Shown here one piece after another: positions 1-64,000 of a stretch of 64,000 bases of DNA. This DNA comes from Chitinispirillales bacterium (GTDB taxonomy: Bacteria; Fibrobacterota; Chitinivibrionia; Chitinivibrionales; Chitinispirillaceae). Location of the stretch: the NCBI GenBank assembly GCA_031254105.1, contig JAIRVB010000046.1, forward strand, positions 1 to 64,000. Direction: 5' to 3'. The translations under genes were made by a program, and so were the position numbers. The notes under the pieces were generated by a model. The model was not told where the DNA came from. It made no database searches and saw only the letters and a program-made list of their open reading frames with translations. Within the stretch, counting starts at the first letter, position 1, and each line of letters begins with the position of its first letter.

Positions 1-106
1 TACGAAATCCGCTGGAGAGTTTCTCCATGGACTTGTTGCCGTCAGACTGGCTGATGCCGAGCTGGCGGTGAGTGTTGATGGCGGGCAGGTTGTTGTTGAT
101 ACGCAT
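1..106 (-). CDS. fliC: Flagellin, N-terminal part (cut by window edge)
   Basis: The reverse strand reads MRINNNLPAINTHRQLG, then KSMEKLSSGFR, the conserved D0/D1 N-terminus of bacterial flagellins, which polymerise into the flagellar filament. Only 35 codons lie in the window. The ATG at 106 has a full AAGGAGG at 111-117 at ideal spacing. A sigma-28-like promoter lies about 125 bases upstream. Flagellins have no cleaved signal peptide and none is seen. Paralogues cannot be told apart from this fragment, so the symbol is generic. Confidence 0.93.
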   Translation of the reverse strand, partial: MRINNNLPAINTHRQLGISQSDGNKSMEKLSSGFR

Positions 107-543
107 ACTTCCTCCTTGAAGTAGTTTGTTAATAATAGCGGTATCCTTACCGCAGTTGTTCTTATTTTTTTGTGAGTCCTGTTTAAGCGGTTTCGGCGCC
201 GATGCCGCCTTACATAGTCCTCACATCTTATTTATCGACTTTTTTTTTGCGGGACTTTAGCTTTTTGGGAAAAAAGTAGCGGCTATTGGATAATAGCCAA
301 TGGTCAGAAGGGGAAAACCTGCATAAATAATATCAATTTATCCAATGAACTCCCCCGAAGCATAGCTTGGGGGTATCAAAGTCAAAATCAAAACAGACTT
401 AACTGAATAGATTCTTTATGTAAACACTCATACTCTTGCTCAATACCTTGTTCACTAACATACTTACCAACCGTTTTGTATAACAAAATAATAAAGCTGA
501 AGCAGAGCTTCGGGGAATTTGACCCTGGGGATTAAAATAAAAA
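107..543. other. Flagellin/tRNA intergenic region, possible gene remnant
   Basis: Apart from the flagellin promoter no gene is seen. Two similar small hairpins built on CCCCGAAGC/GCTTGGGG (351-373) and GAAGC/GCTTC with a trailing GGGG (about 495-513) flank a short minus-strand open stretch that stops at 388-390 and ends in protein-like sequence (HKESIQLSLF). It could be the 3' remnant of a lost gene. There is no start or RBS, so it is not called as a gene. Confidence 0.3.
232..260 (-). promoter_or_regulatory. Sigma-28 (FliA-type) promoter for flagellin
   Basis: On the minus strand CTAAAGT (254-260), a 14-base spacer and GTCGATAA (232-239) closely match the flagellar sigma consensus TAAAGTTT-N11-GCCGATAA. 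It points at the flagellin gene and implies a 5' leader of about 115-120 bases. Confidence 0.75.
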
Positions 544-615
544 AGCAGGAGACGAGGATCGAACTCGCAACCTTAACCTTGGGAAGGTTACACTCTACCA
601 TTGAGTTACTCCTGC
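544..615 (-). tRNA. tRNA-Gly (anticodon CCC)
   Basis: The minus strand folds as a complete cloverleaf. The acceptor is GCAGGAG/CTCCTGC, the D stem ACTC/GAGT, and the anticodon stem TAACC/GGTTA around loop TTCCCAA, giving anticodon CCC with U33. The variable loop has five bases and the T arm is GCGAG-TTCGATC-CTCGT. The discriminator base is T and CCA is not encoded. A T-rich run follows the 3' end. It would read GGG glycine codons. Confidence 0.95.
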
Positions 616-687
616 GTAGGGTATTAAGATAAATCAGCAGCGGGGGTAATGTCAACCCAAATCTGATGTATACTGATTCAACTTCAA

Positions 688-753
688 AACAGATGGCGTA
701 ATGCGGAAATAAAGAGATCGAAATTCAAACATTTCCGCATTCCGCCATCTGTT
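688..753. repeat. Heptamer-type inverted repeat, copy 1
   Basis: Arms 688-710 and 731-753 are complementary at 22 of 23 positions around a 20-base loop. Each arm carries the GCGGAAT/ATTCCGC variant of the heptamer unit seen in five other hairpins of this window. It sits alone between tRNA-Gly and icd. It has no T-run, so a simple terminator role is unlikely. Confidence 0.8.
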
Positions 754-943
754 TTCTGCGTTAGTAAAGTTATTTTTAAGTTGAATGACTATAAGAGCGG
801 CGAATCTGTCGCCCGCGAACCTCGCATACCCTTCATGTTGCGGATATATATGATGTAAAAAGCCTCCTGTTCTTGTTTTGCAATGCGCAGCGGCCGCCTG
901 CTGTTTCCGGCCAGGCCGCCCGAAATCCACGCAGCGTACCTGT

Positions 944-953
944 AATCACTACC
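944..953 (+). promoter_or_regulatory. Recurrent AATCACTACC motif upstream of icd
   Basis: A ten-base motif followed by an A-run, 65 bases upstream of icd. The same motif in the same orientation precedes the 16.5-kb regulatory cluster, aspS and phoH. It may mark the -10/initial transcribed region; its function is unknown. Confidence 0.35.
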
Positions 954-1018
954 AAAAATTGTTTTTTAGCGAGGAAAAAGGTATCTTTGTATAATTGAAA
1001 GGAGCAAGCTGAATAAAA

Positions 1019-2224
1019 ATGGCCGAAAAAATTAAGATGGCGGGCGGCAGTCTTGCGGTCCCTGAAAATCCGGTAATTCCTTTTATTGAAGGTGACGGCA
1101 CAGGACCGGATATATGGAAAGCTTCACAGTTCGTGCTTGACGCGGCTGTAAAGAAGGCTTACGGCGGAGAACGGCGTATAGAGTGGAAAGAGGTATTGGC
1201 GGGAGAGAAGGCCTTTAATAAAACCGGCAGCTGGCTCCCTGATGAGACTATTGATATATTCAGAGAATATCTGTTAGGGTTAAAAGGGCCTCTGACAACT
1301 CCTGTCGGAGGCGGAATCCGTTCGTTAAATGTAGCTCTGCGGCAGATTCTTGATCTTTATGTTTGCCTAAGGCCTGTGCGCTATTTTCAGGGTGTGCCCT
1401 CGCCTGTAAAAAATCCTGAAAAGTGTGATATGGTAATTTTCAGAGAGAATACAGAGGATGTCTATTCTGGCAAGGAACTTGAAATGGGTTCCGAAAAAGC
1501 GCTAAGGATTATCGCGTTTTTGAAGAGTGAATTCGGATGGACTATAAAAGAAGATTCCGGTATAGGTATAAAACCGATTTCAAAGAGCAGTTCCGAAAGA
1601 CTTATCAGAGCGGCTATAGAATACGCGATACGGAACAACCGTAAAAGCGTGACTCTTGTGCACAAGGGCAATATCCAAAAGTTTACAGAGGGAGCTTTTA
1701 GAAACTGGGGATATGAACTTGCGAAAAGAGAGTACGCGGGTAAGCTTGTCAGCTGGGATGAGCGCAAGGGTGCTGCGGAAGAGGGGCAGATTCTTATTAA
1801 GGACGCGATAGCGGATATCTTCTTTCAACAGGCTCTTACACGCCCCGATGAGTTTGACGTAGTAGCCACAATGAATCTTAACGGCGATTACATCAGCGAC
1901 GCGCTGGCGGCTCAGGTGGGTGGAATCGGCATTGCCCCAGGCGCAAATATCAACTATTTGACAGGGCACGCTATTTTTGAGGCTACTCATGGCACAGCGC
2001 CTAAGTACGCCAATCAGGATAAAGTAAATCCCTCTTCGGTTATTCTTTCCGGGGAGATGATGTTAAGATACATGGGCTGGAACGAAGCTGCGGATATGGT
2101 GATAAAGGGGATAGAAGGCGCGATCGCCAAAAAAACAGTTACATACGATTTTGCGAGATTGATGGAAAACGCGCAGTGCGTATCCTGTTCACAATTCGGC
2201 AGGGAAATCGTCAATAACATGTAG
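1019..2224 (+). CDS. icd: Isocitrate dehydrogenase (NADP-dependent)
   Basis: Converts isocitrate to 2-oxoglutarate and CO2 in the TCA cycle, in the cytoplasm. The 401-residue product follows the E. coli-type Icd family along its whole length. It has the nucleotide/substrate loop [13 protein letters not shown] (21-33), the phosphorylatable substrate-binding serine in GGGIRSLNV (Ser102), [26 protein letters not shown], the metal-site region [18 protein letters not shown] and the cofactor loop [12 protein letters not shown]. coli Icd has 416 residues, so this copy is full length. RBS AAGGAG lies 14 bases before the ATG, slightly long. It stands alone downstream of tRNA-Gly. Conservation of the serine region means kinase control is possible, but nothing nearby encodes one. 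Confidence 0.97.
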
Positions 2225-2368
2225 GGACGGATATTATCCCCGCATATCAAACATAGGCATAAAGGCAGGTACGCAGTAAGGGCGGACACGCAAAACACGT
2301 CCATACGAAAAATTAAACGGGCATCTGTTTGCCGCCCTTACAAATGATCTTCATGGGAGCACCGATTT

Positions 2369-2995
2369 ATGACAGCAATTCTCATTGGTTTGGTGATTCT
2401 GATAGTGTTTATTATAATTGCGGTAAGAGCGGGCATCAGCAAAGAAGAGACACTTCCGGATGCGCCACGGGAACGTGTGATACATATGAGCGGCATTTAT
2501 TCTATTATACGAAACAGCCCCAGGGAAGATTTATTGCGCCTGCGGCCCAGTGAAGAAATTTTACGGCAATATCTAGCAGACCAAAACGTAGACATGTATA
2601 ACGTAAGCCTTGGCGATTCTGACAAAAGCGCGCTTCTTGAACACTGGAAAATGCAGATGGATATTAACCTGCGGGAGATAGAAAACGGGGATAAAACCGA
2701 TGTGGTATTTTATTACTACGATTTTCCGCAGGCATGCCCTGCGTGCGCTCCGTTTGTTACAAGGGGCCATTTTGTTAGCCGCGAAGAGGTTTACTGCAAC
2801 CCGCGTATAATTCCTCCATTTCATTTAGGATGCACATGCACACTGGTTGCCCACCACGGGGGCGCCGACCTCAGGGATACAAACATAACAGGTTTGACTC
2901 CCTTTTTCACAGGCGAAACCGCGCCATCCCTTCCCGAATGGACATCCGTTATTTCTCTACCCAAAACCTCAGAGGTAACAAGTGATAACATATAA
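2369..2995 (+). CDS. Membrane-anchored protein with phage-head-like Cys/His motif
   Basis: The 208-residue product starts with a single hydrophobic segment (about residues 3-21), giving a probable N-terminal anchor. The rest is soluble. The second half has CPACAPF, then a spaced Cys, then PPFHLGCTC. This arrangement (CPxC, later PPxHxxCxC) resembles the C-terminus of Mu gpF-like phage head-morphogenesis proteins, where it probably binds metal; the resemblance is by eye only. GGGAG precedes the ATG at proper spacing. The gene overlaps the next gene, a PorV-like barrel, by 14 bases, so the two are likely translated together and may act at the envelope. No enzymatic function can be assigned. Confidence 0.7.
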   Translation: MTAILIGLVILIVFIIIAVRAGISKEETLPDAPRERVIHMSGIYSIIRNSPREDLLRLRPSEEILRQYLADQNVDMYNVSLGDSDKSALLEHWKMQMDINLREIENGDKTDVVFYYYDFPQACPACAPFVTRGHFVSREEVYCNPRIIPPFHLGCTCTLVAHHGGADLRDTNITGLTPFFTGETAPSLPEWTSVISLPKTSEVTSDNI

Positions 2996-5387
2996 GAAGC
3001 AAGCAGGTTTCGGCATGCCGAAAGCCATCGTTGCCGCCGCTGTGTGTCTGATTTTATGCATCGAAGCCTGGGCGGCGGGCCAGTCAGCGGTTGTAACGTT
3101 AATTCTTCCGGTCGGAGCGAAGCCCACTGCTATGGGAGAGGCATTCACCGGTCTGGCTAATGACGCTAACGCGATATTTTATAACCCTGCCGGCCTTGGT
3201 CAATCACCGCTGAGCTCCTCCTGGAAAACTCATTTTGGCGACAGCGCCTTTACAGCTGTAGCGGCAAGGACGACAGCGGCGTTTGGCTCCAGAGATTATG
3301 TGTGGGCGGGAACAACCGGCGGCATTATGCGTTTTAACGGAAAAATTTGGGAGAAGGGTGAAACTTTTCTTATCGAAGAAGGTGAATCATTGCGAAGAAT
3401 TGCGCAGCGGTATTTCAATTCCGATGATAAATTAACAATTGACAACGCGGTATGGGAGATTAGTAAAGCTAATAAACTCGGCATGAAGCGTTACGAACAG
3501 CTTGTCATTCTGCTTGAATCTCAGAAAGAAGCCTTTAAAAGTGTCTCCGGAAAGTTCAATCCTGAGAGCTTCGCAAAGATGATCATGCTGCTTCCACCTG
3601 ATGAACGGGACACCGATAATCTTCAAAAAGTGATTCTGCCGAAATCCATGAAGCCGGTAGCAAAAAAAAATCTGGCTGAAAATATAGTAACGGCTATGAA
3701 AATTGAGGACAGGGAACTTGATAATGTTACGGAACTTACCATCCCATATACTATTGCAATTCGTGATACCGTAACCGTCCTGGCGATAGACAAATCGGAG
3801 CGGCTATGGGTTGGTACTGTTAACGGGCTTTGGCGCTACCATGATGGTAAATGGCGCGTCTACACTACGGCGGAAGGGAATCTTCCTTCCAACAGAATCA
3901 CGAGCCTCAGCATATCCGCAAACAGTGATGTGGCGGTAGGAACCGAAGCGGGACTTGCGTTAATGGAAGGCATGGAATGGAGCAGCCTTACCAAAAAAGA
4001 CGGCTTGCCGGATTCTTATATAACTTCCGTAGCTTACACCCAAAAAGGGCAGCTCTATATCGGTACGCCGCGGGGACTTGCAAGAAAAAGCAGCGCGGAG
4101 ATTACTGCTTTTGACACAAGCTCCGGACTGTTGTCTCTAAAAGTCAGCGCGCTCTTTGCAGACTCCAAAGACCAGATATGGATAGGAGGCGATAACGGCG
4201 TGACTATATATTCAGGCGCAAGGAACTGGAAACGCTACAGATTTCCCGGATCAACCGTCTTCTCTTTTGCCGAACAGGCAAACGGCACTATATGGATAGG
4301 CTCCAATAAAGGCGTCATCACCTACAAGAGCGGCAAAAATGTAGTGGACAATGAGGGCAAAACTGTTAACAAACCGGAGTGGAAGACATATCACTCCAAA
4401 AACGCGCTTAAGAATGATAACGCGCGCGCCATATCAGCGTGCGGCAAAGATATGTGGATAGCCACTGACGGCAGCCTTCACCAATATGATCACGCGGAAA
4501 TGCAGGTACTCCTGTTCTACGAACAGCTTCTGCCGGTCTTCAAGATGACCGAGCTGTGGCACGCGTATCCGGCTATAGTCATACCAACCGAAGAGTGGGG
4601 AACGTTCGGGTTCTCTTTTAACTTCACCAACATGGGAAATCATGAGCTCTATGATGAGATTGAAAGCTATCTTGGGGAGTCAAGATCTTGGGAAGGCGTA
4701 TTCGGTATCTCATACGGACTTCCGATAAGGGAAAAATTGTCGCTTGGACTCAGCGCCAAATATATATACAGCGCGCTTCTCCCCTCAGTAGGCGGAACCG
4801 GTCATACATTCGCGATTGACGTAGGAGTTTTGAAAAGAGACTTTCTGATTAACAAACTCGACCTTGGTTTTATGCTTCAGAATATGGGTCCAAAAATTTA
4901 TTACATGACTCCCGAAGAGGCTGACCCTATCCCATTTACGCTCAGGCTCGGTACGGCTTATAGAGCGGTTCAGACCCCTTTCCACGAACTGACCTTTACA
5001 ATGGACGCCCACAGAGAAGTCGTAAAAAACTACTACGACAAGGGACCCGATCCTTTTTGGAAAGCGCTGTGGACAGATCTTCTCAATGACACAAGCGAAA
5101 GCTTCAAAAAAGAGATACAGGAGATAAACATAGGCGTAGGCATGGAGTACATGTACGCCGATTTTATGGCTCTGCGCAGCGGCTTTCTGTTTGACTATCT
5201 GGGAGAGCGCTTTGAGCTCTCACTCGGACTTGGAGTCAAGTACGCCAATATCAATTTCGATTTCTCCTATATTTACGCACCGGAAGATTTTATGGGCAAG
5301 TTTATACGTGTCTTTAATAAAGATAAGGATGGCGCAAACGGAGCAAGAGATGGTCAGTGGAGACTTTCTTTTTTGTTTAATTTGTGA
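2982..5387 (+). CDS. PorV/UPF0164-like outer-membrane barrel with LysM-like and beta-propeller inserts
   Basis: The N-terminus has a signal peptide (core AIVAAAVCLILCIEAWA) followed by GAKPTAMGEAFTGLANDANA and IFYNPAGLG, the hallmark of the PorV/PorQ (UPF0164) outer-membrane family. Unusually, the barrel is interrupted after this motif. About residues 115-230 hold a LysM-like segment (FLIEEGESLRRIAQRYF, then VWEISKANKL). About 250-500 hold repeats of the type LWVGTVNGLWRY and IWIGSNKGVITY, as in two-component-regulator propellers. The C-terminal 300 residues return to an amphipathic barrel ending ..WRLSFLFNL with a terminal aromatic-rich strand. PorV proteins are about 350-400 residues; this one has 801. 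The GTG at 2982 is preferred because GAGGT sits just upstream; an ATG at 3015 is the alternative. Likely surface exposed and perhaps involved in cargo handling for T9SS. Confidence 0.8.
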   Translation: MITYKKQAGFGMPKAIVAAAVCLILCIEAWAAGQSAVVTLILPVGAKPTAMGEAFTGLANDANAIFYNPAGLGQSPLSSSWKTHFGDSAFTAVAARTTAAFGSRDYVWAGTTGGIMRFNGKIWEKGETFLIEEGESLRRIAQRYFNSDDKLTIDNAVWEISKANKLGMKRYEQLVILLESQKEAFKSVSGKFNPESFAKMIMLLPPDERDTDNLQKVILPKSMKPVAKKNLAENIVTAMKIEDRELDNVTELTIPYTIAIRDTVTVLAIDKSERLWVGTVNGLWRYHDGKWRVYTTAEGNLPSNRITSLSISANSDVAVGTEAGLALMEGMEWSSLTKKDGLPDSYITSVAYTQKGQLYIGTPRGLARKSSAEITAFDTSSGLLSLKVSALFADSKDQIWIGGDNGVTIYSGARNWKRYRFPGSTVFSFAEQANGTIWIGSNKGVITYKSGKNVVDNEGKTVNKPEWKTYHSKNALKNDNARAISACGKDMWIATDGSLHQYDHAEMQVLLFYEQLLPVFKMTELWHAYPAIVIPTEEWGTFGFSFNFTNMGNHELYDEIESYLGESRSWEGVFGISYGLPIREKLSLGLSAKYIYSALLPSVGGTGHTFAIDVGVLKRDFLINKLDLGFMLQNMGPKIYYMTPEEADPIPFTLRLGTAYRAVQTPFHELTFTMDAHREVVKNYYDKGPDPFWKALWTDLLNDTSESFKKEIQEINIGVGMEYMYADFMALRSGFLFDYLGERFELSLGLGVKYANINFDFSYIYAPEDFMGKFIRVFNKDKDGANGARDGQWRLSFLFNL

Positions 5388-5430
5388 TCATGACTGTGTG
5401 TGTGATATACCAGTTGGAGTTCAAAAGTTG

Positions 5431-5449
5431 GGGCGGACTGTGTCCGCCC
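5431..5449 (+). terminator. Intrinsic terminator after the PorV-like gene
   Basis: A perfect 8-bp stem GGGCGGAC/GTCCGCCC with a 3-base loop is followed by a T-rich stretch (TATTTTATT). It lies 43 bases after the stop of the barrel gene and 25 before the next start. The GGGCGGAC arm recurs in other intergenic regions, so it may also be a repeat. Confidence 0.75.
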
Positions 5450-5474
5450 GTATTTTATTATTGAGGCGGAAAGC

Positions 5475-8400
5475 TTGCAGCCAATGACAAAGCGGACTTT
5501 TTATTTATTTGCATTTACGGTAATATCCTGTAATCTTTTTGCCGACGCCCGGACAGGATCATTAAACTCACGGAATCTGCTTTTAAAGAGCGCGTCCACA
5601 AAAAATCTGGTAGAGACCGCAGTTAATCACCAATGGTCTGTCAATTTTCCAAAACATGGCAACGACAGTTTGATGATAGTAGCAATACGTGTGGAGTTCC
5701 AACGCAACGACTCCTCCTCACTTACAACAGGAAACGGCCGCTTTGGGATGCTTTATGGTTATAATTCCAGAAATGAACAAAAGTTCTACATCGACGGCAC
5801 TTATAAATTTGACGCCCTGCCTCATAACTATTACTACTTCGAAAATCAGCTCACCGCTCTGAAAAACTATTACAGCAAAGTGTCACGCGGCAAACTGACG
5901 CTTGATTTTTCCATATACCCAAGCGCTTCGTCTAAAGACATTGACGCAGGCTCCGGTTACCAGGTTCCACATAACATGACTTCTTACTCACCGGGCTGGA
6001 AGAAGAAAGAGGAAAAATCCGATGAGTACTGGGACAGAAAAACCAAAGGGCTGATTACATTTGTAAGAGATGCGCTTTTAACCGCTTCTAATAAGTCCTT
6101 AGACTCCCCCTTTCAAAACCTGTATCAGGACAAAGACGGGATTTTAAGAGACGCGAAAACCGGCAAAAAAGCAGTTATCCTTATACTTCACGCAGGCGCC
6201 TCTTACTTGACTGACGGCGGGATGGAGGAAGCAGCAAATACCCCCTCGGACATGATTGACGCATTTATCAATCAGGAGTACTTCAAATATTTTAAAGACA
6301 CTCTGGAGCTTGACACATCTGGAGTTACTGTAATGGGCAGAGACGGCCCGATTGTTATTGACGAAGTGATGATGTGCAGCGAAACATCAAATCAGGATGG
6401 GCTGAACTGGGGTATACAGGGTATTCTTGTCAATCAGATGGCGCGCCAGCTCGGTATCCCCGATCTTTTCTCTACATCAAGCGGCACTACGGCCATAGGC
6501 GCTTTCTGTATTATGGATTTTGCGGGTTATTCTGCAGGGCAGGGGTTTATCCCTCCATACCCCAGCGCATGGGTGAGAGCGTTTATGGGATGGGATACGC
6601 CGCGTGTGATCAGCGCCGGAAGTTCGTATAATGTAAAGGCTCTCTGCGCCGCGCTTGATTTACAAAAAGATAATGACACAACAATCTTTCTCGTACCGAT
6701 TAACAACAATGAATACTACCTTATTGAGAACCGGCAGCGCAATCTTTCTTCGGATAAATCATTATTTGAATACACCGGCAACTCACAAAGGATAATAAAA
6801 GCTTACCCGTTCAATGTGAGCTTAAGCAAAAATGTCAAGAGTTCATCAAACAGCGTTATCACAGAAGCAAGGAACAACGATATAAGCCTTCCGGCTTCAG
6901 GGGCGCTGGTCTGGCATGTTGACGAGAGAGTAATCAGACAGCGTCTCGCGCACAATTTTGTCAACGCAGATTCCTCATACCGCGGGGTACGTCTTGTGGA
7001 AGCTGACGGGGTTAACGTTTTAGGTGTCGAGTACACAGACATGTTTTACCAGGCGGCGTTTGACTACGGCGGCGCTAACCATGTTTTTCCGCATACTACG
7101 GTCAGTGGCAATAAAAAAAGCAAAACTATTAACAGTATGGGGCCTTACACCAGACCATCAACACGCTCAAATGACGGCGGACATACATACCTTACTATCA
7201 CAACCGGTTTAAGGAGCGTTTCCCCGCGGGAAGAACGCACGCTGAGTTTTCAAAACGATACCATCATCAACTACTCCGACAGCATATTCAAAATTGATAT
7301 AAAATACGACTACCTTAAGCAAGGGTGGCCGCGCCGGGCCGCGCCTGAAAACTTTTTTGATCCGCTTGTAACCGCAATAAACGTTTCTCCGTCAGCAAAG
7401 GATACTGTATTTGCGCTTTTGAGCGAATCAGGGAGATTTTATCTCTTTTCCGTTGACGGCAGTAAACAGGAATCTTACGGAAACCGCAAAGCGGTTGTCA
7501 ATTTTGCAGACTATGAGGGTAAAATTGCTTACAATGATACTGTAATTTATCTTGACAGTATTGACGCAGCGTTCACTTTCCCGACAGCGATTGGAAACAG
7601 GATATTCATCCCCTCAAAAAAATCCGGACTGCACATTTACAATTTTGCAGATCTGAGCGATAAAAAAGTTGTTCCCCTGCCGGCAGCTCCCTCAAGCTAT
7701 ATCTGCGGCATTGGTGAAGAGAACTGGGCGCTTGGATTGGCTGACGGCCGTATAATTAAAGGTTTAGGTGATAATATTACGGATACGGTAAAGCTTTCCA
7801 ACAAATCTCCGGTCTGCGCTGTCGCGCTTCTGCAGGATAAAGACAACCCTGCCGCGGTATTCGCCGCCGTACAGGAAAATGGTGATTTATATATTATAAG
7901 TGATAAAAAAACGTCCTTCATAAAAGTACGCAACGGTAAGAAACCATATACAATAGTTACCGGCGATCTTGACGGCGATGGCAAAAGCGAAATTATCGTA
8001 TCAGACAGCAGACAGGGATTGTGGGTTTACACAAGAGACTCAAAAGACAACATAAGCCTGGCCCCAGGGTGGAATGAAAAACCCAATGACTGGGCCAATG
8101 AATATCATATTGACCCGCAAAACCGCAAAGGCCGCAGCTGGTATCCTAAAAATTTCTCCGCCCCCGCTGTTGCCGACATTAACCGCGACGGCAGCCTTGA
8201 TATTGTGGTCAGCGGAACAAATGGCATCTACGCTCTTAACCGCAGGGGAGCGCTTCTGAGCAGATGGCCGGCGTATCTTGACAACAGATACTGGTATCAG
8301 CGCGGCAGCGTTACCAGCTCGCCTGTAATTGTATCCCACGGAAATAGTGATCCGCTTGTGCTCTTCTCCTCCCCCACCGGCGAAAATGCTACATTCACAA

Positions 8401-9149
8401 TTACGAAGATAGTAACTGCCGACAAAGAACGCGGTGTGATAACTTTTAAAAGGGATAACGGCACTCTTGACAGCCTATGGGATATTTCGGCATCAACTAT
8501 CGACACAATTTTAACCCTTGGCGACTCTCTTATTTATCCGTATGTATTGCCGGGAGGATTTGTTGACGCGCTTAGCAGCGATGCGAAGCGTCCTGTGGAG
8601 CAAATCGGTTCCTGGGCAGTTCCGCAGTCCCGCTGGCCGCTTTCGGCAGGGGCTCCCATAACCACTTCTCCGGTTATTTACCAAAGCTCCCAAACCGGCG
8701 TCCCCGATCTCTTCGCTGTCGCAAGCGACGGTATGATATACAGATGGCAGTTGACAGGCATTCTTTCCAACTCGCTCTACTGGCCTCAAAACGGCTTTGA
8801 CGCGGGCCGCTCCTTTGCCTACGGCGGGCCGCTCACCAAGCCGGAAGATATTACGAATATAAAAGATCCGCTCGAGTTCTGGAATTATCCCAATCCAACT
8901 TCAGGGGAATCGCATACAACATTTAAATACCGTTTTCGCGCCCCTGCAAAAAATGTAAGGCTCGATATATACACCATAACCGGATACCGCATGGATACTT
9001 TCACCGGACTGAGCGGCAGTTTTCCGGATTGGAACGAATTTAAAGTTAACCTCAAAAAGTATGGCCCAGGTATTTACAGATGCCGTATGGAAGCGCATGT
9101 GGACGGCAAAAAATATTCAAGAATGTGGAAAATGGCCGTTGTAAAATGA
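5475..9149 (+). CDS. Secreted M6-like pseudoprotease with FG-GAP repeats and T9SS type A sorting domain
   Basis: A 1224-residue exported protein. The signal peptide follows MTKRTFYLFAFTVIS. Residues about 50-480 follow M6 (immune inhibitor A-type) metalloproteases: the GIPDLF and FCIMDF regions and the SAWVRAFMGW block are in place. The zinc-binding HExxH is, however, replaced by NQMAR (N320, Q321, R324), so catalysis is not expected. About 650-1000 hold FG-GAP/VCBS-type repeats with Ca-binding loops (GDLDGDGKSE, ADINRDGSLD). The last 80 residues (WNYPNPTSGES to WKMAVVK) are a T9SS type A sorting domain, so the protein is probably moved through the outer membrane and attached to the surface. 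The TTG at 5475 has GAGGCGGA nearby; ATG 5484 is the alternative start. Confidence 0.85.
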   Translation: MQPMTKRTFYLFAFTVISCNLFADARTGSLNSRNLLLKSASTKNLVETAVNHQWSVNFPKHGNDSLMIVAIRVEFQRNDSSSLTTGNGRFGMLYGYNSRNEQKFYIDGTYKFDALPHNYYYFENQLTALKNYYSKVSRGKLTLDFSIYPSASSKDIDAGSGYQVPHNMTSYSPGWKKKEEKSDEYWDRKTKGLITFVRDALLTASNKSLDSPFQNLYQDKDGILRDAKTGKKAVILILHAGASYLTDGGMEEAANTPSDMIDAFINQEYFKYFKDTLELDTSGVTVMGRDGPIVIDEVMMCSETSNQDGLNWGIQGILVNQMARQLGIPDLFSTSSGTTAIGAFCIMDFAGYSAGQGFIPPYPSAWVRAFMGWDTPRVISAGSSYNVKALCAALDLQKDNDTTIFLVPINNNEYYLIENRQRNLSSDKSLFEYTGNSQRIIKAYPFNVSLSKNVKSSSNSVITEARNNDISLPASGALVWHVDERVIRQRLAHNFVNADSSYRGVRLVEADGVNVLGVEYTDMFYQAAFDYGGANHVFPHTTVSGNKKSKTINSMGPYTRPSTRSNDGGHTYLTITTGLRSVSPREERTLSFQNDTIINYSDSIFKIDIKYDYLKQGWPRRAAPENFFDPLVTAINVSPSAKDTVFALLSESGRFYLFSVDGSKQESYGNRKAVVNFADYEGKIAYNDTVIYLDSIDAAFTFPTAIGNRIFIPSKKSGLHIYNFADLSDKKVVPLPAAPSSYICGIGEENWALGLADGRIIKGLGDNITDTVKLSNKSPVCAVALLQDKDNPAAVFAAVQENGDLYIISDKKTSFIKVRNGKKPYTIVTGDLDGDGKSEIIVSDSRQGLWVYTRDSKDNISLAPGWNEKPNDWANEYHIDPQNRKGRSWYPKNFSAPAVADINRDGSLDIVVSGTNGIYALNRRGALLSRWPAYLDNRYWYQRGSVTSSPVIVSHGNSDPLVLFSSPTGENATFTITKIVTADKERGVITFKRDNGTLDSLWDISASTIDTILTLGDSLIYPYVLPGGFVDALSSDAKRPVEQIGSWAVPQSRWPLSAGAPITTSPVIYQSSQTGVPDLFAVASDGMIYRWQLTGILSNSLYWPQNGFDAGRSFAYGGPLTKPEDITNIKDPLEFWNYPNPTSGESHTTFKYRFRAPAKNVRLDIYTITGYRMDTFTGLSGSFPDWNEFKVNLKKYGPGIYRCRMEAHVDGKKYSRMWKMAVVK

Positions 9150-9329
9150 TTTTTTTGATTGCGATCATGCATATACGCGTACCATACCGTATTGGCAGTA
9201 TATCAGGTAAAATTCAAACATTCCGGCGGGGCGATCCTTACGGCCGCCCGCTTTATTGTACCCATTTTACAATGCGGAACAGCCACAAGCCGTTCCATGA
9301 GGTTGGGGTGGTTTGCGGTGGACTGTAAC

Positions 9330-12300
9330 ATGAAATTTAAAAATGTTTTACTAATATTATTTCTTATCGCAGCCGTACCATATACCGCCTGGGCCAGCAA
9401 AAAACATAACGCATACGGCCAGAAGCATTATACTGTGGAATCCTCTAATTTCAGAATTCACTACCACAGGGGGCTTGACCATTTAGTACCGCGTGTTGCG
9501 AACAAGTTAGAGCAGCTGCATGAGATTTTCGCTGAAACTTACCATATAAAATTACCTCAAAAAACCGATGTTGTACTATACGAAAGCGAAATACCGGACG
9601 CGTTCGCGTATCCGAACTTTAATTTCATATACCTTGGCGTACATGATTACGAATATAATTTGCGAGGAAGCAGCGACTGGTTTGACGATGTGCTAACCCA
9701 TGAATACGCTCACGTAGTTTCGATCGCTACAGGTTTTAAATTTCCGCCCAGCGTCCCGCATTTACAGTTTGGTTATTTTACACATCCAAACAGCGGAGTG
9801 CGCTTTGAGGGACTGCACGTTTTCCCGACAGATATAATGCCGATGTGGTTTTTAGAGGGAATCGCTCAATACGAAAGCAGCCGCCGCGGAGCGGACAAAT
9901 GGGATACCCATCGCGATATGATAATGCGCACGCTGACGCTTAGCGGTAAAACCCTCTCGTGGCCCCACATGCAGGTATTTACCGGCAGAGGCGATGACTT
10001 TGAAAAAACTTATAACCACGGTTTTTCATTAGTCGCGTATATCTCCGAAACTTACGGCTACGAAAAAGTGGCATCCCTCTTACGGGAAAGCAAGCGGGTA
10101 GACCGGCTCTCTTTTGACAGTGCAATAAAATCGGTGCTCGGCATCTCCGGCCGTCAACTTTACTCGGACTGGCGGCAGCACTTAAGCCGCAAATACAAAG
10201 CTCAAATTTCGGCAATCGGAGAGCAAACTTTCGGACGCAAGATAAGTATTGACGGCTACGACAACGGGTATCCGCGTTTTTCTACGGATGGCGGCAAAAT
10301 TTTCTTTGTATCAAACAGTACAAACGACTACTCCTTCCGAAGCCTTTTTTCTTACACTTTGTCCGATACAATAAAAGATAACGCTAAAAAAATAAAGTTT
10401 GAAATGCCGGTAAGCAGCAACTATGATATTCACGCCCCAAGCGGTAAAATTGCTTATGTAAGCAGAAAATCATCCAAATCCATCCAAGATCCAAAACGAG
10501 GCGGTCAGAGAACTTTCGACCTTTTTATTGACACACTTCCTCCTGAAAAAGGCGGCAGAAAAATATTCGGTAAAAAAACTGAAAAACAGGTAACCGTTCA
10601 AAAAAGCGTTTTTGCGGCTGCCTTCTCCCCAAAAGGCGACCAGCTTGCCTGCGCGGTGCGAAAATTTGACCGTTTCTTTTTAGCGATAACAGACACTGCC
10701 GGAAAAGATACGCGAATTGTTTATCCGGCTGTAAGTTCAGAAGATAACTTTTTTAAAAGCGCCTCCCTGCCGCAAGGCTCCGACAGTGTAAGTTTCAGTA
10801 CTATATTCTCACTCGACTGGTCTCCTGACGGCAAGCTGATAGCCGTTGACTATATTGACGGTGAGAACCGTAGAATCGGGGTCTACGATATCCATAAAAA
10901 AACATTTTCAATAATCTGCGAAACCGAACACGATCAGCGCAACCCTTATTTTAATAGTGATGGTTCGGCGCTCTATTTCTCCTCAGACCGCACTGGAATA
11001 TTTAATATTTTCAGATATGTATTTGCTGCAGGAAAGTTAGAGCGCGTTACAAACGTTTCAGGAGGAGCTTTTCATCCGGCACTCTCTCCTGACGGGAAAA
11101 AACTCGTTTACTCCGGATATGATAAGGATGGTTATGGAATCTATCTGCTTGACACAATAAAAACATTGCAAACGCAAACCATAACAGATGAGGCGGGGTT
11201 ACTCAGAAGCGCAAATCTGCCGCAGGAGTACTCTGTTCCATTGTCAAACCGTTCCGATTATTCCCGCTTTCCTAAGCAATTCCTCGCTGTTCCTACAATT
11301 TTAGCTGAACAGCCTATGACACATGATAATGACGAGACCAGAGGCGTGGGTCAGTTAAAAGCGGGCGTTGTACTCAATTTTATGGATCCCCTCGCGTGGG
11401 CTGACGTAGGCAATGAATTTGGCGCTTTCTTTTTAGTAGACATCAGCCGGATCACTGAGTTTATAAACCTTGACAAAGGGCTGATAAGTCCGGCCGCAAG
11501 TTATGATGCCGGTATCTTTGCCACATCCAGAATGTTACCGGTGAAACTTGAGGGCGAAGTCATGGTACGGGGTATTGCCGGTGAAGACTGGTTCTATGAA
11601 GAATCAGAAGACACAACAATGGTGCTGCCTTACAGAATACAGTTATCGAACGTATTGATTGGAGCCACACACCCCATTGGAGCAGGTCTGCAGCTTCAGC
11701 TTTTCACAGGCCTTAACAGCTACGATGTCGCGCTTGATTTAGAAGAAGCGTACGGTGAGGGGGTATTTTCCTATAATCTGGGCAAAGGATACAGAGCAGG
11801 CGCTCTTGTCCACTTCGCCAATCAAGCGGTGAATTCCCGTTCAAATATCTCTCCCACCGGTCTTGCCGGAAAGCTGCAGTACAGTTTATGGCACCAATAC
11901 TCTTTAAAAGAGGAAAACAGTTTTTCTTTTGAATCAAGCGGTATAAAGGAACACTATGATACCTATCTCTTTCATCAATTAGACGGACGCGTTTTACTTG
12001 GAATGAACTCTCCGCTCTACCCTAAGCATGATCTGCACCTTACATTCGGCGGCTCTTATGTTAAGGCAATCGGCGATCAGGAAATTCCCTCTTTTTATCT
12101 GCCGATAGCTCAAGTTCCAGGTTACACTTTTTTCTATAAAAATGAGATAACAAAAATCGAATATAACGACACCTCTGTAATAAAACAAGATACGGTACTT
12201 GTTACAGGCAAGGCGGTTCTTTTGGGAGAATTCTCATATCGTTTTCCATTGTGGCCAAGATCTATTGACCGGAAACTAAGTTTTCTTTATCTTGACCGTT

Positions 12301-12641
12301 TATACGGCGCACTCAATTTTAGCGCGGGCGGCGGCTGGGATAAGCCAACAGACGTATTTAATTTTGACAGATCAGACTGGCTGTTCGGCTACGGAGCTGA
12401 ACTCAGACTTGAAGCGCTCTCTTTTAACTCTTACCCCCTCGCCCTCAAATTCCGCTGGGACTACGGCGCGGACAAAACCAAAGCCGAAACCTTCGCAGAC
12501 AAACGCAAGGTTACCCTTGGAGGACATAGATACTGTCTTTCAATAGGTTTCAGCTTTGACAACTGGGATATGATACCGGTTGTTGATTACTTCAGCCCCT
12601 CCAGGTTCAAAGAATCTCCGGATCTACGGTTCGGAAAGTAA
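9330..12641 (+). CDS. Exported HExxH (peptidase MA-like) protein with TolB-type propeller and C-terminal barrel
   Basis: A signal peptide (MKFKNVLLILFLIAAVPYTAWA) fixes the start at 9330 with GGTGGA upstream; the frame is open 171 bases further 5' but that part is not protein-like. The mature protein begins with a gluzincin domain: HEYAH at 124-128 and third-ligand E176 in MWFLEGIAQYES, as in the peptidase MA-like family. Next come WD40/PD40 (TolB-like) blades such as SLDWSPDGKLIAVDY, YFNSDGSALYFSSDR and ALSPDGKKLVYSG. From about residue 740 the sequence turns to alternating hydrophobic strands with glycine-rich turns, suggesting an outer-membrane barrel like those in surface-antigen proteins. 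The 3' end overlaps the convergent aroD by 55 bases. An active cell-surface peptidase is plausible; its substrate is unknown. Confidence 0.8.
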   Translation: MKFKNVLLILFLIAAVPYTAWASKKHNAYGQKHYTVESSNFRIHYHRGLDHLVPRVANKLEQLHEIFAETYHIKLPQKTDVVLYESEIPDAFAYPNFNFIYLGVHDYEYNLRGSSDWFDDVLTHEYAHVVSIATGFKFPPSVPHLQFGYFTHPNSGVRFEGLHVFPTDIMPMWFLEGIAQYESSRRGADKWDTHRDMIMRTLTLSGKTLSWPHMQVFTGRGDDFEKTYNHGFSLVAYISETYGYEKVASLLRESKRVDRLSFDSAIKSVLGISGRQLYSDWRQHLSRKYKAQISAIGEQTFGRKISIDGYDNGYPRFSTDGGKIFFVSNSTNDYSFRSLFSYTLSDTIKDNAKKIKFEMPVSSNYDIHAPSGKIAYVSRKSSKSIQDPKRGGQRTFDLFIDTLPPEKGGRKIFGKKTEKQVTVQKSVFAAAFSPKGDQLACAVRKFDRFFLAITDTAGKDTRIVYPAVSSEDNFFKSASLPQGSDSVSFSTIFSLDWSPDGKLIAVDYIDGENRRIGVYDIHKKTFSIICETEHDQRNPYFNSDGSALYFSSDRTGIFNIFRYVFAAGKLERVTNVSGGAFHPALSPDGKKLVYSGYDKDGYGIYLLDTIKTLQTQTITDEAGLLRSANLPQEYSVPLSNRSDYSRFPKQFLAVPTILAEQPMTHDNDETRGVGQLKAGVVLNFMDPLAWADVGNEFGAFFLVDISRITEFINLDKGLISPAASYDAGIFATSRMLPVKLEGEVMVRGIAGEDWFYEESEDTTMVLPYRIQLSNVLIGATHPIGAGLQLQLFTGLNSYDVALDLEEAYGEGVFSYNLGKGYRAGALVHFANQAVNSRSNISPTGLAGKLQYSLWHQYSLKEENSFSFESSGIKEHYDTYLFHQLDGRVLLGMNSPLYPKHDLHLTFGGSYVKAIGDQEIPSFYLPIAQVPGYTFFYKNEITKIEYNDTSVIKQDTVLVTGKAVLLGEFSYRFPLWPRSIDRKLSFLYLDRLYGALNFSAGGGWDKPTDVFNFDRSDWLFGYGAELRLEALSFNSYPLALKFRWDYGADKTKAETFADKRKVTLGGHRYCLSIGFSFDNWDMIPVVDYFSPSRFKESPDLRFGK

Positions 12642-13309
12642 TAGTTTAGTTCTTTAGCAAGCTTTTCAGCAGACAATTGTCCAGGTGCAAGAGGCTTTCT
12701 TAAATATCCATAAGTAAAAAGCGAACCGAAAAGCGGAGCTATCACTCTGCTTACCCGGCCGATATCTCCCATTGCAATAGTGACAAGAGGAACTTCACAC
12801 TCTTCGGTAAACCTAAGTAAATGAGTTACATCAGATATATCCGCCGCCGTAACCGCAATTTTTACAATATCGGCGCCTTGATCAACACAGCGTTTTACAA
12901 TATCACTAAGACCTTTTTTATCGGGTGTTTTTCTGTAGTCATGTTTTGACACAATAATTACAGACCCGCCCTCTTTTGCCGCGTCCGTCATTTTACGCCA
13001 CCCGGACGCGCCAAGCTCAATATCGACGCAATCAACAAACGGTACTAACGCGCTGAACTGCTCTACGCTGCTGCTGCGGTTTAAATCGTTTTCTCTTATA
13101 GTGCCGATAAACGGCGTCGCCACTTCATCGGTGATATGTTCAATATACTCAAAAATTTTATCCACCGGCTTGGTGAATAAATCGACACGTATCTCATACA
13201 TGTCAACACCATAATGCGCAAGACCTTCAAGATAATCTTGCGGAATAATACGATCAATGATACCGACTACTCGCGGAGCATTTTTCAATTCCAGATTTTT
13301 AATGAGCAT
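12587..13309 (-). CDS. aroD: Type I 3-dehydroquinate dehydratase
   Basis: Shikimate pathway enzyme forming 3-dehydroshikimate through a Schiff base. The 240-residue product shows the substrate-binding YEIRVD (E39, R41), catalytic VSKHDY (H123), Schiff-base lysine in VKIAVT (K150) and the C-terminal APGQLSAEKL. The family is about 250 residues. RBS AGGGAAAA precedes ATG 13309. The last 18 codons run on the opposite strand of the upstream peptidase-like gene; the extra tail (FPNRRSGDSLNLEGLK) goes beyond the usual end of the family. No other aro genes are nearby. Confidence 0.93.
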   Translation of the reverse strand: MLIKNLELKNAPRVVGIIDRIIPQDYLEGLAHYGVDMYEIRVDLFTKPVDKIFEYIEHITDEVATPFIGTIRENDLNRSSSVEQFSALVPFVDCVDIELGASGWRKMTDAAKEGGSVIIVSKHDYRKTPDKKGLSDIVKRCVDQGADIVKIAVTAADISDVTHLLRFTEECEVPLVTIAMGDIGRVSRVIAPLFGSLFTYGYLRKPLAPGQLSAEKLAKELNYYFPNRRSGDSLNLEGLK

Positions 13310-13341
13310 ATGTTTTCCCTGTCTAATTGATATAAGTTAAG

Positions 13342-14376
13342 TTATACGCATGATAATATAGTTTTTGCCCGCTCATCAAGAAAGTGTGTAAGTCCGTACG
13401 GTATCCGGCCGTACATTCCGCAAGCTTCCCAAACCTCCTGACTCTCCATACATATGTAAAGAGGAGCGTCGGGCTGATTTTTCCTAAATTCTTCATCCAT
13501 CGCTTTATAAAAACTAACCCGCAGCGGTCTGGGATAGCGCAATTTTCCATCCGCGCCGAGTATCATCTCTCCCGCAAACAGCGGTAAATGTATTGACCGG
13601 TTTCGTAACTCATTTTTGAGAGAAGGCATAGTTCTAAAACCGCCCATACTGCACCATGCGATACTTTTCGCATCCTTAATGTGATCATAAATCATCGAGA
13701 CTATTTGCCTGTACTCTCCTTCCCACCCATCATACCAAACCATTGGGTCAAAATGAAACGCGACACTAAACCCCATCTCCTCACAACGGCGCGCCGCCTT
13801 TAACCTCTCCAAAACAGGAGCGGTGCCTCTTTCAAGCAGTGCGGCCATTGTAAACGTATTCAATGAAAAACCTATAACCGCTTTAACCGGATTTTTTATC
13901 TGTCTGAGTGTCGAAATATTTACACTTTTTGTTTTGAACTCAACAAGAACATTGTTGTATCTATCAAGAACATCAGCAACTTTCCTCGACAACCCAAGTT
14001 TATCCTCCTGATATAGAGAATCACCAAACTCACCTGTGCCAAACCGCACAACGGCGCTTATGCGTTCTTCCATCTTATGGTGAACTTCTCGTTCAAGATC
14101 ATCAAAATTCTCATAACAGGTCTGGTGCTGGTGATCAAAATATACCTGAAGTATGCAGTAACTGCAGTACATCCCACACCCTGTAAGAGGCGTGAGTATT
14201 TGATAGCCGCAACAAAGATAGTCCTTAGATGTTCCGGGACACGGTTTCCAGAATTCACCTTTGTGAATAGCGGTTTTCAGATTTAAACGTTCCCGTTCGA
14301 TATTATGAATCATAAGTTTTTTATATTCATTATGATAAAGACTGAGGCAAAACACAGGTTTGTTCGTAATTGACAT
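13342..14376 (-). CDS. Radical SAM protein of the spore photoproduct lyase (SplB) family
   Basis: The 344-residue protein carries GCGMYCSYCILQVYF: Cys67, Cys71 and Cys74 form the CxxxCxxC cluster motif of radical SAM enzymes. The surrounding pattern and the downstream FGTGEFGDSL, FKTKS and FHFDPMVWYDGWEGEY match SPL-like proteins. True spore photoproduct lyases repair thymine dimers in spores; homologues in non-sporulating bacteria are of unknown function and that is the safer call. The ATG at 14376 would overlap tcdA by 47 bases; the ATG at 14313 (residue 22) is an alternative, and neither has a clear SD. Confidence 0.82.
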   Translation of the reverse strand: MSITNKPVFCLSLYHNEYKKLMIHNIERERLNLKTAIHKGEFWKPCPGTSKDYLCCGYQILTPLTGCGMYCSYCILQVYFDHQHQTCYENFDDLEREVHHKMEERISAVVRFGTGEFGDSLYQEDKLGLSRKVADVLDRYNNVLVEFKTKSVNISTLRQIKNPVKAVIGFSLNTFTMAALLERGTAPVLERLKAARRCEEMGFSVAFHFDPMVWYDGWEGEYRQIVSMIYDHIKDAKSIAWCSMGGFRTMPSLKNELRNRSIHLPLFAGEMILGADGKLRYPRPLRVSFYKAMDEEFRKNQPDAPLYICMESQEVWEACGMYGRIPYGLTHFLDERAKTILSCV

Positions 14377-15163
14377 CTGATTTTACATAACGGATACCAA
14401 ACTTTTTCTCCATATCCTGAATTACAAGCCCCGAAAGCATAAAACCGAATATACCTGTCAGATGAACAATAGACCCATTTATCTGTTTACTGCCAACGCT
14501 AATATCATTTGTCCGCGATTCATCTTCTTCATCAATACTTACCGCGTCAAATTCTTTTTTGTTGATTGAAAAAAACGGTTCGTCGCTCCATACGCAAATA
14601 AAATCATCTTTGAATCCGCGCCGCCTGAGCCTCTTACGCACAAATCTTCCCAAGCGGCATTTATTTGAATCCCAAATAGAACTTACGCGAATTCGCGCGG
14701 GGTCAAGCTTTCCGGCAGCTCCAAGCGCGCTGTAGAGAGTTGCGCCCGCGGCAGCCGCGTTTATTATAAGTTCAACTTTACTTGAAAGACTGTCTATGGC
14801 GTCTATGACATAATCGTAATCCGCCAAATCAAATTCCGCCGCGGTATCCCGGTTATATCTTCTTTGCAAAGTACATACTTCTACGTCCGGATTTATTTCA
14901 CGCAGCCTGCGGGCAAGCTCATCCACTTTTACTTTTCCAACAGAAACGGCCGTTGCCTGCAGCTGGCGATTGATGTTTGTTACACATACAAAGTCGGAAT
15001 CAACAATCGTCAACTTATGTATCCCTGAGCGTACCAGCGCTTCAACACACCAGCTGCCTACACCGCCAACACCAAAAACTATGACTTTTATAGAAGCAAG
15101 CTTTTTAAAACACTCAGATCCCAAAAGCAGTTCTAATCTGTGAAAGGAGTGGTCTGACCGCAA
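14330..15163 (-). CDS. tcdA: tRNA threonylcarbamoyladenosine dehydratase (E1-like)
   Basis: Forms cyclic t6A at position 37 of ANN-decoding tRNAs, using ATP to activate the carboxylate. The 277-residue protein has the Rossmann ATP motif VIVFGVGGVGSWCVEAL, followed by IVDSDFVCVTNINRQ and DYVIDAIDSLSSK, in the order of TcdA/CsdL. The C-terminal IVHLTGIFGFMLSGLVI also fits, as does the length (E. coli 268). The start is a TTG at 15163 with AAAGGG upstream. It appears to lead a two-gene unit with the SPL-like gene. Confidence 0.9.
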   Translation of the reverse strand: MRSDHSFHRLELLLGSECFKKLASIKVIVFGVGGVGSWCVEALVRSGIHKLTIVDSDFVCVTNINRQLQATAVSVGKVKVDELARRLREINPDVEVCTLQRRYNRDTAAEFDLADYDYVIDAIDSLSSKVELIINAAAAGATLYSALGAAGKLDPARIRVSSIWDSNKCRLGRFVRKRLRRRGFKDDFICVWSDEPFFSINKKEFDAVSIDEEDESRTNDISVGSKQINGSIVHLTGIFGFMLSGLVIQDMEKKFGIRYVKSDVNYEQTCVLPQSLS

Positions 15164-15315
15164 GTTGATAGCCCTTTATTGAAAGTTATAAAATAAATCA
15201 TGAACACAAGTAATATTGGTAAATTACGATTTGCATTGATTTCTATTTTTAAGGACTAAAAAAATTTCAAAAGCATTTGACGATCTTCACCGCTTACACG
15301 TATTTTACAGTGATT

Positions 15316-16083
15316 ATGGCAACAGTACTAAACAACAAAAGACCTGACAGCAAAGATTACAAGCGCCTGTTCGGCCCTGTACGCTCACGAAGGCTCGGAG
15401 TTTCGCTGGGTGTTGATATGGTGCCGTTTAAAACCTGTTCGCTTGACTGCATATACTGCGAATGCGGCGCTACAACCGTTTTAACTACGCAGCGTAAGGA
15501 ATATATTCCAACAAACTCCATTATCGCCGAACTTGACGACTATCTCTCAACCAATCCGGCTTTGGATTATATAACATTCGGTGGAAGCGGAGAACCCGCA
15601 CTGCACAGCGGACTTGGCGGCATTATTAAACATCTTAAAAACAATTATCCCAACAGAAAACTTGCTATTCTGACAAACAGCACACTTTTGTCAGACCCGA
15701 AACTTCGGGCTGATATCCTGCCCTGCGATCTTATTGTTCCATCGCTTGACGCTGTTTCAGACGACATTTTTCACGAAATAAACAAGCCGGAAAAGTCGTT
15801 GACCTGCGCAGGCATCATCGAAGGTCTTATAGCGTTGTCGAAAGAGTTTAACGGCGAAATATGGCTTGAGATTTTCATCGCTCCCGGAATAAATGATACA
15901 GACAAAGAGACAGCTCTTTTTAAAGAGGCATTGACAGATATAAATCCTGCTAAAGTTCAGCTAAACAGTCTTGATCGTCCCGGAACATGCTCTAAGCTTG
16001 CTGCCGCGCCAGCCTCTAAACTCGAAGAGATAGCGCGCAAACTCGCTGCGTTTCCAGTAGAGATAGTTTGCCGCGGTAAATAG
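15316..16083 (+). CDS. Radical SAM protein, COG0731 (wyosine-synthase-like)
   Basis: From ATG 15316 the product has 255 residues. CSLDCIYCECG gives the CxxxCxxC cluster (C41, C45, C48), preceded by FGPVRSRRLGVSLGVD, a signature of COG0731. TFGGSGEPALH matches the GGEP-like SAM-binding motif and ILTNSTLL the next strand. Bacterial COG0731 members are related to the archaeal/eukaryal wyosine enzyme TYW1, but most lack an assigned substrate. The frame is open to a TTG at 15277; the ATG is preferred although its SD is weak. It is divergent from tcdA, with about 115-150 bases between them. Confidence 0.83.
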   Translation: MATVLNNKRPDSKDYKRLFGPVRSRRLGVSLGVDMVPFKTCSLDCIYCECGATTVLTTQRKEYIPTNSIIAELDDYLSTNPALDYITFGGSGEPALHSGLGGIIKHLKNNYPNRKLAILTNSTLLSDPKLRADILPCDLIVPSLDAVSDDIFHEINKPEKSLTCAGIIEGLIALSKEFNGEIWLEIFIAPGINDTDKETALFKEALTDINPAKVQLNSLDRPGTCSKLAAAPASKLEEIARKLAAFPVEIVCRGK

Positions 16084-16531
16084 AAAATCAGCCCCGCCGA
16101 CAACAATGTCAGTAACGCGTGTATAGCGTAGCTGCTCTTTGATGGATGAGCCCTCTTGCGTTGTTGCTGTCAAATTCAAAGAGCTTGAATTCGATCTCTT
16201 TAATATTCTCTCCGACATCTGTAGAATTTTTATTCCACATACAGTTCACCCGTGTGAATATCGGTCATTGCGAGGCTCAACGGCCGAAAAGTATTACTGA
16301 ATTTAATGAGCTATTTTCAGCCTGATGACATTACATCAGCCGCTCAATTCGTAGACATAAATAAATATATTGACAGTTCTACGTAATAAAGTTATTTTAC
16401 TAATATCAATCACTACCATCAAAACGCACATCATCCTTAATCTTAAACAACAGAATTCATATTCTTAAGAAAAATATGAACTGTTCAAGTTTTTTAACAC
16501 TCACTATTGGCTGTGAAGGAAGGTGGTTATA
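16084..16531. other. Intergenic region with promoter of the REC/SUMF1/REC-AAA+ cluster
   Basis: The first 150 bases may be decayed coding sequence on the minus strand but have no start or RBS that can be supported. The rest contains a good promoter (16370-16398), the AATCACTACC motif (16408-16417) and a strong RBS (GAAGGAAGG) before the receiver gene. Confidence 0.4.
16370..16398 (+). promoter_or_regulatory. Sigma-70-type promoter of the regulatory cluster
   Basis: TTGACA (16370-16375), 17 bases, TATTTT (16393-16398). The predicted start near 16405 lies just before the AATCACTACC motif at 16408-16417, leaving a leader of about 125 bases. Confidence 0.6.
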
Positions 16532-16915
16532 ATGAGTAAAGGGAAGCTATTACTAGTTGAAAATAACGCTACATTCAGGTCGTTTCTTACCGCGGAGCTT
16601 TCAATGGCAGGCTATTCTGTTACTGATGTTGGTGACACAGAGCGGTTTTTCAAGGCACTCAGGGAAGATTATCATCATGTTATACTTCTTGATACCGGTA
16701 TGCCAAAAATGGATTGCGTTGATACTATGAATTTTTTAAAACAGAGTCAGATATTGTCAGAAGTGATAGTTTTCACTGATAACACTATGATCGAAAACGC
16801 ACTGGAATGTATAAAACTTGGTGCGTTTGATTATATGTGCAGGCCTTATCCCTTAAAAAAGTTTATAAGCTGTGTTGGTAAAGCTATGGAACATCAGCAG
16901 TCAAAAGTCCAGTAG
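16532..16915 (+). CDS. Single-domain response regulator (receiver only)
   Basis: A 127-residue CheY-like receiver. The phospho-acceptor is Asp54 in VILLDTGMPKMD; the hydroxyl residue is Thr82 in FTDN. The acidic pair is E10-N11 instead of two Asp, and the usual conserved lysine before proline is Arg104 (CRPYPL), so signalling properties may differ from CheY. It has no output domain. It is a close paralogue of the receiver of the sigma-54 activator at 18014; 24 bases at the N-terminal coding region are identical. RBS GGAAGG precedes ATG 16532; a GTG three codons upstream is less likely. Confidence 0.9.
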   Translation: MSKGKLLLVENNATFRSFLTAELSMAGYSVTDVGDTERFFKALREDYHHVILLDTGMPKMDCVDTMNFLKQSQILSEVIVFTDNTMIENALECIKLGAFDYMCRPYPLKKFISCVGKAMEHQQSKVQ

Positions 16916-16975
16916 TGCTTACTTTTTCCGTTAAAGAGCAATTCACACATTACATTATCTACAAGGAGTTTTCTT

Positions 16976-17917
16976 ATGTCGATTTGCCCAACTTGCAGTA
17001 AAGAATTAAATGATAACGCCAAATCCTGCAGTGTTTGCAGCAGTGGGAACAGCAGCAAAGGTTCCGGTAATGATCAGGGGGATAATGTTAATATAAAAAT
17101 GGTATTCGTAGAAGGCGGAACATTTGTAATGGGCGCCGGTGATGATGAGCAGGCTGAGGGTTATAGTATTGATAATGAAAAACCTGCGCATAGTGTAACT
17201 GTCGATGATTTTTACATAGGTAAATATCTCATAACTCAAAAAGAGTGGCAAAAAGTAATGGGAATCAATATCACAGCACATCGGGATAAGGTTGCTCCCG
17301 AAGTGCTTTTAAGAGGTGTAGGCGATGATAATCCGATGTATTTTGTGACTTGGGACAATATACAGGAGTTTATATCAAAGCTAAACTCAATGACAGGAAA
17401 AATATACCGTCTGCTGACAGAAGCTGAATGGGAGTACGCGGCCAGAGGCGGAATAAAAAGTAAGAAATATAAGTATGCAGGAAACGATAATATAGATGAT
17501 GTTGCGTGGTATAACGTAAATTCAGGGGTTGGTAATCTGAATGGAGACAAATGGACATATGAGTATACTATGTCTTATCCAGAACAGTATAATGAACTTT
17601 TAGGATGTAACAAAAGCAGCACTCATCCCGTAGGTTCCAAAAAGCCCAATGAGTTGGGAATATACGATATGAGCGGTAATGTTTTCGAATGGGTCAGTGA
17701 TTGGTCCGGGAATTATAATCCATCTCCACAAATAAATCCTACAGGAGCGCCATCCGGTACACTGGGTATTATTCGAGGCGGCAGTTGGGCCAATCATAAG
17801 ACGCATTGCCGACTTTCCTCCCGTTACTTTTTTCTCCCCACTGTCCCGTACGCGACCATAGGTTTCCGCCTTGCGCTTTCTTCATCCTCAAATAAGAAGG
17901 GATGTGAGAATAACTGA
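16976..17917 (+). CDS. Zinc-ribbon plus SUMF1/formylglycine-generating-enzyme-like protein
   Basis: A 313-residue protein. The N-terminus has two CxxC pairs (C4, C7, C18, C21), a small zinc ribbon. A Gly/Ser-rich linker leads into a SUMF1-type C-lectin-like domain: FVEGGTFVMGAGDDE, HSVTVDDFYIGKYLITQKEW, RLLTEAEWEYAARGG, YDMSGNVFEWVSDW and IIRGGSW. The C-terminal cysteine pair needed for sulfatase activation is absent, so true FGE activity is unlikely. Many relatives are binding or non-heme-iron proteins. RBS AAGGAG is well placed. It sits between two receiver genes, suggesting a role in the same signalling route, for instance as a sensor or adaptor; that is inference. Confidence 0.85.
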   Translation: MSICPTCSKELNDNAKSCSVCSSGNSSKGSGNDQGDNVNIKMVFVEGGTFVMGAGDDEQAEGYSIDNEKPAHSVTVDDFYIGKYLITQKEWQKVMGINITAHRDKVAPEVLLRGVGDDNPMYFVTWDNIQEFISKLNSMTGKIYRLLTEAEWEYAARGGIKSKKYKYAGNDNIDDVAWYNVNSGVGNLNGDKWTYEYTMSYPEQYNELLGCNKSSTHPVGSKKPNELGIYDMSGNVFEWVSDWSGNYNPSPQINPTGAPSGTLGIIRGGSWANHKTHCRLSSRYFFLPTVPYATIGFRLALSSSSNKKGCENN

Positions 17918-18013
17918 GAACGATAGAAGGGATTAGTTTACACATGCGCAACACCATGCGCGGATGTCCGCGAGTGTGTATCATTATTTTAACATGTGGG
18001 GAGGATGAGCATA

Positions 18014-19180
18014 ATGGGAAAGGGAGAGGTACTGTTAGTTAATGATGACGCTACATTCAGGTCGTTTCTTAACAGCGTGCTTTCCATCGAAGGCTATACT
18101 GTTACAGATGCCAGTGACAGAGAATCGGCTTTTGAGAAGTTTAACAAAAATAATTACGATGTTGTGCTTCTCGATATTTCCATACCCAAAATGAACGCTA
18201 TAGATACTCTTGATCTTATCAGGCAGAAACAGACAATGCCGGAAGTAATAGTTCTCACCGACAACATTATGATTAATAATGCGCTTGAGTGTATGAGGCT
18301 CGGCGCATTCGGATATATACGCCGTCCCTATTCCATGCGCGAACTTCTCATTTATACTAAACGCGCCATAGAGCACCGGCGACAAAAAACGCTCAAAAAC
18401 AACCTGAATAAAAACGGAACAGGCATTACACTGATAGGCAAAAGCAAAACGATGTCAGACCTTCGTAATACACTTGCCAAAATAGCCCCTACGAATTCCA
18501 ATATTCTTATTTTAGGCGGCAGCGGCAGCGGAAAAGAGGTAGTCGCGCGGTCTATACACAGTCAAAGTCCCAGGGCGGAAAAGCCATTCGTTCCTGTAAA
18601 CTGCGCTTCACTTTCGGAAGCGCTTTTGGAAAGTGAACTTTTCGGATATGAAAAGGGTGCTTTTACAGACGCTAAAATACAAAAACCCGGACTTGCCGAG
18701 ATAGCGGACGGCGGTACGCTCTTTTTGGACGAAATCGGTGAGATACCCTTTCATCTTCAGGCAAAACTTCTGCGATTTCTGGAATCCGGCGATATCAGAC
18801 GTGTGGGCGCAACTAAAGATATTCATCTTAATGTACGCATTATCTGCGCTACAAATCAACCGCTTGAAAAGTTAGTGATGGAGAAAAAATTCAGGGAAGA
18901 TCTGTTTTACCGCCTTAACGTTCTACCAGTGCCGGTTCCTCCTTTAACGAAGCATGCCGATGACATACCTCTTTTAGTAAACCATTTCGTTGAGCGGCTG
19001 GGATACCAGAAACAATTTGACGAAAGCGCTATGGACATGCTTAAAGCGTACACATGGCCGGGCAATGTCAGAGAACTGAAGAATGTGGTGGAGCGTACCT
19101 GTATACTGTCGCATGAAAAAATTGTGTGCAGTAAGGATATTCTGTTTTTATGCAGCATAAAACCGAGAGCTACCGGTTAA
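18014..19180 (+). CDS. NtrC-type response regulator: REC plus sigma-54 AAA+ domain, no DNA-binding domain
   Basis: A 388-residue activator of sigma-54 RNA polymerase. The receiver has Asp54 (VLLDISIPKM), Thr82 and Arg104 in place of the usual Lys. The AAA+ domain has Walker A GGSGSGKE (168-175), the sigma-54 contact loop as GAFTDA (215-220, normally GAFTGA), Walker B GGTLFLDE (233-240), the FREDLFYRLNV block and the WPGNVRELKN sensor II. The protein stops about 35 residues after sensor II, without the Fis-type helix-turn-helix. It may act from solution, like H. pylori FlgR, or rely on a partner. GGGGAGG lies 10 bases before ATG 18014; the frame is open to GTG 17996. Confidence 0.92.
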   Translation: MGKGEVLLVNDDATFRSFLNSVLSIEGYTVTDASDRESAFEKFNKNNYDVVLLDISIPKMNAIDTLDLIRQKQTMPEVIVLTDNIMINNALECMRLGAFGYIRRPYSMRELLIYTKRAIEHRRQKTLKNNLNKNGTGITLIGKSKTMSDLRNTLAKIAPTNSNILILGGSGSGKEVVARSIHSQSPRAEKPFVPVNCASLSEALLESELFGYEKGAFTDAKIQKPGLAEIADGGTLFLDEIGEIPFHLQAKLLRFLESGDIRRVGATKDIHLNVRIICATNQPLEKLVMEKKFREDLFYRLNVLPVPVPPLTKHADDIPLLVNHFVERLGYQKQFDESAMDMLKAYTWPGNVRELKNVVERTCILSHEKIVCSKDILFLCSIKPRATG

Positions 19181-19362
19181 AAAACACTATTTAGCGGATT
19201 TTTACAATTTTTATATACTTTGTAAGAATTAAATAATTATTTTAAAAGCTAACTGTTATTTATTTTAAATATTTTTTGAATATTTAAGGATTGACACAAA
19301 TACCGTTTATTGTTTTTTGAAATCTATATTTATAAATACCTTTCATTATATAAGGAGAAACT

Positions 19363-19704
19363 ATGTCTATCAATGAACGCATCAAAAAATTAAGAAAATG
19401 TCTTGGATTGACGCAAACCGAATTCGGTAAAAAAATCGGGATAGTACAGGGACATTTCACCGGAATTGAAAGCGGGAAGAAAGCCATAACGGAAAAAACG
19501 GTGAAGGTGATTTATTCGGTCTATGGGATATCGGAATATTGGCTCAGAACAGGTGTGGGTGATATGTATGATACAAGCAGCAGCGAAAAGCTTAGAGTGG
19601 TGATTCGCTTTTTCAGCGAGATGAATCCGGAATTCCAGGACTTTACGTTAAAACAACTGGACAGGCTTCTGGAGCTGCAGGGGAATTTTGCACGTATAAT
19701 TTGA
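19363..19704 (+). CDS. XRE-family helix-turn-helix regulator
   Basis: A 113-residue protein. Residues 3-60 form an HTH_3/XRE domain (INERIKKLRKCLGLTQ, EFGKKIGI, FTGIESGKKAITEKT), as in Cro/C1-like repressors. The tail (to LDRLLELQGNF) is helical. RBS AAGGAG sits 5 bases before the ATG. The 180-base AT-rich upstream region is its likely promoter/operator. No phage or toxin partner is adjacent. Target genes are unknown. Confidence 0.85.
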   Translation: MSINERIKKLRKCLGLTQTEFGKKIGIVQGHFTGIESGKKAITEKTVKVIYSVYGISEYWLRTGVGDMYDTSSSEKLRVVIRFFSEMNPEFQDFTLKQLDRLLELQGNFARII

Positions 19705-19790
19705 AGTTACATCTTCATCAAAAGGTTTGAGAACGGTTTTCAAGCGTTTAACAGGCTCTACTTCCGCGGCTCTGTCTTCGCTTTAGTTTC

Positions 19791-20036
19791 TTAATTTGCC
19801 TGCTCAGGAGACTCCGCCTTGTCATCTTCAGCCGGCCGCTGCGCAGCTGTGAGGTAGGATAATTTCTTCTCTTCCATGAGCCGTAAGCGCAGCTCGTCGC
19901 GCGCCCTCTCTCTTTGAACAAAATCAGCAGGCATTCTCAAATTCTTAAAAAACAGCCATGCCGCGATAACCGCAAAAATTAACCCGATAAGCGCGGCCGT
20001 GGTAACAGGGGCGAAAAAATCTTTTAAGGATTCCAT
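19791..20036 (-). CDS. Small single-span membrane protein, unknown
   Basis: An 81-residue protein from ATG 20036, chosen because GGAGAG lies 7 bases upstream; the frame is open to 20099. One transmembrane helix (about residues 13-30, AALIGLIFAVIAAWLFF) is followed by a charged, probably cytoplasmic, helical tail rich in Glu, Arg and Lys. No family recognised. Confidence 0.6.
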   Translation of the reverse strand: MESLKDFFAPVTTAALIGLIFAVIAAWLFFKNLRMPADFVQRERARDELRLRLMEEKKLSYLTAAQRPAEDDKAESPEQAN

Positions 20037-20338
20037 GAAAACTCTCCAAGAGGCTTGGGGGCTGCATTGAACTAAATTCCGCATTTTTTGTTGATACAAT
20101 ATACAATATAATATAAGACACTAATATTGCGCCTATCAAAAACGCCTTATCATTGACAAAACATAGAGTCCTATGGGTTGCCTTTATATTTACTATGTTT
20201 AAATTGATAATGCATCAGGCACATGGAAAAACTGGCCGGATAACTGCTTGCTCTTACACGATTTTTTTCCATGAGCAGCTCTTTTCTCACCGTACGCAAT
20301 TCGGTCATAAAAAAAACCTCAATTATCACAAAAAATAT
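20037..20338. other. Intergenic region before rplM promoter
   Basis: No gene is recognised. The stretch is AT-rich with scattered poly-T runs, and open frames are short and lack RBSs. It should contain the promoter of the small membrane protein (leftward), but no convincing -35/-10 pair was found. Confidence 0.3.
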
Positions 20339-20368
20339 TTGACTGCGACAGGGTGTCTATTATATATT
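20339..20368 (+). promoter_or_regulatory. Promoter of rplM-rpsI
   Basis: TTGACT (20339-20344) followed, at 16-18 bases, by TATATA/TATATT (20361-20368). Transcription from about 20375 would place the three-way-junction leader at 20395-20440 in the 5' UTR. A second TATAAT occurs at 20386-20391 without a good -35. Confidence 0.6.
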
Positions 20369-20394
20369 TGAGAAATTGATTTTTTTATAATAGA

Positions 20395-20440
20395 AAACTG
20401 GGAGACGGTATGTCTCACGGCACACTGCCTATCACAGTTT
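20395..20440 (+). ncRNA. Predicted structured 5' leader of rplM (three-way junction)
   Basis: The RNA can form a closed three-way junction by perfect pairing. The outer stem is AAACTG/CAGTTT (20395-20400 with 20435-20440). Hairpin 1 is GAGAC/GTCTC with loop GGTAT (20402-20416). Hairpin 2 is GGCA/TGCC with loop CAC (20419-20429). It ends 15 bases before the rplM ATG. Compact leaders bound by L13 that repress their own operon are known in other phyla. Similarity to a named Rfam family was not tested. Confidence 0.55.
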
Positions 20441-20455
20441 AAAAAAGGGAATAAC

Positions 20456-20896
20456 ATGAAAACCGTAGTTGTCAGTGCTGAGTCGATAAAGCGCGACTGG
20501 TATGTAGTAGATGCTTCCGAGCTTACTTTGGGAAGGCTTGCGAGCAAAGCGGCGCGTGTGCTTATTGGAAAAGGTAAACCAGCATACTCTCCCAATCAGG
20601 ATCACGGCGATTATCTCATCATTGTTAACGCCGACAAGGTGAAGCTCAGCGGTATTAAGCCTGAGACCAAAACATACTTTCGCCACTCCCGTTACCCTGG
20701 CGGTGACAAGCAGAGACCGTTTAAGGAGCAGATGAAAGTTGATTCTACGCAGGTCGTTATTCACGCGGTTAAGGGAATGGTTTCTAAAAACGCACGCGGA
20801 AGAGCCATAATGAAAAAGTTACATGTGTATTCCGGAACCACGCATCCGCATGAAGCGCAGCAGCCCAAAGAGTTGAAACTAACAATGCAGAAATAA
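20456..20896 (+). CDS. rplM: 50S ribosomal protein L13
   Basis: A 146-residue L13: WYVVDASELTLGRLASKAARVLIGKGK, HGDYLIIVNADKVKLSG, YRHSRYPGG-like YFRHSRYPGGDK and KLHVYSGTTHPHEAQQPKEL. L13 assembles early in 50S formation. GGGAA lies before the ATG. The family normally ends after QQP..L; here four additional residues (TMQK) and the TAA stop are supplied by the first unit of the intergenic heptamer repeat (20891 onward). It is co-transcribed with rpsI. Confidence 0.98.
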   Translation: MKTVVVSAESIKRDWYVVDASELTLGRLASKAARVLIGKGKPAYSPNQDHGDYLIIVNADKVKLSGIKPETKTYFRHSRYPGGDKQRPFKEQMKVDSTQVVIHAVKGMVSKNARGRAIMKKLHVYSGTTHPHEAQQPKELKLTMQK

Positions 20897-20990
20897 TAAT
20901 GCAGAATGCAGAAATAAAGTAAAATATATTTGAGATGTTTATTTTGTGTTTTTGACTTATTTCTGCATTCTGCATTTTGCATTATTATTT
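20891..20990. repeat. Heptamer-type inverted repeat, copy 2 (between rplM and rpsI)
   Basis: Left arm 20891-20917 carries two GCAGAAT-type units; right arm 20958-20990 carries three TTCTGCA/TTTTGCA units and otherwise pairs fully with the left arm, so the arms differ by one 7-base unit. It overlaps the rplM stop and fills the 113-base space to rpsI inside an operon. Confidence 0.85.
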
Positions 20991-21009
20991 ATTTAAAGGG
21001 AGTAATATT

Positions 21010-21399
21010 TTGGAAAACAGATACTTTGGTACCGGAAGGCGCAAGAACGCGATTGCTTGTGTAATTATCCGTCCAGGCAAAGGGCAGAGAACAATTAATG
21101 GTAAACCGCTGGTGGAGTACCTCAAAAGCGATGTTTTAGTCATGGACGTTGAAAAACCCCTTACAATGCTTAATGCCGCAGATAGTTTTGACATCGTGGC
21201 AAGAGTAAGAGGCGGCGGGCTTAGCGGACAGTCAGGCGCTGTACGTCTTGGGATCTCCCGCGCACTCGCTCTTATGAGTGAAGACAACCGCAAGCTTCTC
21301 CGTAAAAACGGCCTGCTTACCCGTGACTCCCGCGTTGTCGAACGTAAGAAGTACGGTCTGGCCGGAGCGCGCAGACGTTACCAGTTCTCCAAGCGTTAG
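21010..21399 (+). CDS. rpsI: 30S ribosomal protein S9
   Basis: A 129-residue S9: RYFGTGRRKNAIACVIIRPGKG, ...GGGLSGQSGAVRLGISRAL and the C-terminal KKYGLAGARRRYQFSKR that reaches the P-site tRNA. The start is a TTG at 21010 with AAAGGGAG 7 bases upstream; the open frame continues 5' into the repeat but that part is not S9. Cotranscribed with rplM. Confidence 0.97.
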   Translation: MENRYFGTGRRKNAIACVIIRPGKGQRTINGKPLVEYLKSDVLVMDVEKPLTMLNAADSFDIVARVRGGGLSGQSGAVRLGISRALALMSEDNRKLLRKNGLLTRDSRVVERKKYGLAGARRRYQFSKR

Positions 21400-21408
21400 T
21401 TTTTTGCG

Positions 21409-21423
21409 GGCGGCTCTGCCGCC
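21409..21423 (+). terminator. Possible terminator after rpsI
   Basis: GGCGGC-TCT-GCCGCC hairpin 10 bases after the rpsI stop, followed by GTTCTT. The T-run is weak. A second GC hairpin GGGCAGC/GCTGCCC lies at 21494-21515. Confidence 0.45.
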
Positions 21424-21683
21424 GTTCTTGCTTTAATGATGCGCGCGGAATTTTTTGTGTACATATGCGTACTTTACAGGTGTGCGGGAAACAGGGCAGC
21501 GGGCGAAGGCTGCCCGTAGTGACAGATACGCAAAATTCGAATATACTGGCAGGATTCACCCTGCTTTCTCTAATAAAACACACAGCGAGAATGAGAGATG
21601 GGTGCTTTTTCTAACCGGAAAAGTAGTCTTTTCATGATGATCGTTGCGGATGTAACAACCCATATTTACAGTAAGGAGTATGT

Positions 21684-22511
21684 ATGTCTTCTTTGACTCT
21701 TCAGGAACTCTTGGATGCCGGAACACATTTCGGCCATCAGACAAAGCGCTGGAACCCAAAGATGAAGCGCTTTATTCTCTGCCCCAAAAACGGCATTTAC
21801 ATTATCGACCTTAACAAGACAATTATCACTCTTGATAAGTTCATCGAAAAGGTGAAGGCTGAAGTTCAGAAGGGCGGCAAGGTTCTCTTTGTCGGTACAA
21901 AAAAACAGCTGCGTGACTGCATTTGCGAAGAAGCTACACGCTGCGGGATGCCTTATGTAACGGAACGCTGGCTTGGCGGTATGCTAACAAACTTCAAGAC
22001 CTTACGCCAGAGCATCGCTAAGCTTGATAAAATAGAGAAAATGGAAATCGACGGCACAATGGAAGCCCTTCCTAAAAAGGAACGGATGCTTCTTGGCAAA
22101 AAGAAAGAGAAGCTTGTCGCTATTCTTTCCGGAATCCGTAACATGCGCCGTCTGCCGTCAATTATCTTTGTGGTTGACACTTTAAAGGAAAACATCGCAA
22201 TTGCCGAAGGAAAGCGTCTTGGCATCCCCATTGGCGCCATTGTTGATACGAACTGCGATCCGGATACGGTAGACTTCCCCATACCGGGAAATGATGACGC
22301 TATTAAATCCGTACAGCTTATTACGCGCGCCATAAGCGATGTGATTATGGCTAACGCGGCCGCAACTATCACTGCCGAAGAGATGGAAAAGAAAGAGGAC
22401 GCAAAAGCAGAGGAAGAAACTCCTGCGGCAAAAGATGAAAGCGGAGAAAATAAAGCTAAACGCCGGGTTGTCCACAAAAAAATCGCCAAATCCATAGAAG
22501 ACGACGAGTAA
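21684..22511 (+). CDS. rpsB: 30S ribosomal protein S2
   Basis: A 275-residue S2: LLDAGTHFGHQTKRWNPKMKRFI, NGIYIIDLNKT, TKKQLRDCI, ERWLGGMLTNFKT and PIGAIVDTNCDPD. The family is about 240 residues; this one has an added charged C-terminal tail (EEMEKKEDAKAEEE..., basic end), a common extension. AAGGAG lies at 21673-21678. Heads the classic rpsB-tsf-pyrH-frr cluster. Confidence 0.98.
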   Translation: MSSLTLQELLDAGTHFGHQTKRWNPKMKRFILCPKNGIYIIDLNKTIITLDKFIEKVKAEVQKGGKVLFVGTKKQLRDCICEEATRCGMPYVTERWLGGMLTNFKTLRQSIAKLDKIEKMEIDGTMEALPKKERMLLGKKKEKLVAILSGIRNMRRLPSIIFVVDTLKENIAIAEGKRLGIPIGAIVDTNCDPDTVDFPIPGNDDAIKSVQLITRAISDVIMANAAATITAEEMEKKEDAKAEEETPAAKDESGENKAKRRVVHKKIAKSIEDDE

Positions 22512-22527
22512 TCCCAGTCAACAAATG

Positions 22528-22560
22528 GTCCGGCGATCCAAAGATCCGCCGGACTTTTTT
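22528..22560 (+). terminator. Intrinsic terminator/attenuator between rpsB and tsf
   Basis: The stem GTCCGGC-GATC / GATC-C-GCCGGAC with loop CAAA is followed directly by six T. It is 17 bases after rpsB. It probably lowers read-through into tsf, as described for rpsB-tsf in other bacteria. Confidence 0.88.
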
Positions 22561-22649
22561 GTTTGGGATGCCAGCGCGTTGAATCAGCAAATCAGCAACA
22601 TAAATAGTTAACAAAATTTGAGTGTAGAATATAGGAAAGGGGTAAAGAG

Positions 22650-23528
22650 ATGGAGATTTCTGCTGCATTAGTAAAGGAATTGCGTGAAAAAACCGGTTTA
22701 GGAATGATGATTTGTAAAGCCGCTCTCATTGAAGCCGGCGGCGATATGACGCTTGCTTTTGAGAATTTGCGCAAGCAAGGTCAGGCCACTGCCGCTAAAC
22801 GCGCTGACAGAGCGGCAAAAGAGGGTAAAGTATCTATCCTTACAGACGCTGCTACCGGGTTAGCATATGAAGTAAACTCGGAGACAGACTTTGTTGCGCG
22901 CAACGACGACTTTCTTGATTTTATCGACAAACTTGGTAAAATTCTTATTGCAAATAAACCTGCGGACTATGCCGCCGCGCTTCAGCTTAAAGACGCGTCT
23001 ATCGGTTCCATTACCGTAGAAGCGCGCGTTACTGAACTTATCGGCAAAATCGGCGAAAAAATCTCTTTCCGCCGCTATTGTAAACTTGACGCTGATCCGT
23101 CAAAAGAGAAAATCTTCTCTTATTTGCATGGCAACGGAAGGATTGGCGTACTCATTAAAATGGCCGCGGACAGCGCGGCGGCGCTTTCAGCTCCTGAGTT
23201 TGCAGAACTTGGAAAAGATCTTGCGATGCAGATCGCCGCAGCAACCCCGGTTGCCGTTGATCCGTCAAGTATCCCCTCGGAGGTAATCGAAAAAGAGAAA
23301 GAGATTTATCTTGACCAGGCGAAAAACTCCGGAAAGCCGGAAAAAATCTGGCAGAACATGGTCGAAGGTAAGCTGAAGAAATACTATGAGGAGTTTACTT
23401 TAGTTTATCAGAAATTCATCCGTGATCCTGAAAAAACCGTGAGCGACCGGATAAACGAGACAAGTAAGACTCTTGGCGCAAACGTCAAGCCTGTAAGTTT
23501 TATCCGTCTTGAACTCGGCGCGCAGTAA
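22650..23528 (+). CDS. tsf: Elongation factor Ts
   Basis: A 292-residue EF-Ts, the nucleotide exchange factor for EF-Tu. The N-terminal UBA-like domain has LVKELREKTGLGMMICKAALIEAGGD; the core has SETDFVARND and YLHGNGRIGVLIKM; then DLAMQIAAATPVAVDPSSIP. RBS AGGAAAGGGG. The stop is one base before the pyrH ATG. Confidence 0.97.
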   Translation: MEISAALVKELREKTGLGMMICKAALIEAGGDMTLAFENLRKQGQATAAKRADRAAKEGKVSILTDAATGLAYEVNSETDFVARNDDFLDFIDKLGKILIANKPADYAAALQLKDASIGSITVEARVTELIGKIGEKISFRRYCKLDADPSKEKIFSYLHGNGRIGVLIKMAADSAAALSAPEFAELGKDLAMQIAAATPVAVDPSSIPSEVIEKEKEIYLDQAKNSGKPEKIWQNMVEGKLKKYYEEFTLVYQKFIRDPEKTVSDRINETSKTLGANVKPVSFIRLELGAQ

Positions 23529-23529
23529 G

Positions 23530-24264
23530 ATGATAGACACTGTGTCAAAGTATAAATACAAGCGCATACTGCTCAAACTTTCCGGCGAGGCTCTCGCCGG
23601 AAGTCAGGGCAGCGGCATTGACCGGCCCAGCATCGAGAAAATTGCCGCTGAAGTCGCGCAAGTCATAAGAGACGGTATAAAAACCGCAATTGTAATAGGC
23701 GGCGGCAATATAATACGCGGAGCCGCCGCGCAGGGGATATCCCGTGTCCCCGGAGATGCCATGGGAATGCTTGCGACTGTGATTAACTCCATCGCTTTTG
23801 CCGAGTATCTTAAATCATTCGGAGCAAGAGCCCACGTTCTCACAGCCGTACATATTGACAGAGCGGGAGAATTCTATACGCCTGAACGCGCGGCGGAGAT
23901 TATGGAATCAGGCGCGGCGGTAATCATCGGCGGCGGAACAGGCAACCCATTCTTTACAACTGATACAGCGGCGGCTCTAAGATGCGCGGAGACCGGCGGG
24001 CAGGTTATCCTCAAGGCCACCAAGGTGGATGGCATCTATGACAGCGATCCTTTTAAAAATCCTCAGGCAAAACGTTTCAGTGAGATCACACATGTCGAAG
24101 CGCTGGCAAAAAAACTTAAGATAATGGATTCGGCCGCGTTCTCTCTTTGCATGGAACATAATATACCGATTATCGTTTTTAAGCTGCTTGAAGAGGGAAA
24201 CTTAGCCAAATGCCTTATGGGTGAGCCGATAGGAACTATTGTTAAGACACAGGGGAGTGAGTAA
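23530..24264 (+). CDS. pyrH: Uridylate (UMP) kinase
   Basis: A 244-residue PyrH of the amino-acid-kinase fold: KRILLKLSGEALAG, VIGGGNIIRGAAA, DAMGMLATVINSIAF, GGGTGNPFFTTDTAAALR and KATKVDGIYDSDP. It makes UDP from UMP. ATG 23530 follows the tsf stop by one base, indicating coupling; the frame is open to 23509 inside tsf but PyrH proteins start here. Confidence 0.97.
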   Translation: MIDTVSKYKYKRILLKLSGEALAGSQGSGIDRPSIEKIAAEVAQVIRDGIKTAIVIGGGNIIRGAAAQGISRVPGDAMGMLATVINSIAFAEYLKSFGARAHVLTAVHIDRAGEFYTPERAAEIMESGAAVIIGGGTGNPFFTTDTAAALRCAETGGQVILKATKVDGIYDSDPFKNPQAKRFSEITHVEALAKKLKIMDSAAFSLCMEHNIPIIVFKLLEEGNLAKCLMGEPIGTIVKTQGSE

Positions 24265-24345
24265 GTTTTCAGCTGCCAGTTAAAAGAGAAAAGACGTTAA
24301 CGGAAACTAAAATCCGATCAAAAAAATTAAGATAGGAGCTAACAA

Positions 24346-24909
24346 ATGGGCGCAATGGAAGATATCCAAAAAGAAACAAATGAGCGGATGCAGAAAACTA
24401 TTGAAAACCTTAAGAAGGATCTTGTCAGAATAAGAACAGGCCGCGCTACTACGGCTCTGCTTGACGGTATTAATGTTGACTACTACGGTACTCCCGCGCC
24501 TATCAATCAGGTGGCAAATATCTCCGTCCCCGACGCAAGGATGCTTATTGTTCAGCCTTGGGAAAAAAGCATGATCCAAGCGATAGAGAAAGCGATTCAG
24601 GCGTCAGGTCTTGGCCTAAACCCCCAGAACGACGGCAACCAGATTCGTCTGCCGATTCCACCTTTATCCGAGGAACGCCGCAAGGAACTTTTTAAGAACT
24701 GTGGTAAAATCGGCGAAGAATGTAAAGTCGCTATACGAAACGTGCGCCGTGACTCGAATGAAAAGCTTAAAAAAGCGCAAAAAGATAAGCAAGTAACTGA
24801 AGATCAGGAAAAGAAGGGTCTTGAAGAGATACAGAAGACTACTGACAAGTTTATCAAAAATGTGGATGAGCAGCTTGCACTTAAAGAGAAAGAGATAATG
24901 GAAGTGTAA
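24346..24909 (+). CDS. frr: Ribosome recycling factor
   Basis: A 187-residue RRF, which with EF-G splits post-termination ribosomes: ENLKKDLVRIRTGRATTALLDGINVDYYGTPAPINQVANISVPDARML, QNDGNQIRLPIPPLSEERRKEL and the long helical C-terminus. RBS TAGGAG. Last gene of the rpsB cluster; the accessory island starts 20-35 bases downstream. Confidence 0.97.
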   Translation: MGAMEDIQKETNERMQKTIENLKKDLVRIRTGRATTALLDGINVDYYGTPAPINQVANISVPDARMLIVQPWEKSMIQAIEKAIQASGLGLNPQNDGNQIRLPIPPLSEERRKELFKNCGKIGEECKVAIRNVRRDSNEKLKKAQKDKQVTEDQEKKGLEEIQKTTDKFIKNVDEQLALKEKEIMEV

Positions 24910-24942
24910 CGCGCACGCCTGAATCCCCGTTGCGGGGCGGCT

Positions 24943-24996
24943 GAGGGGTATGAGAGGTATTATGGGGGGTATATTCTGTCACAAATAGAGTGAAAG
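24943..24996 (+). repeat. 54-bp direct repeat, left copy (3' fragment of gene X)
   Basis: Identical at 51 of 54 positions to 26710-26763. It encodes GYERYYGGYILSQIE and a stop, nearly the same C-terminus as the ORF ending at 26760, so it is the surviving 3' end of a second copy of that gene. A small CCCCG/CGGGG hairpin lies at 24925-24937 just before it. Confidence 0.85.
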
Positions 24997-25197
24997 TGGT
25001 AAGTATATATGGAAAATCGTTACCTCCTTTCCAAAAATATCTTTTTCTCTTCCCCTTACTTCTCAAAATCCCCATTTTATATATTGTATGTCTCAATTTT
25101 ATATCAGCGAAACGAACGGTCATATTTTACAGATGGAAAAGGTGTTCTATGCTGAAAGTAGAACATATCGAATTAGCGTTAGGGGCAATAAAGCGTA

Positions 25198-26286
25198 ATG
25201 AGTAAAGGCATCAAAAAGGCAGATATGAATTTACCGGATAAACAGGCCGAAAGCCTGCTCTATAGTGATGTATGTTCCCTTATAGAAAATACACGTCAAC
25301 GATTGGCGGCAACGGCGAATGCGGAAGCGTGTATAATGCACTGGCAGATTGGTAAACGTATCAAAGAGGATGTTTTATACAATAAAAGAGCTGAATACGG
25401 AAAACAAGTCGTTAAAAATCTTGCAAAAAAATTAACCGGAAAATATGGCGGCGGCTGGAGCGACAGAAAACTCTTACATTGTATACGCGCCGCGTATACT
25501 TTCTCAGAAGATCAAATTGTATACGCAGCGCGTACACAATTGACATGGACGCATCTCCGTTCCATAATGTTTATAGAAGATGAATTGAAACGGTCGTTCT
25601 ATATGGAAATGTGCCGGTTGGAACATTGGGATACACGCACCTTGAATGAAAAAATAGACTCCCAACTTTATGAATTAACAGCATTGAGCAAAAAGCCGGA
25701 AGAAGTTATTAAACAGGAGCTCGCAAAAATAAAAGATACTAATGCGCTTATACCCGATATTGTTTTTCGCAGTGACTATTTTCTGGACATGCTCGGATTG
25801 ACCGATGTATATAGCGAAAAAGATTTGGAAGACGCCATTTTAATTCAAATTCAGTCATTTATAAAAGAATTGGGTTCTGATTTCGCCTTTTTAGACAGGC
25901 AAAAACGAATTACGGTTGATGCTGTAGATTACTTTATAGACTTATTATTCTATCACAGAAGGCTGCGCCGTTTAGTGGTCATTGACTTGAAATTAGGTAA
26001 ATTTAAGCCTGAATACGAAGGCCAGATGCTGCTGTATTTAAGGTATTTAAATAAAAACGAACGGATGGAAGGCGAAGAATCGCCCATAGGTTTAATTCTT
26101 TGCTCGGAAGGCAATACCGAACACATTGAATACCTGATGCTTGATGATAATAATATCAGAGTAGCGCAGTACTATACGCAACTACCCGATAAAAAGTTAT
26201 TAAGCGAAAAATTACAACGCGCTATTGCGATAGCAAAAGAACATCATGCAAATGCGGCTGGAAAAAGAAGTTTGTTCAAAAGTTAA
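25198..26286 (+). CDS. DUF1016 / YhcG-family PDDEXK nuclease
   Basis: A 362-residue protein with the two-part DUF1016 layout. The N-terminal helical/winged-helix half runs from YSDVCSLIENTRQRLAATANAE through WQIGKRIKED to GGGWSDRKLLHCIRAAYTF and LTWTHLRSIM. The C-terminal PD-(D/E)xK nuclease half has DAILIQIQSFIKELGSDFAFLDRQKRITV, YFIDLLFYHRRLRRLVVIDLKLGKFKPEYEGQM. The Asp and the DLK triad are in place, so it is probably active. Family members occur in defence islands and next to type I restriction systems. A tiny 18-codon ORF ending MLKVEHIELALGAIKRNE overlaps its start by 8 bases; no strong SD. Its 3' end is duplicated at 27343. Confidence 0.9.
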   Translation: MSKGIKKADMNLPDKQAESLLYSDVCSLIENTRQRLAATANAEACIMHWQIGKRIKEDVLYNKRAEYGKQVVKNLAKKLTGKYGGGWSDRKLLHCIRAAYTFSEDQIVYAARTQLTWTHLRSIMFIEDELKRSFYMEMCRLEHWDTRTLNEKIDSQLYELTALSKKPEEVIKQELAKIKDTNALIPDIVFRSDYFLDMLGLTDVYSEKDLEDAILIQIQSFIKELGSDFAFLDRQKRITVDAVDYFIDLLFYHRRLRRLVVIDLKLGKFKPEYEGQMLLYLRYLNKNERMEGEESPIGLILCSEGNTEHIEYLMLDDNNIRVAQYYTQLPDKKLLSEKLQRAIAIAKEHHANAAGKRSLFKS

Positions 26287-26330
26287 GGCCAATGGACAAA
26301 TCGACGTACCCGCCAGATAGATTCATAGTT

Positions 26331-26760
26331 TGCGGCGGCTCACGAATACCGAAAGCTTCTGCAGAACACGTTAGAGTTATGCGCGTCAACGGTGTACGCT
26401 CTTACGGCGCTTGAGTCAATGTATTCACATCCCGATTCCGCAGACCAAAATATCACGGTTACGCAAGCCAAGCAGAATAAGATTGAAGCGGAGCTTAACA
26501 AGCTCTCTCAGACGTATGTTGATACACGCGAATTAGCCGCGTATATCGCCACAGAACGGACGCAGATACGTTTGCAAACGGTCAAAACGGCGCAGTATCA
26601 GTCTAGTGTTGAAATTAATTACGCAAATCTGCTAAGTCACGATAAAGAGATATGGGATGGGCAGGCGCTGAATTATGAGCATTCGATCCAGGTGTTGTTT
26701 GCGGGAGCGGAGGGGTATGAGAGGTATTATGGGGGGTATCTTCTGTCAAAAAGAGAGTGA
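26331..26760 (+). pseudogene. Gene X: 5'-truncated unknown protein
   Basis: An open frame without a credible start runs from just after a stop at 26328-26330 to TGA 26760. It translates as a helical, Gln/Glu-rich segment (KLLQNTLELCASTVYALTALES, VTQAKQNKIEAELNKL) ending GYERYYGGYLLSKRE. A GTG at 26392 is the first in-frame start but has no SD. Base composition is close to the host average, unlike the AT-rich genes that follow. The 5' part seems lost at the junction with the DUF1016 gene. Not recognised. Confidence 0.55.
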
Positions 26761-26763
26761 AAG
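26710..26763 (+). repeat. 54-bp direct repeat, right copy
   Basis: Partner of 24943-24996 (51/54 identity); here it forms the intact 3' end of gene X. The two copies bracket 1.7 kb holding the DUF1016 gene. Confidence 0.85.
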
Positions 26764-27020
26764 AGATAGACATTATATAGCCGAAAAGTAAATTCTTGTT
26801 CCTTAATAATGTAGACTTGTTCTTATAGTGCTCAAATTTATTTTAGTTCTTCTTGCTTTTCAAAAACTCCATATTGCATATTATGAATATGAATTACGCA
26901 CTGGGCTTATTGCATAAGGCAATAAGAATATCCGTATAAGTCAACGTTAATTATGAGCTTGAACTCGTTAGCAAAGAGTTACTCAAAAGGCCGGTCTCTT
27001 CACAAAGAAATTGATAGTTT

Positions 27021-27350
27021 ATGAATGGAATGTTATCTGTAAAAGAATTTAATAAGGTTTTAGAAGAATTAACTGATAATAATCTTAATAAAAAATTCTT
27101 TGGGAACAATGTAACAGGCGTTGATATTGTTTTTGTTGCAGGATTGATGTTATGGTATGAGAAGTTTGAAGATAGTTTTAAGCGTCTTGAGATAACATAC
27201 CTACTAAATGATAATAAGAAAAGTTTTGAAATTAGCCAGTATTTTGAGCAATATTAAAATTTGTACAGAACAAAATGGAGTGATGTGTTTGAAAAATTTA
27301 GCTATGTAACCGATAAATCTACAACTAATACAGGATTATTTGCCCGATAA
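27021..27350 (+). pseudogene. Small AT-rich gene with in-frame stop, fused to DUF1016 debris
   Basis: The frame gives a 78-residue peptide (MNGMLSVKEFNKVLEEL ... ISQYFEQY), then TAA at 27255-27257, then continues in the same frame for 30 codons (NLYRTKWSDVFEKFSYVTDK) to a second stop inside the DUF1016 fragment. This suggests a gene broken by a nonsense mutation and truncated by recombination. No SD. No family recognised. The 78-residue form may still be made. Confidence 0.45.
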
Positions 27351-27440
27351 AAAGTTATTAAGCTAAAAGTTACAACGCGCCGTTGCGATAGCAAAAGAAC
27401 ATCATGCAAATGAAACATTGGAAAAAATAAAGTTCGTTTA
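27343..27440 (+). pseudogene. 3' fragment of a second DUF1016 gene
   Basis: 27343-27412 matches the 3' end of the intact DUF1016 gene (26185-26254) at 66 of 70 positions and resemblance continues to about 27440. One difference turns a GAA codon into TAA. It lies immediately upstream of the large NTPase gene and shows that a DUF1016 paralogue once stood here. Confidence 0.85.
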
Positions 27441-27463
27441 AAATATTATGAGGGGGTCAAAAA

Positions 27464-30400
27464 ATGGATGTAGAATCTTTTCTGTCTGAAGATGAACAGA
27501 AACAATTTAATAGTACTTGGTTCCCACGTAAAATACAAGATGAAGTTTCGAATAAACAAATAGTGATTGGTGAGGCTTCAAATAACTTTTCCCCTTTTTA
27601 TGATCTATATGAGGAACTCATACTAAAAACCAAAGGCTCTTTTTATGGAGTATGGATAAATGCCGAAATAGGAGATGGGATTTCATGGCTTTCAGAAAAA
27701 ATACTAAATGCTTTTAATAATAAAACATATAATAGAGTTGCTCCACCCAAATTATACTTGCTTAAAAAAAATACAGAAATCGTTTCCAAAAAACTACCTG
27801 ATATATCTTTGCTTATTGGAGAAAAACAATTCAATAAATGTGCTGAAAAAAGTGGATTAATGGAAAAATCGTTATGGTTGTTTCTCTCTGTAGTATGTGC
27901 AATTATACCAGCTATAGGTACGATTGTATCTATACTTTTAGGAGTGCTTAATATAAGCGCAATTACTCTAAAGTTGCCAGTATTATGTGTACTTAGTTTA
28001 CTATCTGTTTTAGGTATTTTAGGAATAGTATTTCGTTCATCGAAAAGTAAAACAGAGGAGAGGAGAGAGAAATTTTTAAATATCATTCACAAAAAAGAAA
28101 CGAGTAAAGATGGGAGTTATAAAACATTAATAAAATATCTTGTAGAAAAAATATCTGATTTACATCCATCAAGGATTCTTATAATAGATGAATTTTCCGC
28201 TTTAGATAAGTTGTCGCAAAACGTTTTACAAGTATATTACGAATCTAAAAGCGAATATCAACAAGACAAGGAATTATGGATAATTATCAATACTAATTTT
28301 ACATGTTCAGAACAAAGTAAGTTATGGAAAAATCAAAATAAAACATTTCCCAAATTTAAGTATGCTAAATTATTAGTATTGAATTCGACAGAGAAGAAAA
28401 AACTGGTCAAGGCTCTAGACCTTTTACATGAAAATACAAAATACGAGATTATAAAAGATGTGTGTAGTAATTCATTGTCCCCCGATTCTTTTGCGGATAT
28501 GCAAGAAAAACTAAAAAAATTGCAAAATGATAACAATACTGCATTCCGTTTTCTTTACCTTATTGCTTCTAATGCAATTCCGGCAGATATGATTTGCAGA
28601 CGCAGAGCATTAATTGATAAAATTAAATATACAAATGAACAAAAAGAGCGAGATAAGTACATTTATAAAATTTTGGAAAGAGAAACTATACCAAATTCGG
28701 ACGAGTTAGTGGGCTACTTCAAACCGATTAAAAATTTTTTATTTTATGTTGATAGTAATGAGAAGATGTTCAGGGTAAGGAGCCACGTTGTTCAATGCAT
28801 AGGGGATAAGGAGAATCATACAGGATTACAGGCGGATTTATACCGTTATTGCAATGGGTATTGGGCAATGTGTTGGTATTTTGTTTTTAACCGTAGGCAA
28901 TGGAACATAACCTGGACTCCCAAATTAGCGCACCACTTAAAAGCGGCCTCTTGTCTCGGTGATGATGACCTGCGTAAGCACATATTTGATGCACATTTGT
29001 TTGCCATAGAAAAAAGCATAAAATTTTTTTTGAAAAAAGAGGCAATTGATTTAATCGAAAATATTTTCGAACTGGATATTCAAGAATATGACAACTCCGA
29101 AGAACTACTTAAGCCGTTGGTAAAACTGATTATATCTGCTTATTTGAATTTTAGCTATTTACCAGATAGTAAAAAACTAAAAGCAATTGGGTATGAACAA
29201 TTTTTTAATTTCTTAAAAAAAGATGATGCAAGACTTACACTTGCAAATGAACTATTATACAAAAATATTTTCGATGAGATTATTTTTGTTATTATAGAAC
29301 ATTTGTGGGAGAAAATATTATTCTTGGATATTTCTAGGTCTTATAATATGAAATATACTATTGAAGAAAAGAAAGAACTGCAAGCACTTATAGATAATTA
29401 CTTTAAAACAAATATTTTGCAAAATGATGATAATATCGGTCAAAAAAGCCAAAATATTGCACTTTGGATTTGGATAAATGCTCTTGATATTTCTACCAAC
29501 AATGAATTGGAGATGCCCATATATAACAAAATAATTGGCAAAATTGAAAATGCAATAGATTTATTTGTGGCATATAGTGAAAGATATAAAAATTGTCGAG
29601 ATGATGTTGAGCAGACAATGTTTTACACAACAATGCGAGAGTGTGCATGTATTATTATTGCTTCTATATTAACGATAGAACATACAAAAAATTTGGTACA
29701 TAAAAAGTTAAGAGAATATAAGCAAAAAATTATTGGATTGTATGACTTAAATATCAATAAGAATAACAATATAAAAAATTTTGACGAAGTATTGGATTTA
29801 ATGCAGATACAATCAATACTGTGGTTGCATGGTAAATATATTACTCGTAGCTATAACCTAATTATAATTAGAATCCAGTTTTATTATTCATATAAACGGA
29901 AAAACTACACAATTGAGGATGAACAAAAATATAATTTTAAAGATGAATTGGGGAATATAGCTACAAACCATCATTTGAACACTATTGCAAATTTTACTCT
30001 ATGCAACTTATATTCTAACTATAACGATGTAATAAGTGACTATTATTTTCAGAACGCTTTAAACTTTTTGGAAAATACTGAATTTACAAAAATACAATTG
30101 GAATATATGTTTATATGTATAGTTTTGAAGTTTCACTGTTATAACCCTACTTTAGAAAAAGTGATGTCTTGTTTTGTTAGTTTGGGTGAACCACATACAG
30201 ATGATATTTTGTATTATGTGGTACAACAAATTTCAAAAAACTATACACATATAATAAACACACTACGCGAGTTTAAAAACGAAAATGCGATGCTGTTTTT
30301 TTCAAATATTTTAAAACAACTAAAATACCAGAACGATGCGGCGGTTAAGAAGACACTGAAAAAAACGAACCAAGCGAAATCAACCATTAAAAAAAATATT

Positions 30401-31291
30401 GAAGAAGCAGAATCGTTATGGCGTAATTTTGAATTTCAGAAAATGAATAAAAACGATAAACTTGCAAATAGAAAAGAATATGAAGATTTTTGGAAAGATA
30501 AAGAAAAACTATTTCCTTACTCGAGTGCATTAACAAATCTTTTAAATTTGGAAGAACCATCAGAAGAACTTAAAGATAAAGCGTTTATTTTCTTAACACA
30601 AGAAAAATGTTATTATTATAGTGGATATCTATATTTGGCTTGTACCTATCTTAACTACTCTGTGAATAATCAGAACAATAAGTATTATGAAATTTTGGAA
30701 ACTGTCAGGAGACTAGAAACAGAACGATATTTTTCAAGCAACTTGCAATTAATGAAGGAACTATACAGTACTTTGCATCGTTGCACACAAGAACAAAAGT
30801 ACGATGACACACTAATTGAGATAAACTTAAAGCTGTCTCAAAATGAGCTTGACAATCATGGAAATATTTCAGCATTTGATTTTTTATGTAGTTTATGCAA
30901 TACATGGTTAAGATGGAATATACATAATGTAGGTTGCTCACAACAGCCTATAGGTGAAATAATCGATAGAAAAACTATTTTAAACAAATATGAACATGCA
31001 CCTGATGTTATCGTTAAAAAACAAACCAATGATGGTATCAGGGAGATGATAAATGGCGAATTTCTGTTTGTAAATGAGTTAATAAAATTTTTACAATCTT
31101 ACGATGATAAAATCCGGACTGAATATCAGGATATTATAAATAAATGTGACGAAAAAGCCGAAGAAAGTCTGCATGCTATAGTCAATATGATTATTAAAGA
31201 AAATCCAAAATATACAGAGCAAATAGAACGACTTTACGCACAGTGGGATGAAGATACCATCTTCGGTGAAGAAGAGGAAGAGTTGGTATGA
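27464..31291 (+). CDS. Large KAP-like membrane P-loop NTPase with helical C-terminal region
   Basis: A 1275-residue, strongly AT-rich gene with RBS GAGGGGG. Residues about 35-80 resemble a P-loop strand-loop-helix, but the Walker A is degenerate (NAEIGDGISW, no Lys before Ser/Thr). Two hydrophobic helices (about 137-161 and 170-191) follow. The Walker B RILIIDEFSALD is at 237-248, then IIINTNF. A membrane hairpin inserted between Walker A and B is the layout of KAP NTPases (Kidins220, PifA), some of which exclude phages. Residues about 400-1275 are almost wholly helical with TPR/solenoid-like character and end in an acidic tail. The missing Lys could mean weak or no ATP hydrolysis. A defence role is inferred from layout, size and island context; another STAND-like family remains possible. 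Confidence 0.65.
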   Translation: MDVESFLSEDEQKQFNSTWFPRKIQDEVSNKQIVIGEASNNFSPFYDLYEELILKTKGSFYGVWINAEIGDGISWLSEKILNAFNNKTYNRVAPPKLYLLKKNTEIVSKKLPDISLLIGEKQFNKCAEKSGLMEKSLWLFLSVVCAIIPAIGTIVSILLGVLNISAITLKLPVLCVLSLLSVLGILGIVFRSSKSKTEERREKFLNIIHKKETSKDGSYKTLIKYLVEKISDLHPSRILIIDEFSALDKLSQNVLQVYYESKSEYQQDKELWIIINTNFTCSEQSKLWKNQNKTFPKFKYAKLLVLNSTEKKKLVKALDLLHENTKYEIIKDVCSNSLSPDSFADMQEKLKKLQNDNNTAFRFLYLIASNAIPADMICRRRALIDKIKYTNEQKERDKYIYKILERETIPNSDELVGYFKPIKNFLFYVDSNEKMFRVRSHVVQCIGDKENHTGLQADLYRYCNGYWAMCWYFVFNRRQWNITWTPKLAHHLKAASCLGDDDLRKHIFDAHLFAIEKSIKFFLKKEAIDLIENIFELDIQEYDNSEELLKPLVKLIISAYLNFSYLPDSKKLKAIGYEQFFNFLKKDDARLTLANELLYKNIFDEIIFVIIEHLWEKILFLDISRSYNMKYTIEEKKELQALIDNYFKTNILQNDDNIGQKSQNIALWIWINALDISTNNELEMPIYNKIIGKIENAIDLFVAYSERYKNCRDDVEQTMFYTTMRECACIIIASILTIEHTKNLVHKKLREYKQKIIGLYDLNINKNNNIKNFDEVLDLMQIQSILWLHGKYITRSYNLIIIRIQFYYSYKRKNYTIEDEQKYNFKDELGNIATNHHLNTIANFTLCNLYSNYNDVISDYYFQNALNFLENTEFTKIQLEYMFICIVLKFHCYNPTLEKVMSCFVSLGEPHTDDILYYVVQQISKNYTHIINTLREFKNENAMLFFSNILKQLKYQNDAAVKKTLKKTNQAKSTIKKNIEEAESLWRNFEFQKMNKNDKLANRKEYEDFWKDKEKLFPYSSALTNLLNLEEPSEELKDKAFIFLTQEKCYYYSGYLYLACTYLNYSVNNQNNKYYEILETVRRLETERYFSSNLQLMKELYSTLHRCTQEQKYDDTLIEINLKLSQNELDNHGNISAFDFLCSLCNTWLRWNIHNVGCSQQPIGEIIDRKTILNKYEHAPDVIVKKQTNDGIREMINGEFLFVNELIKFLQSYDDKIRTEYQDIINKCDEKAEESLHAIVNMIIKENPKYTEQIERLYAQWDEDTIFGEEEEELV

Positions 31292-32001
31292 AATTAGAGT
31301 TTCCCCCAAATGTACCTTTTGTTATCTGTACCATGATATGTAAATATTTAGTAGTGTCCGATAAATTTACCAAATAATACAGGGAGCCGCAACACTTATA
31401 TTATTGTTAGTCATTAGCAGATGATTTAACAATAAGTCAAAGTGAGGAGGTAGTGTCAATATAATTGAACAAATTCTTTTTTCCCGTTTGGCTCCCAGTT
31501 CTACAAACTCGAGGAGACTGATAAAAGGGCCTACCCCTTCCTCACCTCACACCTCTTCTTACAAAACATAATCCCATACTTAACAATATCGTTATAGCAC
31601 TCTTTTTCTAACTCTCTTACGTATATACCTTCATCTATTTACCGTAGCGCGTCTTCGCTCTCGTTACAAATTTCGCGCATCTCTTTTGTCCATTTAAGTT
31701 CAAACCGGCCGGATGGAAAGGCAAAATTTACTATTGACAGCGAGGTTAAGCTGATTGAAACTTTTCGCAGCATATGTGTCCGGTTCAAAAAAGCCATCAG
31801 AAAAACGCAAACAAGAGATCATAGCCGAGATCCGCAAAATCGGCAACGAATTAGCAACACTGTAATCCTGCGGTAATTTTTGGTGGCTGCGAAGAAGCAT
31901 ACGGCTGCGCAGGAGAGGAATAGCTGTTAAATTCGCTGTTCTTGGGGTTTAAACGCAAATTTGCATTCCTGAAAATTAATGTCACCGAATAATTATAGAG
32001 A
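31292..32001. other. Island edge: no intact gene, decayed remnants
   Basis: An inverted repeat TTATTGTTA/TAACAATAA (31401-31409 with 31427-31435, inner TCAT/ATGA) could end the NTPase transcript or mark a junction. From 31755 to 31865 a plus-strand frame reads LKLFAAYVSGSKKPSEKRKQ and ends EIRKIGNELATL-stop, protein-like, while the adjoining upstream part is readable only in another frame. This looks like the 3' end of a frameshifted gene; its family is not recognised. Confidence 0.4.
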
Positions 32002-32898
32002 CTAAACCAAACGATTTACCAAATCTTCCCTCTCCCCCGGCAGCAGATCAATAACAGGAATTTCAATTAGTGTATAACATCCCGGCGCCTGTTTAGTCAC
32101 AGCTCTGGCGCAGCTTACAAGCACCTGACTTGTGAGAGCGGGGTTATTAATACGCATGGAAAACTCCATAATCTGATTATGGGTATTACCGCAGCTCCCT
32201 TTACGGGTAATACGCACCCCATGTCCCATGTCAAAAAGAGCGGTTATATCATCCACCTGCTTTACATGCGTTTCGTCATGTGAGAAATAGGGATCCGCTT
32301 TGATCATTTGAGTAACTTTTGTAATATCAGCGCCGCTCTTAAGCTGCACATATACCATGCGGCGGTGTACGCCCGCTCCCGCGGGAATAGTCATGGAGAG
32401 CGCGTTTTCTACACCCTCAATAGCCTTGGCCGCAACGGAATGACCCATACTCATACCCGGGCCAAAATCGACATATGAGATACCGCGCGGAGCCATCGCC
32501 TCCATAAGCGCGCGCAGTACGGAATCGGTGCCCGGATCCCACCCCGCGGCAATGACAGCCGCTTTGCCTGCCTCTTTGGCAACAGCGTCTAAGCGGCTCT
32601 TCTCTTTCCAAATGTCAGAATGAATGTCATAGGCGTCAACCGTAGAAATTCCCATTTTCAAAAGAGTTTCGGCAGCATCCGGACATACGCGGGAAGGAAG
32701 GCAGAGAACAGCTACATCTATGTCACCCTTATCGCGGACATTTTTTATATCTGTAATCCAGAGATCATTCATACCTTGCGGGACAGGAACATTCGGTGTT
32801 TCTACGATACCGCAAACTTTCATATCAGGAGCGGCCTGGAGCGCCTCATAAACATATTTGCCTACATTACCGAATCCGATGATTGAAATCCGTATCAT
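32002..32898 (-). CDS. ddh: meso-Diaminopimelate dehydrogenase
   Basis: Reductive amination of tetrahydrodipicolinate to meso-DAP in one step (NADPH), for lysine and peptidoglycan. The 298-residue protein has the Rossmann motif ISIIGFGNVGKYVYEAL, LCLPSRV, TVDAYDIHSDIW, AGWDPGTDSVLRALMEAMAP and GPGMSMGHSVAAKAI, as in Ddh enzymes. Length matches the shorter (type II) group. RBS AAAGGGAC. It stands alone; whether other lysine routes exist is not visible. Confidence 0.94.
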   Translation of the reverse strand: MIRISIIGFGNVGKYVYEALQAAPDMKVCGIVETPNVPVPQGMNDLWITDIKNVRDKGDIDVAVLCLPSRVCPDAAETLLKMGISTVDAYDIHSDIWKEKSRLDAVAKEAGKAAVIAAGWDPGTDSVLRALMEAMAPRGISYVDFGPGMSMGHSVAAKAIEGVENALSMTIPAGAGVHRRMVYVQLKSGADITKVTQMIKADPYFSHDETHVKQVDDITALFDMGHGVRITRKGSCGNTHNQIMEFSMRINNPALTSQVLVSCARAVTKQAPGCYTLIEIPVIDLLPGEREDLVNRLV

Positions 32899-33047
32899 TT
32901 GTCATAAGTCCCTTTCGCAATTTAGCTTTTGTAATTTATATGGAAGCGAAGTCGAACATGCAGATTCGCCCGTACGTTTATTTCAAAGATAATCCCGGGG
33001 CGTACAGAAATCCACAATCCACAACATTTCAAAAATTGCCGCAGCCA

Positions 33048-34835
33048 TCAAGTCGCGGCAATAATATCCCCCTGCCTTTTAAGCAATCTTAAAAACTCCT
33101 CTGCCGGAACCGGCGGGCTAAACAGATAGCCTTGTATTTTTTCGCACCCGTTTTCAAGCAGGTACTGAGCCTGAGATTCCTTCTCTACCCCTTCTGCGAT
33201 AAGTGTGAGTCTGAGGGAGTGGGCAAGCGCGATTATTGTTTTGACAATTTCGGCATCGCTCTGATCTTCCGGCATATCCATTACAAAGGAGCGGTCGATT
33301 TTTAATGTGTCAATCGGGAAGCGCTTTAAATAGCTTAATGATGAGTAGCCTGTTCCAAAATCATCTATCGCGATTCTTACTCCCATCGCTTTAAGGTCTA
33401 TCAGAGTTTTGAGCGTTTGTTCCGGATTTTTCATACCCAAGGATTCGGTTATCTCAAGTTCAAGGAAAGCGGGAGGAAGCCCAGTCTCTTTGAGTACATT
33501 TCTCACTACCTCTACCAGATCCTGCTGAATGAACTGGCGGGCGGAGAGATTTACCGAAATCACAATAGGCTCGTGGTTTTTCTGCCATTCCACGGCTTGT
33601 TTGCACGCGTTGCGCAAAACCCATTCTCCAATGGGAAGTATGAGTCCGGTCGCTTCCGCGACAGGGATAAACTGGCCTGGGGGGATCATCCCCATTTCCG
33701 GATGTTTCCAGCGTATCAGCGCTTCCATGCCGACTATTCGGTTGGTATTAAGCGCAATCTGAGGTTGATAAAAAACATGCATCTCCTCGCGGCTCAGCGC
33801 GTTACGTAAACTGCTCTCAAGAGCCAGCTGCTCCGCGGCGCGGGTGTTCATGGCTGGTTTATAGTGCTGAAAGTTATTGCTGCCCATCTCCTTCGCGCGG
33901 CGCATCGCTGTTTCGGCGCTTTGGAGCAGAGGTACTTTCCCATCGCCGTCTGTGGGAAAAATACTTATGCCTATGCTTAACGCTATGTAAACTTCATGCC
34001 CGTCTATTTTCAGAGGTACGGTACAGGATTCCAAAATCCGCTTGGCTACTTTAGCGGCGTCTTCAAGCTGTGCGATCTCCTCCAGGATAATAGCGAACAC
34101 ATCGGCGCCCAGCCGAAACACCGCGTCAACATCCCGTACACAGGTGATGAGGCGGTCTGTCATGGCTTTTAACAGGGTATCTCCGGCATCGTAACCAAAT
34201 GTCTCGTTAACGAGTTTAAAGCGGTCAAGATCAATAAGCAGCAGCGCCATAAGTTCATTGTTGCGCCGCGCGTGGTTTATCATGAACTCCAGACGGTCTT
34301 GCAAAAGCAGCCGGTTGGGGAGCTTTGTAAGCGGGTCGTAGTACTGTTTGCTGAAAGAGTCGGTTGATTGAGCAAAATTGGTAGCGGCATCGGCAAATAT
34401 ACCGATGTAGTTGGTTATCTGGCCTTTTCTGTTCCTCAGGGAACTTATGGAAAGCCATTCCCGATAGACCTCGCCATTTTTCCGTTTATTCCAGATTTCG
34501 CCTTTCCAGTTGCCTTTATGTGTGAGGGAACGCCACATTTTACTGTAAAAGTCATTATCATGAAGGCCGGACCTGAACATGGATGGCTTTTTGCCGATCA
34601 CCTCCGGCCTTTTATAACCTGTTACTCCGACAAAACTTTTATTAACCAACAGAATTTTGTCGGCAGAATCGGTAATAAGAATAGCTTCAGGCGCGTTTTT
34701 GAAAAAAATGTCGTAAAACGCATTTTCTCCCAAATGCAGCTGTGGCCGCAACTTGCTTTTGATTTTCGTTTTCTCGGCAGTTTTTGGCTTGGCAACCGAT
34801 TTCTGCAGCCGTTGTTTTTTATCTGCTTTATCCAT
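33048..34835 (-). CDS. PAS-GGDEF-EAL protein, probable c-di-GMP phosphodiesterase
   Basis: A 595-residue cytoplasmic protein. A basic N-terminus leads to a PAS domain (about 41-150: NAPEAILITDSADKILLVN, FVGVTGYKRPEVIG). A GGDEF domain (about 165-330) follows, with its active-site signature degraded to LGADVF (242-247), so cyclase activity is unlikely; it may bind GTP. The EAL domain (about 340-590) has EALIRW (371-376), ISVNLSARQF, LELEITES, IDDFGTGYSSLSYL, IDRSF and IAEGVE, all the metal and catalytic motifs. It should therefore hydrolyse c-di-GMP, tuned by the PAS ligand. The SD is poor. With flagellin nearby in the genome, motility control is plausible. Confidence 0.93.
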   Translation of the reverse strand: MDKADKKQRLQKSVAKPKTAEKTKIKSKLRPQLHLGENAFYDIFFKNAPEAILITDSADKILLVNKSFVGVTGYKRPEVIGKKPSMFRSGLHDNDFYSKMWRSLTHKGNWKGEIWNKRKNGEVYREWLSISSLRNRKGQITNYIGIFADAATNFAQSTDSFSKQYYDPLTKLPNRLLLQDRLEFMINHARRNNELMALLLIDLDRFKLVNETFGYDAGDTLLKAMTDRLITCVRDVDAVFRLGADVFAIILEEIAQLEDAAKVAKRILESCTVPLKIDGHEVYIALSIGISIFPTDGDGKVPLLQSAETAMRRAKEMGSNNFQHYKPAMNTRAAEQLALESSLRNALSREEMHVFYQPQIALNTNRIVGMEALIRWKHPEMGMIPPGQFIPVAEATGLILPIGEWVLRNACKQAVEWQKNHEPIVISVNLSARQFIQQDLVEVVRNVLKETGLPPAFLELEITESLGMKNPEQTLKTLIDLKAMGVRIAIDDFGTGYSSLSYLKRFPIDTLKIDRSFVMDMPEDQSDAEIVKTIIALAHSLRLTLIAEGVEKESQAQYLLENGCEKIQGYLFSPPVPAEEFLRLLKRQGDIIAAT

Positions 34836-35013
34836 AAAGTTGTTTTAAAACCTGGATGATACGAAAGTTAAACGAAAACTTAAAGCTTAAACAGAGCTTA
34901 TATTATCTATTCTACCATTAATGTAAACGGTTAATCAACACGTTTTTTAGCCGCATTTTATACTGTGGGAATCTTTAAAAATTCTCTGTAAATTTATCTT
35001 TCAATCAAACAAA

Positions 35014-35132
35014 AATAATGCAGAAATAAAATGGCAGAATGCAAAAATAGAAAAAACCCAGTAAAAATATAACTATCCTAATAATATTAGCTGCTTTGTT
35101 TCTGCATTCTGCCATTTTATTTCTGCACTATT
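35014..35132. repeat. Heptamer-type inverted repeat, copy 3
   Basis: Arms 35014-35047 and 35099-35132 are complementary at 32 of 34 positions around a 51-base AT-rich loop. The arms contain TTTCTGCATTCTGCC and ATTTCTGCA units of the same family as copies 2, 5 and 6. Confidence 0.85.
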
Positions 35133-35359
35133 TTTTATGCCCTGATCAGCAAAATTACAGAAAACCATTTACAAATCCATTTATTTGGCTATAACTTTAT
35201 CATTTTTGATAACCTGAGACGCGCTTCTTAATGTATTTTAGTAATCAATAAATAAAAAACGATGTAAGCGGTGTATACGCCAAACAGCGGTTAAATTATC
35301 ACTACCGGAAGAGTACTGTTGGGTGAGGCATAAACGTATATGCGCCCCGCGCACTAATT

Positions 35360-35369
35360 AATCACTACC
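35360..35369 (+). promoter_or_regulatory. AATCACTACC motif upstream of aspS
   Basis: Full ten-base match followed by an A-run, as upstream of icd, 115 bases before aspS; a nine-base copy lies at 35298-35306. Role unknown. Confidence 0.35.
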
Positions 35370-35484
35370 AAAAAGGTTTGATAAGATGTATAAGATATTG
35401 AATACAGTTGAAGAGGATGCAGCCCAAAAGCGTGATGACGTTTACGCGGGCAAAAGTTACAGTGAAAAGGAGAAAAATAGAGAA

Positions 35485-37257
35485 ATGCATTGTTACCGGT
35501 CTCACACCTGCGGGGAGCTTCGCAAGGGTAATGTTGGCGAATTTGTCCGGCTCAGCGGCTGGATCCATAACCGCAGGGATCACGGTGGGGTGCTTTTTAT
35601 AGATCTGCGCGATCATTACGGAATAACGCAGGTGGTAATTTACCCTGACCGTATGTTTCAGAAAACTATCGCGCATCTTGCAAAAGAGACGGTGATCCGT
35701 TTTGACGGGATGCTTGCCAACCGCTCGGATGAAAATATCAACAGTAAACTTCCTACCGGTGAAGTGGAAGTCGTGGCCGAGAGTTACGATATTTTAGGGG
35801 CTGCCGAACTAGTGCCTTTTTCAATATTTCCCGAAGACCCCGCTCCGGAAGATATGCGGCTTGAGTACAGGTTTCTTGATCTGAGGCGCGGCAAGCTTCA
35901 TGAGAATATTTTGCTGCGTTCAAAAATAATCGCGTATATGCGCCGCGCTATGACGGATATGGGTTTTAATGAGTTCCAGACCCCTATTTTAACCAGTTCA
36001 TCTCCTGAGGGAGCGCGTGACTTTTTAGTTCCATCGCGTCTGCATCCGGGTAAATTTTACGCGTTGCCTCAAGCTCCTCAACAGTTCAAACAATTGTTGA
36101 TGATAGCCGGATTTGACCGGTACTTTCAGATCGCGCCCTGTTTTCGCGATGAGGATGCCCGCGCGGACCGTTCGCCGGGAGAGTTCTATCAGCTTGACAT
36201 TGAGATGTCATTTGTCACTCAGGAAGATGTGTTTGAGGCAGTAGAGAAACTTCTTGAGGGACTTTTTAATGAGTTTACTGAGTGGAAGTTTGACAAAGCG
36301 CCTTTTAAAAGAATTCCTTACCGTGAAGCGATGCTCAAATACGGCACTGATAAGCCTGATCTGCGTATACCTGTTGAGATTCAGGATGTGTCGCAAAATT
36401 TTCTTAAGAGCGGTTTCAAAATATTTGCGGATACTGTATCGGGAGGCGGCGTAGCGCGCGCTATCGCGGTTAGGGGAATTGCGGGTAAGCCGCGCTCTTT
36501 CTTTGACGGGATGGTAGAGTTTGCTCAGTCAATCGGTTCGCAGGGGCTTGCCTATCTTGTATGGAATGAGGGGAATGTAAAGGGCCCGATAGCCAAATTT
36601 CTTGATGAACAAAGTATGACTGATTTGACAAAAAAGCTTGATGCTAAAACAGGCGATGTTGTTTTCTTTGTCTGTAACGATGAAGCGAAAGCAAATAAAA
36701 TCGCGGGTGAGATCAGAGTGAAACTCGGTAAGGATCTTGACATGATAGAACAGAACGCGTACAGGTTCTGCTGGATCACCGATTTCCCGATGTTTGAATA
36801 CAACGAAGAACTCAGGAAGATTGATTTTTCTCACAACCCGTTCTCAATGCCCCAGGGCGGTATGGAGGCGCTTACGCAAAAGGATCCGCTTGAGATTTAC
36901 GCGTATCAATACGATATTGTTTGCAACGGCATAGAATTGTCAAGCGGCGCGATCCGCAATCACCGTCCTGATATCATGTATAAAGCTTTTGAAATCGCGG
37001 GTTACAGCAGGGAGCAGGTTGATGAAAAGTTTGGCGCGATGATAAAAGCGCTAAGTTTCGGCGCTCCTCCGCACGGCGGAATCGCTCCCGGAGTTGACAG
37101 AATAATAATGCTTCTCGCGAATGAGCCGAATTTACGGGAGGTCACAGCTTTCCCAATGAACCAAAGGGCTCAGGATCTGATGATGAACGCTCCGTGCGAA
37201 GTGACGGAAAAGCAGCTTCGGGAGCTGCACATCAGGAGTACGGAGATCAAGGCTTAG
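35485..37257 (+). CDS. aspS: Aspartyl-tRNA synthetase
   Basis: A 590-residue bacterial-type AspRS. The OB-fold anticodon domain has [23 protein letters not shown]. Class II motif 2 is [24 protein letters not shown]-like; the bacterial GAD insertion follows, and motif 3 is [13 protein letters not shown]. Length equals the E. coli enzyme when ATG 35485 is used, which has AAGGAG 12 bases upstream; an open extension of 33 codons to 35386 is discounted. Whether it is discriminating or charges tRNA-Asn too cannot be read from this window. Confidence 0.97.
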
Positions 37258-37272
37258 GGCTATAAGAGGAGA

Positions 37273-37330
37273 GGGCGCCCTCGAGGGGCGCCCCAACGCA
37301 GATCCGTACGGGCAGCCCCCGCGGCTGCCC
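37273..37330 (+). terminator. Two GC-rich hairpins after aspS
   Basis: Hairpin GGGCGCCC/GGGCGCCC (37273-37293) and hairpin GGGCAGCC/GGCTGCCC (37310-37330) are perfect stems but neither has a T-run. They may slow polymerase, protect the aspS mRNA end, or belong to a GC hairpin repeat family. Confidence 0.4.
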
Positions 37331-37352
37331 TCCATCTGATCATAGGAGTACC

Positions 37353-38612
37353 ATGACAAGAGCGGCGCTATCACTACTCATCATTATCATAATAAACGTA
37401 AGCGCATCCGCAAGCGGACGCCTGCTCATACCCATGGACGGCTCTCAAACCGACCACCTGAAAGCTTACGGCATAGTTTACAAAATGGTATCAGGAGGAG
37501 CCAAAGTACACTGGCTTCTTAACTACCGCGGCGGCTCGTTTGTCGCAGAAAAAGCTGAAAGGTTTCAGATTGACGCAAGAACCGCCGGCGTTGAGATTCG
37601 CTCTATATCAAACAGCAATTGGGCCGCTATACTTGATGAGATAGAGAACAACAATATGGAGAAGGTGGTTTTGGAGAAATCACCAAAGATAGCAGTTTAT
37701 ACCCCTCCCGGAAAACTTCCATGGGATGACGCGGTTACTCTCGCGCTTACATATGCCGAAATCCCATATGACAAAATCTATGACAAAGAGGTGCTTACAG
37801 GCAAACTTAATGATTACGACTGGCTTCATCTGCACCATGAGGATTTTACCGGACAGTACAGCAAGTTTCACTCAAGTTTTTCTCACGCGCCGTGGTATCA
37901 GAAGCAGCGTCTTGAGCTTGAAACTCTCGCAAATCAACTCGGTTTTAAAAAGGTGAGCGACTGTAAAAAAGCTGTAGCTTTGGCTATTAATAAATATGTG
38001 GAAGCGGGCGGATTCCTTTTCGCGATGTGCAGCGCGACAAACACACTTGAAATAGCTTTGGCCGCTCTTGGAACAGACATTGCGGGAAGTGTTTACGATG
38101 GAGATGGAATTGATCCCAACTATAAATCAAAACTTGACTTCAATAACTGCATGGCTTTTCACAATTTTACAATCAACACAGACCCTCTTATCTGTTCTTT
38201 CGGTAATATAGATGTGAATCAGGTGAACACCCCTAACCGCAGGCCGGCTCTTGATTTTGTACTGTTTGACTTCAGCGCAAAGCTTGACCCTGTTCCCGCG
38301 ATGCTGAACCAGAATCATACTTCTGTGATAAAGGCTTATCACGGCCTGCTCACCTCCTTTAACCGCGATGTGATCAAAAAGAGCGTTGTTATTTTAGGTG
38401 AAGTTCCGGGAACTGAGATGGTGAACTATATTCACGGCGTATACGGTAAGGGTCAGTTTACTTATTTAAGCGGCCATGATCCTGAGGACTACGCTCACTT
38501 GGTAGGTTCTAAACCCACGATGCTTGAACTGCACAAGAACTCACCCGGTTACAGGTTAATCCTCAACAATGTACTCTTTCCCGCTGCGGAGAAGAAAGAG
38601 AAAAAAACGTGA
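37353..38612 (+). CDS. Exported FCB-group protein (labelled 'asparagine synthetase B' in relatives)
   Basis: A 419-residue protein with a clear signal peptide (SLLIIIIINVSASAS). Conserved-looking blocks are LIPMDGSQTDHLKAYGI, WLLNYRGGSF, DWLHLHHEDFTGQYSKF, GGFLFAMCSATNTLEIAL and GQFTYLSGHDPEDY. The Cys-containing strand/loop and the final SGHDPEDY block recall the class I glutamine-amidotransferase-like fold. Homologues in Bacteroidota and relatives carry the name asparagine synthetase B, but no ATP-dependent synthetase domain is present, so that name is misleading. Function unknown, probably periplasmic. RBS AGGAG. It is followed by repeat copy 4 and an MFS gene. Confidence 0.75.
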   Translation: MTRAALSLLIIIIINVSASASGRLLIPMDGSQTDHLKAYGIVYKMVSGGAKVHWLLNYRGGSFVAEKAERFQIDARTAGVEIRSISNSNWAAILDEIENNNMEKVVLEKSPKIAVYTPPGKLPWDDAVTLALTYAEIPYDKIYDKEVLTGKLNDYDWLHLHHEDFTGQYSKFHSSFSHAPWYQKQRLELETLANQLGFKKVSDCKKAVALAINKYVEAGGFLFAMCSATNTLEIALAALGTDIAGSVYDGDGIDPNYKSKLDFNNCMAFHNFTINTDPLICSFGNIDVNQVNTPNRRPALDFVLFDFSAKLDPVPAMLNQNHTSVIKAYHGLLTSFNRDVIKKSVVILGEVPGTEMVNYIHGVYGKGQFTYLSGHDPEDYAHLVGSKPTMLELHKNSPGYRLILNNVLFPAAEKKEKKT

Positions 38613-38622
38613 CTCTGTTTAA

Positions 38623-38699
38623 AAATAATAACGCGGAAGGCGGAATACAGAAATTAAAACCTGGTAATTTCTGCATTCCGCGTTATTATTTCCGCATTA
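38623..38699. repeat. Heptamer-type inverted repeat, copy 4
   Basis: Left arm 38623-38656 and right arm 38665-38699 pair almost fully except for one extra 7-base unit (AGGCGGA) in the left arm. The unit here is the GCGGAAT variant seen in copy 1 mixed with GCAGAAA. Very short loop (8 bases). Confidence 0.85.
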
Positions 38700-38712
38700 A
38701 TAGAGGTTGCGC

Positions 38713-40062
38713 ATGTCAGGAAACAATCTAAATAAAAAAGTGTTGTCGTGGTGTCTTTACGATTGGGCAAACAGCGCTTTTGCGCTTACTGTGCTTGCCG
38801 GATTTTTTCCTATGTTTTTCAAAAGCTATTACAACGGCGGGCAAGACGCGATAAGGAGTACGATGTGGCTTGGCGCCGGGCATACGGCAGCGGGGTTTAT
38901 CATTGCGGTGTTGTCTTTAATTTTGGGCGCGCTTGCTGATTCAGGGATGGGAAAGAAGCGGTTTTTGGGAGTGTTTTTAGTTTTAGGGGCATTCAGCACC
39001 GCAGCTCTCTTTTTAGTCAGCCAGGGGGCATGGGTTACAGCGCTGATACTTTTTATACTTGGCAACATCGGCTTCTCCTGCTCCGGTCTTTTTTATGATT
39101 CGCTTTTGGTAGATGTGGCTGACAATAAAAGTATGGATTTTGTCTCAAGCCTTGGCTTTGCTTTAGGTTATATAGGCTCGGTTTTTCTTTTTATTGTTAA
39201 TGTGCTTATGACAATCAAGCCCGCCCTGTTTGGACTTACGGATATATCACAAGCGGTTAAAGTCTCTTTTCTGAGTGTTTCGCTCTGGTGGCTTGTTTTT
39301 TCAGTGCCGTTATTTTTATTTGTCACCGAAAAGAAACGCGCGGGCGGAACGGCGGCGAGCGCGGTTAAATCTATCGCAAATACTTTTGGAACAATTAAGA
39401 AAACATTTTTTGCAATTGTCAAAAAGCGCGCCCTTTTACTGTTTCTGTGCGCCTGGTGGCTTTATTTTGATGGTGTCAACACATTTATCCGCATGGCTGT
39501 TGACTTTGGGCTCTCAATAGGCTTTGGTTCAAACGCGCTTATGGCGGCACTTATACTTGTGCAGATTGTCGCCTTCCCTTCGTCACTGCTTTTTGGGTAT
39601 CTTTCGCAAAGGGTTGGCACCGGACGAATGATCGCCGCCGGAATAATTGTGTATATTTTTGTGACAGGCTTCGGCTCTTTCTTGATGATTACCGAGACGC
39701 ACTTTATTATACTTGCCTGCTTTACCGGATTTGCTCAGGGCGGAATTCAGGCTCTCAGCCGCTCTTATTTCGGGAAGCTTATCCCTGCCGAAAAATCAAC
39801 GGAATATTTCTCTTTTTACAACGTGGTAGCAAGATTTGCGGTTATCGGGCCGGCAATAGTGGGTATTGCGGCAATGACCGCCAGACAAGCGGGGGCGCGC
39901 GATCTGCTTGCGTCAAGGATAGGCATGTCATCAGTCAACATTTTTTTTATACTTGGACTTTTCTTTTTATTTTGGGCGGAGAAAGCGCGTGCGGCAGCAT
40001 TCAACAGTGAAGAAATGCCGCCCGTGGAGCCGCTTACAGCCTGCGTGCAGGAGCAAATATGA
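38713..40062 (+). CDS. MFS transporter, UMF1 (Atg22-like) family
   Basis: A 449-residue protein with about 12 hydrophobic segments. The N-terminal signature WCLYDWANSAFALTVLAGFFPMFF and the loop ADSGMGKKRF are typical of the UMF1 family (COG2270). Substrates are poorly known. ATG 38713 has GAGGTT upstream. The stop overlaps the ATG of the next gene (ATGA), so the two genes are coupled. Confidence 0.9.
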   Translation: MSGNNLNKKVLSWCLYDWANSAFALTVLAGFFPMFFKSYYNGGQDAIRSTMWLGAGHTAAGFIIAVLSLILGALADSGMGKKRFLGVFLVLGAFSTAALFLVSQGAWVTALILFILGNIGFSCSGLFYDSLLVDVADNKSMDFVSSLGFALGYIGSVFLFIVNVLMTIKPALFGLTDISQAVKVSFLSVSLWWLVFSVPLFLFVTEKKRAGGTAASAVKSIANTFGTIKKTFFAIVKKRALLLFLCAWWLYFDGVNTFIRMAVDFGLSIGFGSNALMAALILVQIVAFPSSLLFGYLSQRVGTGRMIAAGIIVYIFVTGFGSFLMITETHFIILACFTGFAQGGIQALSRSYFGKLIPAEKSTEYFSFYNVVARFAVIGPAIVGIAAMTARQAGARDLLASRIGMSSVNIFFILGLFFLFWAEKARAAAFNSEEMPPVEPLTACVQEQI

Positions 40063-40631
40063 GCGGGCATGGGCGGCGCAAGCTTGGAGACATGGAAACT
40101 AATTTTCATGTGAGAAGTTTTGACGCGCCGATTCCTTTAGAACAGTACGCGGCTCTTAAAAAAAATCCGCTTTATATCATTCTCGATAATTTACGAAGCG
40201 CGTTTAACGTAGGATCAATATTTCGTCTCTGCGACGCGATGCGTGTTTCAGGACTTTTTTTGTGCGGATACACCGCTTATCCGCCTCATCTGAAACTTGA
40301 CAAAACATCACTCGGAACAATTGATTACGTTCCGTGGAAAAAGTTTGATACAACCGTTCAGGCAGTGATTTATCTTAAAGAGCAAGGTATTGCGGTATGG
40401 GCGGCGGAAACCACATCCTCCTCGATACCTTATACAAACTCGCGGTATCCCTCTCCCTTAGGTATAGTGTTTGGAAACGAAGCGCTTGGGGTTAGCCGTG
40501 AAGTGCTTGATTTGTGTGATGAGCTAGTGGAGATTCCGCTCCATGGGTTCAAAAATTCTATTAACGTGGCGGCGTCCTGCGCGGTGATTGGGTTTGCGGC
40601 TATCAGCGGGCAAAATAAAATGAACCTGTAA
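40059..40631 (+). CDS. SpoU/TrmH-family RNA 2'-O-methyltransferase
   Basis: A 190-residue SPOUT-fold protein. Motif 1 is LDNLRSAFNVGSIFRLCDA, motif 2 is GIVFGNEALGVSREVLDLCD and motif 3 is IPLHGFKNSINVAASCAV, all with key residues (Arg in motif 1, Glu in motif 2, Ser-Asn-Val in motif 3). It probably methylates tRNA or rRNA ribose; the target cannot be deduced. The ATG overlaps the MFS stop. It ends two bases from the convergent Uma2 gene. Confidence 0.93.
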   Translation: MSGHGRRKLGDMETNFHVRSFDAPIPLEQYAALKKNPLYIILDNLRSAFNVGSIFRLCDAMRVSGLFLCGYTAYPPHLKLDKTSLGTIDYVPWKKFDTTVQAVIYLKEQGIAVWAAETTSSSIPYTNSRYPSPLGIVFGNEALGVSREVLDLCDELVEIPLHGFKNSINVAASCAVIGFAAISGQNKMNL

Positions 40632-40632
40632 A

Positions 40633-41190
40633 TTAAAACGCGAATACCTCTTGCAAATTGATGACGCATCCGGGTAATACGCTCACTTCTAAGGTGTCAG
40701 TTTCGCTGTAGGCTCTGTTAAGATATTCGCCGTTAGCAAGCAGAAAAACATCCATAGTTTTTGAATTCGGATCAATAATCCAGTATTCCCGCACTCCCGC
40801 ACTTTTGTAAAGATTATTTTTTACCCAACGGTCATGCCTCGTACTGGAAGGGGAGATAATTTCAATAATAAAATCAGGAACGCCCCTGTACCCTTTGTCA
40901 TCTATTTTTGAGCGGTCGCATACTACTAAGAGATCAGGTTGTACAACAGTATTATCTCCATCGTCAGCGTTGAGGCGCACATCAAAAGGAGCTATAAAAA
41001 GCTTACATGGTTTCCCTTTCAGAAACGTGGCAAGCTGCCGTGCAAGCTCTACACATACTGACTGATGTCCAGGCGCAGGAGCAGGAGCCATCGCATACGC
41101 CACACCGCCTATAAGTTCCCAGCGCTTACCGTCATCCCATGTGAGGTAATCTGCGTAAGTATAACGTTCTTCTCTTTGCGGCAACGGCAT
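40633..41190 (-). CDS. Uma2-family PDDEXK protein (DUF820)
   Basis: A 185-residue protein with YTYADYLTWDDGKRWELIGGVAYAMAPAPAPGHQ, VVQPDLLVVCD, GVPDFIIEIISPSSTRHD and VREYWIIDPNSKTMDVF. The PD...EII..S core and the downstream Lys form the nuclease-like site of Uma2 proteins, abundant in cyanobacteria and Fibrobacter-like genomes, function unknown. RBS GAGGGGGTGA. Confidence 0.93.
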   Translation of the reverse strand: MPLPQREERYTYADYLTWDDGKRWELIGGVAYAMAPAPAPGHQSVCVELARQLATFLKGKPCKLFIAPFDVRLNADDGDNTVVQPDLLVVCDRSKIDDKGYRGVPDFIIEIISPSSTRHDRWVKNNLYKSAGVREYWIIDPNSKTMDVFLLANGEYLNRAYSETDTLEVSVLPGCVINLQEVFAF

Positions 41191-41277
41191 CTCACCCCCT
41201 CTTCACATTTCCAAACTTATTAAGAAATATAATACACAGACCGAACTCAATAAAAACCTTTACTTACCCAAAAAGAA

Positions 41278-41484
41278 CTACAGATCCTTCTTAGGAGAAT
41301 GATCAACCTCAGGAATAATAAATGAGGCGATCAAATAAGTTATAACTCCCGGCCATATACCTGTGAAAACCGTGAGAAAAACCGCCCCAAGCCGTACTAT
41401 TACCGGGTCAATTTTATACTTGTCAGCCAGTCCGGCGCATATTCCGGTGATCATCTTTCCATCACGCAATCTGTAAATTCCCAT
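41278..41484 (-). CDS. PspC-domain membrane protein
   Basis: A 68-residue PspC: RLRDGKMITGICAGLADKYKIDPVIVRLGAVFL followed by one hydrophobic helix (VFTGIWPGVITYLIASFII). PspC proteins relate to envelope stress, but single-domain forms without a psp operon are of unknown role. Strong RBS AGGAGG. Confidence 0.93.
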   Translation of the reverse strand: MGIYRLRDGKMITGICAGLADKYKIDPVIVRLGAVFLTVFTGIWPGVITYLIASFIIPEVDHSPKKDL

Positions 41485-41532
41485 TTCTTCCTCCTCTTTT
41501 TAAGGTTTTGGGTTAATTAAGATCCGCCCTTA

Positions 41533-42357
41533 CTATTCTCCATTACCAAGTTTGTATAGTTCTTCTCTTCTATGCTTGAGAAGCGGTAGTTTTTGCCGTA
41601 TTTCATTTATGAGCGAACCATCAATATCCGCATATATGATCTCCTCCCCCTCCCCCGCCTCAGCAAGCGTCTCACCCCAGGGAGAGACAACGGTTGAGTG
41701 ACCATAAGCCTGGTATGCAGATTCTATATTTCTTCCCTGCGAAATTCCAGCCAAAAAAAACTGATTATCCACAGCTCTCATTTTTGTGAGCAGATGCCAG
41801 TGAGCGGGGCCGCTAACCTGATTAAAAACCGACGGCACAAGTACAAGCTCAGCGCCCAAGAAAGTAAGCTTTCTAAAAAGTTCGGGGAAGCGGATATCGT
41901 AACAGACCGCTATACCTATACTACCCAGATCTGTATTTACACAGGCTATCTCATTTCCCGGAGTAAATACCGATGATTCTCTTACATCCATCCCGCCATA
42001 AGTTACATCGAACAGATGGTTTTTTTTATATGATAACAAACACTCGCCGGAGGGCCCAAACAAAAAACCGCCGTTTTCAAGCTTCCCGCCGCCGCATGGA
42101 ATCACAAATGTCCCGCAGCACAGATGAATCTTGTGTTTTCCGGCGATAGCGGAAAACGCCGCTTTCACCTGTTCGCAAAGAGGAGCCAGTTCTTTAAACC
42201 TGTCAAGCTCGAAAGGGTGATAAAACATCTCCGGCAGAGCAACCAGATCAGCGCCGCGCAAAACCGCTTCTTCAACAAGCCGCAGGACGCGTTCCAAGCT
42301 TTTAACCGCGTTGAAAGAGGGCACATTCTGCACAAGGGCTATTTTTATTTTAGTCAC
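41533..42357 (-). CDS. Carbon-nitrogen hydrolase (Nit1/Nit2, omega-amidase-like)
   Basis: A 274-residue nitrilase-superfamily amidase with the complete triad: Glu43 (ALPEMF), Lys112 (YKKNHLF) and Cys152 (VCYDIRFPEL). The FTPGNE and HWHLLTKMRAVDN blocks resemble the Nit branch, whose members deaminate 2-oxoglutaramate (omega-amidase) or deaminated glutathione. Which one cannot be decided. The start is GTG 42357 with GGAGAAG upstream. Confidence 0.9.
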   Translation of the reverse strand: MTKIKIALVQNVPSFNAVKSLERVLRLVEEAVLRGADLVALPEMFYHPFELDRFKELAPLCEQVKAAFSAIAGKHKIHLCCGTFVIPCGGGKLENGGFLFGPSGECLLSYKKNHLFDVTYGGMDVRESSVFTPGNEIACVNTDLGSIGIAVCYDIRFPELFRKLTFLGAELVLVPSVFNQVSGPAHWHLLTKMRAVDNQFFLAGISQGRNIESAYQAYGHSTVVSPWGETLAEAGEGEEIIYADIDGSLINEIRQKLPLLKHRREELYKLGNGE

Positions 42358-42466
42358 GAAAATTGCTTCTCCATTACCTATTAAAATAATCCCTTACTCT
42401 CCCCCTTTCCAATATAGTATCTTGAATAGGGCAGAGCGAAAATTATACTGCAGCCCAAGCGTATTG

Positions 42467-42533
42467 TTAATGCAGAAATATTTAATTTTTTAATGTTTAA
42501 TGTTTCCGTTTCTGCATTCTGCATTATTATTTA
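42467..42533. repeat. Heptamer-type inverted repeat, copy 5
   Basis: Short left arm 42467-42480 (one AATGCAGAAAT unit) and longer right arm about 42508-42533 (TTTCTGCA TTCTGCA TTATTATTT), 40 bases upstream of the first M16 gene. Confidence 0.75.
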
Positions 42534-42572
42534 TATCTACCACCTTTTAACGAAAACGGAAAACTTAATACG

Positions 42573-44090
42573 ATGAAACAGTCTGTGTTCGCGTTTCTGC
42601 TGCTTGCGGCTGCAAGCCCGGTTTTTGCGGAAAAGATTCATATTCCCGTCACCTACGATTCTCTTGAGAATGGGCTGAGGGTTATTATCGTTCCGGACTC
42701 AAATGTAGCTGTTGTAAGCTGCAGGCTTTATTACTTCGTAGGAGGTATGAATGAGACCCCGTCTACCTCAGGTTTCTCCCATATGTACGAACACATGATG
42801 TTTAAGGGAACAAAGCGTCTTGGCACTCATGACTACGAAAAAGAGAAACCTTATCTTATCAAAATAGATTCTTTAGACCAGCTTCTTCAAACGCGCCTCA
42901 CCTCAGGCGGAGAGCGGGATTCGCTTTACAAGTTTTACAGAAGTGAAATTGCCTCACTTACTGAACAACAAAGAGAGTTTATCAAAAAAGATGAGATCTG
43001 GGAGCTTTACCAGAATCACGGCGGCACCTCCCTGAACGCCTGGACAAGCAGCGACATGACAGCCTACATTGTTACGCTTCCCCGCAACAAAGTGGAACTG
43101 TTTTACTGGATAGAATCTGACCGCATGCAGAATCCGGTTTTGCGTGAATTTCACAGCGAAGTTGACGTAGTAACAGAAGAGCGGCGCATGCGCTATGAAA
43201 ACCGTCCGCTTAACCGCTACTGGGAACGGCTTAACTCTATTTTTTATACCGCTCACCCTTTCCGCCAGCCGGTAATAGGATGGATGTCAACCATACGCGC
43301 GTTCTCTACCGACAATTTAATGCGCCACATTAACAGTTACTACACCCCCGATAACGCGGTTCTCGTATTAGCCGGAAATATAGACCCTGTTAAAGCGATG
43401 GAGGATATTAAAAAGTATTTCGGCACTATCCCCAGAAGTAAAATCCGCACCGATGAAGTTGTTGTCCGTGAACCGGCGCCAATCGGCCAGACCCGCTTTA
43501 CCGTGCAGGAAGATATTGAACCAAGGGCAGATGTTCTTTTCCATACCCCCGGTTATCCTCACGATGATCTTTACGCACTTGACATTTTGGAAGAAGTTCT
43601 CTCGGGACGCAGCGGCAGGCTTTACAAACGTTTAGTCGTTGAAGAGCAGCTTTGCACAGGCGCCGGAGCATCCAATTACATCAGGCCTCATAATGGATAC
43701 TTTCACATTTACGCGCAGCTCAGAAGCGGCAGCGATCCTGGGGCAGTAGAAAAAATTATAAACGAAGAGGTTGACAAAATTATAAACAGCGCGCCCACGG
43801 AGCGTGAGATAACAAGAGTTACAAATCAAATAAGAATGTCATATGCGGAAGGACTCAAAAGCCTGGAGGGGCTCTCCGATCTTTTAGCCCGCTTTGAAAG
43901 GCTTGGATCATGGAAAGACCTTGTGGAGTATCCCGAAAAAATAATATCCATTGATAAAGAGTCCATTCCCGCTACAGCAGCCAAATACCTCAAACCGGAG
44001 CTTGCCACATGGGGATTTATTGTTTCGAAACCGGAAAATACGCCAACCGCTCCGAGCACTCAAAGCAATACCGGGGAGAAGAAAAAATGA
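42573..44090 (+). CDS. M16 zinc peptidase, catalytic subunit
   Basis: A 505-residue exported protein with signal peptide MKQSVFAFLLLAAASPVFA. The inverted zinc motif HxxEH is H70-M-Y-E73-H74 (GFSHMYEHMMFKG), with the third ligand in VVTEERRM (E200/E201). The substrate-positioning GGTSLNAWTSSDMTAYI and C-terminal SGRSGRLYKRLV blocks are in place. An insertion of about 60 residues separates the zinc motif from GGTSLNA, common in this subgroup. The stop overlaps the next M16 gene by 4 bases. The pair probably forms a periplasmic heterodimer for peptide degradation. Confidence 0.95.
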   Translation: MKQSVFAFLLLAAASPVFAEKIHIPVTYDSLENGLRVIIVPDSNVAVVSCRLYYFVGGMNETPSTSGFSHMYEHMMFKGTKRLGTHDYEKEKPYLIKIDSLDQLLQTRLTSGGERDSLYKFYRSEIASLTEQQREFIKKDEIWELYQNHGGTSLNAWTSSDMTAYIVTLPRNKVELFYWIESDRMQNPVLREFHSEVDVVTEERRMRYENRPLNRYWERLNSIFYTAHPFRQPVIGWMSTIRAFSTDNLMRHINSYYTPDNAVLVLAGNIDPVKAMEDIKKYFGTIPRSKIRTDEVVVREPAPIGQTRFTVQEDIEPRADVLFHTPGYPHDDLYALDILEEVLSGRSGRLYKRLVVEEQLCTGAGASNYIRPHNGYFHIYAQLRSGSDPGAVEKIINEEVDKIINSAPTEREITRVTNQIRMSYAEGLKSLEGLSDLLARFERLGSWKDLVEYPEKIISIDKESIPATAAKYLKPELATWGFIVSKPENTPTAPSTQSNTGEKKK

Positions 44091-45616
44091 AATTTCTTAC
44101 GCGCAAATCTTTTTATAATTTTTCAGTGATCTTCGCAATTTTATTTTGCGCTTTTCAATCAGAGGCGGCAGGGAGAAAGCTTCTTGTAGAAGAACCGGAA
44201 AAAGAAAAACAAACGCAAACCGCGGAAATCACAATTGTAAATCACCCGTCACAGATTGACTTTGATTCGCTCGACTGGTCGGTGCCTCTGGGCGATCAAT
44301 ACAGGACGCAGCTTGCAAGCGGAATTACCGCGTACATAGCTGTAGATTCTACCTTGCCCTTAATCACAATGGGCGCGCTTATACGCAGCGGTTCTCTGAG
44401 CGATCCCGATGGCAAGGAGGGGCTTGGTTCTTTAATGACAAGACTCCTGCGCACAGGCGGCACAGAAAAATACAATGCCGATTCCCTTGACGCTCTTATT
44501 GACATGCTCGCCATGAAATTCGCCTTTTCGCAAGGTGAAGCGCATATCGCCTTCCAAGCCTCTTTTCTCTCTGACTTTCTTGACACCGCTATGGATATAA
44601 CGCGGCAAATGTTCTTTCATCCCGTTTTTCAACCTGAAAAAATCGAAAAAGAACGTTCAATAATGTTGGAAAGTATCCGTCACCGTTTTGTTAATCCCGC
44701 TCCCGCTCTCGCGGCTGCCTACCGCAAACTTATGTACCCTAAAAACGCTCCCGCAAGACTCTCTACGGCAGCTTCTTTACAATCAATAAAACGGGATGAA
44801 CTTGTCTCTCTCCACAAAAACGCGTTCGGCTCCAGTGATATTATTATCTCCGTTTCAGGAAAATTTGACAGAGAGGAGATGATCGAAAGACTTAACGCCA
44901 TATTCTCTTCCGCAATAAAACCTCAGCGTACCGCTCTCCCTGAGATAGCGGTTGCGCCGCAGGTAAACGCGCTTTTAATTCATAAGCCTATTGATCAGGT
45001 ATATGTACGCATGGGACTGCCTCTTTTTAAACGTCCTCATCCCGATTACTACGCGGTTTCTGTGCTGAACCTTATTCTTGGAGGCGGAGGTTTCACCTCA
45101 AGACTTGGTACGCGCGTCCGTTCAGATGAAGGACTCACCTATTCCATACATTCAAACAGTGAATCAAACTACGCTTATCCCGGCACTCTGTTTATTAACT
45201 TTTTTACCAAGACAGAGTCCTACCCCAAAGCAATATCAATAATACTTGAGGAACTTGAAAAAATCCGGCGGGAGGGGGTAACCGGCAGCGAACTTGACCA
45301 CGCCAAATCATCTCTCATCTCGGAACTGCCCTCATCGTTCCGCTCTCCCGAAGACATTGCGTCAACTTACGCGTGGAATGAATTTTATGGCAGAAGCGGC
45401 GATCACTTCGCGAAATACCCCGAAGAGATAGCGAAGCTTACAAAAGAGGATATAAAAGCGGCGGCGCAGAAATACATTGACCCAAATAAAATTTCTTATG
45501 CCATAGTCGGCGACACTACGGCGATCAAGGCAACCGCGGCCGGAAACTTTTTTTCTTTAGAGGCTGTTAAAAATAAACTTGTAACAAGCTCAGATTCACT
45601 TGTATATTTAGAGTAA
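44087..45616 (+). CDS. M16-family non-catalytic partner
   Basis: A 509-residue M16 homologue with signal peptide (FYNFSVIFAILFCAFQSEAA). At the place of HxxEH it has GLGSLMTRLLRTGG, so the zinc ligands are absent. It retains the C-terminal substrate-binding features FTSRLGTRVRSDEGLTYSI. Such catalytic/non-catalytic pairs are known for M16B peptidases and mitochondrial processing peptidase. ATG 44087 overlaps the upstream stop (ATGA) and has GGGGAGAAG; the frame runs open to 44009. The TAA stop is shared with repeat copy 6. Confidence 0.93.
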   Translation: MKFLTRKSFYNFSVIFAILFCAFQSEAAGRKLLVEEPEKEKQTQTAEITIVNHPSQIDFDSLDWSVPLGDQYRTQLASGITAYIAVDSTLPLITMGALIRSGSLSDPDGKEGLGSLMTRLLRTGGTEKYNADSLDALIDMLAMKFAFSQGEAHIAFQASFLSDFLDTAMDITRQMFFHPVFQPEKIEKERSIMLESIRHRFVNPAPALAAAYRKLMYPKNAPARLSTAASLQSIKRDELVSLHKNAFGSSDIIISVSGKFDREEMIERLNAIFSSAIKPQRTALPEIAVAPQVNALLIHKPIDQVYVRMGLPLFKRPHPDYYAVSVLNLILGGGGFTSRLGTRVRSDEGLTYSIHSNSESNYAYPGTLFINFFTKTESYPKAISIILEELEKIRREGVTGSELDHAKSSLISELPSSFRSPEDIASTYAWNEFYGRSGDHFAKYPEEIAKLTKEDIKAAAQKYIDPNKISYAIVGDTTAIKATAAGNFFSLEAVKNKLVTSSDSLVYLE

Positions 45617-45707
45617 TGCAGAAATAAAAACAATTAACTGCTAAATGCTTGGGTTTAAATGTTTTTTATTTCCGCATTCCGCATTATTATCTAATTTATT
45701 TCTGCAT
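45613..45707. repeat. Heptamer-type inverted repeat, copy 6
   Basis: The left arm begins on the M16 stop codon (TAATGCAGAAATAAA, 45614-45628). The right arm at about 45665-45690 has TTATTTCCGCATTCCGCATT, and a further TTTATTTCTGCA unit follows at 45695-45707. Confidence 0.8.
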
Positions 45708-45736
45708 TTTTCTTCTGATAAGGAGGCAGCGGCAGT

Positions 45737-46216
45737 ATGAACGCAGGCATAGTAATACACACCAGTTCCGGTCACACCCTGGCCTTTGCCCGTACCATAG
45801 AGGAAAAACTTAAGCAAAAAGGGCATGAGGTTGAAATCCTGTACCTGCGCGCTGTCGGGCGGGTAACTCCCACCGGAAAAGGTAATTTTTCTATAAAAAA
45901 CCCTCCTGAACTTGATGAGTATGATACAATACTTGTGGGCGGCCCTGTATGGGCGTTTAAAGCCTCTCCGGTAATCATGAAATTTTTTGTTGAAGAGGTA
46001 AAAACCCTCAAGGGCAAAAAAGCGCTCTCGTTTGTTACGATGGGACTGCCTTTCAAGTTTACCGGCGGAGACAGAGCTCTGCGTATGATGAACGAAGAGC
46101 TTGAGGCAGCGGGAGCGAACGTGCTTGAGGGGGAAAAACTTCTTTACATGTTTAAAACAGACAGAGAAAATATGGAAAACGCGGCGGTGAGAATTTGCGA
46201 AAGACTAGGGGCTTAG
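45737..46216 (+). CDS. Flavodoxin-family protein
   Basis: A 159-residue protein with the FMN phosphate loop HTSSGHTLAFA (8-18), the central strand DTILVGGPVWAFKASPVIMKF and KKALSFVTMGLPF. FMN-binding electron carrier or quinone-reductase-like protein; partner unknown. AAGGAGG lies 10 bases before the ATG. Confidence 0.88.
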   Translation: MNAGIVIHTSSGHTLAFARTIEEKLKQKGHEVEILYLRAVGRVTPTGKGNFSIKNPPELDEYDTILVGGPVWAFKASPVIMKFFVEEVKTLKGKKALSFVTMGLPFKFTGGDRALRMMNEELEAAGANVLEGEKLLYMFKTDRENMENAAVRICERLGA

Positions 46217-46268
46217 GCAGGTTTCAGTATACAAGCCTGTCTGCCGGCGGTTTTTACCTCATGGCAAC

Positions 46269-46296
46269 CGCCGTTATACGCTGACGTATAACGGCG
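46269..46296. terminator. Terminator between flavodoxin and PPOX genes
   Basis: A perfect 12-bp stem CGCCGTTATACG/CGTATAACGGCG with loop CTGA is followed on the plus strand by TTATTTTTTA. Serves the flavodoxin transcript. Confidence 0.85.
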
Positions 46297-46345
46297 TGAA
46301 TTATTTTTTAATACAGAACAGGCTCACTTCTTTGTCAAAGACCGC

Positions 46346-46780
46346 TTATAATGTTCCGGACGCATGATCGTATTCATCTGTAAAGAATAAATTATAGCTT
46401 TTAGTTTTGAACCGCAGCACACAATAGTTTGGATCGCCGGCTCCCCCTGTAAAAATATTTTCCAAACAGTCATACCACATCTCTTTTTTGACCTGCGGAT
46501 CTGTCAAAATATCAATGGTGCCTACTAATGTAATGTTATATTTTTCAGAAGAAAAACAAACGCTCGCGCGATTGCAATTGTTAATACGGCGGACTTTATT
46601 GCTCTCTAATTCGACACAAAAGGTCATTTCCCTAATGCCATCCGCTTTGGAAAGTGAAAGCGTACTCGCGGTAGGATAGCCTTCCATATCAATCAGCGCC
46701 AACACGCAATGTCCTTCGTTACCTCCGCCTGTCTTTTCGGCAATGGCTTTAACTGCTTTGTCAATAGTTTTTTGATTCAT
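46346..46780 (-). CDS. Pyridoxamine 5'-phosphate oxidase-fold flavoprotein
   Basis: A 144-residue split-barrel protein: CVLALIDMEGYPTASTLSLSKADG, ELESNKVRRINNCNRASVCFSS, NITLVGTIDILTD and YCVLRFKTKSYNLFF, the order of small PPOX/general-stress-protein-26-like proteins that bind FMN or F420. RBS AGGAGT. The MarR gene lies directly upstream on the same strand with about 95 bases between, so they may share control. Confidence 0.88.
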   Translation of the reverse strand: MNQKTIDKAVKAIAEKTGGGNEGHCVLALIDMEGYPTASTLSLSKADGIREMTFCVELESNKVRRINNCNRASVCFSSEKYNITLVGTIDILTDPQVKKEMWYDCLENIFTGGAGDPNYCVLRFKTKSYNLFFTDEYDHASGTL

Positions 46781-46875
46781 GTTTCTCTAACTCCTGTTCT
46801 TTAAAAGTATTTTTGATGTTTATAAAACGTCGCAAGCTTTGAAACTGAGACTCTCCCAGTAGCAAAAGAAAACAA

Positions 46876-47334
46876 CTATATGCCTTCGCTCTCAAAATTT
46901 TTCAACATTCTGCGTAATTGATTCTCAAAATTCACAATCTCCGCTTCTGTAAAGCCCCTGTAACAGATACCGTTCATATCATCGGATATCTGACCGTATT
47001 TTTTGCGGTATTCTTTTGTCTTTTCAGTAACTGATACAAATATCCGTCTGCGGTTTATCTTATCGGGAATCCGCCGCACCAGCCCATCCGCTTCCATGCG
47101 GTCGAGCATACCGGTGAGGGTTGTCTTTGCCAATGATGTTAATCGCGCTATATCTGTAATAGTCAACTTTTCATGCTCCCACAGCACATAAAGTATTTTG
47201 CCCTGCGCGCCATTAAAAGCGTCTATGTCGTATTCTTTAAGCAAACGTTCCCACGTGCGGCTGCTCAGGCGGCCGATTTGAGACATTAAAAATCCAGCGT
47301 ATCTTTTCTTTTTTTCCGTAATGATCACCTCCAT
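46876..47334 (-). CDS. MarR-family transcriptional regulator
   Basis: A 152-residue winged-helix regulator: FNGAQGKILYVLWEHEKLTITDIARLTSLAKTTLTGMLDRMEADGLVRRIPDKINRRRIFVSVTEKTKEY, with the wing DKINRRR. The ATG at 47334 is the only usual start near the beginning, but it is immediately followed by GGAGGTGATC, a perfect anti-SD complement. This would place a ribosome on ATT at codon 5. A perfect palindrome (47333-47351) overlaps the start and fits an autoregulatory operator. Likely controls itself and the PPOX-fold gene. Confidence 0.92.
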   Translation of the reverse strand: MEVIITEKKKRYAGFLMSQIGRLSSRTWERLLKEYDIDAFNGAQGKILYVLWEHEKLTITDIARLTSLAKTTLTGMLDRMEADGLVRRIPDKINRRRIFVSVTEKTKEYRKKYGQISDDMNGICYRGFTEAEIVNFENQLRRMLKNFESEGI

Positions 47335-47351
47335 ATAGTAATGTACTATAT
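47333..47351. promoter_or_regulatory. MarR operator palindrome
   Basis: ATATAGTA-ATG-TACTATAT, a perfect 8-3-8 inverted repeat at the 5' end of the MarR gene. MarR dimers typically bind such 16-20-base palindromes near their own promoters. Confidence 0.7.
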
Positions 47352-47382
47352 AGAACTATTTGTGTCAATAAGAAGATTGTGT

Positions 47383-47409
47383 TTTAAAAAAATTTCCCGA
47401 AGGAAATTT
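47383..47409 (-). terminator. Intrinsic terminator with UUCG loop for the TPR operon
   Basis: On the minus strand AAATTTCC-TTCG-GGAAATTT followed by a T-run (47383-47389). It is about 250 bases downstream of the TPR gene stop, the nearest minus-strand gene. Confidence 0.75.
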
Positions 47410-47618
47410 GGTAAACGCTCAAATTTTCGTTTCTTTCGGATATTAAAAATAGTGCAATAAATAATTATCCAGCTTTTGACTTTTGCTGTTGATAGAACGG
47501 CGACAGATTCCTGCCTGTCCGCAAATAATAAACCTCAATTTTCCATTAGGGGTTATTTGAGCAAATCGATATGACAAAACACCATAACAACCAATATTTT
47601 TCGTCACATGGTCTTCAT

Positions 47619-47646
47619 TTCTACATTGTACATTCTACATTGTAAA
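47619..47646. repeat. Heptamer array TTCTACA/TTGTACA
   Basis: Four consecutive 7-base units: TTCTACA, TTGTACA, TTCTACA, TTGTAAA. Same unit length and TTCT-start as the TTCTGCA hairpins but a different sequence type. It lies just after the TPR gene (stop at 47660). Confidence 0.75.
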
Positions 47647-47659
47647 TTTGTACGCCGCC

Positions 47660-48688
47660 TCACTTGCCCGCCCGCGACTCCGCCTGCCTCCTCAACGAGT
47701 TGGCTTCGGAAAAGGCTTTATCGAGTCTTTTGCGGATATCTTTTGACAGGTCGTATCTGTTAACAGCGGCCAGATGTTCAAGCGCGGAATCGAATTTGCC
47801 GGTTGCGACCATGCTTCTTGCCATGCCAACCCTGCTGATCACGGAGTTGTAATGGTTGGAACTGGGGTCAATCTCATTTCTCGACAAAAGGAACTGGTAG
47901 GCCTTTATGGCGTCTTCATGCATCTCAAGCCCCTGAAAAGCCGCGGCCTGTCCCCAGCGGAACACTGAGGCTCTGGGGAATTTTTTAATCATTTCGTTTG
48001 CCAGCTCAAGAGCATCGGCGAAGGCGCACTCATTGAGGTAGATGTCAATAAGCACCATTGCGGCGGCGGCGCGGCTGTAGATTCCATTTTCCATCACCTC
48101 TTTAAGTTTTGCTATCCCTACAGAGCGGTTATCAGAGACCCCGGGCATCCACCAGAGCATTTTCATCAGCGCGCTGCGCCAGTAGTCGTAGGTTCCTATT
48201 CCAAACTGTATGTCGGGGATCCGGCTGCCGGAGGAGGCCATATTCTGAAAGATGGAAACACCCTTCCAGCCATGGCGGAAAGCTGTCACAAAACGGTCGT
48301 AGCGAGCTTCGTAAGTACCTTTGTACCCCTCCGCGCCGCCCATGAAAAAACGGGCCCACTCGTCATCTCTGTCTTTGGCAAGTATTTTTTCCGCTCTCTC
48401 TACCGCCTGGTCGCAGAGCCGGAAAAACTCAGTCTCACGCCTCCTGCTCTGGTGACGCAGCATCCACGCGTCAAGCACAGCGGCCTGAAAAAAATACCCC
48501 GAAGGATGATCCGGATATTTTTTGATTATTTTTTTAGCTTCTTCCTCAGCGTTTCGGAAATCCTCCCTGAATACCATATCGATGCTTGCCGCCGCCCATG
48601 TATGCATATCACCGGGCAGTTGAGGCACTTGCGCCAAAGCCAGAAGCGGTATAAAAGCTAATAAGAAAAATTTAATTGGAAGTCTCAT
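47660..48688 (-). CDS. Exported TPR-repeat protein
   Basis: A 342-residue protein with signal peptide MRLPIKFFLLAFIPLLALA. TPR-like helical pairs run through the mature part: FRNAEEEAKKIIKKYPDHPSGYF near the start; IYLNECAFADALELANEMIKKFPRASVFRWG and EMHEDAIKAYQFLLSRNEIDP later; and FDSALEHLAAVNRYD at the end. Likely periplasmic or outer-membrane scaffold. ATG 48688 (TTG 48691 adjacent) overlaps the upstream gene by about 17 bases, so translation is coupled. Confidence 0.8.
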   Translation of the reverse strand: MRLPIKFFLLAFIPLLALAQVPQLPGDMHTWAAASIDMVFREDFRNAEEEAKKIIKKYPDHPSGYFFQAAVLDAWMLRHQSRRRETEFFRLCDQAVERAEKILAKDRDDEWARFFMGGAEGYKGTYEARYDRFVTAFRHGWKGVSIFQNMASSGSRIPDIQFGIGTYDYWRSALMKMLWWMPGVSDNRSVGIAKLKEVMENGIYSRAAAAMVLIDIYLNECAFADALELANEMIKKFPRASVFRWGQAAAFQGLEMHEDAIKAYQFLLSRNEIDPSSNHYNSVISRVGMARSMVATGKFDSALEHLAAVNRYDLSKDIRKRLDKAFSEANSLRRQAESRAGK

Positions 48689-49040
48689 CAATTTCAGGCG
48701 CAGTCATGTAATATTTGTTATAGTACCTGTCCCATAAGCCATGTTTTTTAAGATACCGGTACTTGCGCGTAATCTTCATGTTTAAAGAGTTAAAAAAATA
48801 AAAATCAACTACAGCCATTCGTGAGTACATGCCTTCTTTATATTCGCTGTAACTCACCACTTCAAAGTAAGGTTTCTCTAAAAGCGCGTCCTGTGCCACG
48901 TCCTCAATAATCGCTTCCAGATCATCCTGTAAAACGATATCAAGTTTCTTGCTGACTATCTCATCCTTCTCATCAAGGCACATACAGAAAAGAAAGCAAA
49001 ATGGCAGCATCCATTTAATTTGATTTTTTCTTAACAACAT
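48672..49040 (-). CDS. Small exported protein, unknown
   Basis: A 122-residue protein from ATG 49040. The N-terminus (MLLRKNQIKWMLPFCFLFCMCLDEKDE) has a basic start, hydrophobic core and Cys, like a lipoprotein signal but with an atypical lipobox. The mature part is acidic then Tyr/Lys-rich (YRYLKKHGLWDRYYNKYYM). No family recognised. In an operon with the TPR protein, so probably its envelope partner. Confidence 0.6.
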   Translation of the reverse strand: MLLRKNQIKWMLPFCFLFCMCLDEKDEIVSKKLDIVLQDDLEAIIEDVAQDALLEKPYFEVVSYSEYKEGMYSRMAVVDFYFFNSLNMKITRKYRYLKKHGLWDRYYNKYYMTAPEIDETSN

Positions 49041-49684
49041 CTTTGGCCTGGTCTCCGCCGACAATCCGCCGCGTATCTTTAATATAATAATAAATCATTT
49101 CACCGCGAATGTCAAAATTTTCAGGCAGCGGCGTGGATTGAACATAATTGCGCGAAAAGCAGGCGAAGTATCAATTGCGCGTCTCGATTCGCGAATATTT
49201 CAATTGTTTTTAACCGCTTTTACTTCATAATAAAATAGTTTTTGCAGATCATCATCAACACAGAATGAGATACTCGTCCTAATAAATCACTCAGCTTTTC
49301 TTCATTATTATATATGAAATAATGAAATATTTCGATTCCATAATTTCTATTCCGTGTTTTTCATTATTTCTTATTTTTAATATTACTTTTTCTGCAACGA
49401 GTCTTTTAATTTGTCAATTTATACATATTTTTCAACCGTATCCCCTCTTGTCCGCTCTCACAACCGCAGACTTGCCCGCAGCGGCCTGGCATAGGCGGTG
49501 GATACTGCTGCGGTTGCAACGAAGCATAAATGTTGATCTTATCCACTTCGGATGAGCAGCGCACCCGCCCGCGCCTAGCCGCAAGTTGTATTCCGAAAAT
49601 AATTAATTTTTCTACGGCAAAATAATTATTCTTGTAAAATTGCTCCTTTACCAACTTGAAATACGCTTAAATAACACCTACTGT
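49041..49684. other. Intergenic region before Wadjet operon 3' end
   Basis: About 640 bases without a supportable gene. Open frames on both strands are short and lack RBS. It is AT-rich apart from a GC-rich patch at 49440-49580 with CCGCAG/CTGCGG self-complementarity. It marks the left border of the AT-rich Wadjet segment. Confidence 0.35.
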
Positions 49685-50830
49685 TTAAGTGTTTAACCTG
49701 TTTGTAACTATCTCATTTACATACCTTTGCGGCACTTTTTCCTGTTCTAACCGCCAATTGTTTTCTTTCAATTGTTTGTACAGCAGCTGTTCTTCTTTTG
49801 TCAAATTCAAAGCGGCAGTGATTTTTGAGTCTGTTCCTTTGTCATGTTCGAAATATCTTTCAAATGTTTCCGTATTCATTAAAAAACTTTTAGTGTGCGG
49901 GAAATAACTTCTAAATTGCGATAATATTTCAAATCCCTGCACATCCAAATCTCCCCAATAAAACAACTCTACTTCTCTAAGCCATTGAGTATTTTTGAGA
50001 TTTTCGACTCCGAAACCACTGCCAAATATCACAATAGTTTTTTCTATAACAGGAAAAGTAAGAACATTCATTTTGTTTTCTACTACAAAAACTTTTCTTA
50101 TGGGCAAATTTAATTTTTCAAATTGACTTACCGGAATACTCAAATCATCTATTCCCGAAAAATATTTTTGACTTACATTTTTGTCCAAAATTCTGAAATG
50201 CGCCAAAGGCCCGGCATATTTCAAGTTAAAACGTTTTTCAAAATCTTTCTCATCTTTATTGACATATTCTTGAATTAAAATATCCAATAGTTCTTTAAGA
50301 ATCGTTTTATTTTTTTCTATAAATTTTGTGTGAACTTGTATTGGCAATTCACGAATGTATAAACCTGGGTTAGGGTTAGAGTTGAAATAATTACAAACTT
50401 TTAAAATATCGTCCCATTTGTCTTGATTTTCAATTGCTTTTTGAGGATATTTTGCGAGCCAGTCTTTTAATTCCGGAAATTCAGAAAGAATTAACGCGCA
50501 ATTCTCGCGAAATCTTTCTACTTCTTTCTCTTTGCGCAAGTATTTCAGATAGTCTGCTTCGGATTGAAAACTGATTTGTGTCGGAATATCCTGTGTGCCG
50601 AGATTTTTCTTTTTAATTGTCTGATATTTTATTGCGTACCCGTAACCCTTCTTTTCTTTTGAATTGTTGGTTAATTCTGTAAGCTCACGTTGAAATATTG
50701 AGAAGTTTTCATTCGGTTTTTTACTTCCTTCAATAACAATTTCAATAAAAGGGTAACCTTCAACAACGGATTGCAAATAAGAGAAATACCTTTTCTCCGC
50801 TTTGATTTTTATTTCATTCGGAGTAATCAT
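49685..50830 (-). CDS. jetD: Wadjet protein JetD (DUF2220, TOPRIM nuclease)
   Basis: A 381-residue protein of the DUF2220 family. The C-terminal TOPRIM part has VFVVENKMNVLTFPV, IFGSGFGVENL and the metal-binding ELFYWGDLDVQGFEILSQF, followed by the winged-helix-like end. In Wadjet JetD cleaves the DNA loop extruded by JetABC. The ATG overlaps the jetC stop (ATGA) and has no SD. Last gene of the operon. Confidence 0.93.
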   Translation of the reverse strand: MITPNEIKIKAEKRYFSYLQSVVEGYPFIEIVIEGSKKPNENFSIFQRELTELTNNSKEKKGYGYAIKYQTIKKKNLGTQDIPTQISFQSEADYLKYLRKEKEVERFRENCALILSEFPELKDWLAKYPQKAIENQDKWDDILKVCNYFNSNPNPGLYIRELPIQVHTKFIEKNKTILKELLDILIQEYVNKDEKDFEKRFNLKYAGPLAHFRILDKNVSQKYFSGIDDLSIPVSQFEKLNLPIRKVFVVENKMNVLTFPVIEKTIVIFGSGFGVENLKNTQWLREVELFYWGDLDVQGFEILSQFRSYFPHTKSFLMNTETFERYFEHDKGTDSKITAALNLTKEEQLLYKQLKENNWRLEQEKVPQRYVNEIVTNRLNT

Positions 50831-53800
50831 TGATTAATAAATTTTTCGCGTTCTTCTTTAAACTGATTGATTGGCATATCGTAAAGCCGCGATTCAGCCC
50901 CTTTCCTTTCAACATAATGCACAAATGAAATATCATTTTCCACAATGTGTATATTGTCGCTTGGCGTAACGACTAAAAGTTGTAAATGCAGCTGTTTGCA
51001 TAACGAAATCAGGTAACGGGCTTTATCCTCGTCCTGCGCCTTAAATGCTTCATCAATAGCGATAAAACGGAATGAATCGGATTGCAAACCATCTTTTGTT
51101 AACCCAAATTGATAGGCTATCGCCGAACCTAAAATAGTGTAAGTCAGCTGCGCTTTCTCCCCTCCCGAAAGTTGTCCCATACTTTCGTATGTTTTATACT
51201 TTTGATTAGTTTCTTTGTAAAACTCTTCCGCTTTGTAAGTAAACCAAGCCCTGACTTCCATTACTTTTTTGCGCCACGGTTCGTTTTTTAATTTTTCAAT
51301 AAGCGGCTGAATATGATTGTTGAAATGGTTTTTCCTGCCGTCAATTGCGGCGTCTATTTCCCGCATATTGGGTAAGGCTTTTTCTAATAAGTTACGAAAC
51401 TCTTTTACTTCGTCGTTTATTTTTTTAGGATTGTCAAGTTGAATATATGTTGTCGGACTGATGTTAAAGTTGATTTCTTTTAAAGATTTATTTAAGGTTC
51501 TGACAGTCTCGCTGATTGAGTTTGCCCAATTTTCAAAAAACATTCTAAAATCGCTTACTTTATTTGTAACTGTCTCACGCAAATAATCATTAAATCTCTT
51601 CTCAAAACGAACTAAATCTTCTTCTATCAATTTTTTATAAAACGATTGATATTCACCGATTAACTCAAGATTTTTCGCATCCGGCAGATTGTGAACATCG
51701 GAACGCCAATCTCTGAACTTTTGCGAAATCTCTTCGGAAGGATTTTTGAATTGAACGATTAATTGGGCTGCTTCCCGTTCTTTTTTATTTTTCAGTTCAT
51801 TTTTTTTGTCTATTTTTGTTTTATTATTGTCTTGAAATTCATATTGTTTCATTTGTATATTTTCAAAAAAAACATTTAATAAATCAGGGTTTTCTTGTTC
51901 AAATTCCGCAGTTTCTAATTTGCCAAGTTGTTTAAGCAAGCCGTTGTTTTCTGAATAAATCTTGGCGGCGGTTTTTAGTTCAACTTCCTCAATTTGGAAA
52001 ATTTCTTTGTCCTTGTTTTTTATTGTAATGTCTGTTAAAGTTTTTAAATTGTCTTGAACCTGTTTTAATTGCTCTTGAAGTTTCTGCACTTTATTGTTTG
52101 TTTTTTCTAAATCATTTTTCTGTTCTGTTTTTTCTTGAATTGTTTTTGCGTAAGATTGCCAATCTATATCATCGTATTTAGAGTGAAGTTTGAACAAATC
52201 GGAAAAATTTTCTTTAAAATTTTCTGAATCCTTGATAGATTTTTCAATGTCCCTGATTTTTTGCGCATTTTGTTTTTGCTCTTCTTGCAATTCACGAACT
52301 ATTTTGCGTATTGATTCGATTTTTTCTTTGTTGTCCCAACCGAGAACATAATTTTCTTTGCGCAAGACGTGAGGCCGGTCATCTTTTTCGTGTTTGCCTT
52401 TTACAGATTTTATTAACCCTTCTTTTGTTACGGCTCGTTCTTCGTAACGGTTAAATTCCTGTAAATCAGTCACACAAGCATAATTATAATTGTTAAAAAT
52501 TACATTTTCCAACCAATCTGTGTAAACATTTTTGGGTTTAAATTCAATCTTGTTCAGCAAACTGTTTTGCGTAATGTCTCTACGAGTCATCTCTTTAAGC
52601 GAAGTGAATGTTTGGTACCGCTGATAAACAATTCTGCCATTAAGGTTGCGGGAGTTAACAAATTGGTTAACTTGTGCGTAATATTTTTCAGGAACAATCA
52701 ATCTCAAAGCAAAATTGTGTAAAATTTTTTCAATGGACTGTTCCCAGTCCTTCTCATTGTCTTCCACCCGCATCAACTCGCCGATAAATGGAATCTCTTC
52801 GGCGGCCGCGCCAATGGCAGTTAAAATTTCGGTTCTTATTCCGGCTTCCCGTCCCGAAATATTGTTTTTGTTTTTTTGCAGCGACTGAATGATTTCAATG
52901 TTTGTCTCAATTTCTGATTGAAGTTTATCTTTTTCATTTTTCGCTAAACGAAGTTCTTCCGCTTTATCTTCAAGTATTTTGTTTAGTTCCGCTTTCCTCT
53001 TGTTTGCCTTTTCTCTGTTTTCTATAAAAACACTTTCGCTTGGGTTTTCGGAAAATTCTACTTTTTGAGCGATTTTATTGTAATCGTCTAATTTTTGTTT
53101 CCGGGTATCTCTACTTCTTACAAGCGAATTTATTTCTTTTTCCAAATCTTTGATTTTGCTGCCAACCGCGTCTGTTTCAATAGCGATAGAAAGCTGCCGC
53201 TCTTCGCCTTTTAACACACTTTCTTTATCTTTTAACCCTCGCAATTCATCTTTCAGATTTTCTAAATACGCGTTATATTTCTCAAGTTCTTTTTCCGCAA
53301 GTTCTACATTCTTTTTTGCAAACCAATACACCGCCGCTTCTTTTGATTCTTGCAATTTATTCAGCTTCTCTTGAATATCAGCAAGTTCATCCGCAATTAT
53401 ATCTATCTGCCGCAGCTGCGTAATCTGCTCTTTTGTTTTGTCAATGTTTATTTTTGCGTCCATTAAGGTAGAAAAGCTCTCATTCAATTGAATGTATTCA
53501 CTTTCAGCATCACGGTCTTCGAGCATATTGGTACGAATAAATTCGTCCAAATCGTCTAAAACTTTTACACCGACAATCTGATTGAAAAGTGTTAATCCCT
53601 TTTCTGAACGCATGCCAAACGAGGTATAAGTTCTATCTCTGTAATCTTTTATTTTATCATAAAATTCTATTTGCTTTTTAGGAACATTTGTATTGTACTT
53701 TTTGTCTAATTTTTTCTTCCAATCGCCTTTACTGCCATTAAAATCAGAAAAATCTTTTTGTATTCCAAGCGGTTTATATGAAAATCCAAAAGTACATTTG

Positions 53801-54237
53801 AGTTCGCCGTTAGCAAACCATCGAAGTTGAAAGAGCGTAATAATTCTCTGGTCTGTATTGGTAAATGAAGCCAAAATTACCGAGTATGTATTTTTATCTC
53901 TTAATCTTTGTGTTGTAGTACTTGTATCACCATCCCGTTGAATATTGCCGTAATTTCCAAGCACATAAGTTTCTTCCGTGCGGTCGCCTTTTTTTTCTGA
54001 TCCCGATGATTGATTGTAAAACCGATCCTTTTTTGCGGGCACAAGCAGCGTAAGCAAAGCATCAATAAAAGTACTTTTTCCTGAAGCGTTTGCTCCTGTT
54101 AAAAGCGAATTGTTACCTTGCGGGTTAATCCGGCACACGCGGCCGTCAAATGTTCCCCAATTATATATTTCCATATAATTCAGGCGAAACCCCGCAGTAT
54201 CCGAACTTGTGCTAAATAAACTATATTGATTCGACAT
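50827..54237 (-). CDS. jetC: Wadjet protein JetC (SMC/MukB-like ATPase)
   Basis: A 1136-residue SMC-type ATPase. Residue 48-55 is Walker A GANASGKS; two long coiled-coil arms around a hinge-like middle (about 480-620) follow; the C-terminal head has signature LSGGEKAQLTY and Walker B FRFIAIDEAFKAQDED. In the JetABC complex it extrudes DNA loops and senses small circles. Start ATG 54237 chosen for GGGA upstream and fit; the frame is open to 54276. Overlaps jetB by 17 bases. Confidence 0.94.
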   Translation of the reverse strand: MSNQYSLFSTSSDTAGFRLNYMEIYNWGTFDGRVCRINPQGNNSLLTGANASGKSTFIDALLTLLVPAKKDRFYNQSSGSEKKGDRTEETYVLGNYGNIQRDGDTSTTTQRLRDKNTYSVILASFTNTDQRIITLFQLRWFANGELKCTFGFSYKPLGIQKDFSDFNGSKGDWKKKLDKKYNTNVPKKQIEFYDKIKDYRDRTYTSFGMRSEKGLTLFNQIVGVKVLDDLDEFIRTNMLEDRDAESEYIQLNESFSTLMDAKINIDKTKEQITQLRQIDIIADELADIQEKLNKLQESKEAAVYWFAKKNVELAEKELEKYNAYLENLKDELRGLKDKESVLKGEERQLSIAIETDAVGSKIKDLEKEINSLVRSRDTRKQKLDDYNKIAQKVEFSENPSESVFIENREKANKRKAELNKILEDKAEELRLAKNEKDKLQSEIETNIEIIQSLQKNKNNISGREAGIRTEILTAIGAAAEEIPFIGELMRVEDNEKDWEQSIEKILHNFALRLIVPEKYYAQVNQFVNSRNLNGRIVYQRYQTFTSLKEMTRRDITQNSLLNKIEFKPKNVYTDWLENVIFNNYNYACVTDLQEFNRYEERAVTKEGLIKSVKGKHEKDDRPHVLRKENYVLGWDNKEKIESIRKIVRELQEEQKQNAQKIRDIEKSIKDSENFKENFSDLFKLHSKYDDIDWQSYAKTIQEKTEQKNDLEKTNNKVQKLQEQLKQVQDNLKTLTDITIKNKDKEIFQIEEVELKTAAKIYSENNGLLKQLGKLETAEFEQENPDLLNVFFENIQMKQYEFQDNNKTKIDKKNELKNKKEREAAQLIVQFKNPSEEISQKFRDWRSDVHNLPDAKNLELIGEYQSFYKKLIEEDLVRFEKRFNDYLRETVTNKVSDFRMFFENWANSISETVRTLNKSLKEINFNISPTTYIQLDNPKKINDEVKEFRNLLEKALPNMREIDAAIDGRKNHFNNHIQPLIEKLKNEPWRKKVMEVRAWFTYKAEEFYKETNQKYKTYESMGQLSGGEKAQLTYTILGSAIAYQFGLTKDGLQSDSFRFIAIDEAFKAQDEDKARYLISLCKQLHLQLLVVTPSDNIHIVENDISFVHYVERKGAESRLYDMPINQFKEEREKFINQ

Positions 54238-54793
54238 ATTCCCGTAATTTATTTCTGAACTCTTGCAAATCGTCAAGTGTGATCCTTTCTTTTATAATTC
54301 TGTGAACTTGATACCGTATTTCACTTTCTTTTCTTTCAATTTCTTTCAAAAATCCTAATTCTTCGGCTTTGTTAATATAACTGTCCAACTCTTTCATAAA
54401 TTTTATTTTGTTGTATTTTTCAGACAAGAATAATTCTACTTCTTCTTTTATCTCATTATTTGTAATAAATTTTTCAAACGTTTGTGTTTCAGTCGGATTA
54501 CTGTCAAATTCCTCTAAAATTTGTCGTAAAACAACTAAAATAATAGATGTTTCAAAACCAATTTGCCGTCTTGATACTAAATTCAGCGTTGTGCCGTCTT
54601 CCAACTCAACTTGTTTCACAAACGCAAAACCTTCATCCTTTTTCACTATCAATTCCAAACCTATTACAGAAATATAATCCTGAATCTCAGTTTGATATGT
54701 GATAATATCACTCCAGGCATTCGCGTTGCGTTCAACCGTTCCTTTTAACAATCGAACTACCGCTTTTGAGTATGGTTGTATGTTGTTATTCAT
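54221..54793 (-). CDS. jetB: Wadjet protein JetB (DUF4194, MukE-like)
   Basis: A 190-residue winged-helix kite-type subunit: VVRLLKGTVERNANAWSDI, YISVIGLELIVKKDEGFAFVKQ, RRQIGFETSIILVVLRQILEEF and the C-terminal RITLDDLQEFRNKLREYV. Bridges the JetC heads with JetA. ATG overlaps the jetA stop by 4 bases; no SD. Confidence 0.92.
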   Translation of the reverse strand: MNNNIQPYSKAVVRLLKGTVERNANAWSDIITYQTEIQDYISVIGLELIVKKDEGFAFVKQVELEDGTTLNLVSRRQIGFETSIILVVLRQILEEFDSNPTETQTFEKFITNNEIKEEVELFLSEKYNKIKFMKELDSYINKAEELGFLKEIERKESEIRYQVHRIIKERITLDDLQEFRNKLREYVESI

Positions 54794-56244
54794 TTTGTTA
54801 AAATTATTTCCGGAATTTGTATTACTTTTCTTTTTTCTTTATCAAATAAAACAGTTTGTGTTTTCTCTGTATTCACGGCATATTTAAAGTCTTTTACAAC
54901 ACTTATATAACCGAATAATTCCGGCAACCCTTTTGAAATTCCACCTTGATTATTAACAATATCTAAAATAGTGGCTTGTGATGTTTCTTTCAAAACATTT
55001 TTTATCCGTTTACGAAGTTCATTTTTATCAATTGTCGAAGAGTTGAAAACTTTACTCAAGTTTATAAAATCATCAATACTTGCTGTTGCTGCTTCCGGTC
55101 TGCTTTTATAATCAACCTCTTCCGATTGTTCAAAAGTCAATTTGCGCTCAAATGAGATATTAATATCAAGGTTGGTTTCGAGAGCAAATGAAATATCCGG
55201 TTTCTTTTTGCTTTTGTTTGTCTCAATAAGCAAGTTTTTAATTTCTTGAATAATATTTTTTGTAACTTCTGTTTTTGAAACTTCATTTTCACGAATAATA
55301 CGGCTCAATTTTTCAGCCATTTTGCCGTTAGTACGATACACTTTTTTTCCCGAATCATACAAATGCTGTTTCATGTTTTTCAGAAAAGAATCGCTTGTGT
55401 TAATTTGCTTACCTTCGAGTGCTTGATACAATTCCTCAACCAAACCTTCCCACTCTTTCTGTAAATCGAGAGAACGTAAAAATTCCCAAAAAGCATAAAA
55501 ACTTTTTCCCTGCGAACTTTCTTTCAATTCGTCCAAAGCGTCAAAAGTATATTGTAAAATATGACTTTTTTTAAGTGAGATATCAGTTTGTTTTTGATAA
55601 ATTTCTCTAATGATAACTTTGAAATTATTATCTACTTCCTTAAAATCAGAAAGTAATTCTTTGGCTAATTTGTTTAGTTGATTAAATCGCGGCACAATCT
55701 CGTATTCTTCAAACACCTTCACATCCTCGCCCATCCTTAAACGCTCAATTTGCCGCTCAATTTCAGATTTTTTATCTTCAAGTAAGTGCAGGCGTTTTTC
55801 TCTGTTTTCGTTGGTAAATTCAACCAATTCTTTCAATTGACTGAAAAGTGTTTTGAACTTAGATTCTGTGCCTATATATTCTTCTTTTTTCAAATTCAAC
55901 AGCCAATCAAGCGTTTTACTTGAATGAGAGGAAAGTTCGTAAAATATTTCACCTGTTTCGTTTTGATAATTAGTTAGAAAACCCTTGTTTGCCCATTGTT
56001 GAATATATTTTTTTGCTTTAATCTCATATGTGTCTGAAGGTGAAATTTCATTTTCTTCATCGGCTTCAATACCTTGCCGTTCCAAAAAGTCAGTCAATTT
56101 ATTGTGGATATTCTCAGAAGACACAACTGATTGCCGGATAAATATTTCAGCAAAAAACAGAATAATAAAATCCCTGTTTTTTGTTTTCAACAACGAAACA
56201 CTCGGCGAATTGCTTAATATGTCTATTAGTTTCGAGTTATCCAT
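54790..56244 (-). CDS. jetA: Wadjet protein JetA (DUF3375, MukF-like kleisin)
   Basis: A 484-residue DUF3375 protein: N-terminal winged helix (SNSPSVSLLKTKNRDFIILFFAEIF), central helical region (EYIGTESKFKTLFSQLKELVE), C-terminal wHTH (TILDIVNNQGGISKGLPELFGYISVV). DUF3375 marks type I Wadjet. First gene of the operon; the leader is AT-rich (CATTAAAT before ATG) without SD. Confidence 0.93.
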   Translation of the reverse strand: MDNSKLIDILSNSPSVSLLKTKNRDFIILFFAEIFIRQSVVSSENIHNKLTDFLERQGIEADEENEISPSDTYEIKAKKYIQQWANKGFLTNYQNETGEIFYELSSHSSKTLDWLLNLKKEEYIGTESKFKTLFSQLKELVEFTNENREKRLHLLEDKKSEIERQIERLRMGEDVKVFEEYEIVPRFNQLNKLAKELLSDFKEVDNNFKVIIREIYQKQTDISLKKSHILQYTFDALDELKESSQGKSFYAFWEFLRSLDLQKEWEGLVEELYQALEGKQINTSDSFLKNMKQHLYDSGKKVYRTNGKMAEKLSRIIRENEVSKTEVTKNIIQEIKNLLIETNKSKKKPDISFALETNLDINISFERKLTFEQSEEVDYKSRPEAATASIDDFINLSKVFNSSTIDKNELRKRIKNVLKETSQATILDIVNNQGGISKGLPELFGYISVVKDFKYAVNTEKTQTVLFDKEKRKVIQIPEIILTK

Positions 56245-56588
56245 ATTTAATGAGAATTGAGCGTTGGAATATGTTCTTCTCCAATCAAAAAAACCTTACT
56301 GGTTTTTCCACCGGAATAAATTAGTCTATAAAATACTATTTTCTTAATAATAATGGAATATCGTTTTATCAGAAACTTCATTATTTTCAAAACTGGCCGC
56401 GGATATAAAATTTTTATTATTATAGTTAATGTTTTATTCGATACTTAATATATCATTATAATAATGCAAGCAGTAATTTCATAATATTTCTTAACTAATT
56501 TAGCCTGTTTTTCACATAACGTTCAAGCGGCAAGTCAGTGGCGGTTTATTTCTCGCCTACTCAGATCTATTGGATAGTTTTTTATAAT
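56245..56588. other. Upstream region of jetA
   Basis: AT-rich, 344 bases, no gene seen. It must hold the Wadjet promoter (leftward); several TATAAT-like hexamers occur but none with a clear -35. Confidence 0.35.
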
Positions 56589-56993
56589 TTAAGCAGCTGC
56601 CGTTTTATAATTCTCGATTTTATTTTGCTTTTTGTTCGTATCAACAAGAGATTCTTTTCCAAATGTCATATCGGAAAAAATTTCATCTATTTCTTCTTCA
56701 TATCTTGGCGGCACGTAATGCAAATTTAAATCATCAAAAAACGCCAACGTGTTCTCTGTAAATTCCAATCCGGCATATTTCGCCAACTTTTCCAAGTCAT
56801 GGACTTTATATTTTTTATCAACTTCCGGTGTAGTATCAAAAACGGAAAAAATATATGCTTTGAGCGCTTTTTCTATTGCTTAATGACAATTAAAAGTCGC
56901 TCCGATAAATCTATTTTTATCTAACAGAACCGTTCCATCAACAAAATCCCTTTCAGACAGAGAGAGCCATCTTTCAGCACGCTTGATGTTCAT
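56589..56993 (-). pseudogene. HEPN-domain protein with one in-frame stop
   Basis: From ATG 56993 (RBS AAGGGAAG) the frame reads MNIKRAERWLSLSERDFVDG, then FIGATFNCH, TAA (56880-56882), then AIEKALKAYIFS, KYKVHDLEKLAKYAGL and YVPPRYEEEIDEIF. The stop replaces the Gln codon (CAA to TAA) of the conserved CHQAxEKxLKA helix of the small HEPN family (PF05168-type), which often pairs with MNT nucleotidyltransferases as toxin-antitoxin modules. No MNT gene is adjacent. The last 15 residues differ from the family and may reflect a second lesion. Confidence 0.8.
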
Positions 56994-57400
56994 TCCGTAT
57001 CTTCCCTTCAGGGACAAAAAATGTTATTCGTAGAATATAACTAATAAAATAACTTCATGTTTAGCATTTCAGGTAAATTTTCTTTAATGGCAGGGTAACG
57101 TTCCGGGTATCGAAAAAACCATTAACCTTAGGTTACATTTTTATTTGACGCAGCGCGATCAAAAGACATAATAATTCCTTTTATTTCTGCGTTATGAAAT
57201 GATTATCATTCCCTGATCGTTTTTAAAATTATTTTAAGCATACAGATACGCACTTGTATATCTATTCCTACGTATATACAACTGGCACCACAGAATACGC
57301 ATATTATACAAGAGGAAAGCTTAATTATGTTTTTAATGCAAAAGGATCAATTCTCTATAGGAACATTGAATGGCAAGAATATTATTTGCGCGCGTTTCCC
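56994..57400. other. Intergenic region with AATGAT-T-ATCATT palindrome
   Basis: No gene seen. A perfect palindrome AATGATTATCATT (57198-57210) resembles the core of a Fur box. It lies about 205 bases upstream of the HEPN start and downstream of phoH. Confidence 0.35.
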
Positions 57401-58720
57401 TCAAAGCAGATTAGCGGCCAACTCCGAAAGCCTCGACCTCTCCCCTTTAGAAAGCGTCACATGCGCGGAAACTTCCTGATCACGGAACTTTTCCACAACA
57501 TAGGAAAGTCCGTTGCTTGAGGAATCTATGTAAGGATTATCAATCTGATACGGATCGCCTGTCACCACAATTTTTGTCCCATCGCCTACGCGCGTAATGA
57601 TGGTTTTGATCTCGTGGGGAGTAAGATTTTGCGCTTCGTCAATAATCAGAAACTGATTGTGGATGGAACGTCCGCGAATGTATGTTAAAGGTTCTATTAT
57701 AAGAATACCCATATCCATCAACTCACGGAAACCTCTTGTGTGGCGCCCTGAGTTTCTGTCTTTGCGCATAAGAAGTTCTACATTATCAACAATAGGATAC
57801 ATCCATGGCGTGAGTTTTTCCTCTACTGTTCCCGGCAGAAATCCGATATCTTTACCCATTGGCAATGTCGGCCTCGAAACAAGTATACGTGAGTAGACAT
57901 TTTCATCAACAGTTTTAAAAAGGCTTGCGGCTACAGCCAGAAGCGTCTTGCCAGTTCCCGCTTTACCTACAAGAGTTACAAGCTGAATATTGTCATTTAG
58001 CAGCGCGTCCATAGAAAAAAGCTGCTCGTTGTTGCGGGGCTTTAAACGCCAGGCGCCTTCTCTTGACTCCGAAACAAGTCTCACTATACCGTTTTTTTGG
58101 GCGTCAAATCTGCCGTAAGCGCTGCGCTGCTGGTTATTCTCATCTGTCAGAGTAATGTATTGGTGAGGATGAAGCCTCTCTTTTACCGCGCAAAAGCCTT
58201 GCTCTTTAAAAGTTGTCACTAAGCTTGATGAAACTGCAAGTTCCCTGAAACCGGAATAAAGTTCTTCAATGTCTACCTTATCGGATTCGTAATCCTGCGC
58301 CTCTATGCCCAAAGCATCCGCTTTGATACGGCGGCTTACATCTTTTGTAACATAAACAGCGGGAGTATTAGGAGTTGATTCCTTAATATCCAAAGCGACA
58401 GCAAGCAGATGGCTGTCCTTGCGGTTCATATCACGCAGACCCTCCGGCAGACGGTTATAGGCGCTGGCGCGGCCTGTCTTTACAAAAAGAATACCGCCTC
58501 CAGGCAGCTCTACCCCGGAAGAGAGACTGTTTACTTTACGCAACTCATCCAGAAAACGTGACGCTTGACGGGCGCTGCGCCCGATCTCATTTATCTCTTT
58601 TTTAAAATGGTCTATATCCTCAATAACAGTAATAGGGATAAACACATTGTTCTCCCCAAACTTAAATATCGCCTGAGCGTCATAAAGAAGTACCGAGGTA
58701 TCTAATATATAGTTTTTCAT
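57401..58720 (-). CDS. PIN-PhoH ATPase (PhoH2-type)
   Basis: A 439-residue two-domain protein. The PIN ribonuclease domain (1-130) has the acidic residues in YILDTSVLLYD, TVIEDIDHF and RKDSHLLAVALD. The PhoH ATPase (about 230-439) has Walker A GKAGTGKT (252-259), Walker B LIIDEAQN (358-365) and TGDPYQID. PhoH2 proteins unwind and cut RNA. The ATG at 58720 lacks an SD; TATAAT at 58735-58740 would give a nearly leaderless transcript. A Fur-box match lies at 58763-58777. Confidence 0.92.
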   Translation of the reverse strand: MKNYILDTSVLLYDAQAIFKFGENNVFIPITVIEDIDHFKKEINEIGRSARQASRFLDELRKVNSLSSGVELPGGGILFVKTGRASAYNRLPEGLRDMNRKDSHLLAVALDIKESTPNTPAVYVTKDVSRRIKADALGIEAQDYESDKVDIEELYSGFRELAVSSSLVTTFKEQGFCAVKERLHPHQYITLTDENNQQRSAYGRFDAQKNGIVRLVSESREGAWRLKPRNNEQLFSMDALLNDNIQLVTLVGKAGTGKTLLAVAASLFKTVDENVYSRILVSRPTLPMGKDIGFLPGTVEEKLTPWMYPIVDNVELLMRKDRNSGRHTRGFRELMDMGILIIEPLTYIRGRSIHNQFLIIDEAQNLTPHEIKTIITRVGDGTKIVVTGDPYQIDNPYIDSSSNGLSYVVEKFRDQEVSAHVTLSKGERSRLSELAANLL

Positions 58721-58727
58721 TTTTTTA

Positions 58728-58737
58728 GGTAGTGATT
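58728..58737 (-). promoter_or_regulatory. AATCACTACC motif just upstream of phoH
   Basis: Exact ten-base match on the coding strand, overlapping TATAAT (58735-58740) and ending 7 bases before the ATG. Supports the idea that the motif sits at -10/+1. Confidence 0.4.
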
Positions 58738-58762
58738 ATAGAGACACAAGTTTCATCTTTTT

Positions 58763-58777
58763 TGATAACGATTATCA
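58763..58777. promoter_or_regulatory. Fur-box-like palindrome upstream of phoH
   Basis: TGATAAC-G-ATTATCA matches the 7-1-7 Fur consensus TGATAATnATTATCA at 13 of 14 arm positions. Located at the -35 region of phoH, so iron-dependent repression is possible. Confidence 0.5.
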
Positions 58778-58925
58778 TTACATATGAACCCGTCATCCCC
58801 GTGAAGGCGGGAAGATACATTCCCGTACAATCAAATAATTTTCAAATGGTTCAACTATAATCTCTCTTTTTGTTAATGTAAATATAATTTCACCCGCTGC
58901 CGTCCACAATTTGAATTCAAAATTA

Positions 58926-59936
58926 TCAACCAAAAACGCCGCTGATGCCCGCTCCACAACTTTTGCACCTGCCTGACTCAAGACCTAAAATATCAGTTCT
59001 ATACCCTCTGCGGGCCATAACCGTTTTATGACACACCGGACAAACAGTATCGTGAGCCAAATCCACATTTCCCGCATATACAAATGACAATCCGGCCTCA
59101 CGTCCGATTCTCACAGCTTTCTCTACAGAAGCCGTTTCGGAAGCTGTTCTGCCGGCAAATTTGTACTGAGGAAAAAATCTTGACACATGCCAGGGAACGT
59201 CTTTGCCGAGATCATTTGCTATAAACGCCGCGATATCTCTAAGCTCCTCTCCGGAATCGTTCTCATCTGTAATAATAAGCGTCGTAACCTCAAGCCATAT
59301 CCCTAATTCACGGATAAGTCTCAAAGATTCCAAAACGGGTTTAAGAGAGGCGCCGCAGAGTTTTCTGTAATAATCATTCCTAAAAGATTTAAGATCAATG
59401 TTACACGCGTCAAGAAAGGGGCGGATCATCCTCAAAGCTTCAGGCGTCATATATCCATTTGACACAAATATTGTTTTAAGCCCTTTTTGTTTAGCGGTTT
59501 TTGCGGTATCAAGGCAATATTCAAAAAATATTGCAGGCTCTGTATATGTAAAGGATATGCTTTTGCACCCAAGCTCAAGAGCGCTTTCAACAATCTGTTC
59601 AGGCGTTGCTTTCTTGCCCCAATCTCTGTTTTTTCGCAACTCGGAAACTTGTGAGATACTCCAGTTTTGACAAAAGCCGCATTTGAAATTGCATCCTGCG
59701 GCAGCTACGGAAAAGCTGTAACTTTGCGGTAAAAAATGGTAGAGGGGTTTCTTTTCAATTGGGTCAGCCTGCTCCGCGATAACGCGGCCGTACGCGTATG
59801 TGTAAAGCGAACCGTTTTCATTCTTTCTTACCGAACAAACACCCGTGTTCCCTTTGTTAATGCGGCAGCGGTGATGGCAGAGTCCGCAGACAACCGCACC
59901 GTTTTCAATACTCTCCCACAGCAAAGCTTCTTTCAT
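58926..59936 (-). CDS. amrS: AmmeMemoRadiSam-system radical SAM enzyme
   Basis: A 336-residue protein (COG1180, PflA-like). N-terminal CGLCHHRC..GVC cysteines, radical SAM cluster GCNFKCGFC (C82, C86, C89), SFTYTEPAIFFEY, FVSNGYMTPEAL, NIDLKSFRNDYY and WHVSRFFPQYKF follow AmmeMemoRadiSam members; the C-terminus has CPVCHKT and CKSCGAG, a zinc ribbon. The usual partners (AMMECR1, MEMO) are not next to it. RBS GAGGTGAC. Substrate unknown. Confidence 0.9.
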   Translation of the reverse strand: MKEALLWESIENGAVVCGLCHHRCRINKGNTGVCSVRKNENGSLYTYAYGRVIAEQADPIEKKPLYHFLPQSYSFSVAAAGCNFKCGFCQNWSISQVSELRKNRDWGKKATPEQIVESALELGCKSISFTYTEPAIFFEYCLDTAKTAKQKGLKTIFVSNGYMTPEALRMIRPFLDACNIDLKSFRNDYYRKLCGASLKPVLESLRLIRELGIWLEVTTLIITDENDSGEELRDIAAFIANDLGKDVPWHVSRFFPQYKFAGRTASETASVEKAVRIGREAGLSFVYAGNVDLAHDTVCPVCHKTVMARRGYRTDILGLESGRCKSCGAGISGVFG

Positions 59937-60397
59937 ATGGTAGTCACCTCAAAACCGCATTAAACAGTTCCAGTTACATTATACAACGCGCCATAAAATG
60001 AGGCAATAATTCCAAATTTTTATCATGATTTCTCCGCGCCCTGCAGGAGCGCCGTCACAGGCTGTCTCAATAATACTATGCTTTAACGTGGTGCGGGAAC
60101 CATGCATAAAACTGCCATTCTCTCCACCGGTATGCTGTATGGATGTTAAGCTCAACGTCCCGCAAAGCACGCTTTCCTCGCTCGCTACCGCGCGGCCCCG
60201 TGTTGAAACATGGGGCTTTAAAGACAGCTTAGCGGCTGTGCGTTCTTCCAGAGCGTTAAAAGGAGCGTCAATTGTCCGATAGTATAAAGTCATAGTGGAC
60301 AATTTGGGATAATATGGTTAGGAGATATATGTTTTCCAATCTTGATTGTTACAGAATGCATACCGCAAATCAACACGTTTAGTTTTGCGCGCGCAAA
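59937..60397. other. Intergenic region amrS-ferredoxin, no supportable gene
   Basis: Overlapping open frames exist on both strands (about 60025-60282 plus, 59979-60302 minus), GC-richer than the flanks, but neither has an RBS or a recognisable domain. Could be a decayed gene or an unrecognised RNA. Confidence 0.3.
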
Positions 60398-60604
60398 TCA
60401 TTCAAACTGTTTCAGGTTAACAACCTTAATCGCCGAGCGCGGACAAAACTGAACCGCAAGACTGCACTCATCTTCTAAGGAAAAAGGGACGCAAAAAACC
60501 TTAGTAACCGCCTTACCGCTGGGTGACTGTCCAAAAAGCTCCGGACTAAAACTCACACACATTCCGCAGCCGCAGCATAGATTTTCCTCAATCTTAACTC
60601 TCAT
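60398..60604 (-). CDS. Ferredoxin, single [4Fe-4S] (Thermotoga/Pyrococcus type)
   Basis: A 68-residue ferredoxin from ATG 60604 with GGAGGCGG upstream. MRVKIEENLCCGCGMCVSFSPELF supplies three ligands (CxxCxxC) and QFCPRSAIKV the fourth. The optional Cys of the disulfide at CxxxCP is Ser here while its partner-like Cys in DECSLAV remains. Electron carrier; partner unknown, possibly the adjacent radical SAM enzyme. Confidence 0.88.
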   Translation of the reverse strand: MRVKIEENLCCGCGMCVSFSPELFGQSPSGKAVTKVFCVPFSLEDECSLAVQFCPRSAIKVVNLKQFE

Positions 60605-60654
60605 TTCTACCGCCTCCATTGATAAACCAGAGAACGAACATATGAAATATCCGT

Positions 60655-60686
60655 TGTACGGGCGAATCTGTGTGTCCGCCCTGATC
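60655..60686. repeat. GTACGGGCGAATCTGTGTGTCCGCCC intergenic hairpin element (described by parts)
   Basis: GTACGGGCG and CGCCC pair around an AATCTGTGTGTC loop. The part GTACGGGCGAATCTG recurs on the opposite strand at 32961-32975, and GGGCGGAC arms recur at 2280 and 5431. Probably a second dispersed repeat family. Confidence 0.4.
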
Positions 60687-60837
60687 CACGCACCCAACTA
60701 TTCTTTTATTAAGATAAAGAGCTCGCAAGACACAGGCCAACATTGGCAGGCCAATATAGGCATACTTTTTGATGCTAAAAAGCGGGCGAACGAAGTCAGC
60801 CCTGACGGCCAAACCCCAACTAAGGAGAAAACAAGAT

Positions 60838-62106
60838 ATGGCGGTAATCAAGCATGTACATGGAAGAGAGATTCTGGATTCGAGAGGCAACCCGACTGTG
60901 GAGGCTGAACTTACGCTTGATAACGGGATAACCGTTAGAGCCGCGGTTCCTTCCGGAGCCTCAACCGGCAGCCGCGAAGTTGTGGAACTGCGCGATGGAG
61001 ATGTAAAACGCTACGGAGGGAAAGGCGTCGCAAAGGCCGCTCAAAACATTGACAAAGAAATATCACCCGCCATAGCGGGCAAAGACCCGGCAGCGCAAAA
61101 AGAGATCGATGAACTCATGTGCAATCTTGACGGCACGGAAAACAAAAGCCGCCTCGGCGCAAACGCAATCCTCGCTGTTTCTATGGCTATCGCCAAAGCC
61201 GCCGCGCAAGACAGCGGCAGTCCGCTTTTTTTATATCTTTCGCAGAACAGATACATGCCCTTCCCTGTCCCGTTTTTTAACATCCTCAACGGCGGAGCGC
61301 ATGCCAATACTAACGTTGATATTCAGGAATTCATGATCGCGCCCGCAGGCGCTCAAAGCTTTCCTGAGGCGCTTCGCTGCGGAGCGGAAGTTTATCACGC
61401 TCTGCAAACTATTCTGAAAAAAGAGAATTTGTCAACAGGCGCGGGTGATGAGGGAGGCTTTGCTCCGGATCTTCCGTCAAATGAATCCGCGCTTGAGTTC
61501 ATCATGAAAGCGATTGAAAAAGCGGGCTATACTCCAGGCAGGGATGTAGCGCTCGCCATGGACGCGGCAGCTACCGAATTTCGCGAAAACGGAGAATACT
61601 TTTTACGCGCCGACCAGAAAAAACTTTCCTCAAGCGCGATGATTGATTTTTATTCGCGAATCATTGACCGCTATCCCGTAATATCAATCGAAGATCCGCT
61701 GTCTGAAGATGACTGGGACGGCTGGCAGCAGCTCACCAAACAACTTGGCAACAGAGTGCAGCTTGTCGGCGATGACCTCTTTGTTACAAATACAAAATAT
61801 CTCAAAAAAGGAATAGAACTGAAAGCCGCAAATTCAGTGCTAATAAAGCTCAACCAGATCGGCACTGTGAGCGAAACTATGGAAACAGTAAAAATGGCTC
61901 TTGACGCAGGCTACACATGCATGTTCTCCCACCGCAGCGGAGAAACCGAAGATACATTCTTAGCCGACATAGCCGTAGCCGCCGGAACGGGTCAGCTCAA
62001 AACCGGAGCGCCGGCGCGGTCCGAACGGGTTGCTAAATACAACCGTCTGCTGCGGATTTGGGAAGAGTGCGGAAGTAACGCGGTTTATTTTAATTTGAAA
62101 AGATAA
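60838..62106 (+). CDS. eno: Enolase
   Basis: A 423-residue enolase, converting 2-phosphoglycerate to [64 protein letters not shown] (catalytic Glu), [35 protein letters not shown] (catalytic Lys) and [17 protein letters not shown] are all intact. Start ATG 60838 by AAGGAG at 60822-60827; the frame is open upstream to 60769. Confidence 0.98.
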
Positions 62107-62441
62107 ACTTAGATGAGCCTGTAAAACTTTGCAGGCTCCGCTTCAATTCATTATCAAAGACTGCACAAAAACTGACAGCCATGCCGCATTCTAAAATGGT
62201 CAAATCCGGCATCTTTAAAGAGAGATAGATCCGCATAAAATTTGATGATCTATCTTTCACCAAATAAATCATCTTTTTTTACTTTTTATTTTACTTGATA
62301 TTATGATAATTACCGCAAAATTATTACCGCACTCAAACCGAATTCCTTATAGAGAAGATACTGCCGCCTGCGCACGGAAGTCATACATAAACACATATAA
62401 CAGAACTTTCTGACGCAAGGCGCAAAGTTTGGGAGGACATC
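62107..62441. other. Downstream of eno, upstream of DUF2795 pair
   Basis: A hairpin GAGCCTG/CAGGCTC (62115-62138) follows eno but lacks a T-run, a weak terminator. No gene seen. A possible promoter TTGATA-17-AAATTA starts near 62297. Confidence 0.4.
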
Positions 62442-62660
62442 ATGGGTGAGAAACTTAATTTAAAAGATATAGAACAATCTCTGAAAAATATGCATTTTCC
62501 GGCATCAAGAGATGAACTTGTTCAGTCCGCAAGAGACGCGCATGTTCCGGAGAATATAGTAAACGCTATTTCGAACATTCCTGACAGGGAATACTCAAGT
62601 CCGCTTGACGCGGCAAAAACATTTATTTCAAATGAGTTCAAGGGGCGTTTCAATGTTTGA
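62442..62660 (+). CDS. DUF2795 protein (first copy)
   Basis: A 72-residue protein: IEQSLKNMHFPASRDELVQSARDAHVPENIVNAISNIPDREYSSPLDAAKTF, the whole DUF2795 fold, which is small and helical and has no established function. RBS GGGAGGA. Paralogue of the next gene. Confidence 0.88.
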   Translation: MGEKLNLKDIEQSLKNMHFPASRDELVQSARDAHVPENIVNAISNIPDREYSSPLDAAKTFISNEFKGRFNV

Positions 62661-62889
62661 CAAATCTAATATTAAGGGAATAGAGCAATCTCTGCAAAAT
62701 ATGCGCTTTCCCGCAGCTAAAAACGATTTAATGCGGTTTGCGAGAGATGAGCGCGCTTCGCAAGCGGTTGTCAACGCGATTTCAAGTATTCCGGACAGAG
62801 AATACTCAAGTCCCCTTGACGCAGCGAAAGCTTACGCTTCAAGAGAAATCAAAGACCGGCCTATGGGACTTGATTCTTGTGATGATTGA
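62653..62889 (+). CDS. DUF2795 protein (second copy)
   Basis: A 78-residue protein from ATG 62653 (AAGGGGC upstream), overlapping the first copy by 8 bases. IEQSLQNMRFPAAKNDLMRFARDERASQAVVNAISSIPDREYSSPLDAAKAYA closely parallels its neighbour, indicating tandem duplication; the tail (MGLDSCDD) is acidic. Confidence 0.88.
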   Translation: MFDKSNIKGIEQSLQNMRFPAAKNDLMRFARDERASQAVVNAISSIPDREYSSPLDAAKAYASREIKDRPMGLDSCDD

Positions 62890-62915
62890 TAACAGGTAAA
62901 GATAAAAACAGAACA

Positions 62916-62947
62916 GGACAGGCTGGATTTACCCAGTCTGTCCTTTT
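62916..62947 (+). terminator. Terminator after the DUF2795 pair
   Basis: GGACAG-g-CTGG / CCAG-t-CTGTCC stem with ATTTAC-like loop followed by TTTT; 27 bases after the stop. Confidence 0.8.
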
Positions 62948-63028
62948 GGGTTGAGTTACTTCGCGCTTTTTTATTTGGAGGTTTATGCTGTCCGGTTTTT
63001 CTCAGGAATTTCCGCAATTTAATGACAG

Positions 63029-64000
63029 TCAATTTTGAGTTCTGAATTCTGAGTTCTGAGCTCTTTTATTCTTAGAAAACCTCTCCCCCCGCGGTACATT
63101 CATCTTTCCACGGAAACCGCGCCGCGCCGACATTCCTTTTTCCGGCGCGGGAGACGCGCGCTGAATAAGGGCCTCTTTCCCGCCCTTGTTTTTGAACTTC
63201 GCGAGTATTATTTCCGCCTGGGTAAGAGGCACCGTAACAAAAGAGAACCGGTCAAGTATCTGGATATCCTCAATAAGCTCTTTTGCGATACCGGCTTCAT
63301 TTACAATAAATTCGGTTAATAGTTTTTTTGTGGCTTTGCTGCTTTTCCCAAGCGCGATAAAGAGGCGCACACCCTCGCTTCTCTGATTGTTTTTGGCCTG
63401 TGATTCGCGGCCTCGTTCATCACGCCGCTCTTTTTTACGAAAAACCGGCGTAATCTGCCTGTAACTGCCTTTGTCAAGAATCCGTCCATATGAATTTTTA
63501 AGCACTGAGGCGAGAAGCGCCTGAGGATCCTTATCATTTGAAAGCAGTTCCTTTGCCCATGTTTCGAATATGGAACCGGAGAGATCCCCTGCTTCCCAAA
63601 AGCTCTTTGTGATACGGTCTCTCTTTTGTTCGATTATCTGAGAGACTTCGGGCACCTCTTTTCTTCTCATAGACGCGTTTACCGTTCTCTTGATAAACCC
63701 TAAACGGCTGAACTCCTGGGGAGTGATAAACGTAATGGCTGTACCTTGACTTCCCGCGCGTCCCGTTCGGCCTATGCGGTGCACATAACTTTCGGCATCC
63801 TGAGGCAAACCGTAATTGATTACATGCGAAAGATTACTTATGTCAATACCCCGCGCAGCCACATCCGTAGCGACAAGCATGGACAACTGTTTTTTTCTGA
63901 ACTTGCCGAGAATCATCTCTCTTTGCGCCTGAGAGATATCTCCGTGCAGCCCGTCCGCTGTATATCCCCTGTCTGAAAGATGGCGCACAAGCTCATCAAC
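63029..64000 (-). CDS. DEAD-box RNA helicase, C-terminal part (cut by window edge)
   Basis: The visible 323 residues cover the second RecA domain: LHGDISQAQREMILGKFR, VATDVAARGIDISNL (motif V) and YVHRIGRTGRAG (motif VI). A linker and a DbpA-type RNA-binding domain (VRLFIALGKSSKATKKLLTEFIVNEAG) follow, then a basic tail (RRGFRGKMNVPRGERF). Resembles DeaD/CsdA, acting in ribosome assembly and cold adaptation. The last residues (RAQNSEFRTQN) are encoded by a heptamer array. Confidence 0.93.
   Translation of the reverse strand, partial: VDELVRHLSDRGYTADGLHGDISQAQREMILGKFRKKQLSMLVATDVAARGIDISNLSHVINYGLPQDAESYVHRIGRTGRAGSQGTAITFITPQEFSRLGFIKRTVNASMRRKEVPEVSQIIEQKRDRITKSFWEAGDLSGSIFETWAKELLSNDKDPQALLASVLKNSYGRILDKGSYRQITPVFRKKERRDERGRESQAKNNQRSEGVRLFIALGKSSKATKKLLTEFIVNEAGIAKELIEDIQILDRFSFVTVPLTQAEIILAKFKNKGGKEALIQRASPAPEKGMSARRGFRGKMNVPRGERFSKNKRAQNSEFRTQN
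63033..63060. repeat. Heptamer array TTCTGAG/TTCTGAA
   Basis: Four 7-base units (TTTTGAG, TTCTGAA, TTCTGAG, TTCTGAG). It encodes the C-terminus of the helicase on the minus strand and provides sequence next to its stop. Confidence 0.8.

Follow-up and report, generated by a model that had tools for sequence, protein, structure and literature searches.

What kind of protein is encoded by a long, AT-rich gene whose outline recalls known defence NTPases? The question is raised by a gene of 1275 codons in the window, by which we mean the whole 64,000-nucleotide stretch of Chitinispirillales DNA that was analyzed. A sequence-only reading had described its product as KAP-like, with a degenerate P-loop, a membrane hairpin, a clean Walker B motif and a helical tail, and had suggested an undescribed membrane-linked defence ATPase encoded beside a DUF1016 nuclease. 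The features that bear on this proposal are collected in Table 1.

Table 1. Features of the 1275-aa orphan gene and its surroundings, in positions of the window.
Feature	Position	Strand	Basis
1275-aa orphan membrane P-loop-like protein gene	27464..31291	+	open frame; RBS; codon-position GC
Degenerate Walker A without Lys, AEIGDGIS at residues 67-74, with Ile73 (ATT) in the Lys position	27662..27685	+	rank 1/1236 vs 27 KAP P-loops, shuffle P 4e-4
Membrane hairpin of two helices, residues 130-194, separating the Walker motifs	27851..28045	+	Kyte-Doolittle; AF2 long helices
Walker B ILIIDE, residues 238-243	28175..28192	+	AF2 strand 237-241
Putative sensor-1-like strand LWIIIN, residues 271-276	28274..28291	+	strand 270-276 in both low-confidence AF2 models
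C-terminal tail, residues 400-1275, for the most part predicted as helix	28661..31288	+	no family match above noise
DUF1016/YhcG PD-(D/E)XK nuclease gene	25198..26286	+	PF17761 E 3e-37; PF06250 E 6e-46; PADLOC PDC-S02 E 1.7e-116
Second DUF1016 gene, 3'-end remnant	27259..27417	+	ends 46 bp before 1275-aa gene start
Complete type I Wadjet JetABCD operon	49685-56244	-	second low-GC island, 18 kb from 1275-aa gene
JetA	54790-56244	-	E 2.9e-200
JetB	54221-54793	-	
JetC	50827-54276	-	
JetD	49685-50830	-	

The reading frame begins with ATG and continues for 1275 codons with no stop or frameshift, and a purine-rich ribosome-binding site (AGGGGG, 27451-27456) lies 7 nt upstream. GC content at the three codon positions (0.375/0.255/0.257) follows a coding-like pattern. 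Its GC3 of 0.257 compares with about 0.46-0.50 in housekeeping neighbors, and local GC around the gene is 0.275-0.31, which bears out the description of an AT-rich ORF of this length. The relatives that were compared share the rpsB-tsf-pyrH-frr block. The sequence that follows frr here occurs in none of those relatives, so the insertion site is variable. The gene is of foreign composition and was probably imported by horizontal acquisition.

The proposed lysine-less P-loop-like motif is present in the sequence, and GK[ST] is absent from the entire protein. It would take two base changes to turn the Ile73 codon into one for Lys, and a single miscall is therefore no explanation. In a comparison with 27 KAP proteins of the same phylum at their P-loop windows, residues 47-86 scored best of all 1236 windows, and 4 of 10,000 shuffles of this window scored equally high, but the Lys and Trp of the KAP-type context ([GA]xWGxGK[ST]) are absent. 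With the GxGK core masked, the flanks alone dropped to between 5th and 14th rank, and we therefore grade the P-loop signal as moderate. The claim of a clean Walker B also held; ILIIDE is the sole [ILVMFYA]4-DE motif within the protein. Because 15% of shuffles contain a motif of the form hhhhDE, we place weight on the order of the motifs rather than on Walker B; a loose P-loop string turns up in 1.1% of shuffles.

Between the two motifs lies the only strongly hydrophobic stretch of the protein, where a membrane hairpin had been proposed. Its 19-residue Kyte-Doolittle mean reaches 2.68, and the stretch has room for two helices. Two AF2 runs made without homologues (mean pLDDT 40 and 48) both placed strands at about 62-66, 96-101, 237-241, 270-276 and 300-306, and both predicted long helices at about 120-161 and 166/170-207/212 that correspond to the hairpin. 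In the predictions, a helix flanked by two strands precedes the membrane hairpin, and a helix, the Walker B strand and a further strand come after it. As for the tail of about 850 helical residues, AF2 supports helices, at low confidence, over the part checked, which extends to residue 500.

These results bear on the reading that this is no P-loop protein at all, but a large membrane-anchored helical protein in which P-loop-like and Walker-B-like strings occur by chance. The shuffle frequencies of both strings, the absence of any family match and the weakness of the models all speak for it. We nevertheless regard it as very unlikely: the P-loop window is conspicuous in the comparison with KAP P-loops, the order and spacing of the motifs are right with the hairpin between them, and strands appear at the expected places in both models.

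For the first AF2 model (pLDDT 40), Foldseek ranked 22 AAA+ ATPases ahead of all else, most of them clamp loaders, with E 0.011-0.34, probability ≤0.38 and TM-score ≤0.18. No match reached E 0.001, and matches of the second model were noise. The proposed check by Foldseek gave an AAA+ signal for one poor model that the other did not share. The predicted structures are compatible with a P-loop fold without proving it. An alternative is a membrane-anchored AAA+/STAND-type protein unrelated to KAP, which would act as an NLR-like sensor through a tail of helical repeats and whose core would consist of Walker B and a sensor-1 Asn in a clamp-loader-like arrangement. The orphan's Walker B has DE rather than DD-LDR and LWIIINTN resembles a sensor-1 strand, as this alternative would have it. 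However, the Foldseek signal comes at best at E 0.011 from a single low-confidence model, Pfam gives no AAA, NACHT or STAND match, and a hairpin placed between the Walker motifs is typical of KAP and Tmn. This alternative seems to us distinctly improbable.

The description of the protein as undescribed proved fair, as no relative was found in any set searched. These sets comprised 168 genomes of the phylum, 72,556 plasmids, 50,697 phages, the PDB, and, by pattern scans, IMG/VR and 84,980 species genomes. One scan of the species genomes, forced by a synthetic two-row alignment ([IV]NAE[IW]GDG and IDEFSALD), returned 94 pattern matches, with 0 confirmed. Since pattern scans demand an exact short match, distant homologues outside the phylum could escape them. 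Weak matches within the phylum (E 0.006-0.8) were dismissed as noise, those read being UvrA-like, MCE-like, transporter-like or other unrelated frames. Pfam, NCBIfam, PHROGs and PADLOC gave noise only for the whole protein and for its pieces, and nothing above noise for residues 400-1275. Locally built KAP and YobI/Tmn profiles scored the protein no better than chance, and semi-global profile scoring gave no signal (z 0.4-1.3). No similarity to KAP, YobI or Tmn rose above local shuffles, even with Lys placed at position 73 of the scored copy.

How, then, does the orphan relate to the families that it resembles in outline? Tmn belongs to the KAP-family NTPases, has two unusual transmembrane domains and blocks phages by an unexplored mechanism (PMC11846954). 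PADLOC assigns the name Tmn (PDLC02220) to YobI-ATPase (PF20693) proteins, and its profile is 1273 aa long. The same genome encodes a Tmn of its own on contig C2 (L088:6303-10166; 1287 aa, PDLC02220 E 8.6e-73), which is adjoined by a DUF3990 gene. Further Tmn loci are present in the phylum, where Tmn proteins encoded by a single ORF span 1213-1287 aa. The orphan follows the Tmn architecture, with 1275 aa, the P-loop at 67, the hairpin at 130-194, Walker B at 238 and a long tail. In other genomes, loci L082, L083, L084 and L085 carry a Tmn/YobI split into two adjacent overlapping ORFs, an NTPase of about 475-540 aa and a tail of 870-955 aa. The N-terminal half alone matches the Tmn model in the L082 pair, and the split ORFs suggest a two-gene variant of Tmn.

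Membership in Tmn/YobI by sequence was rejected. The orphan has no match to PDLC02220 in PADLOC (E ≤ 1) or PF20693 in Pfam (E ≤ 10), and a local profile of 12 Tmn proteins from the phylum gave -2.1 bits, on the hairpin. It could still be a true Tmn that has evolved so fast that fold and function are the same and the sequence signal is erased. Near-identical length, the same order of P-loop, hairpin and tail at similar spacing, and the presence of Tmn in this very genome and elsewhere in the phylum would fit such erosion. Against it, the 12-protein profile found just the hairpin, the Tmn model of PADLOC matches neither the entire protein nor any of its pieces, and the orphan lacks both the GK[ST] and the FEDLDR-type Walker B that are retained by Tmn proteins in this phylum. 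On balance we think it unlikely.

The same arrangement is found in KAP proteins of the phylum that match PADLOC PifA/QatA models and carry their hairpin between the two Walker motifs, namely L126 (1029 aa; P-loop 65, TM 139-192), L125 (1084 aa; P-loop 85, TM 173-230) and L122 (1154 aa; P-loop 50, TM 128-200). The orphan shares with this KAP subset the position of its membrane helices. The Tmn and KAP analogues have a canonical Walker A and a Walker B of the form EDLDR or D-N-LDR, whereas the orphan has neither. Membership in KAP by HMM was likewise rejected, with no Pfam match (PF07693) to E 10 and local KAP profiles within the range of shuffles. The order of elements proposed as KAP-like is therefore real, recurring in these three proteins and in YobI/Tmn of the same length, yet the orphan escapes detection by the profiles of KAP, YobI and Tmn alike. 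"KAP-like" is accordingly a statement about architecture, not demonstrated homology.

The neighborhood had been offered as a hint of function. The DUF1016 neighbor is real, but it carries little information because about nine near-complete DUF1016 ORFs, plus fragments, occur in the genome. Moreover, 1.2 kb of gene debris separates the nuclease gene from the 1275-aa ORF, and DUF1016 was found near Tmn at 1 of 13 inspected loci. In one genome of the phylum, an hsdM-DUF1016-hsdS-Tmn array (L080:612-8680) places Tmn inside a type I restriction-modification locus. The complete Wadjet operon 18 kb away, at similarly low GC, is a somewhat better hint of defence than the DUF1016 neighbor. An Rfam scan returned the tRNA only.

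The debris has a structure of its own. The second DUF1016 remnant has 55-56% amino acid identity to DUF1016 residues 301-354 and contains two stops, and its last 70 nt are 94% identical to 26185-26254. Interleaved direct repeats span 24940-27463: a 62-nt element occurs at 24940 and 26707 (90%) and the 70-nt DUF1016 3' end recurs at 26185 and 27343 (94%), as if a unit of element plus DUF1016 had been duplicated and its second copy gutted. Also between the nuclease gene and the large ORF is a 78-aa ORF at 27021-27254 (MNGMLSVKEFNKVLEEL...). Assignment of the ORF at 26392-26760 as an MnmG fragment was unsupported (Pfam E 0.0014, below cut-off); the only other matches to it within the genome are 17 residues at 24934 and a weak match on contig C14. 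Downstream of the 1275-aa gene, about 700 bp (31292-32001) are apparently decayed coding sequence.

Such flanks invite the reading that the gene itself is decaying, that is, a once-active NTPase that recently lost its Walker A Lys and is heading toward a pseudogene. The remnants on both sides (26290-27463 and 31292-32001), including the truncated DUF1016 copy with its stops, are what such a reading would predict of the surroundings. The gene tells otherwise, with 1275 codons free of stops and frameshifts, a good ribosome-binding site, coding-like GC and a Lys codon altered at two bases. We consider ongoing decay of this gene improbable.

The reading that we favor, and to which we give about an even chance, is that of a P-loop pseudo-NTPase, membrane-anchored and very diverged, whose architecture resembles that of Tmn/KAP and whose link to those families is one of layout only. 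It is supported by the motif order, the hairpin, the KAP-like P-loop window, the Tmn/KAP layout within the phylum, the AF2 order of elements and the AAA+ matches in Foldseek, as well as by foreign composition, the variable site, Wadjet and the hsdM-DUF1016-hsdS-Tmn array. It is weakened by the lack of sequence similarity to KAP, YobI or Tmn, the poor AF2 models, the lack of a homologue and the uninformative DUF1016 neighbor.

As a pseudo-NTPase of this kind, the orphan would be a P-loop-fold protein anchored in the inner membrane, in which a short N-terminal region precedes the core. The two-helix hairpin would split the core between the degenerate Walker A and the intact Walker B, and a tail of about 850 residues, helical for the most part, would follow the core. 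Both termini are predicted to be cytoplasmic because a strongly basic segment, FRSSKSKTEERREK, comes after the second helix. Loss of the Walker A Lys should cripple ATP binding and hydrolysis, hence the proposed pseudo-NTPase. The helical tail may sense an infection cue, upon which a core-driven change in oligomer state, with little or no hydrolysis, could act on the membrane and stop the infected cell. A role in defence is plausible as a prediction, modestly helped by the nearby Wadjet and the variable low-GC site. More tentatively, and on the doubtful side, the orphan might represent an unrecorded family of membrane-anchored P-loop pseudo-NTPases, either convergent with Tmn/KAP or diverged from them past recognition, that provide phage defence without ATP hydrolysis.

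Among known systems, the DUF1016/YhcG nucleases (PDC-S02) adjoin the orphan gene but are abundant genome-wide, with no sign of a functional link. KAP proteins (PF07693; PifA/QatA-like) resemble the orphan in the register of the P-loop (FYGVWINAEIGDGISWL versus FSFAIDGKWGCGKSWI of a soluble KAP) and in having a hairpin about 60-90 residues past the P-loop, then Walker B and a helical C-terminus. They differ in that the orphan P-loop is Lys-less, no LDR follows its Walker B, and its tail is longer than most. Tmn shares with the orphan its length (1273-aa profile versus 1275 aa), an N-terminal P-loop, the hairpin between Walker A and Walker B, a long tail, and the setting of a single gene in low-GC, variable surroundings. 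In contrast, the orphan is without detectable sequence similarity to Tmn, has AEIGDGIS without GK[ST] where the Tmn of its own genome has AKYGAGKS, and has a Walker B of IIDEFSALD as opposed to IFEDLDR. Annotation of defence genes by profiles can overlook a 1275-aa protein whose architecture is recognizable by eye. A Lys-less protein of Tmn layout would also ask directly whether hydrolysis is needed, or whether the hairpin and helical tail are enough.
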